Part shown: in pieces, positions 1-42,106 of the stretch
Layout of the letters: each line of letters begins with the position of its first letter
Position numbering within the stretch: position 1 is the first letter of the stretch
From: Patescibacteria group bacterium
Lineage (GTDB): Bacteria > Patescibacteriota > Microgenomatia > Daviesbacterales > UBA10151
Reading direction: 5' to 3'
Assembly (NCBI GenBank): GCA_023379125.1
Contig: JAMCSY010000001.1
Span: 1 to 42,106, forward strand
DNA: 42,106 nucleotides
Program-made: the position numbers and the translations under genes
Notes under the pieces: model-generated
Database searches by the model: none
Told to the model about the DNA's origin: nothing
The model's input: the letters and a program-made list of their open reading frames with translations, nothing else

Positions 1-228
1 ACGGGAGAGAATATTGATTATTTCCGAAAACTTAATACAGATGAGAGTGGTAGGGTCAAAATGATTAACTGGGGGGAGGAGGGTTATGGCTCAGAGGCTG
101 AAGTGAAAGCAGAAGGAGGTCTTATACGAGAACATGGAAAGTTCTATGTGCTACAAGAAGGGACTGTCGATAAAAATAGAAAACATTCTCCAGATAGGCG
201 GATTGAACTAGCAGCGAAATCTTCTTAA
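1..228 (+). CDS. C-terminal end of an unknown protein (partial)
   Basis: Frame 1 is open from the first base to a TAA at 226-228 and gives the last 75 residues of a protein whose start lies outside the window. The fragment is hydrophilic and charged, with no membrane segment and no Cys. It ends in a basic/acidic stretch (DKNRKHSPDRRIELAAKSS). I do not recognise a family. It converges on the glycosyltransferase gene at 370-1863, with a 141-bp gap that holds only a small hairpin. Confidence 0.55.
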   Translation, partial: TGENIDYFRKLNTDESGRVKMINWGEEGYGSEAEVKAEGGLIREHGKFYVLQEGTVDKNRKHSPDRRIELAAKSS

Positions 229-329
229 CATGTGAGATGTACTTGAGAAATTAACTTAAATCTAGGCAAATAAAATTTATAGAAAATATTAATAATTAGC
301 TGTTGTTATAAGGCTCCCTATTTGACTAG

Positions 330-345
330 CATTTCAAAAAATGCC
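330..345. other. Small hairpin between convergent genes
   Basis: GCATTT-CAAA-AAATGC forms a 6-bp stem with a 4-nt loop between the partial plus-strand gene and the minus-strand glycosyltransferase. There is no real T-tract on either side, so a terminator role is only possible. Nothing else is seen in 229-369. Confidence 0.25.
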
Positions 346-369
346 ATTATCCTAATTAGTTATATTTTC

Positions 370-1863
370 TTATTCTGTATAACCAAACATGGGATCTGTC
401 AAATTAGAATCCTGACCGCTGCAACTTTGTTGGATTTCCGCTGGTAATTTATATTCTGATGGTGGAATTACTCCGATATGACCAAATTTAACTGGCTCTT
501 GTGCATACTCAGCAGGGATCACAATATTATAAACAGGACTGCCACTCCATGGCTGATTAACATGCAGCCCATCTAGCCAGAAAAAATATCTAAAACCCAC
601 ATTTTCTCCCGGTGAGGTAATATAGTTAACAGCCACACAAGGATAACCTTTAGCTTTTGCATCCTGAGCAATAAATTGGGCAATCGCTTTTCTTTCCACA
701 TAACCCTTATGGTAAACATCAATGGTGACAAAATAATAAATATTTTTAATCACTAGTAATATCAACAATAGACTGATTAGATAAGTCCAAGTTCTGGAAT
801 TGTTTAAAAAATAGGCCAACCAGAAACTAACTACAGCTATAAAAATGACAAAGATATTAGCAAAATAATATTCAGAAATAATTGTGGAAGAAAAAGTATA
901 AAACAAGACAACCCCGATAATCCAAGCTGCTAAGACCAAGACTTCTTTGAAATTTAATACTTTGAGTTTGATTAATCCATAAGTAGATAAAAGCAAAATT
1001 GCTAGTATTAACCGGAAGTCTAACCAAGGTATGGTCCAAGGCGCAAAGAACATGGATTCCAGAATTTGGGCAAGTTTGATAATAATCAGATTTAATTTAT
1101 CTACACCTACCCCTCCTCCATGCTGTGTAGTAAAATTTTGAATTAAACTTAAAGTCTGAGAAAAATTATGTCTGACTTCAAATAGTAGAAAAGGTACAGA
1201 GGTCATTGATGCACTCGCAAAGAACCAAAATATCTGTTTAATAGTGGGCATTTTTCTAGCAACCACCCAAGCGAGAGGAACAGCAATTAAGGCAGGAAAT
1301 AGTGCAATATGAATATGCCAAATCAAGCCAATCAATACTCCCAGAAGTGGCAAAACAGAAAAATTTCCTCGGGCAATGTTGATAACAGTATAAAAATACC
1401 AAATTACCCACAAATTAGTTGGTGTACTGGGCACAACTCTGCGATCAAAATAGACAAAATCAATCAAATTACCTTCAAGCAAGGCAGCAATTAAACCTGT
1501 CGAGCGTGTAAACAATCTTGCGAAAACCCAATAATAACTACAAACAGTGAGAATACCAATAACTGTAATTGGAATTACTGCTCCAATTGGATCCATCTTA
1601 GCTAGGAAGAAGAAGGGAATTAACAAGTAATAGAATAGCGGTCCAATAAAAATCCCATCTGCACTAGTGAGCTGCCCAATTAGTCTGAAGTGGTGATTTA
1701 CCACGATATCTTTGACTATCCAAGAAAATAGATCTGCATCATGATCAAAACCCATTCTACCGATCAAATCATAAGTTCTAAAAAAAATGCCTAAAGATAG
1801 GATGATTGCCAGCAAAAAATAAAAACGATACTGATGAAGGAAACGTCTAATACTTAATCTCAT
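370..1863 (-). CDS. Polytopic membrane glycosyltransferase, GT39/GT83 (PMT/ArnT)-like
   Basis: 497 residues with a short basic N-terminus and about 10-12 hydrophobic segments. An Asp-containing first extracytoplasmic loop (FDHDADLF, near residue 38) follows TM1. This is the layout of lipid-linked-sugar glycosyltransferases of the PMT_2/ArnT type, where an acidic residue in that loop is catalytic. A short soluble tail at the C-terminus contains GENVGFRYFFWLDGLH. It probably transfers a sugar from a polyprenyl-phosphate donor outside the membrane; the acceptor is unknown. The ATG at 1863 follows a possible TTGCAA-N18-TAAGAT promoter. It is divergent from the GH114 gene, so both may act on surface glycans. 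The family call is by topology and loop motif only. Confidence 0.7.
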   Translation of the reverse strand: MRLSIRRFLHQYRFYFLLAIILSLGIFFRTYDLIGRMGFDHDADLFSWIVKDIVVNHHFRLIGQLTSADGIFIGPLFYYLLIPFFFLAKMDPIGAVIPITVIGILTVCSYYWVFARLFTRSTGLIAALLEGNLIDFVYFDRRVVPSTPTNLWVIWYFYTVINIARGNFSVLPLLGVLIGLIWHIHIALFPALIAVPLAWVVARKMPTIKQIFWFFASASMTSVPFLLFEVRHNFSQTLSLIQNFTTQHGGGVGVDKLNLIIIKLAQILESMFFAPWTIPWLDFRLILAILLLSTYGLIKLKVLNFKEVLVLAAWIIGVVLFYTFSSTIISEYYFANIFVIFIAVVSFWLAYFLNNSRTWTYLISLLLILLVIKNIYYFVTIDVYHKGYVERKAIAQFIAQDAKAKGYPCVAVNYITSPGENVGFRYFFWLDGLHVNQPWSGSPVYNIVIPAEYAQEPVKFGHIGVIPPSEYKLPAEIQQSCSGQDSNLTDPMFGYTE

Positions 1864-1917
1864 TGAATAAAACTATCTTAAGGGTTTGTGGATTATTCTT
1901 GCAAGTGTAAGAAGTAC

Positions 1918-1948
1918 TTGACAACTAATCTGATATATGAAGTAATAT
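1918..1948 (+). promoter_or_regulatory. Putative promoter of the GH114 gene, supporting a TTG start
   Basis: TTGACA at 1918-1923 and TAATAT at 1943-1948 are 19 bp apart (slightly long). The promoter lies downstream of the ATG at 1888 and just upstream of a TTG at 1966 that has AAGAGG at 1952-1957. If real, the ATG at 1888 would not be transcribed from it. Confidence 0.4.
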
Positions 1949-1965
1949 ATGTAAGAGGCGATATC

Positions 1966-3366
1966 TTGAAAGATCAAAGAGGGGTCATTTCGTATCTTCC
2001 GTTACTTGCCCTAGCAGGAATAGGGTTATCTATTTATTTGTTAATAAGTGGGCTTGCTCCTTTTAAAGAGGCTTTATTTAATACTCTTTATCCCAAACAA
2101 TCTTCAGAAGCTGCTACAAGACAAACTATTACTTTTGATACTCTCAGAAAAAATCGTGAGCTTAAAGGTCAGTATCCAGCAGGATTGATTGATTGGGGTC
2201 AAGGGATTTGGTTTGTGAATGCTCCGTGGGGACGCTTTAAGACTAATAATTTAATTTTTGATAATAATATCAAGGGCGGTTCGTTTACTTTCTTGCAGCC
2301 ACGTAGATTAGTGTCTCTAGAAGCTTTCAATGGTGGAGGTAGTCGTACTACTACTATTAAAGTTAGTTGCCCTGGACAGCCAGATGCTTCAGTTGAAGTC
2401 AGGGCTGAACGCACGGCGACTCTCTATACCAACTGGAATGCCCCATGCTCACCTGTCACAATTTATAGTGGCAATGGTTGGAATACCAGTTTTGATAATC
2501 TAGTGATTGATGATGCATCATCGGGTACTGTCGCTCCTACACCTATCCCAACTCCAACTCCTCGCCAAACACTTTCACCTACTCCTACACCAATTAAAAT
2601 CTCACCTATCCCAACCCCTACGCCTTTACCCAACGCTACACCTACACCCACACCAAGTACTAACACTGGTTCAATTTGGAAACCAGCCTTGGTAACTTCT
2701 TGGCAATGGCAGTTAAGTACACCAGTTGATACATCATTGAATGTCCAAATGTATGATATTGATCTGTTCGATAATAGCTCTTCGGTGGTACAAACATTAC
2801 ATAATAAAGGTATCAAAGTTATCTGCTATATTAGTGCTGGAACTTATGAGGATTGGCGTCCTGACGCCAATCAATTCCCTGCCTCAATTTTAGGAAAAAG
2901 TAATGGCTGGCCAGGTGAGAAATGGCTAGACGTCCGTCAGTGGAATGTCTTAGGACCAATCATGGAGGCCAGAATGGATAAATGTAAGCAGATGGGCTTT
3001 GATGGAATTGAACCTGACAATATTGATGGGTACTCAAACTCCACCGGGTTTAGTATTACTTATCAAGATCAACTAAATTATAACCGCAATCTAGCTGCAG
3101 CAGCTCATGCTAGAGGATTATCTGTTGCTTTGAAAAATGATGTTGAACAGGTTCCTGATTTATGGCAAAACTTTGACTGGGCATTAAATGAAGAATGTTT
3201 CGATTATAACGAGTGTGGTAATTATAGTGATTACTTTATCAATAATGGCAAGGCAGTTTTCCAAGTTGAATATAATCGTAATTACTGTAGCCAAGCCAAT
3301 GCTCTTAACTTCAATGGACTAGTTAAAGACCTTGATCTAACTGCTAAACGAACTGCTTGCCGTTAA
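1966..3366 (+). CDS. Membrane-anchored GH114-type endo-alpha-1,4-polygalactosaminidase
   Basis: 466 residues from the TTG at 1966 (492 from the ATG at 1888). I prefer the TTG because an AAGAGG ribosome site precedes it and the protein then begins MKDQRGVIS, directly before a TM anchor. Next come a beta-rich domain with two Cys (WFVNAPWG ... NGWNTSFDNLVID), a Pro/Thr-rich linker (repeated PTPTP), and a C-terminal TIM-barrel domain with GH114 hallmarks: CYISAGTYEDWRPD, GEKWLDVR, GFDGIEPDNIDGY, LKND and NEECFDY. The family cleaves alpha-1,4-linked galactosamine polymers of biofilm matrices. Catalytic acids are expected in the EPDN and YISAG..ED segments. The anchor and linker imply display at the cell surface. 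The beta-rich domain is unassigned and may bind carbohydrate. Confidence 0.8.
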   Translation: MKDQRGVISYLPLLALAGIGLSIYLLISGLAPFKEALFNTLYPKQSSEAATRQTITFDTLRKNRELKGQYPAGLIDWGQGIWFVNAPWGRFKTNNLIFDNNIKGGSFTFLQPRRLVSLEAFNGGGSRTTTIKVSCPGQPDASVEVRAERTATLYTNWNAPCSPVTIYSGNGWNTSFDNLVIDDASSGTVAPTPIPTPTPRQTLSPTPTPIKISPIPTPTPLPNATPTPTPSTNTGSIWKPALVTSWQWQLSTPVDTSLNVQMYDIDLFDNSSSVVQTLHNKGIKVICYISAGTYEDWRPDANQFPASILGKSNGWPGEKWLDVRQWNVLGPIMEARMDKCKQMGFDGIEPDNIDGYSNSTGFSITYQDQLNYNRNLAAAAHARGLSVALKNDVEQVPDLWQNFDWALNEECFDYNECGNYSDYFINNGKAVFQVEYNRNYCSQANALNFNGLVKDLDLTAKRTACR

Positions 3367-3508
3367 TCATTTAAGCACTTAAAAAAGAGTAACACTTCAC
3401 CTAGCGCAATATTTTCTACACGTACTCATACAAGATGCTTGCTACTTTTTTTGCAAAATGAGGTTTAGAGTATCTCTAACTATCTATTAACTGCCCTTGC
3501 TGCGTTGA

Positions 3509-5176
3509 TTAATGTTTGAGTAAAGGAGTTGTCATCGTCGGTACAGCAAAACTAAAGGTTGAACCTTTACCCTCAATACTATTCACCCAAATTTTGCCCT
3601 TATGAGCTTCGATTATAGATTTGGTAATGAACAAGCCCAAACCAATACCATTGGATAGCTGTGTTAATGAGTTAGAGGCTCTAAAGAATTTCTGAAATAG
3701 ATGCGGCTGAGCATCAGCTGGAATCCCTCGGCCATTATCAGAGACATGTACAGCTAAAACATCTGCTTGTTTTTGCAATGTTACCATGACGTACCCCCCT
3801 GGATTAGTATATTCAATTCCATTTTGAATTAAATTGGAAAGTGCTTCCCCGAGTAAATGAGCATCACCCATAATTTGTGGATAGGGTGGGGTCATTTTAT
3901 CTAAAATCAGTTTGATATTTTTCTGTTTAGCACTGTCCATAGAGGCCAAGGTGACATCCTTGACTAATGTGTCCAGTTGAATAGGTTGCAGGTTAACTTT
4001 AAGCATTCCTTTTTCAATGCGCGATACATTTAGTAGGTTTTCGATCAAGGAAGCAAGCCGATCAGAGCTAACAAGAGACCTACTTAAAAACAACTTTTCA
4101 TCTTCTGTTAGGCGAGTTGAATTAGACACTGATTCATTCAATAAGGATAAGTATCCTTTAATTGCTGTTAATGGAGTTCGTAACTGATGGGCAGCCATTG
4201 CCACAAAGTCTAATTTCATTGCCTCAAACTCATTCTCGGCAGTAACATCTCTTATCACATAAATCATGCCCTTATTTTGTGAATCATTGCTTTTTAGACT
4301 ATAAATACTCACATTTACTCGCACTGTTTCCCCATCCAACGAGGTCAATTTAACCTGAAAATGTCCTTTACTTAAAGTTTTGGGGTCAGGAAAAGGAATA
4401 ATCTGAAAGATGGATTTATCCTGAATTGCCACCCAAGACGTTTTTAAGATCTCTAAGGCTTTACGACTAGCCAAGTTAACACGGCCTTGAATATCTGTGG
4501 TAATAACTCCATCTTGAATATTCTGTAATATCTCTTCTAACTTAGTTTTTTCTTCAGAAAGCAAAGCCAGTGCCTGGTCTGTTTTTGCTTCTTCCTGTAA
4601 ATTCACCTCTTCTTTTGCCGAATATTTCTTCACGCTAGCATCTACCAAGAAACCAACTAACAAAAGGCTACTGGCAAAGAGTAAATCTCTAAATAAGCTA
4701 CTTAACAAACTCACCGTGTTAAAGCTAATGAACATTCCCACTAACAAAACCACCACTTCAATTGCCCCAATAACTATTGCCCTTAAACCACCGCCTTGTA
4801 AAATCATCAAAACAGGAAGTAAGAATGCTAGCGGTAAAATGGGGCTATCAAAATCTCCTGTCACCACCATCACTAAGCTAAGTAGAACGGCATCAAGAGC
4901 ATTGCTGATTTTGGTCACTTGCAGAAGTGGTCCTTGTTCTCGAGAGTGAACTGAGCTGAGAATTAAATGCACCATCAAACCACCAACTGCTGCTACCACC
5001 GTTTCCCAGTTACTATAAAAACGATTAGTCAACACTAAATCGTTAACAGAAATCGCTAATGCTAAAATCACCCAAACAATTGTGAGGATAGAAATATGAG
5101 CAAAAAGATATCTTGGATTGCCATTTATTTCTGCTTGAGGCTGATAGATTACGCTGAGATTACCACTTTTATTCAT
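3509..5176 (-). CDS. Membrane sensor histidine kinase with PAS domain
   Basis: 555 residues from the ATG at 5176. That start has GGTGAT 7 nt upstream, which fits the anti-SD; a TTG 15 nt earlier would add five residues. The first ~190 residues hold about six hydrophobic segments. A Lys/Glu-rich coiled-coil stretch follows (EEVNLQEEAKTDQ), then a PAS domain (EEILQNIQDGVITTD), a HisKA domain with the phospho-acceptor His in AMAAHQLRTPLT, and a HATPase domain with N box NLIQNGIEYTN, G1 DNGRGIP and G2 GIGLGLFI. No response regulator is adjacent, so it is an orphan kinase locally. The multi-TM input domain suggests sensing in or at the membrane; the ligand is unknown. Confidence 0.92.
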   Translation of the reverse strand: MNKSGNLSVIYQPQAEINGNPRYLFAHISILTIVWVILALAISVNDLVLTNRFYSNWETVVAAVGGLMVHLILSSVHSREQGPLLQVTKISNALDAVLLSLVMVVTGDFDSPILPLAFLLPVLMILQGGGLRAIVIGAIEVVVLLVGMFISFNTVSLLSSLFRDLLFASSLLLVGFLVDASVKKYSAKEEVNLQEEAKTDQALALLSEEKTKLEEILQNIQDGVITTDIQGRVNLASRKALEILKTSWVAIQDKSIFQIIPFPDPKTLSKGHFQVKLTSLDGETVRVNVSIYSLKSNDSQNKGMIYVIRDVTAENEFEAMKLDFVAMAAHQLRTPLTAIKGYLSLLNESVSNSTRLTEDEKLFLSRSLVSSDRLASLIENLLNVSRIEKGMLKVNLQPIQLDTLVKDVTLASMDSAKQKNIKLILDKMTPPYPQIMGDAHLLGEALSNLIQNGIEYTNPGGYVMVTLQKQADVLAVHVSDNGRGIPADAQPHLFQKFFRASNSLTQLSNGIGLGLFITKSIIEAHKGKIWVNSIEGKGSTFSFAVPTMTTPLLKH

Positions 5177-5244
5177 CAAGAAAATCACCAATTATTTGGC
5201 CTAATCTAATCGTAACATAAATAGTTCTTGATAGTAGAGAGGTT

Positions 5245-5273
5245 TTGCAGTTTGGCAAAATTAAGGGTATTAT
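5245..5273 (+). promoter_or_regulatory. Putative rsmH promoter with very short leader
   Basis: TTGCAG (5245-5250), 17-bp spacer, TATTAT (5268-5273). The ATG at 5283 is only 9 nt after the -10, so the leader would be about 0-3 nt. Confidence 0.5.
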
Positions 5274-5282
5274 TCGATAGTA

Positions 5283-6203
5283 ATGAGTCAATATCACATT
5301 CCAGTTATGCCTCACGAGGTCTTACAGTACCTCAATGTAAAAAGAGATGCTTGGTATATTGACTGTAACCTTGGGGGTGGTGGACATACTGAGTTAATAT
5401 TACAGCATGGCGGAAGAGTTTTAGGAATTGATCTAGATAGAGATGCTATTCAAGAAGTGGCTAGAAAATATAAAATCAATCTCCAAATCAAGAATAATCA
5501 CTTAGTTGGTAATTCTAGTCGACTTATTTTATACCAAAGTAATTTCTCTCAACTTTCTCAAATTACCCAGATTTTTCATATTCACCAAATTCAGGGAATC
5601 TTATTTGATTTGGGTGTTTCTTCACATCAATTAGAAGAGGCTTCACGAGGCTTTAGTTTTAATCTAAACGCTCCATTAGACATGCGTATGGATCAGCAAA
5701 TAGGTGCTAAGGCTGAAGATTTAGTTAATGGTTTAAATGAAGGGGAGTTAGTCAAGCTGTTTAGCAAATTAGGTGAAGAAATTTTTGCCAAATCAATTGC
5801 TAAAAAAATTATTGAGGCGAGAAAAGGACAACCTATCACCACCACTAACCAACTAGCCCAGATTATCCTCTCAGTCAGACATCGCAGTGCAACAGATCCA
5901 ACCCACCCAGCTACTCGTGTTTTCCAGGCTTTAAGAATTGCAGTTAACGATGAGCTAAACAGCTTGCAACTTGCTCTGCCACAAACTGTAGATTTACTAG
6001 TTCCAGGAGGTAGATTGGTTATTATTAGTTTCCATTCACTCGAAGACCGGATTGTCAAAAACTTCTTTAAACAAGAACAACGAAAAGGGGATTTGCACAT
6101 ATTAACTGAAAAACCGATTACTCCAGAGCTAGCTGAAATTCAGGCTAATCCGCGCAGCCATAGCGGTAAACTACGCGCTGCTGAGAAGACTAATACTAGA
6201 TAG
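5283..6203 (+). CDS. rsmH: 16S rRNA (cytosine1402-N4)-methyltransferase RsmH
   Basis: 306 residues, normal length for RsmH. The start has HIPVMPHEVLQYL, followed by the SAM-binding NLGGGGHT, then FDLGVSSHQLEEASRGFSF, the signature HPATRVFQALRIAVNDEL, and ISFHSLEDRIVK near the C-terminus. It N4-methylates C1402 in the P site of 16S rRNA. In many bacteria rsmH heads the division/cell-wall (dcw) cluster; here it stands alone among unrelated genes. Its 3' end overlaps the convergent galE stop by 8 bp (6196-6203). Confidence 0.97.
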   Translation: MSQYHIPVMPHEVLQYLNVKRDAWYIDCNLGGGGHTELILQHGGRVLGIDLDRDAIQEVARKYKINLQIKNNHLVGNSSRLILYQSNFSQLSQITQIFHIHQIQGILFDLGVSSHQLEEASRGFSFNLNAPLDMRMDQQIGAKAEDLVNGLNEGELVKLFSKLGEEIFAKSIAKKIIEARKGQPITTTNQLAQIILSVRHRSATDPTHPATRVFQALRIAVNDELNSLQLALPQTVDLLVPGGRLVIISFHSLEDRIVKNFFKQEQRKGDLHILTEKPITPELAEIQANPRSHSGKLRAAEKTNTR

Positions 6204-7215
6204 CTTCTGACCACCCTTGTGGATGTTCTTTGTACCATTTCACCAATGATTCTATCGAATCTTTAATAGTTCTCTGTGGTTTCCAATCAAGCAGTTTTTC
6301 TGCTTTTTCTATTGAAGCAATCATTTCCGCATACTCACCTTGTCGAGGATCTGTTTTTTGTAAATCAAATTGATAACCAGTCATTTCTTCAACTTTTTTG
6401 ATAATTTCCAAGACTGAATTTCCTTGACCAGTTCCCAAATTAATTATCTGACTGTTTTTACCCTTCAATAAATACTCTACTGCCTTGAGGTGAGCTAGGT
6501 TCAAATCAACCACATTAATATAATCTCTGATTGGAGTTCCATCAGGAGTATTTACCTTTGGACAGGTCAGAAAGAACGGTTCAATACCTAAAGCACCTCT
6601 GACTGCATTTTGGACTAATAATACGGAAGGGGTTTTTGAGTCTCCGATCAAACCATCATCAGAGGCCCCACAAACATTAAAGTATCTTAAAATCACATAA
6701 TTTAACTCTTGTAGTTTACACAACCATTCAATCATTCTTTCAATCATCAACTTACTTTCACCGTAAGGATTTTTGGGGTCTGTTGGATGCTTTTCATCAA
6801 CTGGTACATAGTTTGCTTCACCGTATACCGCACAGGTTGAAGAAAAAACTATATTTTTAATACCATAGCGCAATAGTGTAGCTAACAAATTCTGCGTTCC
6901 ACAGACATTGTTATAAAAATATTTTTGTGGATTTTTCATAGATTCATCTACTAAGCAGGAAGCAGCATAATGAATAACCGCTTCAATCCCTTGTTCTTGG
7001 TTAAAAATAGGTGATAAATCATCATGTAAATCGATTTGATAAAAACGAAATTGTTCTTTGTTAAATTTAGTTTGGAGAAATTCTAAGGCTTCTCTATTCC
7101 CTGTAGAAAAATCATCTAAAGCTACTACCTCATAGCCTTTTTGTAAAAATAAATAAGTTGAAACTGAACCAATATAACCTCCTGCCCCAGTGATTAATAT
7201 TTTATGTTTATTCAT
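6196..7215 (-). CDS. galE: UDP-glucose 4-epimerase (extended SDR)
   Basis: 339 residues. It has the N-terminal NAD-binding GAGGYIGS, SSTCAVYGE with the catalytic Ser/Thr region, the YGESK catalytic Tyr-Lys pair, RYFNVCGA and PDGTPIRDYINVVDL, all typical of GalE. It interconverts UDP-glucose and UDP-galactose, supplying sugars for envelope glycans. The ATG overlaps the serS stop as ATGA (7212-7215), so it is the last gene of the lysS operon and translationally coupled. Closely related UDP-GlcNAc 4-epimerase activity cannot be excluded. Confidence 0.93.
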   Translation of the reverse strand: MNKHKILITGAGGYIGSVSTYLFLQKGYEVVALDDFSTGNREALEFLQTKFNKEQFRFYQIDLHDDLSPIFNQEQGIEAVIHYAASCLVDESMKNPQKYFYNNVCGTQNLLATLLRYGIKNIVFSSTCAVYGEANYVPVDEKHPTDPKNPYGESKLMIERMIEWLCKLQELNYVILRYFNVCGASDDGLIGDSKTPSVLLVQNAVRGALGIEPFFLTCPKVNTPDGTPIRDYINVVDLNLAHLKAVEYLLKGKNSQIINLGTGQGNSVLEIIKKVEEMTGYQFDLQKTDPRQGEYAEMIASIEKAEKLLDWKPQRTIKDSIESLVKWYKEHPQGWSEAI

Positions 7216-8486
7216 TTTTTGGGCTGAATAATATCAAATCCAGTATATTTCCTTAAAACATGAGGAACAGCTACTGAACCATCTTCTTGTTGAAAATTTT
7301 CTAAGATGGCGATCAAAATCCTAGGTGAGGCGATAACTGTGTTATTTAGTGTATAACAATAAAAGGTTTGTCCATCTTGATCTTTAAATTTCAGATTTAA
7401 TCTTCTGGCTTGCCAATCGGTTAGACTAGAACAAGAGTGTGTCTCCCCGTATTTACCACGACTTGGCATCCAAGCCTCTAAATCATTCATCCGGTATTTG
7501 CCAGCCCCCATATCGCCAGTGGAGGTCTGGATCACATGATAAGGAAGTTCTAGCTCCTGTAAAATTTCTTCGGAAATCTGCTGCATTTTGGCAAACCATT
7601 TTTCAGACTCAGTCAAATCATTCTGACAAATAACAACTTGCTCAACCTTGGTAAACTCATGCAAACGGAAAAGACCTCTCGTATCGCGTCCATAATCCCC
7701 AACTTCCGAGCGGTAACATTGTGTCAGTGCACAAACTTTGATTGGTAAATCTTCTGCAGCTAAAGTTTTATCCATATAATAAGCAAGTAATGTTGGCTCA
7801 GAAGTTCCAGTCAAGTACAAAGGGTTCTTAACTTCCTCACCAGATTCAATTTTGCCTGGATTAGCGATTTGGTAAATGTTTTCCTTGCCAAAGGGAAAAT
7901 GTCCACTACCGATTAAGACTTCTTCTTTAACCAAAGTAGGTGGAACCATTGGCAGAAAACCCTGATTTATCATTTTTCCAAGAGCAAATTGTAAAAGCGC
8001 CCAGTGTAAAATTGCTCCTTGATTTTTTAGGTAGTAACCTCGAAAGCCAGAAGTTTTTGTCCCTGCTTCCAGATCAATAATATTTTGTATTTTACCCAAC
8101 TCGATATGATCTTTTATGGGAAAATCAAATTGAGGGATTTTCCCCCACTGAGATATCTCCTTATTAGAATCACTGTTAGGCCCTACTGGAGAATCTGCTG
8201 ATGGAATATTTGGCACCAACAACATTAGCTGCTGATATTTAGAAGAAACAGGTTTTAGCTGATCTTCAAGATTATCTAGTTGCTGTTTTATTTGTCTGCC
8301 CTGTTCAATATTCTTTTCAGTAGCAGCCAAGTTTCTTTGGTGTCGTAATTGCTCAACTTGGCTTAGTAATTCTCGGCATTGATTATCTAACTGCAGCAAC
8401 TCATCAATATCAAGTTTAATTCCTTTATCAGCAACTGCTTTCTTCACAATCTCAGTGTTTTCTTTAATAAAATTTATGTCCAGCAT
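7212..8486 (-). CDS. serS: Seryl-tRNA synthetase
   Basis: 424 residues from the ATG at 8486, which gives MLDINFIKENTE, the normal SerRS N-terminus. An upstream in-frame ATG (8528) would overlap the preceding small gene. It has an N-terminal antiparallel coiled-coil arm (QLDNQCRELLSQVEQLRHQRN), the class II motif 2 region (YRSEVGDYGRDTRGLFRLHEFTKVE split by residues), and a motif 3 region ending ILENFQQEDGSVAVP. The start codon follows the stop of the 71-aa gene at once (TAGTATG), with GGAG 12 nt upstream. It charges tRNA-Ser with serine in the cytoplasm. Confidence 0.96.
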   Translation of the reverse strand: MLDINFIKENTEIVKKAVADKGIKLDIDELLQLDNQCRELLSQVEQLRHQRNLAATEKNIEQGRQIKQQLDNLEDQLKPVSSKYQQLMLLVPNIPSADSPVGPNSDSNKEISQWGKIPQFDFPIKDHIELGKIQNIIDLEAGTKTSGFRGYYLKNQGAILHWALLQFALGKMINQGFLPMVPPTLVKEEVLIGSGHFPFGKENIYQIANPGKIESGEEVKNPLYLTGTSEPTLLAYYMDKTLAAEDLPIKVCALTQCYRSEVGDYGRDTRGLFRLHEFTKVEQVVICQNDLTESEKWFAKMQQISEEILQELELPYHVIQTSTGDMGAGKYRMNDLEAWMPSRGKYGETHSCSSLTDWQARRLNLKFKDQDGQTFYCYTLNNTVIASPRILIAILENFQQEDGSVAVPHVLRKYTGFDIIQPKK

Positions 8487-8487
8487 A

Positions 8488-8703
8488 CTAAATAGGTACT
8501 CCAACCAAACTTGGGCAGACTTTTTCATAATACCAGGGAGCCTTAAAATGACACTCGCTCACACCTGGGTAGTATCCACATTCTGATAAATACTGGTTTT
8601 GTATACTTTGGCACTTGTTCCTAACAGTTTTTTTAATTGATCCTATGCCAACCACACCTAGTACAATAAGGATGCCTATTATTAGGATAATATATTTTTT
8701 CAT
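8488..8703 (-). CDS. 71-aa single-TM peptide with four extracytoplasmic Cys
   Basis: Small protein: basic start (MKKY), one strong TM segment (residues 4-22), then about 48 residues with Cys 31, 42, 51 and 63. It includes ECGYYPGVSEC. The likely topology is N-in with an outside, possibly disulfide-bonded domain. The gene starts on an ATGA overlap with the HD hydrolase stop and ends one base before the serS ATG, so it is inside a five-gene operon and almost certainly real. No family is recognised. It shares TM + GYY...PG...C with the 81-aa peptide at 10857-11102. Confidence 0.75.
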   Translation of the reverse strand: MKKYIILIIGILIVLGVVGIGSIKKTVRNKCQSIQNQYLSECGYYPGVSECHFKAPWYYEKVCPSLVGVPI

Positions 8704-9284
8704 AATCCTAACTTATCTGATATTTTCTGCATTGCTTGCAGAGCTATTGTAACAAATTCTTCTAAAGGAATCCCTAATTCATCTTCACATTTTAAAATTT
8801 GTTCGCGACTGGCCCCAGCAGCAAAAGCTTTTTGGGGAAATTTTTTCAAAACAGAATCAGTGGTCACCGAAGCTAATTTTTTGTCAGGCCTGACTAAAGC
8901 TGTAGCGGTAATTAAACCTGATAACTCATCAGCAGCAAAAATAGCTTTTTCCAAGAAATTCTCACGTTCTGGTTTAATTACTTCTGAATGGGCTTTGATC
9001 GCATTGATCACCCTTTGCGAAGCCCCCAACTCAGCGATCCTAGCCTTAGTCTCTAAAGTATGTCTGGATAAATCTTTACCAGTAATTTCATAATCAGCAT
9101 CATGCAAAAGTCCAACTAGTTCCCATTCTCCTTGATCAAACTCGTCTTCTGGTAGTTCTGGGTGTCTTTTATGTAATTCAATTGCCAAAGCTCTCATAAT
9201 TGCCTCCACTGCCAAACAGTGTTTAACTAAGTTAGGGTTTTTGAGCATTTGCCCAACTAATTTTAAAGCTTGATCTCTATCCAT
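8700..9284 (-). CDS. HD-superfamily hydrolase (COG2316-like)
   Basis: 194 residues from the ATG at 9284, which overlaps the lysS stop by 8 bp; the longer reading would need a TTG at 9305 with no ribosome site. Motifs: NLVKHCLAVEAIMRAL supplies the first His of the HD metal site, and LVGLLHDADYE is the HD pair. A later IKAHSE and an Asp in AADELSGLI complete the expected H...HD...D set. This resembles small cytoplasmic HD hydrolases of the COG2316 type; the substrate is unknown, with nucleotides or phosphoesters likely. It lies second in the lysS operon. Confidence 0.85.
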   Translation of the reverse strand: MDRDQALKLVGQMLKNPNLVKHCLAVEAIMRALAIELHKRHPELPEDEFDQGEWELVGLLHDADYEITGKDLSRHTLETKARIAELGASQRVINAIKAHSEVIKPERENFLEKAIFAADELSGLITATALVRPDKKLASVTTDSVLKKFPQKAFAAGASREQILKCEDELGIPLEEFVTIALQAMQKISDKLGL

Positions 9285-10791
9285 TGTTTTCAGTTTCCAG
9301 TTCAACTTGAGGAGTTATCGTATGTACTTTTAGTTTTTGCTCATCTGTTTTAACTTCTACATCTTTCATTGTCGGGAAAGCGACTGTTTCTCGAATTGGC
9401 CGATCAATAATTATTGCAAAGAGCCTTTGCGACATCCCAAAGCCTGCTGCTGGTGGCATACCATATTCGAGGCTTTCCACAAAATCTTCATCGAGCATCT
9501 GCGCCTCTTCATCACCTTGTTTTCTTAATGCTTGTTGCTCTTTAAATCTATTTAGTTGATCAATTGGATCGTTTAGTTCGGAAAAACCATTACCTACCTC
9601 TGTTCCACCAACTAGCACTTGCATTCTTTCCACCCGTTTCGGGTTGCCCTCCATCCGTTTAGCCAATGGCGAAACATCAACTGGATGATTGATTAAAAAG
9701 CAGGGACTGATCAACTTTGGTCTAATTAGTTTTTTATAAATACTATCAATTAATCTGCCTTTCCCCAGATTATCTTCGATAGGAATTTTATGCTCTTTTG
9801 CAAATTTTATTAATTCTTGCACACCAACTTCTCCATCTAAATCGATCCCAGTCACTTTTTTAAATTCTTCCACGTAATCTATTTTTGGCCAATCTCCTCC
9901 CCAATCAATAGTTTTTCCTTGATAACTAGTTTGCAAACTCTCAACAGTTTCTTTTACTAAGTATTGATACATTTTTTGTATTAACACCATTAAATCTTGA
10001 TAATTCGCATAAGCCCAATAAAACTCCATTTGTAAATAATCTTGTAAATGTTCTGCATCAATACCCTCATTACGAAACACTTTGCCAATTTCAAATATCT
10101 TTTCCAACCCTCCTACTAATAATCTTTTTTGATAAAGCTCCAGGGAAATCCTTAGATATAGATCACGATCCAAAGCATGATGATGAGTAATAAAGGGCCT
10201 GGCATCTGCTCCACCAGCAATTGGTTCTAGCGCTGGAGTTTCAACTTCAAAAAAACCTTCTTTTATAAGAAACTCCCTCACTGCAGTCCAAAACTTGGCT
10301 TTTTTGATGAATAAGTCTTTTTCTGTCGAATTAACAATTAAATCTAGATATCTTTTACGGAGTCTTGTTTCAATGTCTTTTAGCCCAAACCAATTGGCAG
10401 GAATTGGTTTAATCGTTTTTGTTAGTAACTTATATTCTTTTACCCTGACAGTGATTTCCCCTGCTTGAGTAGTAAAAACTTCCCCTTCTGCTTGCAAAAA
10501 ATCACCAATATCTAAATTACCTAGGAAATCGTATTTTTCTCCTTTTAACTCTTCTTGCGAAAAAAGTAATTGAATTTTACCTGATAAATCTTCTAGGTCA
10601 GCAAAAGTAATTTTGCCATGAGGTCTTAAAGATTTTAATCTACCTGCCACTGTCACAGCCCTACCCAGCATATCCCTAGCCTCTGCAGCAGTTTGTTTCC
10701 TGTTAGATTGAGAAGGATAGGGATTAATTCCCAGCTTTTTGATATTTTGTAGTTTTTTAATTCTTTCTTTTTGTAGGTTGTTTTCCGCCAT
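9277..10791 (-). CDS. lysS: Lysyl-tRNA synthetase, class II
   Basis: 504 residues. An N-terminal OB-fold anticodon domain (TVAGRLKSLRPHGKITFADL) is followed by the class II core: motif 1 near FFEVETPAL, IFEIGKVFRNEGID as motif 2, and GFGMSQRLFAIIID as motif 3 with the conserved Arg. Motif 3 departs from the usual GIDR form but keeps G-x-G...R. The strand after motif 2 reads EHLQDYLQMEFYWAYANY, a variant of the common HNPEFTMMEFY. It is the first gene of the lysS-HD-orf71-serS-galE operon and is probably leaderless: TATACT (10798-10803) is 6 nt from the ATG. Confidence 0.95.
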   Translation of the reverse strand: MAENNLQKERIKKLQNIKKLGINPYPSQSNRKQTAAEARDMLGRAVTVAGRLKSLRPHGKITFADLEDLSGKIQLLFSQEELKGEKYDFLGNLDIGDFLQAEGEVFTTQAGEITVRVKEYKLLTKTIKPIPANWFGLKDIETRLRKRYLDLIVNSTEKDLFIKKAKFWTAVREFLIKEGFFEVETPALEPIAGGADARPFITHHHALDRDLYLRISLELYQKRLLVGGLEKIFEIGKVFRNEGIDAEHLQDYLQMEFYWAYANYQDLMVLIQKMYQYLVKETVESLQTSYQGKTIDWGGDWPKIDYVEEFKKVTGIDLDGEVGVQELIKFAKEHKIPIEDNLGKGRLIDSIYKKLIRPKLISPCFLINHPVDVSPLAKRMEGNPKRVERMQVLVGGTEVGNGFSELNDPIDQLNRFKEQQALRKQGDEEAQMLDEDFVESLEYGMPPAAGFGMSQRLFAIIIDRPIRETVAFPTMKDVEVKTDEQKLKVHTITPQVELETENNG

Positions 10792-10797
10792 GGCTCA

Positions 10798-10850
10798 AGT
10801 ATACCTAAAATACCCCAAATCTTAAAGCATAAAGTGAAAAATGTTACAAT
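10798..10850. promoter_or_regulatory. Divergent leaderless promoters of lysS and orf81 sharing one -35
   Basis: Minus: TTTAAG (10821-10826), 17 bp, TATACT (10798-10803), 6 nt, ATG at 10791. Plus: TTAAAG (10822-10827), 17 bp, TACAAT (10845-10850), 6 nt, ATG at 10857. The two -35 boxes are the same CTTAAAG heptamer read on opposite strands, and each promoter would start transcription at the start codon. Confidence 0.55.
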
Positions 10851-10856
10851 AAAAGT

Positions 10857-11102
10857 ATGCGAAGCTTATTAAAAGTTGTTATTTTAACTTTACTGATCCT
10901 TTTCTTAATTTTATTACTCTGGATGAATACTACAAAAGGCTACTTTCAACAAAAAGCTTGCGATAAGATTGGTTACTATACTGATGCACAGGCTGGCAAC
11001 TTACCAGGAGCAGTATATAATTGCCCAATCAACTCTCCAGCTATGCCAAACACTATCGAAAAAATCGAATTATTCTTAGCTAATCTCGATCTTAACAAAT
11101 AA
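10857..11102 (+). CDS. 81-aa single-TM peptide with two extracytoplasmic Cys
   Basis: A short basic start, one long TM (residues 5-23), then about 57 residues outside with Cys 35 and Cys 56 in an ACDKIGYY...LPGAVYNC context. The start is supported by a TACAAT box 6 nt upstream, implying a leaderless transcript. It is divergent from lysS. No family is recognised. It resembles the 71-aa peptide within the lysS operon in layout and in the GYY...PG...C pattern, so the two may be distant paralogs. Confidence 0.65.
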   Translation: MRSLLKVVILTLLILFLILLLWMNTTKGYFQQKACDKIGYYTDAQAGNLPGAVYNCPINSPAMPNTIEKIELFLANLDLNK

Positions 11103-11153
11103 TTCTCTTGAAGCTAGTCTCGCTGTTTCAGATTTGATAAAATACTCTTGCTT

Positions 11154-11231
11154 GGCGCGTTCGTCTAGCTGGTCCAGGACACATGATTCTCATTCATGTA
11201 ATCAGGGGTTCGAATCCCCTACGCGCTACCA
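11154..11231 (+). tRNA. tRNA-Glu (anticodon CTC)
   Basis: A full cloverleaf: acceptor GGCGCGT/ACGCGCT (first pair G-U), a D-arm with GTCTAGCTGG, anticodon stem CATGA/TCATG with loop TTCTCAT (anticodon CTC at 34-36), and a T-arm AGGGG-TTCGAAT-CCCCT. The CCA end is encoded (11229-11231). GATAAAAT sits exactly 10 nt upstream, as it does before the tRNA-Gln gene. Confidence 0.96.
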
Positions 11232-11240
11232 GTACTACTT

Positions 11241-11366
11241 TTATGAAGCCCCACGGCCTAATGGCCGTAGTATTTTCTCAGCTTCACAGATAAAGCTCTG
11301 ATATTGAAAGCTTTCATCTATGTTCCAACGAGCATGGTTTTCTTCTTTAGCTAATAAATTTTGCAT
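11241..11366 (-). CDS. Possible 41-aa ORF downstream of the 217-aa gene
   Basis: ATG at 11366, 6 nt after the stop of the 217-aa gene and preceded by AAAGAG. It reads MQNLLAKEENHARW... to ...GRGAS and a TAA at 11241-11243, ending 10 bp from the tRNA-Glu 3' end. The peptide is soluble and Glu/Lys-rich with one Cys. Its last codons are formed by the ACGGCC/GGCCGT hairpin. Two alternatives are a read-through tail of the 217-aa gene or chance. No family is recognised. Confidence 0.3.
   Translation of the reverse strand: MQNLLAKEENHARWNIDESFQYQSFICEAEKILRPLGRGAS
11253..11276 (+). terminator. Probable terminator of tRNA-Glu
   Basis: ACGGCC-TAAT-GGCCGT gives a 6-bp GC-rich stem and 4-nt loop followed by AGTATTTTC, 22 nt after the tRNA. 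The T-tract is short, so efficiency may be modest. Confidence 0.5.
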
Positions 11367-11372
11367 CTCTTT

Positions 11373-12026
11373 TTAATCTAAATCTTCACAAAGTAAACCC
11401 TGGATCTGACTATCATCTGACCCCTCCAGTTTTAGCTGTTGTCTGACGAAACCAATTGGCGCACCAATAAAATTTACCACACAACGGAAGGGGTCTTCAC
11501 CCACAGCCCGCTCTTTTCTACCAACTCCAGCAAAAAACCAAAATGGTTTAAGCACTAGGTGATCATAAGCAGGCACAACACCGGATCCTAATGTATCTTG
11601 GTTATCTACTGATGGTTGAAGATAAATAATTGTAGCTAGTTCAATATTTACAAACCTTTTATCAGGAAAGTGAAGTGGATTTTGTTCAATACATTGGAGG
11701 TAAACTGATGGTACTAGTTGTCGTAGATCTAAAACTGGCCTGCCAAATAATGGCACCTTAAGAGGAGTATCTACACCTTGAGTCCTCAAAGCAATATTAA
11801 TCGAGGAAAGTTCAGAGGTGTTTTGATCGATTAAAAACGCCTCAGGTGTCCAATCATAACAAGAATTAAGTATTCTGTGGATAATCCTTAATGTTGGTTG
11901 GAATTTTTCAGGCATTCGTTCAATTGGTGACCATTCCCAAAGATCATAAGGAGATCTCCATTTGCCCGACTGAACTCTGGGATGCTGTACTAACTTAGCT
12001 ATTTTTTCTGCCTCGACAGATCTCAT
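11373..12026 (-). CDS. 217-aa protein of unknown function
   Basis: A soluble protein without signal or TM. It is rich in Trp, Pro and aromatic residues (KWRSPYDLWEWSPIERMPEKF near the N-terminus; KPFWFFAGVGRKERAV toward the end) with three scattered Cys. The alternating hydrophobic segments look alpha/beta. I recognise no family. It has one of the best promoters of the window (TTGACA-N17-TACAAT), with the ATG 10 nt after the -10, so it is expressed with almost no leader. A possible 41-aa ORF follows. Confidence 0.7.
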   Translation of the reverse strand: MRSVEAEKIAKLVQHPRVQSGKWRSPYDLWEWSPIERMPEKFQPTLRIIHRILNSCYDWTPEAFLIDQNTSELSSINIALRTQGVDTPLKVPLFGRPVLDLRQLVPSVYLQCIEQNPLHFPDKRFVNIELATIIYLQPSVDNQDTLGSGVVPAYDHLVLKPFWFFAGVGRKERAVGEDPFRCVVNFIGAPIGFVRQQLKLEGSDDSQIQGLLCEDLD

Positions 12027-12036
12027 ATTACTTTGA

Positions 12037-12065
12037 ATTGTAAGAGGAGTTATTTAGTCTGTCAA
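12037..12065 (-). promoter_or_regulatory. Strong promoter of the 217-aa gene
   Basis: On the minus strand: TTGACA (12060-12065), a 17-bp spacer and TACAAT (12037-12042). The -35 is a perfect consensus. The ATG at 12026 is 10 nt downstream, leaving a leader of about 3 nt. Confidence 0.7.
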
Positions 12066-12104
12066 AATCAGCAACTAATTTTAAAAACTATTTTCAATTG
12101 ATAT

Positions 12105-13334
12105 CTAGTGTAGTTTTATATTTTCAGTGATCAACTGCTTAAGCTGTTTTTCATAATTAGCTAGGGTAAATATTCCTACAAATATAATTGCTAAAATTGT
12201 ACAGGCAAGAAATCCAGAAGCTATTGTATAACTGGCAATAATCATCCCCACAATAAAGGGGCCAAAGGATTGACCAATATCCATAATTGAACTAAGTGCC
12301 CCTAGTGAGGTGCCTAGCTTTTCTTCTGAAACAATCTCTGCGGTATACGTATTAGTCGAAATATTGATCAATGACATACCTAGACCAAATAGTAAGCTTT
12401 CAAAAATTAATAATCCTAAAACATTTAGATAAGTCACAGTAGACATGACTAAAGCTAAAATTAATACCCCTAAGATAATTAGCTTTCTTTTATCAATTCG
12501 ATCAGCTAACTTACCAAACAATGGATTAGTAAGGGCAATTGCTAATACTTGCAGCGAGAAAATTAGACCGATTTCTCCAGCAGGAATATTCAACCCAGCA
12601 AGATACAAGGGAAAGTAGGTTTCTAATACACCATAAATAAAATAAGTTGTCATTTGCATCAAAGAGGTAGTTACTAAAAATTTATTTTTACCAAACTCTT
12701 TAGCTGCAACAAATAAATCTAGTGCTTTAACACGAACTCGACCATTCTCAACTTCTTTTTTGGTTGGAAATACTAAAGAAAAGACAAATACTGGCAAAGC
12801 CAAGGCAAAAGCTACTAAGTACACTGCTTTATAATTTATTAGATTCCCCAGGATGGCAAAATAAGAAATAATAAACCCTCCAATCAGTGGAGCAATGGTC
12901 CTGCCAAATAATGTTGCTGCTGAATAAATTCCCAATCTCTCACCTTTTTTCTGTGGATACCAACTGACTACCAAGGCTGAAGCGACTGGTCCTAATATGG
13001 CTGTGGCCATACCATGAAAAAAGCGAATCGGAATTAATACCCAGGGATTAACTACGAGTAAATAAAGGAGTGGTGCAATCATAAAGATTAGACTAGAGAT
13101 AACTAACAAACGTTTCCGACCTAGTCTATCTGACAAAAAGCCTACAGGAAAACTTAAGACAATTCCAGCAAACGGAGAAGCAGCAGCAATAATTCCTAAA
13201 GTAGCATCATTACCACCTAGCGCATTAACAAAAAGCGGTAAAACAGGACTTTTAGAAATAGTGGTGGAAAAAATACCAAAAAAACCTATTAAACTTAAGT
13301 AAAATATTGCCTTTTGCCTGATTAAATCACTCAT
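12105..13334 (-). CDS. MFS transporter (drug-efflux-like)
   Basis: 409 residues from the ATG at 13334 (a GTG codon lies directly before it). It has twelve predicted TM segments in two halves. Motif A of the major facilitator superfamily appears after TM2 as GFLSDRLGRKRLL, and a degenerate copy (GKLADRIDKRKL) appears in the second half. The Pro-rich loop SYFAILGN and PLFGK fit DHA1-type antiporters. It is a proton-coupled exporter by family; the substrate cannot be read from the sequence. It is transcribed alone. Confidence 0.88.
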   Translation of the reverse strand: MSDLIRQKAIFYLSLIGFFGIFSTTISKSPVLPLFVNALGGNDATLGIIAAASPFAGIVLSFPVGFLSDRLGRKRLLVISSLIFMIAPLLYLLVVNPWVLIPIRFFHGMATAILGPVASALVVSWYPQKKGERLGIYSAATLFGRTIAPLIGGFIISYFAILGNLINYKAVYLVAFALALPVFVFSLVFPTKKEVENGRVRVKALDLFVAAKEFGKNKFLVTTSLMQMTTYFIYGVLETYFPLYLAGLNIPAGEIGLIFSLQVLAIALTNPLFGKLADRIDKRKLIILGVLILALVMSTVTYLNVLGLLIFESLLFGLGMSLINISTNTYTAEIVSEEKLGTSLGALSSIMDIGQSFGPFIVGMIIASYTIASGFLACTILAIIFVGIFTLANYEKQLKQLITENIKLH

Positions 13335-13451
13335 CACAAAATATTTAATAACATCATAACAATTTTAACCTTATTATAGTGAATCCTTCTTTATTTTTAC
13401 CCTACTTGTGCTAAACTTAACTGGCAAGAATGACAAAAGGGGGTGATATCA

Positions 13452-13835
13452 ATGGTCGGTTATGTTGGTCAAATTGAAAAGTTAACTAAAGATAATGACG
13501 ATTTTCGGCAGGTCATCTTTACCGCTCCTCATAGCCAATTAGTTCTAATGAGCCTTCTTCCTGGTGAAGATATTGGTAGTGAGACTCATGAAAATGTTGA
13601 TCAATTTTTTAGAATTGAATCGGGTCAGGGAAAAACTATTTTAAATGGAGAAGAGCATACCATCACAGATGGCGATGCCGTAGTAGTACCTGCAGGAACA
13701 GAACATAATATTGTTAATGCCTCAACTACTGATAAACTCAAGCTATACACCATCTACAGTCCAGCCAACCATCGAGATGGTGTAATACACCACACCAAGC
13801 AAGATGCTTTGGCTGATACTGAAGATATTGCTTAG
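13452..13835 (+). CDS. Small cupin-domain protein
   Basis: 127 residues from the ATG at 13452. The choice is fixed by an extended ribosome site, AAAGGGGGTGAT, 6 nt upstream; a GTG inside that site (13443) is unlikely. It is a single cupin_2 barrel: motif 1 is seen as GSETHENVDQFFRIESGQG with His/Glu metal ligands, and motif 2 as DAVVVPAGTEHNI with the last His. Such proteins bind a divalent metal; the reaction is unknown. It ends 12 bp from the end of the convergent DUF5666 gene. Confidence 0.9.
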   Translation: MVGYVGQIEKLTKDNDDFRQVIFTAPHSQLVLMSLLPGEDIGSETHENVDQFFRIESGQGKTILNGEEHTITDGDAVVVPAGTEHNIVNASTTDKLKLYTIYSPANHRDGVIHHTKQDALADTEDIA

Positions 13836-13847
13836 GTTTTTTAATAT

Positions 13848-14282
13848 TTATTGCTGAGGTTGAGCACCACCGCGCGTGGCAATTCCTTGTGGATTAATTT
13901 GGACATTACTCGCTGTTACACTACCATCAGAATTTGTTGCACCTATAGCCATAACTTGATCACCAGTTTTTAAAGCTGATGCTGAACTTTCTGTCGTTGT
14001 ATCAACTGTAGTCTGACCAGAAAGTAAAACGATTTTACTACTACCATTTTGTAATTTGATTGTCATACTTCCATTATCTACTGACATAATCTGACCTCTA
14101 ATTGCTTGATTATTTGTGTCACTACCTCCTCTGGTCCTAAATTGAGTATTACCACTGGCCAGTGACCCAGTTCCATTGGCAAATTGTCTGACTAGTCGGC
14201 TTTGCTGATACTTCATTCCGCCATAAAAAGCAGCCGCACCAACCACTATCACTAACACCACAATAATAATTGGATTCTTCAT
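13848..14282 (-). CDS. Anchored DUF5666-type protein, end of the efflux operon
   Basis: 144 residues: an N-terminal TM anchor (residues 4-24, ending FYGGMKYQQ), a Gly/Ser/Asn-rich stretch, then a small beta domain (RGQIMSVDNGSMTIKLQNG ... LKTGDQVMAIG ... GSVTASNVQI) of the OB-like DUF5666 type. The C-terminus is Gly/Gln-rich. It has the strongest ribosome site of the window, AAAGGAGGTG 5 nt before the ATG, inside the end of the permease gene. It is the last gene of the seven-gene efflux operon and may be an outside accessory of the transporters; the exact role is unknown. Confidence 0.75.
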   Translation of the reverse strand: MKNPIIIVVLVIVVGAAAFYGGMKYQQSRLVRQFANGTGSLASGNTQFRTRGGSDTNNQAIRGQIMSVDNGSMTIKLQNGSSKIVLLSGQTTVDTTTESSASALKTGDQVMAIGATNSDGSVTASNVQINPQGIATRGGAQPQQ

Positions 14283-14297
14283 TTATAACACCTCCTT

Positions 14298-15044
14298 TCA
14301 AATCTGAATCTTGGAAAATAGCACGCTTCCAATTACGACTAGTATAAAAGTGATTCCTGAGAGCAAGATGAGATCCAAGCTTAATAAATAATGAGAGTTA
14401 CCAACTAACGCAAATCTAATACCATCTACACCATAGGAAAGAGGATCTAGAGCAGCTACTATATTTAAAGCTTGTGGCAAACCCTGTAAAGGGAAAATTG
14501 CTCCGGAAAGAAAAAATAACGGCATCACTAAAAAATTAACAATTAATTGAAAACCTTGCATGTCTTCTAATTGAGAGGCTATCGCAGTTCCCAAAGCGGT
14601 AAACAACAGGGCAATTAAAAACATAAACAGAATTGCTAGTGGCAGTTGATAGATATTATTAATCTTAAATCCAGCTACAGAAGCCAAAATCAACACAATT
14701 GAGCCTTGAAAAACTGCTACTGTTGCTCCTCCCAAAGTTCTGCCCAAGACTATCGCGATCCTGGAGACAGGTGCTACCAAAGTTTCTTTCAAAAAACCAA
14801 ATTGTTTATCCCAGATTACCTCAATCCCAGTAAAAAGAGCTGTAAAAATAATGCTCATTGCAATAATCCCTGGTGTTAGAAATTCTAGGTAATTACCTTG
14901 TCCAGCTTTTTGGAAAACAGGTCCAAAACCAAATCCAAAAGCCAGTAAATATAATAGCGGTTGGCCCAAAGCACCAATAATTCTCGAACGTGAACGAAAA
15001 TATCTTTTGAGCTGTCTATGCCATAAAATATATATTGTTGACAT
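14298..15044 (-). CDS. ABC-2 type permease (DrrB/YadH-like)
   Basis: 248 residues from the ATG at 15044, which shares its A with the TAA of the upstream ATPase (TAATG). It has six TM segments in the ABC2_membrane pattern: a cytoplasmic start (LWHRQLKRYFRSRSRI), a conserved FLKETLVAPVSR helix, and a PLFFLSGAIFPLQGLP loop before the last TMs. Paired with the ATPase at 15044-15856, it forms a DrrAB-like exporter for a lipid-linked, polyketide-like or drug substrate. The substrate is not visible. Confidence 0.92.
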   Translation of the reverse strand: MSTIYILWHRQLKRYFRSRSRIIGALGQPLLYLLAFGFGFGPVFQKAGQGNYLEFLTPGIIAMSIIFTALFTGIEVIWDKQFGFLKETLVAPVSRIAIVLGRTLGGATVAVFQGSIVLILASVAGFKINNIYQLPLAILFMFLIALLFTALGTAIASQLEDMQGFQLIVNFLVMPLFFLSGAIFPLQGLPQALNIVAALDPLSYGVDGIRFALVGNSHYLLSLDLILLSGITFILVVIGSVLFSKIQI

Positions 15045-15856
15045 TATCGACGACCTCCCCACACTCTGCTACGCATTCTCATTCGATCGACACCACTAGC
15101 TTCTTCCTCACGGATATTATTACCAGTTAACTTCAGAAAAGCTTCCTCTAAAGAAGTCGTCTTTGTTTGATCTTTCAAATTAACAGCAGTTCCCTGTGAA
15201 ATAATTTTACCCTGATCAATGATGGCAATATGATGTGCGATTTTCTCTGCCTCCTCCATGTAATGTGTCGTAAAAAATACAGTCATTTTTTCCGCTTTAT
15301 TAACACTTTGCAAGTAGCTCCATAATGATTGCCTAGTTTGTGGGTCCAAACCCAATGTGGGTTCGTCTAGAAAAAGTATTTTTGGGTGATGCAATAAACC
15401 ACGAGCAATTTCTAATCGCCTTTTCATGCCACCAGAAAACGTTTTGACCAAGTTATTTTTACGATCTGCTAGATGTACAAATTCAAGTAACTCTTCAATT
15501 CTGTGTTGACTAAGAGATCGTGGGAGTTGATACAAGACAGCATGCAATTGCATATTCTCCAAAGCAGTTAACTCATCATCTAGACTAGGGTCTTGGAAAA
15601 CAATCCCAAAAGATTTTCTTACCAGATCTTGCTTTAATATGGGGTCATAACCGTTAATTACAATTTTTCCGCTAGTCGGAGTCAATACGGTCGTCAGCAT
15701 CTTGATAGTAGTAGACTTGCCCGCTCCATTAGGACCTAAAAAGGCAAAAATAGCACCTTCAGCCACATTAAAAGAGACGCTATCAACTGCAATTAAGTCT
15801 CCATATTTTTTAGTCAAGTTAGTTACTTGAATAATATTTGGTTGAGTTTTAGACAT
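15044..15856 (-). CDS. ABC transporter ATPase (DrrA-like)
   Basis: 270 residues. Walker A is GPNGAGKST, the Q-loop is FGIVFQDPSLDDELT, the signature is FSGGMKRRLEIARGL, Walker B with D-loop is LFLDEPTLGLDP, and the H-loop is FFTTHYMEEAE. All catalytic elements are intact. After the core comes a DrrA-type tail (LEEAFLKLTG) ending in an Arg-rich stretch (RMRMRSRVWGGRR). It pairs with the ABC-2 permease directly downstream. Confidence 0.95.
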   Translation of the reverse strand: MSKTQPNIIQVTNLTKKYGDLIAVDSVSFNVAEGAIFAFLGPNGAGKSTTIKMLTTVLTPTSGKIVINGYDPILKQDLVRKSFGIVFQDPSLDDELTALENMQLHAVLYQLPRSLSQHRIEELLEFVHLADRKNNLVKTFSGGMKRRLEIARGLLHHPKILFLDEPTLGLDPQTRQSLWSYLQSVNKAEKMTVFFTTHYMEEAEKIAHHIAIIDQGKIISQGTAVNLKDQTKTTSLEEAFLKLTGNNIREEEASGVDRMRMRSRVWGGRR

Positions 15857-15865
15857 TTAGATAAC

Positions 15866-16945
15866 CTACTTATTTTCAGGTTGATTTTTAAGATATTGAT
15901 TAAAAAAATCAATTGATCGCTGCATAGCTAAATTAAAAGCAGTTCCTGAAATATTATGATCAGCACCAGGATAAATATAGAGTTGCACATTTTTATTAAG
16001 GGCATTTAACTTATCATATAAACTCTGAGAAAAAGCGACTGGCACCTCTTCATCTGCACCACCAACATCAAGCTGAACTGGTACATTAATATCATTTAAG
16101 TAGTACGTTGGATCAACAGAATTCCAAAATTGTGGATTTTGCTCTGGTGTGCCATATTTGGCAATTAAATCCTGACGATAGTTATTTCTTAAAGATAGCT
16201 CGCGCTGCGAAGGATGAAAGGGCACTTTTCTAGTCCAATTGTTCATTAAATCGTCATATGACCCTACAACTCCACCCCAAATTACAGCCACTTTGATATC
16301 TTTGGAGACAACCAAAACACGCAGAGTAATATTACCTCCCATAGAATGACCCCACATACCAATTCGGTTTGGATCAACTCCCGGATATTGTTTCACAGAG
16401 GAGAGAGCATTAAGTACATCAATTGCATATGCTGGAGAATAATATGCCCCTTCTGGATCACCTTGTGAATTCCCATTACCGCGGTAGTCAGGCTTGAAAA
16501 CAACATAACCGGACCGAGCAAAGCCTCCTACATAAGCAACATATCGTTCAGTTGTTTTGTATTGTTCAGGAGGTATATAGCCATGATTGAAGATAATAGC
16601 TGGCCAACCAGATGCTGGTGGAGTCCCATCTGGAACTGTTAACAACCCATAAATCTTAAGTCCATCTGACAAATAAGAAGCTATGTATTGATGATAGTTA
16701 ATACCAGCAGAAAGTGTCTGTTCGATAGTAAGCTTACTGCCAGGATAAGAGTGTTGTCTCATCTGAGTTATCTGTAAAGGATCGACCGGAAGGGTAGGGG
16801 TTGGTGATTGCTGAGCGTTCATGGAACTGTTTGTCAAAGTTTGTTGTTGTTTACTAACAGTCTTCACTGTGAGATAAGTAATTGCAAAGCCACCAATCAC
16901 CACTATCATCACTACTATGAGTGTGACAGTCATTTTTTTACTCAT
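15866..16945 (-). CDS. Exported/anchored alpha/beta hydrolase (S9/DLH-like)
   Basis: 359 residues from the ATG at 16945 (MSKKMTV), overlapping the MacB permease stop by 8 bp. An N-terminal TM or signal anchor (residues 5-26) is followed by a Gln/Thr/Pro-rich linker and an alpha/beta hydrolase domain: oxyanion FNHGYIP, nucleophile GHSMGGN (GxSxG), Asp in DVGGADEEVP and His in PGADHNISG, a complete triad. This looks like prolyl-oligopeptidase-type or acyl esterases. It sits between two ABC systems in one operon, so it may act on, or detoxify, what they handle. The substrate is unknown. Confidence 0.85.
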   Translation of the reverse strand: MSKKMTVTLIVVMIVVIGGFAITYLTVKTVSKQQQTLTNSSMNAQQSPTPTLPVDPLQITQMRQHSYPGSKLTIEQTLSAGINYHQYIASYLSDGLKIYGLLTVPDGTPPASGWPAIIFNHGYIPPEQYKTTERYVAYVGGFARSGYVVFKPDYRGNGNSQGDPEGAYYSPAYAIDVLNALSSVKQYPGVDPNRIGMWGHSMGGNITLRVLVVSKDIKVAVIWGGVVGSYDDLMNNWTRKVPFHPSQRELSLRNNYRQDLIAKYGTPEQNPQFWNSVDPTYYLNDINVPVQLDVGGADEEVPVAFSQSLYDKLNALNKNVQLYIYPGADHNISGTAFNLAMQRSIDFFNQYLKNQPENK

Positions 16946-18164
16946 ATCGTAGCGCTTCAATAGGAGAAAGGTTGGCTGCTTTTTGAGCAGGATACCAACC
17001 AAACAAAATCCCAATTCCTGCAGAGACTCCCATTGCCAAGCCTACAGAGGAAAGTGAAACAACAAAAGGTAAACTGATAATTTTAGACAAAACAAAAGAA
17101 AGAGTACTGCCAAGAAGCATACCTAGAATACCCCCAGTAAAAGTTAATATAATCGATTCTGCTAAAAATTGCGCAATTACTATTTTCTTCTTTGCACCCA
17201 GTGATTTTCTTAAACCAATTTCTCGTGTTCTTTCGGTAACTGTCACTAACATAATATTCATAATACCAATTCCTCCCACTAATAATGAAATAGCTGCAAT
17301 TCCTGACAGCAAAGCAGTAAATGTGCCTGTGACTTGAGTGGCTGCTCCTAAGATATCATTTTGAGATTGAATCGTAAAATCTGCCTGGGCTGGATTAGAT
17401 ATTTTATGCCGTGATAATAGTAAGTAGCCAACTTCATTTTCCGCTGCAGTCATTACATCAGCAGATTTGGCCTGGAGAGTAATATCACTCAAATAGCTTT
17501 CCCCAAAAATTTGCTTTTGGGCTGTCAACAAGGGAATAAAGACTATATCATCTTGATTAAAAAAACCACTCCCGCCTTTAGAAACAGTTACGCCAATGAC
17601 TCGAAAAGATTGACCGCTGATACGAATTGTCTTGCCAATTGCGTCACTATTATCACCATACAAATCGCTTGCTACTTGTGGGCCAATGACCGCTACTTTG
17701 CTCATTCCATCTACATCTTGCTGAGTAACAAAATTACCGCTTTGCATTGAGATATTATGAACTTCCTCATAAGCTGGCACTACTCCAACAACTTGCACAT
17801 TACTATTATTTTTCCCACTAGTGACTTGAGCTCGCCGCGACAGCTCAGGGGAAACCAATGAAACATCAGGTACTTGCCCAGAGTTCTGTATTGCTTGCGC
17901 ATCGGCATAGGTCAAGGTGGTTAACGAACCTGCTGCTCCCCTGACTCCACCAGTGCTGCTAGATGCTCCTGGAATAACAGTCAGCAAATTTGATCCTAAT
18001 GATTGAATTTGTGATTCAACAGATTTTTGACTAGCTTGACCCAATGAAACTAGCGCAATAACGCTACCAATACCAATCACAATGCCCAATGTTGCCAAAG
18101 CGGTTCTGAGCTTATTTAAAGTTAAAGCTTCAACTGCAGAACCAAGTAACGTAGTAAAGTCCAT
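16938..18164 (-). CDS. MacB-type ABC permease (FtsX fold)
   Basis: 408 residues. TM1 (LRTALATLGIVIGIGSVIAL) is preceded by the typical ALTLNKLR amphipathic start. A large periplasmic MacB_PCD domain (residues ~45-270) follows, then three C-terminal TMs with GGIGIMNIMLVTVTERTREIGLRKSLGA (split motif), ending YPAQKAANLSPIEALRYE. This is the mechanotransmission class (MacB/LolC). AAAGGAG lies 8 nt before the ATG, inside the end of the ATPase gene. With the adaptor and ATPase upstream it forms a MacAB-like complex without a visible outer-membrane partner, as expected for a cell lacking TolC. Confidence 0.93.
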   Translation of the reverse strand: MDFTTLLGSAVEALTLNKLRTALATLGIVIGIGSVIALVSLGQASQKSVESQIQSLGSNLLTVIPGASSSTGGVRGAAGSLTTLTYADAQAIQNSGQVPDVSLVSPELSRRAQVTSGKNNSNVQVVGVVPAYEEVHNISMQSGNFVTQQDVDGMSKVAVIGPQVASDLYGDNSDAIGKTIRISGQSFRVIGVTVSKGGSGFFNQDDIVFIPLLTAQKQIFGESYLSDITLQAKSADVMTAAENEVGYLLLSRHKISNPAQADFTIQSQNDILGAATQVTGTFTALLSGIAAISLLVGGIGIMNIMLVTVTERTREIGLRKSLGAKKKIVIAQFLAESIILTFTGGILGMLLGSTLSFVLSKIISLPFVVSLSSVGLAMGVSAGIGILFGWYPAQKAANLSPIEALRYE

Positions 18165-18166
18165 TT

Positions 18167-18880
18167 TTATCTCCTTTTATGATTGACTAGCCGTTGATTA
18201 TGTCCATCAGAATCTTCAACAATTTTACCATCACGTAAGATAATTATTCTTTTCGCATGCTCAGCAATATCTGGTTCATGAGTAATCATAATAATCGTAT
18301 GCCCCTGCTCATTAAGATCCTGAAAGATAGCCATAATTTCTTCACCTTGAGTGGAAGCCAAATTGCCAGTTGGCTCATCAGCCAAAATAATACTTGGATT
18401 CATTGACAGTGAACGAGCTATTGCTACTCGTTGTTGCTGGCCTCCTGAGAGTTGGCTAGAAGTATGATATAAACGGTCACCTAACCCCACCATCTCTAAT
18501 AATTCTTTAGCCCTTTTTTCTCTTTTATCTTCCTCAACCCCACCATAAACCATTGGCAACATAACATTTTTTAAAGCAGTAGTCCTCGGTAGTAAGTTAA
18601 AGGCTTGAAATACAAAACCAATTTTACGATTACGTATACCAGCTAAGTCGTCATCGGACAATTTACCAACTGCCTCCCCATCTAGTAAATATGTGCCATT
18701 GGTAGGTACATCTAAGGCTCCAATAATATGCATTAAAGTAGACTTACCAGATCCCGAAGGTCCCATAATGGCTACAAATTCACCTTTTTTAATACCAAAG
18801 GAAATATTAGCAAGAGCAACAGTTTCAACCGTACCAGTATTGTAAATTTTGGAGATATTGTTTAGTTCGATCATATCCAT
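18167..18880 (-). CDS. MacB/LolD-type ABC ATPase
   Basis: 237 residues. Walker A is GPSGSGKST, the Q-loop is [10 protein letters not shown], the signature is [15 protein letters not shown], Walker B is [12 protein letters not shown], and the H-loop is [11 protein letters not shown]. The D-loop reads NLAS where the family usually has NLDS, so the conserved Asp is replaced by Ala. Otherwise it has the normal length and motifs. It powers the FtsX-fold permease that follows after 2 nt. Confidence 0.94.
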
Positions 18881-18907
18881 AGTTCATCTCTAATCCTTTC
18901 AAGTACA

Positions 18908-20182
18908 TTATCCACCTCGGCCACCCACAATTACACGCTCACCACCTCCAAAGGTTCTGTTACTACCACCAAAGATGGAAGTCGAAGATGAGGTTGTAGT
19001 TCCAGTCGTCAGCGCACCAACTACCACAGCCTGTCCCTCTGACAGACCAGAAGTAATTTCAGTCTCCGAATCAGAGGCAATCCCTGTTTGGACATCTACT
19101 AAACTAACTTGACCATTTTGCAAAACCCTCACCTGAGTTTGATTATTATTAGTTACTATCGCTGAGTTAGGAACTATCAAGACATTGTTTTTCACATCAG
19201 TGATAATATTAGCGCTAGCCGACATATTAGGATAAATATTATCCGCGCCATCATCTAAAGTAATAATTGCTGGGTAGGTGGTAACACCCGAAGAAACACT
19301 GCCAGTAGTATCAATGCTTGCTATCTTGCCAGTAAAAGTCTTGTCTGGGAAAGCATCTAAAGTCAGTGTAGCTTTTTGGCCGATCTTAACATTAGGGGCA
19401 TCTATTTCGGATAAATCCACCTGAACTTGAACTGGCCCTTGCAAGGTCACTGAGCCAATTTTAGTAGGAATACTTCCAGAAGAACTGTTGCTAGAGGTAG
19501 AAGTAGTCACTAGGGCTCCAGGAGTGATTGTTAAATCATTAATAACTCCGCTGGCTGGAGCAGTAATCGTCGAAGAGATTTGTTGATAGGACATCCAAGC
19601 GCTAGTCAAATTAGTTTTCGCTTGCTCGATAACAATCTGCTGGTTTTTATAATTTGCCTCTGCAGCCAGCCATGTAGCATTTTCTTCAATATATGTAGGG
19701 TCTGTTGTATCCAAATCTCTTGCCACAGCATCATTAATAAATTTTTGATTGGCAGTAAAGAGAGTGTTTTGCAAAGTGTTTAAAGAGGCATTAGCACTAT
19801 TTAAGCTATTTTGTGCTTGTAAGTAGCTAGACCAAGCAGCTGCTTGTTTTTGCTGTGTGGTTGAGTCAGGTTGAATTTGAGCAATTGTTTGCCCTTGTGT
19901 TACTTGATCTCCATCCTTTACTAATACCTGACTTACAACTCCAGATGCTTCGGTAGTTACTGGTAAATCTTTACTGGTTACTACACTGCCGGATGCAGAG
20001 ACTGTTTGCACTACTGTACCTTTAGTCACCGTAGCAGTCTGATATTCCGGCTGGGTTGTAGTTGTAAAAATTGCTTTGCGACCAAAATAAATCGCTACCG
20101 CCAAAACGACAATAAGCAACAAAGCTAATATTTTATGTCTTAGCAAAAAGCTGCTTAGCTTTTTAAAAAAATTAATTAACAT
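18908..20182 (-). CDS. HlyD/MacA-type membrane fusion protein
   Basis: 424 residues. A TM anchor (residues ~13-33, LLRHKILALLLIVVLAVAIYF) is followed by a lipoyl/barrel-sandwich half (VVQTVSASGSVVTSKDLPV ... VLVKDGDQVTQGQTIAQIQPD), a coiled-coil hairpin (residues ~115-200), the second lipoyl half (ISSTITAPASGVINDLTITPG) and a beta-barrel domain. The C-terminus is Gly/Arg-rich. It is the first gene of the efflux operon. In this probably monoderm-like cell it would link the MacB permease to the wall rather than to an outer-membrane channel. Confidence 0.92.
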   Translation of the reverse strand: MLINFFKKLSSFLLRHKILALLLIVVLAVAIYFGRKAIFTTTTQPEYQTATVTKGTVVQTVSASGSVVTSKDLPVTTEASGVVSQVLVKDGDQVTQGQTIAQIQPDSTTQQKQAAAWSSYLQAQNSLNSANASLNTLQNTLFTANQKFINDAVARDLDTTDPTYIEENATWLAAEANYKNQQIVIEQAKTNLTSAWMSYQQISSTITAPASGVINDLTITPGALVTTSTSSNSSSGSIPTKIGSVTLQGPVQVQVDLSEIDAPNVKIGQKATLTLDAFPDKTFTGKIASIDTTGSVSSGVTTYPAIITLDDGADNIYPNMSASANIITDVKNNVLIVPNSAIVTNNNQTQVRVLQNGQVSLVDVQTGIASDSETEITSGLSEGQAVVVGALTTGTTTSSSTSIFGGSNRTFGGGERVIVGGRGG

Positions 20183-20215
20183 AGCAAAATCTTTCTTCTT
20201 ATGGGCAATTAAACT

Positions 20216-20251
20216 GTTATATTATCTTGATAATACCTGAAGAATACCTGA
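20216..20251 (-). promoter_or_regulatory. 11-bp-phased direct repeats upstream of the efflux operon
   Basis: AATACCTGA occurs at 20232-20240 and again at 20243-20251, an exact 9-bp direct repeat with an 11-bp period (plus-strand reading; TCAGGTATT in operon orientation). A -10-like GATAAT (20221-20226) or TATAAC (20216-20221) follows, with no good -35. This arrangement is typical of OmpR/PhoB-family activators that replace the -35. The regulator is not encoded in the window. Confidence 0.5.
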
Positions 20252-20341
20252 GAAATATATTACAAACATATTAAATTTACACTACCTTATTTTTATAACA
20301 TAGTATTTTTCCAGTGAATTTTTACTTTTTTATTGAATTAA

Positions 20342-20370
20342 TTGACACTCAATCTGGGCATTGTTACGAT
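20342..20370 (+). promoter_or_regulatory. Promoter of the sensor kinase gene at 20400
   Basis: TTGACA (20342-20347), 17-bp spacer, TACGAT (20365-20370), about 29 nt before the ATG. Confidence 0.6.
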
Positions 20371-20399
20371 GAAATAGGAGTTTATTACCTAAATTTTTT

Positions 20400-21905
20400 A
20401 TGGCTGAGGAGAAACATTTATTTAGTAAAATATTGCTGACTTCAGCTGTCTGCACTTTTCTCTTTGGTGTATTCTTGCTTGCTTCTACATATTACTTTGT
20501 AGGTTATAGTGTTGCCAATTCTTATTTGTTAATTCTGGTAACACTGCTTGCGATTGTTATCTTTTTCTCTCTTTGTCTTTTTTTGATCTGGCTAGATTTG
20601 AGACCTCTTAAATACTTATATAATCAAATAAAATCTGGGCAACTTGCAAATAAGACACAACCTCTACAAGTTCACTCTACAGACGAGATAGGTTTTATCA
20701 CTGAATATATCGATCGTCTGACTAATAAAACCCTGCAACCCAAAGTCCAAACTGCCACCACGCCAGGCAATTTAATTGTTCCTGTGGAAGAAATGCGTCA
20801 TACTCTGAGCTCATTATCAGACGGTGTGGCAATTTTGGATTCAGCTTCAAAAATAATCTTCAGCAATCCAGTTTTTGAAAAACTAACACATTTTTCAATG
20901 AGTGAAATTGTCAATAAACCCGTTGACACTGTGCTTAGATTTCAGGATCAGACTGGACACTTAACCAATTTTGAAACTCTTTATTCAACAATCTTTGTCA
21001 ACCTAGATGGTAATGTCCATTCGGGCCAAGCAATTAATATAATCGGCAAGGGAGATGTTAAAAGCCAGGTAAGTATTAGTATCCATAAATTAGCTAGCAA
21101 TCCAACTGCCCCAATATACTTTCTGATACTGCACAATCTTACAGAAGAAAAAATCTTTCAACAAATGCAGATTGACTTTGTCTCAATGGCTTCTCATGAA
21201 TTTCGTACTCCACTGACGAGCATTATTAACTACCTATCGGTACTAAACGAGGAAGCACGCAGCAAACTCGACCCATCACAGCAACAACTACTTGATCGAG
21301 CTAGCGCCAGTGCTCAGCAACTATCTAGCTTGGTTGGAAATATTTTAAATGTGGCCAAGATTGAAAGAGGGAGCTTAACAGTTGCTCTAGAAATAGTAGA
21401 TTGGAAAAAACTAGTTTTGGATGTTGTCCAAGACAACAAGACAGAAGCTCTACACAAAAATATTACCTTAGAAACAAAAATTCCAGAAAACGATCTACCA
21501 AAGATAAAAGCTGATCCGATTAGAATCAAGGAAGTTTTAAATAATTTAATAACTAACGCTATTACTTACACTCGAGAGGGAGGGAAAATTGAAGTTGGTG
21601 TGCAACTGACAGATCACCAAATACTTACCTATGTGAAGGATAACGGAATTGGTATCTCTAAAGAGGCTATCCCTCATCTGTTTACCAAATTCTATCGTGC
21701 CCCTGGAGCTTTGGCCCAAATGTACAAAGGAAACGGTCTAGGTCTTTATCTTGCCAAATCCATTATCGATTTACACCATGGGAAGATTTGGGTTGAGTCT
21801 CAAGCTGGCAATGGTTCCACTTTTTTCTTCACCTTACCAACAGAAGAAGCTTTTAGTCAAACTCCAACGATCGTGGAACTAAACAAATACTCAAACATAC
21901 ATTGA
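20400..21905 (+). CDS. Two-TM sensor histidine kinase with PAS domain
   Basis: 501 residues. Two TM segments (residues ~10-31 and ~40-65) enclose a very short loop, followed by a HAMP-like linker (DLRPLKYLYNQIKSGQ), a PAS domain (LSSLSDGVAILDSASKIIFSN), HisKA with the phospho-acceptor His in SMASHEFRTPLTS, and HATPase with NLITNAITYT, DNGIGIS and GNGLGLYLAKS. The tiny outside loop suggests sensing in the membrane or through PAS. It precedes a receiver-only regulator by 52 nt, and the two probably form one pathway. Confidence 0.93.
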   Translation: MAEEKHLFSKILLTSAVCTFLFGVFLLASTYYFVGYSVANSYLLILVTLLAIVIFFSLCLFLIWLDLRPLKYLYNQIKSGQLANKTQPLQVHSTDEIGFITEYIDRLTNKTLQPKVQTATTPGNLIVPVEEMRHTLSSLSDGVAILDSASKIIFSNPVFEKLTHFSMSEIVNKPVDTVLRFQDQTGHLTNFETLYSTIFVNLDGNVHSGQAINIIGKGDVKSQVSISIHKLASNPTAPIYFLILHNLTEEKIFQQMQIDFVSMASHEFRTPLTSIINYLSVLNEEARSKLDPSQQQLLDRASASAQQLSSLVGNILNVAKIERGSLTVALEIVDWKKLVLDVVQDNKTEALHKNITLETKIPENDLPKIKADPIRIKEVLNNLITNAITYTREGGKIEVGVQLTDHQILTYVKDNGIGISKEAIPHLFTKFYRAPGALAQMYKGNGLGLYLAKSIIDLHHGKIWVESQAGNGSTFFFTLPTEEAFSQTPTIVELNKYSNIH

Positions 21906-21930
21906 CAAGCATGAAAATTCTTTTCATACT
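21902..21930 (+). promoter_or_regulatory. Promoter of the receiver-domain gene
   Basis: TTGACA (21902-21907, overlapping the kinase stop), 17-bp spacer, CATACT (21925-21930). It allows the regulator to be expressed independently of the kinase. Confidence 0.5.
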
Positions 21931-21957
21931 TAAATAAAGGGTAAACTACCTTATTAT

Positions 21958-22398
21958 ATGGACAATCAGCCACCAGTTACCGCGAGCACACCTAATCAAA
22001 CAAAAAACATTGTTATTATTGAGGATGAAACATTTATTGCGGATATTTATGCTCGTGAATTTACCAAAGCAGGCTTCCAAGTTAAGGTTGCTAACGATGG
22101 TCCTTCAGGTCTTAAGCTGTTAACAGAAGAGCGCTTTGATATCTTACTACTAGATATAATGCTTCCTGGCATGCATGGTCTGGAAGTCTTAAGACAATGG
22201 CGAATCAAAAACCCCAGCTCAAACATGCCGGTACTTCTATTAACTAACTTAGGGCAAGACGAGGTAATCAAAGAAGCATTTAATCTTGGTGCACAGGGCT
22301 ACTTAATAAAATCATCATACACACCACAACAAGTTGTTGCTGAAGTTAAAAATGCTCTTTCTGGACAACCTCCTAAAAATCCTATTCCTGCATCATAA
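21958..22398 (+). CDS. Receiver-only response regulator
   Basis: 146 residues: a short disordered start, then one CheY-like receiver domain with the acidic pair (IIEDETF), the phospho-acceptor Asp in ILLLDIMLPG, the Thr in LLLTNLGQD and the Lys in GYLIKSSY. No DNA-binding or enzymatic output follows; the protein ends about 10 residues after the domain. It probably acts by protein contact, as CheY or Spo0F do, or as a phosphate shuttle from the kinase upstream. Confidence 0.92.
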   Translation: MDNQPPVTASTPNQTKNIVIIEDETFIADIYAREFTKAGFQVKVANDGPSGLKLLTEERFDILLLDIMLPGMHGLEVLRQWRIKNPSSNMPVLLLTNLGQDEVIKEAFNLGAQGYLIKSSYTPQQVVAEVKNALSGQPPKNPIPAS

Positions 22399-22491
22399 CT
22401 AATTGCTGGTTACTTACTTTTATAGGTAGTTTTATAATTTACAAAGAAATGTGATTCTCTACTACGGTAGGATCAATAGTACTTAATTAGT

Positions 22492-22497
22492 TATAAT
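22492..22497 (+). promoter_or_regulatory. -10 box of a leaderless DUF2127 gene
   Basis: A perfect TATAAT lies 6 nt before the ATG at 22504, so the transcript should start at the start codon. No good -35 is seen. Confidence 0.5.
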
Positions 22498-22503
22498 ATT
22501 AAT

Positions 22504-23016
22504 ATGGCAAAACGCAATCTTGAGGATAGTTTAGAAAAAGAGCTACACGTCTCCCGCTTAATTATTATTTATAAATTCAGTCTGGGATTAATTGAAATAA
22601 TTCTGGGGTTGGGCGTTATTTTCTTTGGTCAAAAAGTTCTTGATTTATATCAGAACTATAAGTATCAAGAGCTTTTTGAAGATCCTCATGATCTATTAGT
22701 CAACCTTTTAGATCGAGTTGTCCCCTTTGCCCAAAACCACCAATCTTCGATAATAATTATTTTATTTTTGTTAGGTTTTGTTAAAATTATTGGCTCAATT
22801 GGACTTCTATACCACAAGCACTGGGGATTAGATTTATTAATTGTGCTAACAATTGCTCTCTTGCCATTTGAGGCATACCATCTTTTATCTGACCCTAATT
22901 TGACTAAGACTGCCTACTTTTTTATTAATATCTTGATTGCACTTTATCTAGTCAACTTCAGACCAAAAGAGTATTTTGTCAATGTACATCATCGTATCAA
23001 ACATCGACGTTTCTAA
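22504..23016 (+). CDS. DUF2127-family membrane protein
   Basis: 170 residues with four TM segments: IIYKFSLGLIEIILGLGVIF, IIIILFLLGFVKIIGSIGLL, LDLLIVLTIALLPFEAYHLL and a final FFINILIALYLVNF. The KFSLGLIEIILG...HKHWGL...EAYHLL pattern is that of the DUF2127/COG3305 predicted membrane proteins, whose function is unknown. It is transcribed alone and convergent with the orphans at 23023-23832. Confidence 0.75.
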   Translation: MAKRNLEDSLEKELHVSRLIIIYKFSLGLIEIILGLGVIFFGQKVLDLYQNYKYQELFEDPHDLLVNLLDRVVPFAQNHQSSIIIILFLLGFVKIIGSIGLLYHKHWGLDLLIVLTIALLPFEAYHLLSDPNLTKTAYFFINILIALYLVNFRPKEYFVNVHHRIKHRRF

Positions 23017-23022
23017 AACAGA

Positions 23023-23304
23023 TTAAAGTTGTTTAATTAGAATACTGAGGTCAGTAAAATCGCTATCCAACACCTCTGGATTAACTAAGTTGAGTTGTTG
23101 CTGAAGATTAGTTGACCCGTCAAATTGGAAGATTATTGGGGTTGGTGTCGATATGGGTGTTGGTGCAACACTTTCCATAGAATCTACAGATAATGGTGTA
23201 GTTAAGCTAACACTTGAACTCTGATGATTTTGAGCATACCCAAAAAATAATCCTCCGAATGTAATTATCAATACTAATAGTATTCCTAACAACCAACTTC
23301 TCAT
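23023..23304 (-). CDS. 93-aa anchored protein of unknown function
   Basis: One N-terminal TM (residues 4-24) followed by a Ser/Thr/Pro-rich outside segment (VAPTPISTPTPIIFQF) and a short C-terminal helix region. No Cys and no recognised domain. It starts 3 nt after the stop of the 174-aa gene, so the two are one operon. The proline-rich linker is like those of surface proteins in this window. Confidence 0.6.
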   Translation of the reverse strand: MRSWLLGILLVLIITFGGLFFGYAQNHQSSSVSLTTPLSVDSMESVAPTPISTPTPIIFQFDGSTNLQQQLNLVNPEVLDSDFTDLSILIKQL

Positions 23305-23307
23305 AAA

Positions 23308-23832
23308 TTATTTTTCATAATAATCTAGTGCTTTCTGAGTTGCTGTTTTGGCATTTAAAATCTTACTTCTAAGCGTGAGTAGATTTGTTTTTAGATTTTT
23401 CATACTGGTAGTCACTGCCCCAACTAAACCATTGTTAGAAATTTGGGGCGTGTAATCCTGCACTTTTTGATAAGCTATCGCTTCTTCAGCATAGTTGATA
23501 GAATAGGCTGCAGAGTCCAACGGTGTATTTCCTTGTCCATAAGCCACTCTGGTTGAGGTAACACTCTGTCTATTTTTCTCTTCCTCCAAAACAGCCGCCA
23601 ATCTGGCAATATCCACATCAAACCTTGCACAAACAGCCAGGTTGATTGTCTTTAGCATCTGATCGGCCTGCATTACCAACTGCTTTTTAGTCTGATCTTG
23701 CATCTTAGTCAAATTGTTATTAAAGTCAGATCTTTTTGCCTGATAAATATCTTCAGGCGTAGTCCGCGCGAAAATTGGTGCTGTGTAAACTAAGAGAATC
23801 AAACTCAAAAGTAACATTAGTAAAATTCTCAT
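23308..23832 (-). CDS. 174-aa secreted helical protein of unknown function
   Basis: A typical signal peptide (MRILLMLLLSLILLVYTAPIFA, split cleavage near residue 22) is followed by a highly helical, Lys/Gln-rich domain (IYQAKRSDFNNNLTKMQDQTKKQ) with one Cys. It has the character of a small periplasmic or surface coiled-coil protein. No family is recognised. It forms a two-gene operon with the 93-aa anchored protein and has its own promoter. Confidence 0.65.
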   Translation of the reverse strand: MRILLMLLLSLILLVYTAPIFARTTPEDIYQAKRSDFNNNLTKMQDQTKKQLVMQADQMLKTINLAVCARFDVDIARLAAVLEEEKNRQSVTSTRVAYGQGNTPLDSAAYSINYAEEAIAYQKVQDYTPQISNNGLVGAVTTSMKNLKTNLLTLRSKILNAKTATQKALDYYEK

Positions 23833-23851
23833 CGCATAAGGGTGTACCTAA

Positions 23852-23881
23852 ATTATCCCGGAAGTAATCTTTCTCAGTCAA
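23852..23881 (-). promoter_or_regulatory. Promoter of the 174-aa/93-aa operon
   Basis: On the minus strand: TTGACT (23876-23881), 18-bp spacer, GATAAT (23852-23857), about 20 nt before the ATG at 23832. Confidence 0.55.
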
Positions 23882-23891
23882 CTAGCTAATA

Positions 23892-25895
23892 TTAGTGTAG
23901 GAATGGAACTATTAATAAAGCAACAATGTTTGCTACTTTAATCATTGGATTAATAGCTGGTCCAGCAGTGTCTTTATATGGGTCTCCAACAGTATCACCC
24001 GTGACTGATGCAGCATGGGTATCTGACCCTTTACCTCCATGGTTACCAGCCTCAATATATTTTTTAGCATTATCCCAAGCAGCTCCACCAGTTGTCATTG
24101 AGATAGCCACAAACAGACCTGTAATGATTGTTCCCATTAAGACTCCGCCTAAAGCAACTGGGCCCAAAATAAAACCTACCAACAGTGGGATAGTCACTGG
24201 AATTAAAGCTGGAATTAACATTTCTTTTTGAGCTGTCCCAGTTACAATAGATACTGCAGAAGCATAATCAGGTTTACCTTTCCCTTCCATAATCCCTTTG
24301 ATCTCTCGGAATTGACGTCTAACTTCTTCAACCACTGCTGCCCCAGCTTTGCCTACTGCTTCCATTGCCAAAGCTCCAAAGAGATATGGCAAAGCTCCAC
24401 CAATAAACAAACCAACAACCACCAATGGATCATCAATTTTAAAAACTAAACTTGTCCCTAACTTAGCAAATTCCTGGACATATGCTGAAAATAATACTAA
24501 TGCAGCTAAACCTGCTGAGGCAATAGCGTAGCCTTTAGTCACTGCTTTGGTGGTGTTCCCAACCGCATCTAAAGGATCGGTATTATCCCTTACCTTTTGT
24601 GGTAAGCCAGCCATTTCTGCAATCCCACCAGCGTTATCAGTAATTGGCCCAAATGCATCAATAGCTACCACAATTCCTGCCAAAGACAACATTGCTACCA
24701 CCGCTAAAGCAATTCCATAAATTCCGTTTAAAGCAAAGCTAAACAAAATTGCGGCTGAAATCAGGATGATTGGAGCAAAGGTGGCTTTCATCGAGTTTGC
24801 CAATCCAGCAATAATGTTGGTAGCTGAACCAGTCCGAGAAGCATTAGCAATATGTTGGACAGGAGCATATTGTGTACCTGTGTAGTATTCAGTAATCAAC
24901 ACCATTCCACCAGTCACCAGAAGGCCAACTAGAGTAGAAAGAAACATATTAGTGGTGTTGACTAAAGTATTTTGCCCCATCATCGCCTGGGTAACAAAAT
25001 AGAAGGCAAGACCAGCTAATACAACAGTAATAATTAAACCTTTATACAAAGCTCCCATAATATTTTTACCAGTGAGCCTAACGAAAAGACTCCCAATAAT
25101 GGAAGCAAAAATTGATACAGCTAGCAGAGTTAACGGGTAACCTACAAAATTGCTAGAACCCTGGGATAAAATTTGCCCAAGCAGCAAAGCCGCTATTGCT
25201 GTGACTACATAAGTCTCAAAAATATCAGCGGCCATCCCAGCATCATCTCCCACATTATCTCCTACATTATCAGCGATCACTGCTGGATTTCTCGGATCAT
25301 CCTCAGGAATTTTTGCTTCAACTTTACCGACTAGATCAGCTCCTACGTCAGCACCCTTAGTATAAATCCCTCCCCCTAACCTGGCAAAGACTGAGATCAA
25401 CGAACCACCAAATCCCAAAGTAACTAGAGCTGAGAGATTATGAGTCACATCATAAAAACCAATAACTGCCAACAAAGCCAAACCCACTACTAAAAACCCA
25501 GTTACCGCACCACCCTTGTAGGCCACTCCAAAGGCTTCTGACAAGCCACTTTTAGCAGCCTCTGCACAACGCACATTCGCTCTAACAGCCACATTCATTC
25601 CAATAAAACCTGCTAAAGCTGAGAAAAACGCTCCAATTAAAAAACCAATTGCGGAAGTTACTCCTAAAGTAAGAGAAATTCCAATTGCTAAAAGCACTGC
25701 TACCAAAGCTACTACCCGATATTGTTTAGTTAGATAAGCAGTGGCTCCCTCTTGGATAGCGGAGGCAATTTGACGCATTTTCTCGTCACCAGCTGGCAGC
25801 TTTAATATCCACCAACTTAAGAGTAGCCCATAAACTAAAGCAGCCAATCCGCCAGCAATAATTATTAAATTAGAATATTTTAAGATAAAGTCCAT
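23892..25895 (-). CDS. hppA: Membrane H+-translocating pyrophosphatase, K+-independent type
   Basis: 667 residues with about 16 TM segments. The substrate-site signatures are present: [39 protein letters not shown] and the C-terminal DNAKKYIE...[19 protein letters not shown] region (split). The residue pair that sets potassium dependence reads GNTTKA, with Lys where K+-dependent enzymes have Ala, so a K+-insensitive proton pump is expected. It couples PPi hydrolysis to proton export, useful in a fermentative cell. AGGAA precedes the ATG. Confidence 0.96.
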
Positions 25896-25907
25896 TTGAC
25901 GTTCCTA

Positions 25908-25936
25908 AATTTACTATGAGTTAGACTGGAAGTCAA
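25908..25936 (-). promoter_or_regulatory. hppA promoter
   Basis: On the minus strand: TTGACT (25931-25936), 17-bp spacer, TAAATT (25908-25913), 12 nt before the ATG. The AGGAA ribosome site falls near the expected 5' end. Confidence 0.5.
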
Positions 25937-25955
25937 TACCTCAAAGTAAATAACC

Positions 25956-25992
25956 TTAATTTTTCCCTGATCTCAGCTTAAGGAAAAATTAA
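25956..25992. terminator. 11-bp inverted repeat between lon and hppA
   Basis: TTAATTTTTCC (25956-25966) pairs perfectly with GGAAAAATTAA (25982-25992) around a 15-nt loop that itself contains CTGA-TC-TCAG. It lies about 40 bp after the lon stop and upstream of the hppA promoter. It is AT-rich with T-runs inside the stem, and the role is most likely lon termination. Confidence 0.45.
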
Positions 25993-26032
25993 TTCTTAGT
26001 CAATGGTTTACCAAAGAGTGTTGAGTAGTTTG

Positions 26033-28462
26033 TTAAGCTACAGCAGCAGGATAATCTGAGAGATAACCTTTTCTAGGTTCTCTAGAAGGGGGTTTGTTAA
26101 TTAAGGCCACTTTTAAAACATCATTCATATTTTTTACAAATATAAAATCTAAATCTTTTTGAACATTTTCTGGAATATCTTCAAGATCTTTTTTATTATT
26201 CTCAGGGGCGATAATCGTCTTTACCCCAGCTCGATGTGCTGCCAAAACTTTCTCTTTCAACCCACCAATTTCCAAAACCCGACCACGTAAGGTCACCTCA
26301 CCAGTCATCGCGACATCCTTTTTAACTGGATTTTTAGTGAACGCAGAAACAATAGCTGTAGTCAAAGCAATTCCTGCTGAAGGGCCATCTTTTGGCACTG
26401 CTCCTTCCGGAACATGAACATGAATATCTACTTTTTGATAGAATCTTTCTAGTAATCCAAGTTCTCTCCAATGAGCTCTAACATAGGATAAAGCTGCTTG
26501 AGCTGATTCTTTCATCACATCACCAAGCTGACCTGTTAACGTTAACTGGCCCTTACCCGGCATCAGTGTGACCTCAATAAACATAATTTCACCACCCACC
26601 TCTGTCCAAGCCATCCCAGTTGCTGTCCCAACTGAATCTTCCACATCAGCCAACTGTGGTGTAAACTTAGCAGGACCTAGTAATTTGGCGATATCTTTGG
26701 CTTCAATTGTGAAGGTTTTTGATTTATCGCCGTTAGCAACTTTACGAACAATTTTTCTGACTACCGAGGAAACTTCACGCTCCAGACCCCTCACTCCTGC
26801 TTCTCGAGTATACTTTTGAATTATCTCCATTACCGCTTCATCAGTAAATTTAATTTTTTCTACCTTCAGTCCACAAGCTTCAATCTGTTTCTCAATCAGA
26901 AACTTTTTAGCAATCTGAAACTTTTCGTTCTCAGTGTACCCTGGGTAACGGATAATCTCCAAACGATCACGCAGAGCTGGTGGAATAGTATCTAAAATAT
27001 TAGCGGTAGTAATAAACATTGCGTTAGACAAATCATAGGGGACTTCCAAATAATGATCAGAAAATGCGTTATTTTGTTCAGGATCTAAAGCCTCAAGTAA
27101 CGCTGCCGAAGGATCTCCTCGATAATCCATTCCAATCTTATCGATCTCATCTAGCATAAAGACTGGGTTCACACTACCTGCTTGTTTAACCCCTTGTAAA
27201 ATTCTCCCTGGCATTGAGCCCACATATGTTCTGCGATGACCTCTAATTTCAGCTTCATCTCTAATCCCCCCCAAAGACACTTTCACAAATTTCCTATTTA
27301 GAGCTTTAGCAATTGATTTACCAATTGATGTTTTACCAGTACCTGGAGGACCAACAAAACAAAGAATTGGTCCTTTGACTTTACCTGATAATTTGTGAAC
27401 AGCGAGAAATTCAAGAATCCTTTCCTTAACTTTTTGCAGTCCATAATGATCCTGATCCAAAACACCTTCCGCCTTTTTCATATCTAAAACACCATTACTT
27501 TCTAGTTTCCAAGGCAAATCAGTTAACCATTCCAAATAATTTCTCTTATAAGAAGCTTCTGGATTGTACTGAGACATTTTGGCTAGTCCGGCTAGTTCTT
27601 TAATTGCTTTATCCCTAACATCTTTAGGCATACCTGAGCGTTTAATCTTTTGTTCAAATTCATGAATTTCTTGATTTTGACCGCCTTCACTCTCCCCTAG
27701 TTCTTCTTCAATTGAGCGCATTTGTTCACGCAGAATTGCTTCTCTGGTCATCCGAGAAACACGCTCCTGTGTTTTTGAAGAAATATTCTGGGAGATTTGT
27801 AGAATTTTGATTTCTTTGGCCAGTAATTCCGATAGTCTACTCAAGCGGTCAACCGAAGAGTTCATCTCCAGTAGCTGTTGTTTATCAATTGTCTTAAAAT
27901 CAATTGATTGGGCAATCGAATTAACCAATAAGTTTGGGTCATCATTATGCGCTACCATATTCCAACTCGCTGTCCAATTTGAGAACGCAGCTGGATCAAA
28001 CATCGGATTGCCACCAAGCTCGACAAAGCGTTTGAACTGTTCTCTAACCGTGCGCATTAAGGCTTCTATCTCTTCGGTCTTTTCATATAAGTCAGGAATT
28101 TCTTCTACCTCAGCTAAGATGTAAGGGTCCTCTTGCGTGTATTTGCGTAAATAAACTCTCACTAATCCTTCGGCCGAAACAGTATACTCACCTTCTGGAT
28201 TTTTGATCATCCTCTTGAGTAAGCAAACCGTACCAACCTGATATAAATCCTTTTGCGTCGGATCCTCAATCCGGCTATTTTTTTGAGTGACAAAAACTAC
28301 CAGGCGATTACTTTCCCAAGCAGCATCTAGCGCAGCTTTTGACTTGGACCGGCCGGAAACGATTGGTAGAGAAGTTCCCGGAAACATCACAGTATCACGT
28401 AAAGGTCCAACAGGTAAGCTATCCGGAAGTTTTACAGATTGTGCAGTTACATCGTTAATCAT
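26033..28462 (-). CDS. lon: ATP-dependent protease Lon
   Basis: 809 residues, normal for LonA. The N-terminal LAN domain begins at PVGPLRDTVMFPGTSLPI. A long helical linker follows, then the AAA+ module with Walker A GPPGTGKTS, Walker B VFMLDEIDK and sensor RDRLEIIRYPGYT. The C-terminal Ser-Lys protease domain has PKDGPSAGIAL with the catalytic Ser and GLKEKVLAAHRAG with the catalytic Lys. It degrades misfolded and regulatory proteins in the cytoplasm. A CIRCE-like operator upstream suggests HrcA-type heat-shock control. Confidence 0.97.
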   Translation of the reverse strand: MINDVTAQSVKLPDSLPVGPLRDTVMFPGTSLPIVSGRSKSKAALDAAWESNRLVVFVTQKNSRIEDPTQKDLYQVGTVCLLKRMIKNPEGEYTVSAEGLVRVYLRKYTQEDPYILAEVEEIPDLYEKTEEIEALMRTVREQFKRFVELGGNPMFDPAAFSNWTASWNMVAHNDDPNLLVNSIAQSIDFKTIDKQQLLEMNSSVDRLSRLSELLAKEIKILQISQNISSKTQERVSRMTREAILREQMRSIEEELGESEGGQNQEIHEFEQKIKRSGMPKDVRDKAIKELAGLAKMSQYNPEASYKRNYLEWLTDLPWKLESNGVLDMKKAEGVLDQDHYGLQKVKERILEFLAVHKLSGKVKGPILCFVGPPGTGKTSIGKSIAKALNRKFVKVSLGGIRDEAEIRGHRRTYVGSMPGRILQGVKQAGSVNPVFMLDEIDKIGMDYRGDPSAALLEALDPEQNNAFSDHYLEVPYDLSNAMFITTANILDTIPPALRDRLEIIRYPGYTENEKFQIAKKFLIEKQIEACGLKVEKIKFTDEAVMEIIQKYTREAGVRGLEREVSSVVRKIVRKVANGDKSKTFTIEAKDIAKLLGPAKFTPQLADVEDSVGTATGMAWTEVGGEIMFIEVTLMPGKGQLTLTGQLGDVMKESAQAALSYVRAHWRELGLLERFYQKVDIHVHVPEGAVPKDGPSAGIALTTAIVSAFTKNPVKKDVAMTGEVTLRGRVLEIGGLKEKVLAAHRAGVKTIIAPENNKKDLEDIPENVQKDLDFIFVKNMNDVLKVALINKPPSREPRKGYLSDYPAAVA

Positions 28463-28491
28463 TAATTTTTGTGCTTAGTTTATTTTAAAAA

Positions 28492-28518
28492 CTAGCAGAA
28501 TATTATCACGAGTGCTAA
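28492..28518 (-). promoter_or_regulatory. CIRCE-like (HrcA) operator upstream of lon
   Basis: In lon orientation: TTAGCACTC, 9-nt spacer, TTCTGCTAG. The first half is a perfect match to the CIRCE half-site and the second matches 5 of 9 positions, with the exact 9-nt spacing. A possible -10, GATAAT (28502-28507), falls in the spacer. The site ends 29 bp before the lon ATG. Confidence 0.6.
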
Positions 28519-28623
28519 TAAATTGCAAGCCCGTATTTTTAAAGATGACGGTCATTATAACAACGAATTACCATTTTTTGAAGTATTAAAAAGGTAAGTT
28601 TCTGCTGAAAATTAGCTTAGTGG

Positions 28624-28629
28624 TATAAT
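28624..28629 (+). promoter_or_regulatory. -10 box of the 186-aa two-TM gene
   Basis: A perfect TATAAT lies 8 nt before the ATG at 28638, so the transcript is leaderless or nearly so. No clear -35. Confidence 0.5.
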
Positions 28630-28637
28630 TTTGGGCT

Positions 28638-29198
28638 ATGAGTAGCTATGAACAGGAGCCACCTCTAAATCCTAAAGCGCGTCAGGAGATCGATCAGATA
28701 ATCGCCAGTACCGAGCAGGGGTTTATTCGAGGCAGGCATAGATTTATTAACAACTATCTACAACAAGCTAGTTTAGCCTGCTGTGGCATAGCTGGTAGCC
28801 TACTAATCTCTGGATGCGTCGCTTTTCATCTGGATGATCAGTTTAGCACTGGAAAAATAGCTTCCATTCGCACCTCCGTTACGATTGCAGAAATTTGTCA
28901 TGATCAAAACCCACCAGCTTTTTGCCATTTCAGTTGGAGTTCAGAGTATACAATGTCTCTACCATCAAGCACAATGTTGGATACTAGCCCCTTAGGGGAG
29001 AGGCTAATTTTAGAAAAAGCCCTTCGTGATTCTTATCAGCAACAGGCTTTACAAGAAATGGATCAGCAAGATCGAGGAACTATTAAAGGTTTTATTAAAA
29101 ACCAAGGTCTTTGGGCAGGTTTGTTTACTCTAACAGCTGGTTTATCTTTAGCCCAACTCTATGAAAATAGCAAATTGAAAGCCCAAATCAAAGGTTAG
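28638..29198 (+). CDS. 186-aa two-TM protein with C-x8-C ectodomain (family unknown)
   Basis: Residues 1-43 are cytoplasmic, ending in a basic RGRHRF. TM1 spans ~44-64 and contains three Cys (48, 49, 60). The outside domain (~65-156) has Cys 87 and Cys 96 as CHDQNPPAFC. TM2 is ~157-175 and the tail is Lys-rich. No family is recognised. The next gene (29328-30131) has the same order with matching spacings, so the pair looks like diverged paralogs. C87-C96 may form a disulfide outside the membrane. Confidence 0.7.
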   Translation: MSSYEQEPPLNPKARQEIDQIIASTEQGFIRGRHRFINNYLQQASLACCGIAGSLLISGCVAFHLDDQFSTGKIASIRTSVTIAEICHDQNPPAFCHFSWSSEYTMSLPSSTMLDTSPLGERLILEKALRDSYQQQALQEMDQQDRGTIKGFIKNQGLWAGLFTLTAGLSLAQLYENSKLKAQIKG

Positions 29199-29288
29199 TT
29201 GGTAATATTTTTAATAACTCAGAGATGCTCTTACAGAAGATTTTAAGATAAATATAACAGCTATTTCTTCTCTATAAGAGTACTAATC

Positions 29289-29317
29289 TTGCACAATATC
29301 CCATAACTAAATATAAT
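29289..29317 (+). promoter_or_regulatory. Promoter of the 267-aa two-TM gene
   Basis: TTGCAC (29289-29294), 17-bp spacer, TATAAT (29312-29317); the ATG at 29328 is 10 nt downstream, giving about a 3-nt leader. Confidence 0.65.
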
Positions 29318-29327
29318 ACCCCTTGTT

Positions 29328-30131
29328 ATGGATGAGAGGTTATCTAAGTCGGAGCCACAAGATTCTTCAAATAACAGTGTTGCTGATTTTTTGACAGAGC
29401 TAGTTGCCGCTGATCCGAATCTGGCAGGACAATATGAGGCAGTTGCTAACTTAATTACTCAATTGGACCCTGAAGTTAAACCTCAAACCAACCCAGGCAA
29501 GGACCTAGGAAAGTCCTTGGCAAAATTAGTGGAAATTCGCGCGCAAGTTACTGCCCTTAAAGACGATAAAAACTCACTTCCGCTCCTTCAAGCAATCGAT
29601 ACACAAATAGCTTTTGCCCAAGCTAGGGAATCAACCGCCCATCAAAATTCAGCCAATCTAATAAACAGTAAACCTACTGCACAATACAGCAGAAGGAGAT
29701 TTTTAGAGCAATTGGCTGGTGCGGCAGCTATTGCTGGAGGAATAGGGATATTTGTTGGTGGACCAGTTGCTAGCACTATTTTATGGAATCAGGATCAGAC
29801 AGCGGCCAACAAACTAGCATCAGACCAAGCTCAATCAATCATAAACAGATCGTGTGAAACTAATCCTAATCAAGACTTTTGTCCACAACAGGTCACACCT
29901 ATCAACGAGATAATTAGTGAATCACAGTTAGATACCAACCTTAAGGTTGCAGAAGCACAAAAATTAAAGAGATCGGAGATTGCGCAAAAATTGTTACCAG
30001 ATTATAGAGAACAAGTATTTAACAGGGACTATGGTGCTACAACTCCATTCAGAACTGCTGTAAGAAACTGGGGTTGGACACCACCTCTGATAGCAGGTGG
30101 CATTCTTTTCTTGGGTATTATGTTTTCATAG
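29328..30131 (+). CDS. 267-aa two-TM protein with C-x8-C ectodomain and internal RR motif (family unknown)
   Basis: Residues 1-119 are a helical, acidic cytoplasmic domain. YSRRRFLEQLAG at 120-131 matches the twin-arginine S-R-R-x-F-L pattern directly before TM1 (~130-150, Gly/Ala-rich). The outside domain (~151-249) has only two Cys, 176 and 185, as CETNPNQDFC. TM2 (~250-266) ends the protein. The TM1-to-Cys and Cys-to-TM2 distances match those of the upstream 186-aa protein within a few residues. The function is unknown; the extra N-domain could be a cytoplasmic interaction module. Confidence 0.7.
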   Translation: MDERLSKSEPQDSSNNSVADFLTELVAADPNLAGQYEAVANLITQLDPEVKPQTNPGKDLGKSLAKLVEIRAQVTALKDDKNSLPLLQAIDTQIAFAQARESTAHQNSANLINSKPTAQYSRRRFLEQLAGAAAIAGGIGIFVGGPVASTILWNQDQTAANKLASDQAQSIINRSCETNPNQDFCPQQVTPINEIISESQLDTNLKVAEAQKLKRSEIAQKLLPDYREQVFNRDYGATTPFRTAVRNWGWTPPLIAGGILFLGIMFS

Positions 30132-30171
30132 CTTCTAGGTTTTCTCCGAAGAATAGGAACATAAAGGATAA

Positions 30172-30687
30172 TCAGTAATCAATCCCCTTTTTAGCTAAAA
30201 TTCCTTTTTCAAAAGGATGTTTTAGAGGCACCATCTCTGTCACTAGATCAGCTAACTCAACTAGTTTCTGAGGAGCATGATGGCCTGTTAATACCAAATC
30301 TACTTTTTCAGGCTTCTCTTTAATTAACTTAACCACCAAGGACAAGGGTAATAGTTTTGAGGAGACTGCTCCAACAACCTCATCAGCAATCACAACATCC
30401 CATTTTTCAGATTTTAACTCAGCAGCCAGAAGCTCATAAGTTTCTTTAGCTGCTGTTTTATGTTCTGAGAGTGGCAGTTTATCACCTAGGATTTTGACAA
30501 ATCCTTTACCTCCTTGGACTAACTTAATATCAGGACCTAGTTTTTTCACAGCCTCAACTTCCCCAGAAAACCAGTGTTTACCAAACTGGACAATTAAAAT
30601 TTTCTTTTGATAGCCACTGGCTCGTAAAGCAAGTCCCAATGCCGCAGTAGTTTTTCCTTTGCCTTCACCAGTATAGAGGATGATCAT
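30172..30687 (-). CDS. cobO: Cob(I)alamin adenosyltransferase, CobA/BtuR type
   Basis: 171 residues. The P-loop GEGKGKTTAALGLALRA at the N-terminus is the CobA/BtuR/CobO hallmark; DVVIADEVVGAV gives the Walker B-like Asp/Glu pair, followed by LVLTGHHAP near the C-terminus. It adenosylates reduced corrinoids to coenzyme B12. It lies just downstream of the B12-dependent ribonucleotide reductase gene, the only other obvious cobalamin gene in the window, so its role is very likely to feed NrdJ. No corrinoid synthesis genes are present here. Confidence 0.93.
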   Translation of the reverse strand: MIILYTGEGKGKTTAALGLALRASGYQKKILIVQFGKHWFSGEVEAVKKLGPDIKLVQGGKGFVKILGDKLPLSEHKTAAKETYELLAAELKSEKWDVVIADEVVGAVSSKLLPLSLVVKLIKEKPEKVDLVLTGHHAPQKLVELADLVTEMVPLKHPFEKGILAKKGIDY

Positions 30688-30761
30688 TATCTAATAAATG
30701 TAGGGGCTAAACATTACAAGCAATATTCTTAATCACCACTTTTTATGTTATGAACATTTCT

Positions 30762-30868
30762 TTAACACAAACTGTATCCACAACTATAGCATTTCTTAAT
30801 ACGAGCGTTAGCGAGGATAAAGAAATGTACCTTAGCACAAACTATAACCACAAGAGTGGCATTTCTTA
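30762..30868 (-). repeat. 70-bp-spaced duplicate of the nrdJ 3' end
   Basis: The last 12 codons of nrdJ (30832-30867, KKCHSCGYSLC and stop) recur downstream at 30762-30797 as KKCYSCGYSLC and stop, about 81% identical over 37 nt. Most differences are synonymous. The second copy is 70 bp away, out of frame with the first and not part of an evident gene. It fills the nrdJ-cobO gap. Confidence 0.75.
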
Positions 30869-33312
30869 CAACCCTCTTCATAGGTAAAGGTAGCTTGACC
30901 ACATTCTGGGCACAGATCTGCCATTTTACTAGTCTGTGAAAGATCTTGAGGCAACTCTAGTTGCTTAGCCTGATGATTTACTCCATTAGTTGCATGTCCA
31001 TTAGTTAAAGCACCATCGCTCACTGTTAAATTAAGCGGAATTGCTTCTGGAATCTCATCTTCTGATTGAGCAATTTCCTCAGCTAAAATTTTGGCAATTC
31101 CATCAGCTAAGCTCATAACTCTCTCTTTACCAAAACCAATTTGTGAGGAACCACCAATGCCACGCAAATGAGAAATAATCTTGCGCGCAATTTCTCTCCT
31201 GTCGCCAGTGGCTGTTCGGAGGGCTAAAGAAGCTAGCCTACCAATCGCCTCAGCGTCAGCGGAAGTATGCATTCCAGCTTTACCAATTGTAACAAAGACT
31301 TCAAAGGGTTGATTTTTGTCATCTCGATTGACAGTCACAAATCCCTCACCTACTGGAGTCATCACTTTATAAGTCCTACCTCGCAACATCATCGGACGAT
31401 GATATACTTGCTCAACTTGTACTTTGGCATCTTTAGCCTTTTCCTCAACATGCGAAAGTACCCCATCCCGAGAGCCATCTCTCATGTAAGTAATACCTTT
31501 ACACCCTAAGTTATAAGCATCTGTATAAAGTTTTTTCACTTCAGCTATGGTATGTGTTTTGGGAGCATTAACAGTTTTAGAAATAGAAGAGTCTGTATAT
31601 TTTTGCACTACTGCTTGAACCAAGATATGATCATCAGGAGTAAGATCATTTGCTGAGACAAAATAATCAGGTACTTCTTGGTCTTCCCCATGAGTATCTT
31701 TCCATTCTTTATAGAGAGGATGATAAATTACATGCTCTCCAATACGATCTCTTCTCACCATAGCAAAATCATAAACAGGTTCAATACCTGAGCTAACACC
31801 CGCTAACAAACTTGTTGAGCCTGTTGGAGCTTGAGTCAATAAAACAGCATTTCTAATACCTTTTTGATAAATTTTTTCTCTGATCTCCTCAGGTAATTGT
31901 TGGATATGATGACCCATGTTATATTTGTCTCGATCATATTTAGGGAAAGCACCTTTTTCTTTGGCTAAGTCGGCCGAAGTTGAATAGGCAGCATCGCGGA
32001 TTGTCTGGTAAATCTTCTCAATAACTTCTAAAGACTGACTTGAACCATAGCGAATTTGCATCTTAATTAAGGCATCGCCCAAACCCATAGTACCCAAACC
32101 TACTCTCCTAATACTTTTCTGCTGTCTTTCATTTTCCTCATAAAAGTAAAAATTCGCATCAACAACATTGTCTAGCATCCGTGTGGCCACTGAGGCTACT
32201 TCTGCTAACTTTTGATAGTCCATTTGTCCATCATTCACAAAAGCCGCCAGGTTAAGCGAGCCCAAATTACAAACTGCCCAGGGTCCTAGGGGTTGTTCCC
32301 CACAAGGATTAGTCGCAACTAATTTTTCAAAATACCATGTATTCGACCATTTATTACTACGATCTAAGAAGTGAATCCCTGGTTCTGCAGAAGCCCAAGC
32401 TGCTTGGCAAATTTTGTCCCACAACTGAGAAGCTTTAACTGTGCCATGAACTTTGACTGGATAACCTTTTTCTTCCCAGCTTTTGATATCACCATCCCAC
32501 TCAGCATCATATTTGGCAAACTTTGTATCAGGGAACTTCAGTACCCAATCCTCATCCTTGGCTAACGCTTGCATAAAATCATCAGAGACACAAACAGACA
32601 GATTAGCCCCCACTAACCTGGTTAAATCTTTTTTGACATCGATAAATTCCGCCACATCTGGATGCCAATCATGGATCATCAGCATTAAAGCACCACGCCG
32701 GGTTCCGCCTTGTTGAATCACATCATGTGACGCGACGGAAAATAGATTGGCCCAATTAACCGGACCTGAAGAAGTGCCATTAACTTTATGTACTCTGGCC
32801 CCACGAGGCCTTAGTGTTGATAAATTAATTCCCACCCCACCAGCTCGAGAGAGAATCTCTGTCATCACCTTTAAGTTATCTAAAATCCCACCGCGGCTAT
32901 CCTCAGGTGAGGGAATCACAAAGCAGTTATAATAAGTTACCTCGTAACCAGTGCCAGCTGCCGAGAGAATCCGACCACCTGGTAAAAACTTAAAATCTGA
33001 CAAGGTCTGATAAAACTTTTCCTCCCAGGCTTTTCTCAAAGCAGAAGTTTTTTCAACTGCTGCTAAAGTTCGGGCTACCCTTCCCCACATCTGATCTGGA
33101 ACTTCCTCTAATAGTTCTCCTTCTTCACCTTTCCAAGCATAGCGATCATTAAAAACTTTCTGCCTTAAACCATCCAAATGAGTTGCCTGTTCTGGTACCG
33201 GAAAAATATCAACAGCAAAGATTTTACTGAGGGGTTTGGGTTGCGAAGCTTCTCCGGAAACACTAATCTGTTGGGCTATGCTTTGTGTTTTTGCTAATCT
33301 TTTCTTTGCCAT
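30832..33312 (-). CDS. nrdJ: Adenosylcobalamin-dependent (class II) ribonucleotide reductase
   Basis: 826 residues. Class II features: an N-terminal RYAWKGEEGELLEEVPDQMW, the first redox Cys in TYYNCFVIP, SGPVNWANLF, GGTRRGALM, the active-site loop NPCGEQPLGPWAVCNLGSLNL with the thiyl Cys and Glu, and APTGSTSLLAGVSSGIEP. The C-terminus has a zinc-ribbon-like CPECG...CKKCHSCGYSLC that should recharge the active site. It reduces ribonucleotides with a cobalamin radical and no oxygen or second subunit. The ATG follows the nrdR stop by one base. The 3' end is partly duplicated downstream. Confidence 0.96.
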   Translation of the reverse strand: MAKKRLAKTQSIAQQISVSGEASQPKPLSKIFAVDIFPVPEQATHLDGLRQKVFNDRYAWKGEEGELLEEVPDQMWGRVARTLAAVEKTSALRKAWEEKFYQTLSDFKFLPGGRILSAAGTGYEVTYYNCFVIPSPEDSRGGILDNLKVMTEILSRAGGVGINLSTLRPRGARVHKVNGTSSGPVNWANLFSVASHDVIQQGGTRRGALMLMIHDWHPDVAEFIDVKKDLTRLVGANLSVCVSDDFMQALAKDEDWVLKFPDTKFAKYDAEWDGDIKSWEEKGYPVKVHGTVKASQLWDKICQAAWASAEPGIHFLDRSNKWSNTWYFEKLVATNPCGEQPLGPWAVCNLGSLNLAAFVNDGQMDYQKLAEVASVATRMLDNVVDANFYFYEENERQQKSIRRVGLGTMGLGDALIKMQIRYGSSQSLEVIEKIYQTIRDAAYSTSADLAKEKGAFPKYDRDKYNMGHHIQQLPEEIREKIYQKGIRNAVLLTQAPTGSTSLLAGVSSGIEPVYDFAMVRRDRIGEHVIYHPLYKEWKDTHGEDQEVPDYFVSANDLTPDDHILVQAVVQKYTDSSISKTVNAPKTHTIAEVKKLYTDAYNLGCKGITYMRDGSRDGVLSHVEEKAKDAKVQVEQVYHRPMMLRGRTYKVMTPVGEGFVTVNRDDKNQPFEVFVTIGKAGMHTSADAEAIGRLASLALRTATGDRREIARKIISHLRGIGGSSQIGFGKERVMSLADGIAKILAEEIAQSEDEIPEAIPLNLTVSDGALTNGHATNGVNHQAKQLELPQDLSQTSKMADLCPECGQATFTYEEGCKKCHSCGYSLC

Positions 33313-33313
33313 T

Positions 33314-33757
33314 TTAATTTAGACTCTGTATTTCTTTCGCAAAATCTCGGCTATCTTTAAACTCTCGATAGACTGAGACAAATCTCAAATAAGCTACAAT
33401 ATCAAGTTTTTTTAATTCTGCTAAAACCATTTGTCCAATTAGCTTGGAAGTTACCTGTTTAGCGCCTTTTTTCCTCAACTTGCGTTCAATTTTGCTAACT
33501 AGCTCATCTACTTGCTCTGATCCTGGTCTTTTCCGCAGAGCTTTGATCAAGCCATTTTTAATTTTGTCGCGGCAAAAAAGCTCTTGATGACCATCCCGTT
33601 TTACCACCATCAATTCTAAATTGGCAACTTTTTCGTAAGTAGTAAATCGCTTGCTACATTTAAGGCATTCACGACGACGCCTTATTTCACCTGAGCCATT
33701 TACACCTCTTTTATCAACAACTTTATTTTGCGAGCTTCCGCAGAAAGGGCAGATCAT
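33314..33757 (-). CDS. nrdR: Transcriptional repressor NrdR
   Basis: 147 residues from the ATG at 33757 (MICPFCG), the normal NrdR start; a TTG six bases earlier would add two residues. It has a zinc ribbon with CPFC and CLKC pairs (RRRRECLKCSKRFTTYE) followed by an ATP-cone (VVKRDGHQELFCRDKIKNGLIKAL, split). NrdR senses ATP/dATP and represses ribonucleotide reductase genes. Here it is the first gene of nrdR-nrdJ, and two NrdR-box-like sites cover its own promoter, so the operon is probably autoregulated. Confidence 0.97.
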   Translation of the reverse strand: MICPFCGSSQNKVVDKRGVNGSGEIRRRRECLKCSKRFTTYEKVANLELMVVKRDGHQELFCRDKIKNGLIKALRKRPGSEQVDELVSKIERKLRKKGAKQVTSKLIGQMVLAELKKLDIVAYLRFVSVYREFKDSRDFAKEIQSLN

Positions 33758-33804
33758 ATACAACCTATTGTATACCCAAGCTGGTATAACTCAACATATC
33801 TAGC
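33758..33804 (-). promoter_or_regulatory. nrdR promoter with two NrdR-box-like operators
   Basis: Promoter on the minus strand: TTGAGT (33789-33794), 16 bp, TACAAT (33767-33772), 9 nt to the ATG. Box 1, ATACAACCTATTGTAT (33758-33773), lies in a perfect TATACAA-N4-TTGTATA palindrome and matches 12 of 16 positions of the NrdR consensus as I know it (ACACWATATATWGTGT). Box 2, ACTCAACATATCTAGC (33789-33804), matches 10 of 16, mostly in its left half. The centres are 31 bp apart, the usual three-turn spacing. Confidence 0.7.
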
Positions 33805-33902
33805 TTAGCATGTGCTATCCTTGGACTGTCAATATACAAGATATTGGTGCAACACTGCCTAAGTCAAGTCCTGGTCAATCAGAAAAATCTCGACAAGAAG
33901 AC

Positions 33903-34613
33903 TTATTTAATAGTGATCGTTTTAATCCTATCTCCAACTTGGATCTTATCCACAACATCTTGACCACTGGTGACTTGGCCAAAAATCGAATAATCAGGTG
34001 GAAGCTCTGGGTGGTCAGCTAACATAATGAAAAACTGCGAGCCGTTAGTATTAGGGCCAGCGTTAGCCATTGCGACTGTGCCTGTAGTATAGGATCTTGT
34101 TACAGGATCATCAGAGAACTGGTAGCCTGGACCTCCCGTACCATCTCCTTTAGGATCTCCTCCCTGAATCACAAAACCAGGTACTACTCGATGAAAAGTT
34201 AAGTCATCATAAAAATGATGTTGAGCTAAAAAAATAAAATTAGAAGCTGATTTAGTCGCTTCTGGATATATCTTGAGAGTAATCTGCCCTTTGTCTGTAT
34301 CTATAATCGCTTTTTTATTGGTGCGCTGACTAAGTGGTAAATCTCCAGGATAGCTATCATAATGACGCACAGTTTGTGAAGAAGTAGAAGCTTGATCCAT
34401 ACTAGTTGACATTATATCAGCTGGTGTTGGACTAAGGCTTGTTTGGCTTTGTCCGCTTAGGGGATTCGTTTGTGAGAAGCTCGAAAGCTTATCGTTTGAG
34501 CTATCAGTTGTTGAAGCTTTACCTGCTTGTTGCTGAAAATAATCAAAGCCAGCCAAACTGAAGCCCACTAATAAAATTAACCCTAATATCAACACTATAT
34601 GTTTTTGTTTCAT
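33903..34613 (-). CDS. Anchored cyclophilin-type peptidyl-prolyl isomerase
   Basis: 236 residues. A TM anchor (residues 5-25) is followed by a Ser/Thr/Gln-rich linker and a cyclophilin domain: FHRVVPGFVIQGGDPKGDGTGGPGY (split), SYTTGTVAMANAGPNTNGSQFFIML, and a shortened end YSIFGQVTSGQDVVDKI. The catalytic Arg in FHRVV and the Gln-Phe-Phe of SQFFI are present. It should act outside the membrane on protein folding. It is smaller than eukaryotic cyclophilins, as usual in bacteria. It has its own promoter. Confidence 0.95.
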   Translation of the reverse strand: MKQKHIVLILGLILLVGFSLAGFDYFQQQAGKASTTDSSNDKLSSFSQTNPLSGQSQTSLSPTPADIMSTSMDQASTSSQTVRHYDSYPGDLPLSQRTNKKAIIDTDKGQITLKIYPEATKSASNFIFLAQHHFYDDLTFHRVVPGFVIQGGDPKGDGTGGPGYQFSDDPVTRSYTTGTVAMANAGPNTNGSQFFIMLADHPELPPDYSIFGQVTSGQDVVDKIQVGDRIKTITIK

Positions 34614-34623
34614 GATGTGATTT

Positions 34624-34652
34624 TATATAGCACTTCTTGGTTACTAAAACAA
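34624..34652 (-). promoter_or_regulatory. Promoter of the cyclophilin gene
   Basis: On the minus strand: TTGTTT (34647-34652), 17-bp spacer, TATATA (34624-34629); the ATG at 34613 is 10 nt downstream. Confidence 0.5.
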
Positions 34653-34653
34653 G

Positions 34654-34965
34654 TTATTCAACTATCTCCAAATCCACTTGATCACCTTGCTGTAGATCTA
34701 AATTTCGCAGTGTTTGCCCGGGCAATTCCAAAACCATACTGAATTTAGGATTCCAAAAAAACAGCTTATTGGGTAAAAGATTTTCTTGACTCTTCCTCAC
34801 CGTATAGTTTTCATCTAAGACTAAAACATCAATTGGAAATTGGAGACCAAAAGTATGTATGCCAAATCTGGTAGTAAACAAAGCGTTCTCAGGTATTTTT
34901 GCACCAATTAATCCCCAAGCTCTCTGTTTAAAGCTACTATAAAACCTAACCTTAATCTTTACCAT
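34654..34965 (-). CDS. DUF192-family protein
   Basis: 103 residues. The DUF192 beta-rich core is seen: LFTTRFGIHTFGLQFPIDVLVLDENYTV and the later VLELPGQTLRNLDLQQGDQV (split). DUF192 proteins usually have an export signal; here none is seen, and the gene overlaps the obg stop by 14 bp (34952-34965), so it is coupled to obg. The function of the family is unknown. Confidence 0.88.
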   Translation of the reverse strand: MVKIKVRFYSSFKQRAWGLIGAKIPENALFTTRFGIHTFGLQFPIDVLVLDENYTVRKSQENLLPNKLFFWNPKFSMVLELPGQTLRNLDLQQGDQVDLEIVE

Positions 34966-35911
34966 GAAAATTAACTAAATATTTTCTGAGTTTAAGGATA
35001 CTCTCCAAATCATATATAGATACTGCTAAGCTTTTTTTATTTAGTTTCCTTATTTTGTCTTGCAAAATTTTCAACTCAGATTTTCCTACTAAATCTGTTT
35101 TGGTCAAAATTACCAGCTCAGGTTTGTTTAACAAACTAGGATTATATTCCTGTAACTCTGCCCTAATGATTTGATAATCACGAACAGGCTGTGTTGAGTC
35201 CACAGCCAGACAATGCAGCAGCATCCCTACTTTTTCAATATGTTTTAAAAACTTAAACCCCAAACCCTTACCCAGAGAGGCCCCTGCAATCAAACCAGGA
35301 ATATCGGCAATAATTTTCCCATCTAGACTACCCAAATTTGGCTCTAAGGTAGTAAAGGGGTAACTGGCTGTCTTTACATGAGTAGCCGTTAACTCATTGA
35401 GCAAGCTACTCTTACCTGCACTAGGCAAACCAATTAGCCCAAAATCAGCAATTAGTTTTAAAGTAACCTGTAGGTGTCTTTGTTGACCAGGTAATCCTGG
35501 TTCAAATTGTGTAGGGGTAGTGTTCCGAGATGATCGAAATTCATAATTGCCTCGGCCACCTAATCCTCCCTGGCAAAGTAATATTTTTTGATTTGGCTCC
35601 AACAACTCAAAAATCTGATTTGTCTTGATATCTGTCAAAATAGACCCAACTGGTAATTGAATAATTAAGTCCACACCATCTTTACCAGTCTTTCTATTCC
35701 TTCCGCCTGGTTGTCCATCATCAGCTTGCCAATCTTTATGAGCACTAAATTTATTCAAAGCAGTTAAATCAGCGGTCGTTACAATATATAGATTTCCGCC
35801 CTTACCTCCATTACCACCATCAGGACCTGCTTTTAACTTTGGGTAAAAAGAAGATCTACCTGTACCACCGTGTCCTCCAGCAAAACTAACCTCTACTTCA
35901 TCAACTAACAT
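34952..35911 (-). CDS. obg: GTPase Obg (ribosome assembly)
   Basis: 319 residues. A glycine-rich Obg fold (AGGHGGTGRSSFYPKLKAGPDGGNGGKGG, split) is followed by a G domain with GLPSAGKSS (G1), PFTTLEPNLG (G2), DIPGLI (G3), TKTDL (G4) and AVSIYD (G5). The protein ends soon after G5, so the C-terminal OCT domain of many Obg proteins is absent. It binds the large ribosomal subunit and monitors GTP/ppGpp. TATAAT lies 6 nt before the ATG, so translation is probably leaderless. Confidence 0.96.
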   Translation of the reverse strand: MLVDEVEVSFAGGHGGTGRSSFYPKLKAGPDGGNGGKGGNLYIVTTADLTALNKFSAHKDWQADDGQPGGRNRKTGKDGVDLIIQLPVGSILTDIKTNQIFELLEPNQKILLCQGGLGGRGNYEFRSSRNTTPTQFEPGLPGQQRHLQVTLKLIADFGLIGLPSAGKSSLLNELTATHVKTASYPFTTLEPNLGSLDGKIIADIPGLIAGASLGKGLGFKFLKHIEKVGMLLHCLAVDSTQPVRDYQIIRAELQEYNPSLLNKPELVILTKTDLVGKSELKILQDKIRKLNKKSLAVSIYDLESILKLRKYLVNFHGKD

Positions 35912-35917
35912 GAAGCT

Positions 35918-35923
35918 ATTATA
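35918..35923 (-). promoter_or_regulatory. -10 box of the leaderless obg gene
   Basis: On the minus strand, TATAAT at 35918-35923 is 6 nt from the ATG. A TTGAGT lies at 35943-35948 with a long 19-bp spacer, overlapping the end of dacA. Confidence 0.5.
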
Positions 35924-35940
35924 CTTGATTAGCCTATCTT

Positions 35941-36861
35941 TTACTCAACATCTAATTGCTGGAAACTGTAATCTAGTAAAGCTCTGGCTTCATTTCGACG
36001 ATCCTGCGAATTCAGAATAACCCCCAAAACCCTGTGACCTCCCTTTTGTGCATAAGTAACTAGAGTCATACCAGCATCAGGAGTATACCCTGTCTTAAAA
36101 CCCATAACCCCAGGATATGTAGTTAATAAATTAATTCCTGAATACAAATCATAATCTTGATGTGTGTTAGTTGGTGGAATATAAAGATGGTATTGGCTTG
36201 AAATGTCTAATAAATGAGGAAATTGTGTGATCGCATATCTACTCATCAACGCCACATCATAAGCTGAAGAATACTCATCTATGTTATCTTCATCTAAGCC
36301 AGTCGGGTTTGCAAAAATCGTATCAGCCATACCCAGTTGCTGAGCCTTTTGGTTCATCAGCTGGATAAATCGACTTCTACCTCCTTCGACACTTTCGGCT
36401 ACTGCTTCAGCAGCATCATTAGCTGATACTAAAAACATACCATCTAGCAGCTCTTCTAAGCTTAACTTTTCTCCCTCTTGTAAAAGCATATGATCTGGTT
36501 CCATTTGAGTAGCATATTTACTCACTGAAATTTGATCAGTAAATTTATGATTCTCCAAAGCTACAATTATAGTCATTATTTTAGTTAGCGAAGCGATTCT
36601 GACTCTCTGATGGATATTTTTTTGGTAAAGTACTTGTCCACTATCAATATCGATAAAATACACAGACTGAGCCGTGATATTAACCGACAATCCAGTTGTT
36701 GAATCTGAGGCTTGTTTGGGAAACCATAGGTTAACCATCTCTCTCCCTCCACTTACCCATGGTGAAATAAGCTCTTCTTGGGCATGAGTAGTAAATAAAG
36801 GATAAACAATAAAAAAAAGTAGAATTAAAAAGGGTGCTGTAATTAGCAGTTTTTTAATCAT
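35941..36861 (-). CDS. dacA: D-alanyl-D-alanine carboxypeptidase (S11/PBP5 family)
   Basis: 306 residues. A signal or TM segment (MIKKLLITAPFLILLFFIVY) is followed by the penicillin-binding fold: SxxK as ASLTKIM, SxN as VSANDAAEA and KTG as GFKTGYTPDAG. The protein is shorter than PBP5 and lacks its C-terminal beta domain and amphipathic anchor. It trims the last D-Ala from peptidoglycan stem peptides. It is divergent from an L,D-transpeptidase gene 50 bp away. Confidence 0.94.
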   Translation of the reverse strand: MIKKLLITAPFLILLFFIVYPLFTTHAQEELISPWVSGGREMVNLWFPKQASDSTTGLSVNITAQSVYFIDIDSGQVLYQKNIHQRVRIASLTKIMTIIVALENHKFTDQISVSKYATQMEPDHMLLQEGEKLSLEELLDGMFLVSANDAAEAVAESVEGGRSRFIQLMNQKAQQLGMADTIFANPTGLDEDNIDEYSSAYDVALMSRYAITQFPHLLDISSQYHLYIPPTNTHQDYDLYSGINLLTTYPGVMGFKTGYTPDAGMTLVTYAQKGGHRVLGVILNSQDRRNEARALLDYSFQQLDVE

Positions 36862-36876
36862 ATTTCACAAAGGATC

Positions 36877-36905
36877 TTGACGAAAAATTCGGCACTTGGG
36901 ACAAT
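36877..36905 (+). promoter_or_regulatory. Promoter of the GTG-started L,D-transpeptidase gene
   Basis: TTGACG (36877-36882), 17-bp spacer, GACAAT (36900-36905). The GTG at 36912 is 6 nt downstream, so transcription should start on the GTG codon. Confidence 0.6.
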
Positions 36906-36911
36906 ACTTAA

Positions 36912-37613
36912 GTGTACCGTTTTCTGCCTGTTGTAGCTGTTATTTTAATAGTTGTTACCTTTTTATGCTATCTACCATTTCGGGCTCAGATACTTTATAC
37001 ACTAAAGCTGACTAGTGACCCGACTACTTCCTGTTGTGATGTTAATCAAGTTTTACAAAGCGATGGAAGTTTTGACGAAAATGCCAGTGTAGCCATTTTT
37101 GATGACCAGATTATTGACTATCCCAAAACATCATTATCTGAGCAATATTTAGCTGAGAACCAAAATAATACCAATGTTTTGGGAGATCAAACACCCAGCA
37201 GTAGTAGGTGGATTGAGGTTTCTTTGCAAGAACAAAAATTAAGAGCTTGGGATGGTAATCAGTTGGTAATGGAATTCCCAATTTCTTCAGGTCTGTGGTA
37301 TCCAACCCCAAAAGGCACCTTCACTATTTGGTATAAAACCAAAAGCCAAAGAATGGTAGGAGGTTCTAAAGCTTTAGGAACTTTCTATGACTTACCTAAT
37401 GTGCCTAATAATATGTTTTTTTATCAAGGCTATGCCTTACATGGTGCTTATTGGCACAACAATTTTGGCCATCCTATGAGCCATGGTTGTGTTAATGAAC
37501 CATTGGTTAATGCCGCTGAGCTATTTAATTGGGCAGGTCCAGTTTTACCACCGGGGAAAAATACGGTCCTAGCAACAACGGATAATCCAGGCACAAGAGT
37601 CTATATTCATTAA
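36912..37613 (+). CDS. Anchored L,D-transpeptidase (YkuD)
   Basis: 233 residues from a GTG start fixed by the promoter 6 nt upstream. A TM anchor (residues 3-22) is followed by a ~70-residue linker and a YkuD domain: RWIEVSLQEQKLRAWDGN, TPKGTFTIWYK, YALHGAYWHN with the first His, and the catalytic PMSHGCVNEP with Cys. It makes 3-3 cross-links in peptidoglycan or attaches proteins to it. Its stop and that of the convergent fba gene share the palindrome TTAA (37610-37613). Confidence 0.95.
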   Translation: MYRFLPVVAVILIVVTFLCYLPFRAQILYTLKLTSDPTTSCCDVNQVLQSDGSFDENASVAIFDDQIIDYPKTSLSEQYLAENQNNTNVLGDQTPSSSRWIEVSLQEQKLRAWDGNQLVMEFPISSGLWYPTPKGTFTIWYKTKSQRMVGGSKALGTFYDLPNVPNNMFFYQGYALHGAYWHNNFGHPMSHGCVNEPLVNAAELFNWAGPVLPPGKNTVLATTDNPGTRVYIH

Positions 37614-38470
37614 GCTTTGTCAGCTGAACCAAAAACATCAATTTTGTGCTCAACAATTTTTTGGACCGCTTCAACTACTGGAGGCTCAATTTTATACATG
37701 GCATATTCTTGTGGGTTATCTTGCAGCACTTTTTGCAGTGTGTCTTTAAAAGCCTGTCTCATTTCGGTGTTAACATTAATTTTGACTATTCCTAGTTTAA
37801 TGGCCTCTTTTACTTGATCATCTGGAATACCCGACCCACCGTGTAATGATAAAAAACAGTTAGTCGCTTGAGCAATTTGTCTCAGCAGATCAAAGTGTAA
37901 ATTTTCTCCACCTTCCGCATAAACACCATGCACATTACCAAAAAAAGCGGCAAAAATATCAATACCTGCTTCTTTCACAAATTGACCAGCTTTCTGTGGA
38001 TTGGTCATCTGAGCTGTTTGAAACTGGGTACTAGCAGAACCGGTGTGTACCTCAGACGAACCTGCAATGTGGTCAATTTCACCCTCCACGGTTAAATTCT
38101 TGTGATGTGCTGCTTCAACTACTTGTTTTAATTGTGCTAAATATTGCTCATAGGGCAATTTTCCACCATCAAAATGAATCAAATCATAACCTGCTTCAGC
38201 AGCTAGTAAACAATCTTGCAGACTTTCTCCATGATCCAGATTAACTAAAATGGGTATTTGGTATTCTGCTGAATAATTTTTTGCCAGATCGACGACATTT
38301 TCTGGCTCCATCCACTTCGTCTCACCTGGTGAAGATTCAATAATGACTGGAGACTTTTTGTTAGCAGCTGCTTGGGCAATTGCCTTAAAAGTTTCGATAT
38401 TACCCACATTAAAAGCACCAATGGCAAACTGTTCTTGTTTGGCTTTTTCTAACCACTCTCTTGCTTTCAT
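37610..38470 (-). CDS. fba: Class II fructose-bisphosphate aldolase
   Basis: 286 residues. Class II zinc-aldolase motifs: FAIGAFNVGNIETF at the N-terminus, NLDHG (catalytic Asp, zinc His), VEGEIDHIAG, FGNVHGVYAEG (zinc His), SLHGGSGIPDDQV (zinc His) and INVNTEMR. It splits fructose-1,6-bisphosphate to triose phosphates; the tagatose-bisphosphate or short-chain variants of this family cannot be excluded. It is the last gene of a sugar-phosphate operon, 18 nt after pfkB. Confidence 0.94.
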   Translation of the reverse strand: MKAREWLEKAKQEQFAIGAFNVGNIETFKAIAQAAANKKSPVIIESSPGETKWMEPENVVDLAKNYSAEYQIPILVNLDHGESLQDCLLAAEAGYDLIHFDGGKLPYEQYLAQLKQVVEAAHHKNLTVEGEIDHIAGSSEVHTGSASTQFQTAQMTNPQKAGQFVKEAGIDIFAAFFGNVHGVYAEGGENLHFDLLRQIAQATNCFLSLHGGSGIPDDQVKEAIKLGIVKINVNTEMRQAFKDTLQKVLQDNPQEYAMYKIEPPVVEAVQKIVEHKIDVFGSADKA

Positions 38471-38488
38471 ATTGTCATCATCATACTA

Positions 38489-39472
38489 CTAATTAATAAG
38501 CTTGGTTTGAATTTTCTTGTTTTCTGCCAAAACTGATTTAATTTGTGAGTAATTTAATAAACCCGTTTGGGGACCAATCGCAGCAACCACCGAAGCAGAG
38601 TTAGCTGCTCCCCACCTTAAAGCCTCAGTCAACTGTTGGCCATCAATTAAACCAGCCAAAAGTCCCGTGGCAAAAGAGTCACCCGCCCCAGTCATTTCGA
38701 CTACTTTGGCTGGAAAAATCTCCAGATGATAACAGCTTTTTCCATCAAAACCAAAAGAGCCATTTTTGCCATCAGTTATCACTACCATTTCCGGTCCTAA
38801 CTCTACTAGTTTTTTCAGTAGTTTTTTAATATCCACCTTCTCTTCTTCCCAATCACAAATCTCTTTCGCCTCATCTAAATTCACAATAAAAAGATTAGTA
38901 AGAGATAGTAACTTGGGGTACTTTTTCACTCCATGCTTGAGTTGAAAAGTGCCTGGATTAAACATCAGTTTAACAGCATTTCTTTCTAAGTAATTTTCTA
39001 TCTGACTAACAATGTTACTTTTCACAAAAGACTCTGACATCGAACTTAAGTAAATCCATTTTGTCTTATCTAAGTCTGGTAGTTGGTACTCCCAAGGTTG
39101 ATGGTAAGTTAAAATAGTTCTTTCACCTTTAAAATCAATTACTGCCGAGACATTAGAATCCATCCCTGTAACAACTCTGATAAAACGTGTATCTACTTTT
39201 TCCGACTTAAGTTTCTTGAGAATTCTATCTCCATCAGCATCTGAACCAATATTAGTATAGATTGCTGTTTTTAAACCCAAGCGCGCACAACCAACTGAGT
39301 TATTGGCGTTATTACCAGCGACATTTTGAGTATATTTTTCAACAGGGATTTTATCTGCAAATCTTAAGCAAAGCTGACAATTCATTTCATCAATCGCGCA
39401 GTCTAAATGCGCATCAGAGATTTTGAAAAGATGATCAGTTGTACAGTCACCTATTGATATGACATCAAACAT
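38489..39472 (-). CDS. PfkB-family sugar/nucleoside kinase
   Basis: 327 residues. PfkB motif 1 region is AGNNANNSVGCARLGL with TNIGSDADGD, and motif 2 is VVEMTGAGDSFATGLLAGL with the catalytic Asp. An extra N-terminal segment has two Cys (CQLCLRF). The family phosphorylates ribose, adenosine, fructose or fructose-6-phosphate. Because fba follows 18 nt later, a 6-phosphofructokinase-like role is attractive, and because LOG precedes it, a ribo-/adenosine kinase role is equally possible. The substrate is not decidable here. Confidence 0.88.
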   Translation of the reverse strand: MFDVISIGDCTTDHLFKISDAHLDCAIDEMNCQLCLRFADKIPVEKYTQNVAGNNANNSVGCARLGLKTAIYTNIGSDADGDRILKKLKSEKVDTRFIRVVTGMDSNVSAVIDFKGERTILTYHQPWEYQLPDLDKTKWIYLSSMSESFVKSNIVSQIENYLERNAVKLMFNPGTFQLKHGVKKYPKLLSLTNLFIVNLDEAKEICDWEEEKVDIKKLLKKLVELGPEMVVITDGKNGSFGFDGKSCYHLEIFPAKVVEMTGAGDSFATGLLAGLIDGQQLTEALRWGAANSASVVAAIGPQTGLLNYSQIKSVLAENKKIQTKLIN

Positions 39473-39478
39473 AAAAGC

Positions 39479-40105
39479 TTACCTTTTCTCACGAGTTGCG
39501 GCTAAGTGCTGATGAGCTCCTGTTTTTAGTTCCACTTCAAATTGTTTGATTGCCTCCAAAACCTCTTCTGGTGAGCTAACAATTTTGTAGACTTCTTTTT
39601 CTTCCGGGCGAAGTAACATATTTTCTTCAAAAGCAGTAATAATTTTCTTCCAAAAATCACCATATAAAATTAATGGTTTATGATGCCCAAAATGAAGTCT
39701 TGCCAATCCCCAAGCCATACCAAACTCTGAGATTGTGCCAGTACCACCTTTAAAAATGACATAAACTTGTCCTTCACTCATTAAAGTTAGAGTTCTTTCT
39801 ACATAGCTAGAGGTTTTAATCTCCTCATCAATATGATTCTCGGAATCACGACCTTCAAAATGTGGTAAATCAGTAGGGTAAAAAGTAACCCCAATTACAC
39901 GCCCATTTACTGCTTTAGCCCCTTGAGTTGCTGCTCTCATCAAGCCTGGTCCACCACCATCAACAACTACATAACCATTCTCAGCCAATTTTCTGGTCAC
40001 TTGTTGCACAGTTTTATAAAGAGGATCATCTTCTTTAGTGTCAGCATACCCAAAAATAGCTACCTGCTTAATTGTTGAAGCTGAAGGATCAGGATGATCA
40101 TCCAT
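39479..40105 (-). CDS. LOG-family nucleotide phosphoribohydrolase-like protein
   Basis: 208 residues from the ATG at 40105, which overlaps the rpe-like stop by 8 bp (ATGGATGA) and has GGGA upstream; an in-frame ATG at 40150 is less likely. A Rossmann fold with GGGPGLMRAATQGA and FKGGTGTISEFG, close to the LOG motifs GGGxxGLM and PGGxGTxxE, though the Pro is replaced by Lys. SYVERTLTLMSEG is also typical. LOG proteins cut nucleoside 5'-monophosphates to base plus ribose-5-phosphate. Its place between rpe and pfkB supports a ribose-phosphate salvage role. Confidence 0.85.
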   Translation of the reverse strand: MDDHPDPSASTIKQVAIFGYADTKEDDPLYKTVQQVTRKLAENGYVVVDGGGPGLMRAATQGAKAVNGRVIGVTFYPTDLPHFEGRDSENHIDEEIKTSSYVERTLTLMSEGQVYVIFKGGTGTISEFGMAWGLARLHFGHHKPLILYGDFWKKIITAFEENMLLRPEEKEVYKIVSSPEEVLEAIKQFEVELKTGAHQHLAATREKR

Positions 40106-40754
40106 TGATTTTTTCCCAAAATTGTTCAAGATTTTCTGAAATATCGCCATCGATTAAATGTGAGCCAACTATTAAAATATCTGCCCCAGCGTTAATTAAT
40201 GGCAGAGCATTTTCCGGGCTGACTCCACCATCTATTTCGATCAAAAAATGTCGGTTACTTCTCACCTTTACTAAATCTGCTATACGAGCAAACGAGGTTG
40301 GCAACATCTGTTGCTGTTGACAACCTGGTTCGACTGTTAAAAGCAGGGCTGTCTCTATTCTATCCACAAAAGGGTTAATCTTTGCAACAGGTGTAGTGGG
40401 ATTAATGGCTAAACCAACCTCTTTTCCTAAATCATGAATTTTATCTATTATTTGAGAAACTCGATCAGATTCAACCGGAAAAACAATTCTGCTAAAATCC
40501 AGCTTGGCCAAACTTTCAACCCAACCAATAGGGTTCTCAACCATCAGGTGAGCCTCCTTTTTCATCAACAAAGGATAATCAATCAAAGTATTTATGCCAA
40601 TACTTTGATTATGAACAAATTTATTATCCATGAGGTCTATTTGTACCCAACCATTCTGCAACTCTTCGCTGGCAGAAATTTTATGCGCCATTTGGGAAAA
40701 CACAGCATCGCTTGTTGCTAAAATCGCTGGAATTATTTGAATATTATTTTTCAT
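40098..40754 (-). CDS. Ribulose-phosphate 3-epimerase-like protein (divergent)
   Basis: 218 residues from the ATG at 40754 (MKNNIQIIPAILA), which overlaps the rpiB stop by 11 bp. A TIM barrel aligning with Rpe: IPAILA, VQIDLMDNKFVHN, AHLMVENP, LAINPTTPV, TVEPG, EIDGGVSPEN and AGADILIVGS. Two differences matter. The first metal-binding His of Rpe (H before x-D-V-M-D) is Gln here, and the GFGGQ phosphate-loop after xxPG is replaced by CQQQQ. The catalytic Asp residues and the second His remain. It may be an Rpe with altered metal use or a related epimerase. Confidence 0.8.
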   Translation of the reverse strand: MKNNIQIIPAILATSDAVFSQMAHKISASEELQNGWVQIDLMDNKFVHNQSIGINTLIDYPLLMKKEAHLMVENPIGWVESLAKLDFSRIVFPVESDRVSQIIDKIHDLGKEVGLAINPTTPVAKINPFVDRIETALLLTVEPGCQQQQMLPTSFARIADLVKVRSNRHFLIEIDGGVSPENALPLINAGADILIVGSHLIDGDISENLEQFWEKING

Positions 40755-41196
40755 GCAGATTTTCGACCTCTTCAATTTTTTTTAATCTGCGCTCAAAACG
40801 TTCTTCATTAGAAAATGGTGTCGTCAGAAAAGTTTTAACCACCGGCCAAACTGTCTCAATATCAAAAACATCAGCAGGAAGGGCTAATATATTAGCGTTA
40901 TCATCATGTCTGGCCTGCCAAGCTCTTTTTTCATCAAAAACTAAGGCTGCTCTGACTCCAGAGATTTTGTTTGCCACCATGTCTACTCCAGCACCTGATC
41001 CACAAAGCAAGATACCTTGATTTTGCTCATCACTGCCAACCGCTTCAGCAACTTTTTGGGCAAAATCCACAAAATCATCCTGAGGATCTAAATGATTATT
41101 ACCTAAATCAGTGACCAAAAAACCCTCATCTTCTAGCCTTTGTTGAAGTTTTTCCTTTAACTCAAAACCCCGATGATCTGCTCCAAGATAAATCAT
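40744..41196 (-). CDS. rpiB: Ribose-5-phosphate isomerase B
   Basis: 150 residues. It has the RpiB/LacAB fold: YLGADHRGFELKE at the N-terminus, the catalytic Cys in ILLCGSGAGVDMVANK, and the His in QARHDDNANILALPAD. It interconverts ribose-5-phosphate and ribulose-5-phosphate. AAGGA precedes the ATG by a few bases. It starts 43 nt after the exonuclease stop and heads a run rpiB - rpe-like - LOG - pfkB - fba with overlaps or very short gaps. Confidence 0.94.
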   Translation of the reverse strand: MIYLGADHRGFELKEKLQQRLEDEGFLVTDLGNNHLDPQDDFVDFAQKVAEAVGSDEQNQGILLCGSGAGVDMVANKISGVRAALVFDEKRAWQARHDDNANILALPADVFDIETVWPVVKTFLTTPFSNEERFERRLKKIEEVENLHEK

Positions 41197-41239
41197 TTTC
41201 CTTATTATATTTTAATATAACCTATTATATTACCTAAAA

Positions 41240-41809
41240 TTATTTCAGTTCCATTAACTTCAAAAAAAGCTGATAAGTTGCTTTAGTGTCATCTAGTGCC
41301 TGATGTTTATGCGCTCTGTCAATTTTGAAAAATTGGCAAAGCTCTCCCAAACTGAATCTTTTAATTTGAGGATCACCAAAGAGTTTTAGATAAGCCATGG
41401 GCATTACATCTAAGCGATGATAATAAAATGGATCATATTTACCAATTTTATAATAGGCCCTATCCAACACTCCCCAATCAAAACTAGTATTAAATCCCAC
41501 TAAAACTCCACCTTCAGCAAATTTGTCCAGTTTTGCCAAAGCTGCTTTTAAGGATAAAGCGTCTTGCCAATCATAATCAGAATATTGAACAATTTTTAAG
41601 GAAGCATTGCTGGCTTTATCTAGATGATTGGGTTTAACTTTAACATTTAGCTCATCCAAAATTTTAAATGGCTTATGAGGCTCAACTTTTAAAGCCCCAA
41701 TTTCAATTAGCTCATTTTCTTGCACTACTAAACTAGTAGTCTCAGTATCTAAAAATATTAAAGGTCGCTGTCTTAAAGTAGTATGAGAAGTATCGGTATG
41801 AATATCCAT
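41240..41809 (-). CDS. DEDDh 3'-5' exonuclease (DnaQ/RNase T-like)
   Basis: 189 residues. ExoI is FLDTETTSL with the Asp-Glu pair, ExoII is VGFNTSFDWGVLD with the Asp, and ExoIII is HKHQALDDTKAT with the His and last Asp, a complete DEDDh set. No other domain is fused. It may proofread or process DNA or RNA ends in the cytoplasm. TATAAT (41828-41833) lies 18 nt upstream with GGAG between. It is the first gene of the sugar-phosphate run, though the functional link is not obvious. Confidence 0.92.
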   Translation of the reverse strand: MDIHTDTSHTTLRQRPLIFLDTETTSLVVQENELIEIGALKVEPHKPFKILDELNVKVKPNHLDKASNASLKIVQYSDYDWQDALSLKAALAKLDKFAEGGVLVGFNTSFDWGVLDRAYYKIGKYDPFYYHRLDVMPMAYLKLFGDPQIKRFSLGELCQFFKIDRAHKHQALDDTKATYQLFLKLMELK

Positions 41810-41827
41810 TAAAAAAATATTGCTCCA

Positions 41828-41833
41828 ATTATA
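41828..41833 (-). promoter_or_regulatory. -10 box of the exonuclease/sugar-phosphate operon
   Basis: On the minus strand a perfect TATAAT lies 18 nt before the ATG at 41809, with GGAG in the leader. The -35 is weak (TTGGTA, 16-bp spacer). Confidence 0.45.
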
Positions 41834-41892
41834 CCCTAGAGCACAAGATTACCAAAGTTACTTTTGTATTATTTTGAGATAGTTTGAATTAA

Positions 41893-41921
41893 TTGACGGA
41901 AAAAACTGAGCATGATATAAA
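41893..41921 (+). promoter_or_regulatory. Strong orphan promoter upstream of a terminator
   Basis: TTGACG (41893-41898), 17-bp spacer, TATAAA (41916-41921), the best promoter match on the plus strand. No ORF follows; an intrinsic terminator begins about 27 nt after the -10. Confidence 0.65.
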
Positions 41922-41927
41922 CTCTTT

Positions 41928-41977
41928 GCCTAGTTAAATAGGTTTTCAAAAAAAGAGGCTTCGTGCCTCTTTTTTTG
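41928..41977 (+). ncRNA. Possible ~50-nt RNA with two hairpins
   Basis: The expected transcript from the promoter at 41893-41921 to the terminator would be about 50 nt. It contains CCTA-GTTAAA-TAGG (41929-41942) and then the terminator hairpin. There is no start codon with a meaningful frame. It could be a tiny RNA, or a terminated leader of the tRNA-Gln gene that follows. Confidence 0.35.
41948..41977 (+). terminator. Strong bidirectional intrinsic terminator
   Basis: AAAAAGAGGC-TTCGT-GCCTCTTTTT forms a 10-bp stem with a 5-nt loop, a GC-rich top and T-tracts on both strands. It precedes tRNA-Gln by 55 nt. Confidence 0.85.
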
Positions 41978-42031
41978 ATTCTTCTTCCTGATTAGATATT
42001 AGCTTCAGTTTCTGATAAAATTAGCATGTCT

Positions 42032-42105
42032 TGCGGGATGGTGTAATGGTAGCACAGCGGACTCTGGATCCGCTAATTGGGGTTCGAATCCCTGTCCCGC
42101 AGCCA
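42032..42105 (+). tRNA. tRNA-Gln (anticodon CTG)
   Basis: A full cloverleaf of 74 nt: acceptor TGCGGGA/TCCCGCA beginning with U1 as usual for tRNA-Gln, D-arm GGTGTAATGGTAGCAC, anticodon stem GCGGA/TCCGC with loop CTCTGGA (anticodon CTG), T-loop TTCGAAT, discriminator G, encoded CCA. GATAAAAT is exactly 10 nt upstream, as before tRNA-Glu. Confidence 0.96.
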
Positions 42106-42106
42106 A

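Follow-up and report, generated by a model that had tools for sequence, protein, structure and literature searches.

Between lon and a cobO-like corrinoid adenosyltransferase gene, the window, which at 42,106 nucleotides comprises the whole of contig C1, contains two small genes that are referred to here as P1 and P2 (Table 1). Both had been predicted from the DNA letters, together with a layout shared by their products, and both parts of that prediction agree with our analysis. For each ORF, the annotated frame was the only one of the six with a positive score based on the codon statistics of the complete genome (971,965 bases). Among ORFs of at least 150 residues, the codon score of P1 ranks at the 10th percentile and that of P2 at the 35th. 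Both genes are likely coding, though the score of P1 is low for a gene.

The two proteins have the same order of elements: an R-x-R-F segment (RGRHRF at residues 31-36 of P1), a first transmembrane segment (TM1), a C-x8-C motif that ends in FC, and a second transmembrane segment (TM2). The distances between these elements agree within 5 residues, since TM1 and the Cys pair are separated by 23 residues in P1 and 28 in P2, and the Cys pair and TM2 by 60 and 63 residues, respectively. The layout is unmatched in any other small protein of the genome. Single-sequence AlphaFold models reached a mean pLDDT of 41.5 (P1) and 48.9 (P2) and were unusable for fold comparison; in the P2 model, the N-terminal 120 residues are predicted to be helical, with a pLDDT near 60 at best.

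Table 1 Features at the cobO-lon junction (positions in the window)
Feature	Position	Strand	Basis or remark
lon, flanking gene	26033..28462	-	gene search, relatives
Genome-specific island, 1.7 kb, between cobO-like gene and lon	28463..30171	.	junction comparison
CIRCE-like operator, TTAGCACTC-N9-TTCTGCTAG, over lon promoter	28492..28518	-	kept upstream of lon in relatives
P1 extended -10, TGG-TATAAT, ends 8 nt before ATG	28621..28629	+	sequence pattern; genome-wide position statistics
P1, two-TM orphan protein, 186 aa	28638..29198	+	ORF; only in-frame coding score positive of six
P1 TM1, residues 45-63	28770..28826	+	hydropathy 1.93
P1 Cys loop C87-x8-C96, CHDQNPPAFC	28896..28925	+	sequence
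P1 TM2, residues 157-175, weak	29106..29162	+	Kyte-Doolittle hydropathy 1.15, marginal
P2 promoter TTGCAC-17-TATAAT, ends 10 nt before ATG	29289..29317	+	sequence pattern
P2, two-TM orphan protein, 267 aa	29328..30131	+	ORF; N-terminal region of ~120 aa predicted helical
P2 SRRRFL motif, residues 121-126, before TM1, Tat-like, probably unused as Tat signal	29688..29705	+	TIGR01409
P2 TM1, residues 129-147	29712..29768	+	hydropathy 1.76
P2 Cys loop C176-x8-C185, CETNPNQDFC	29853..29882	+	sole two Cys of P2
P2 TM2, residues 249-267, extreme C-terminus	30072..30128	+	hydropathy 1.42
cobO-like corrinoid adenosyltransferase, flanking gene	30172..30687	-	PF02572 E 5.1e-54

Promoters of P1 and P2

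The -10 hexamers of P1 and P2 are located 8-10 nt before the ATG, so that the predicted transcripts begin at the ATG or a few bases ahead of it. The proposal that each gene has its own strong near-leaderless promoter is borne out by the sequence pattern, yet promoters of this kind are ordinary in this genome. Among the 431 genes with a free upstream region in the whole genome, TA[TA]AAT occurs 6-12 nt before the start in 66 matches, compared with 0-4 matches at other single positions before the starts of the same genes, and the genome-wide position statistics revealed no Shine-Dalgarno-like peak before start codons. Judged by these patterns, many genes of this genome appear to be transcribed without a leader or nearly so.

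An island at an otherwise compact junction

In nearly all relatives, lon and the cobO-like gene are present, adjacent and on the same strand. The gap between them is 23-138 bp in the 32 relatives measured versus 1712 nt in the window (cobO stop codon included), which identifies P1 and P2 as the content of a genome-specific island of 1.7 kb. The occurrence of this island at the otherwise compact cobO-lon junction is new here. Relative to the CIRCE-like element, both genes lie toward cobO, and they are encoded on the strand opposite to that of the two flanking genes. The short form of the gap is found in the relatives closest by lon identity, a measure that is not a tree (G010, G026, G025, G029, G007 and G022), and a gain of the island in this lineage is therefore the simplest explanation.

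The gap measures 0.5-3.9 kb in four relatives (G020, G011, G018 and G017), with ORFs unlike P1 and P2. The gap of G011 (L066:2956-6705) contains an ORF of 1249 aa with no assigned function and that of G020 (L065:3069-4252) three other small ORFs. One of these encodes a two-TM protein of 117 aa (L065:3899-4252, minus strand) that resembles P1 and P2 in its succession of TM, Cys pair and TM and in its location in the same gap, but it differs from them in its C-x12-C spacing and in its orientation. It was rejected as a relative of P1 and P2 since the similarity was no better than that of shuffled sequences.

A gain confined to this genome, at a site where four relatives hold other cargo, would also be expected if a mobile element or provirus had brought the island as its cargo, with P1 and P2 serving, for instance, in exclusion or immunity. 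The GC content of the P1 and P2 genes, 41.7-41.8% compared with a gene mean of 38.3% (sd 2.9), and a match to PHROG 2231 (E 0.056, not significant) point in the same direction. The GC excess, however, amounts to 1.2 sd and does not mark the genes as foreign. Moreover, there was no viral or phage relative of either protein and no plasmid relative of P2, the sole query in that search, PADLOC yielded no match, and the island contains neither an integrase ORF nor a convincing DNA repeat. An origin as mobile cargo is unlikely. A blastn search for the source of the island DNA within the same genome gave no significant match elsewhere. An 18-nt inverted repeat (17/18) connects the start region of lon (28459-28476) with the P2 gene (29953-29970); with a blastn E of 4.8 it is probably due to chance.

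In the short cobO-lon gap of the 32 relatives measured, the lon promoter is overlapped by a CIRCE-like element of the form TTAGCACTC-N9-nnCTGCTAA. Further CIRCE-like copies precede hrcA-grpE-dnaK and an Hsp20-like ORF (C8:12103; C4:163273-163299), the gene names being assigned by reading the sequence. The retention of the copy before lon across relatives suggests that lon belongs to the HrcA regulon of the group, which it probably shares with hrcA-grpE-dnaK. The island also contains, upstream of the promoter with the CIRCE-like element, another promoter-like site for lon (28554-28582, minus strand; TTCAAA-17-TATAAT with TG); the scan from which this site emerged found fewer sites than were present in shuffled sequences. 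The conserved succession of cobO, CIRCE-like operator and lon is a useful by-product of the analysis.

Search for relatives

Homologues of P1 and P2 were found neither in 45 genomes of the family (a search of the order gave the same 45) nor in 374 genomes of the class nor, with a two-row profile only, in a phylum sample of 380 genomes. GTDB contigs, viral contigs and phage records likewise contained no relative of either protein; the contig scans rely on short exact peptide matches and detect close relatives only. Pfam, NCBIfam, PHROGs, PADLOC and the PDB sequences gave no match above the cut-off over the body of P1 or P2. The lone profile above its cut-off was TIGR01409, a Tat signal model of 27 residues, on P2 (16.8 bits versus a cut-off of 16.7). 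PDB chain 4h8s matched P1 with a non-significant E of 0.24.

Three weak matches were rejected as homologues. The match in G003 overlaps a secD-like ORF and is interrupted by stops, and that in G584 concerns the C-terminal TM of a different kind of protein. The match in G126 is a Cys loop within an extracytoplasmic protein of the PsbP_2 type (L004:400-2040, minus strand), whose C-x8-C stretch CTGNPNAGVC aligns with the loop of P2. BLASTP gave an E of 2e-4 for this chosen pair. In the search of the class the match was the best of 374 genomes, with an E of 0.003, and at 0.003 per genome one such match is expected by chance among 374. In contrast to P2, the G126 protein consists of 546 aa with PsbP-like domains and one N-terminal TM, and there is no match beyond the loop region. 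If anything, it suggests that C-x8-C loops are easily come by in secreted domains.

By these searches, in a set of genomes without others of the genus, P1 and P2 are orphans of the species or genus. The original prediction was right that they belong to no known family, as far as Pfam and NCBIfam are concerned. It also viewed them as a candidate new family and proposed a search for adjacent homologues among Patescibacteria; none emerged for either protein, whether from the family, the class, the phylum sample, the GTDB and viral contigs or the phages. The pair consists of real orphan genes that are ordinary as lineage-specific orphans, and it does not serve as evidence for a new family. Orphan genes at the species level abound in Patescibacteria, a placement that agrees with the genome size of about 1 Mb; for this group the AGNOSTOS catalogue contains 45,788 species-level lineage-specific clusters of unknown function (PMC9132574). 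P1 and P2 resemble these clusters as genes of unknown function limited to about one species; compared by description, they differ in lying side by side, with layouts that match, at one defined site of insertion. Literature combining Patescibacteria, orphan genes and membrane proteins was not found.

Relationship between P1 and P2

Among 942 ORFs of the genome, a simple longest-first set without curated gene calls, a filter for TM, C-x8-C and TM let through only P1, P2 and a 346-aa protein with four TMs. The filter was chosen after the pair had been seen and thus describes rarity without providing a p-value. In a phmmer search of the ORFs of the same genome, P2 was the best non-self match of P1, with an E of 0.38; BLASTP of P1 versus P2 gave an E of 0.17. 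The local alignment is collinear from the RxRF segment to TM2 and pairs residues 33-168 of P1 with residues 122-257 of P2. Shuffles that preserve the segments reached the P1-P2 score 19 and 35 times per 1500 with BLOSUM62 and 3 and 6 times per 1500 with BLOSUM45; in a repeat, the numbers were 54 and 13 of 5000, respectively. When the cysteines were masked, 353 of 3000 and 227 of 3000 shuffles reached the score. The corresponding p-values are ~0.003-0.02 unmasked and ~0.08-0.12, not significant, with masked Cys. In addition, several unrelated proteins score as high as P2 in BLOSUM62 local alignments with P1. Most of the sequence signal between P1 and P2 resides in the two cysteines, and because significance is lost when these are masked, the homology is suggestive only: the two proteins may be paralogues.

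The dominance of the two cysteines is what would be expected of unrelated orphan membrane proteins that resemble each other by chance in a simple outline and do not act jointly. The separate promoters of the two genes fit this explanation, as does the recurrence of a TM with a nearby Cys pair in other proteins of the genome, among them a 71-aa ORF and two HEAT-repeat proteins with C-x10-C. Against it stand the collinear alignment and the equality of the C-x8-C spacing, the FC end and the flanking distances in two adjacent genes, a combination that is rare in the genome and makes a match of the layout by chance unlikely. An independent origin of P1 and P2 nevertheless has a substantial, if less than even, probability. 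The two HEAT-repeat proteins (C4:71590-71982 and C27:45241-45651, both minus strand) are small and similar to each other, and in each a TM comes first, followed by the C-x10-C and then a HEAT repeat.

Topology and export

Positive charges precede TM1 in P1 and P2. This favours an N-terminus inside the cell and, with two TMs, a C-terminus that is inside as well. We infer that both proteins are hairpins with 93-101 residues outside. With a DsbA-like thioredoxin (C4:34553-35380, Thioredoxin_4 E 6e-13) encoded in the genome, oxidation of the Cys pair is possible; VKOR was not found there. P1 and P2 had been suggested as a membrane pair that may be bridged by disulfides or a shared receptor; since each protein has its own C-x8-C, a predicted intramolecular disulfide is simpler. 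The C-x8-C probably closes an extracytoplasmic loop in this way.

The two-TM topology would be wrong if P2 were exported by Tat or P1 were a lipoprotein, or both. P2 resembles a Tat substrate in that SRRRFL precedes a hydrophobic stretch, which brings TIGR01409 barely above its cut-off, and TM1 of P1 includes a lipobox-like LISGC (Cys60). However, the distance of these motifs from the N-terminus, 59-120 residues, is large for a signal peptide, and the motif of P2, at 120 residues, comes without evidence of cleavage. In addition, TatC had no match in the genome, which is 97% complete, whereas the same search was positive in 11 of 14 control genomes. The Tat-like motif of P2 is probably a decoy. 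P2 was accordingly rejected as a Tat substrate, and either form of export is very improbable.

Proposed role of the pair

In the explanation that we prefer, with a probability of roughly 0.4, P1 and P2 are real, taxonomically restricted genes on a gained island, perhaps a diverged tandem pair of envelope hairpins that act together. The genes, their layout and the island are established by the analysis, whereas topology, disulfide, common origin, joint action and a role in the envelope are inferred. Gain of the 1.7-kb island between the cobO-like gene and lon would have introduced both genes. Each product would be inserted into the membrane without Tat, presumably via Sec/YidC, as a hairpin in which the basic segment, TM1, the outside portion and TM2 follow one another and both ends remain inside. 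Outside the membrane, the C-x8-C would form an intramolecular disulfide that closes a loop of ten residues, with the extracytoplasmic DsbA-like protein as the putative oxidant. The helical N-terminal region of P2 would face the cytoplasm and contact something inside. As possible diverged copies, P1 and P2 would act jointly in the cell envelope.

A more far-reaching version posits a two-protein membrane complex that arose recently by duplication of an orphan gene in one lineage, with P2 gaining a cytoplasmic domain that links the extracytoplasmic disulfide loop to the interior; this is a long shot. As the evidence stands, P1 and P2 are just another orphan gene pair. Should they be diverged copies that work as a pair, they would clearly exemplify a membrane complex that is young, restricted to one lineage and placed at a defined site of insertion.
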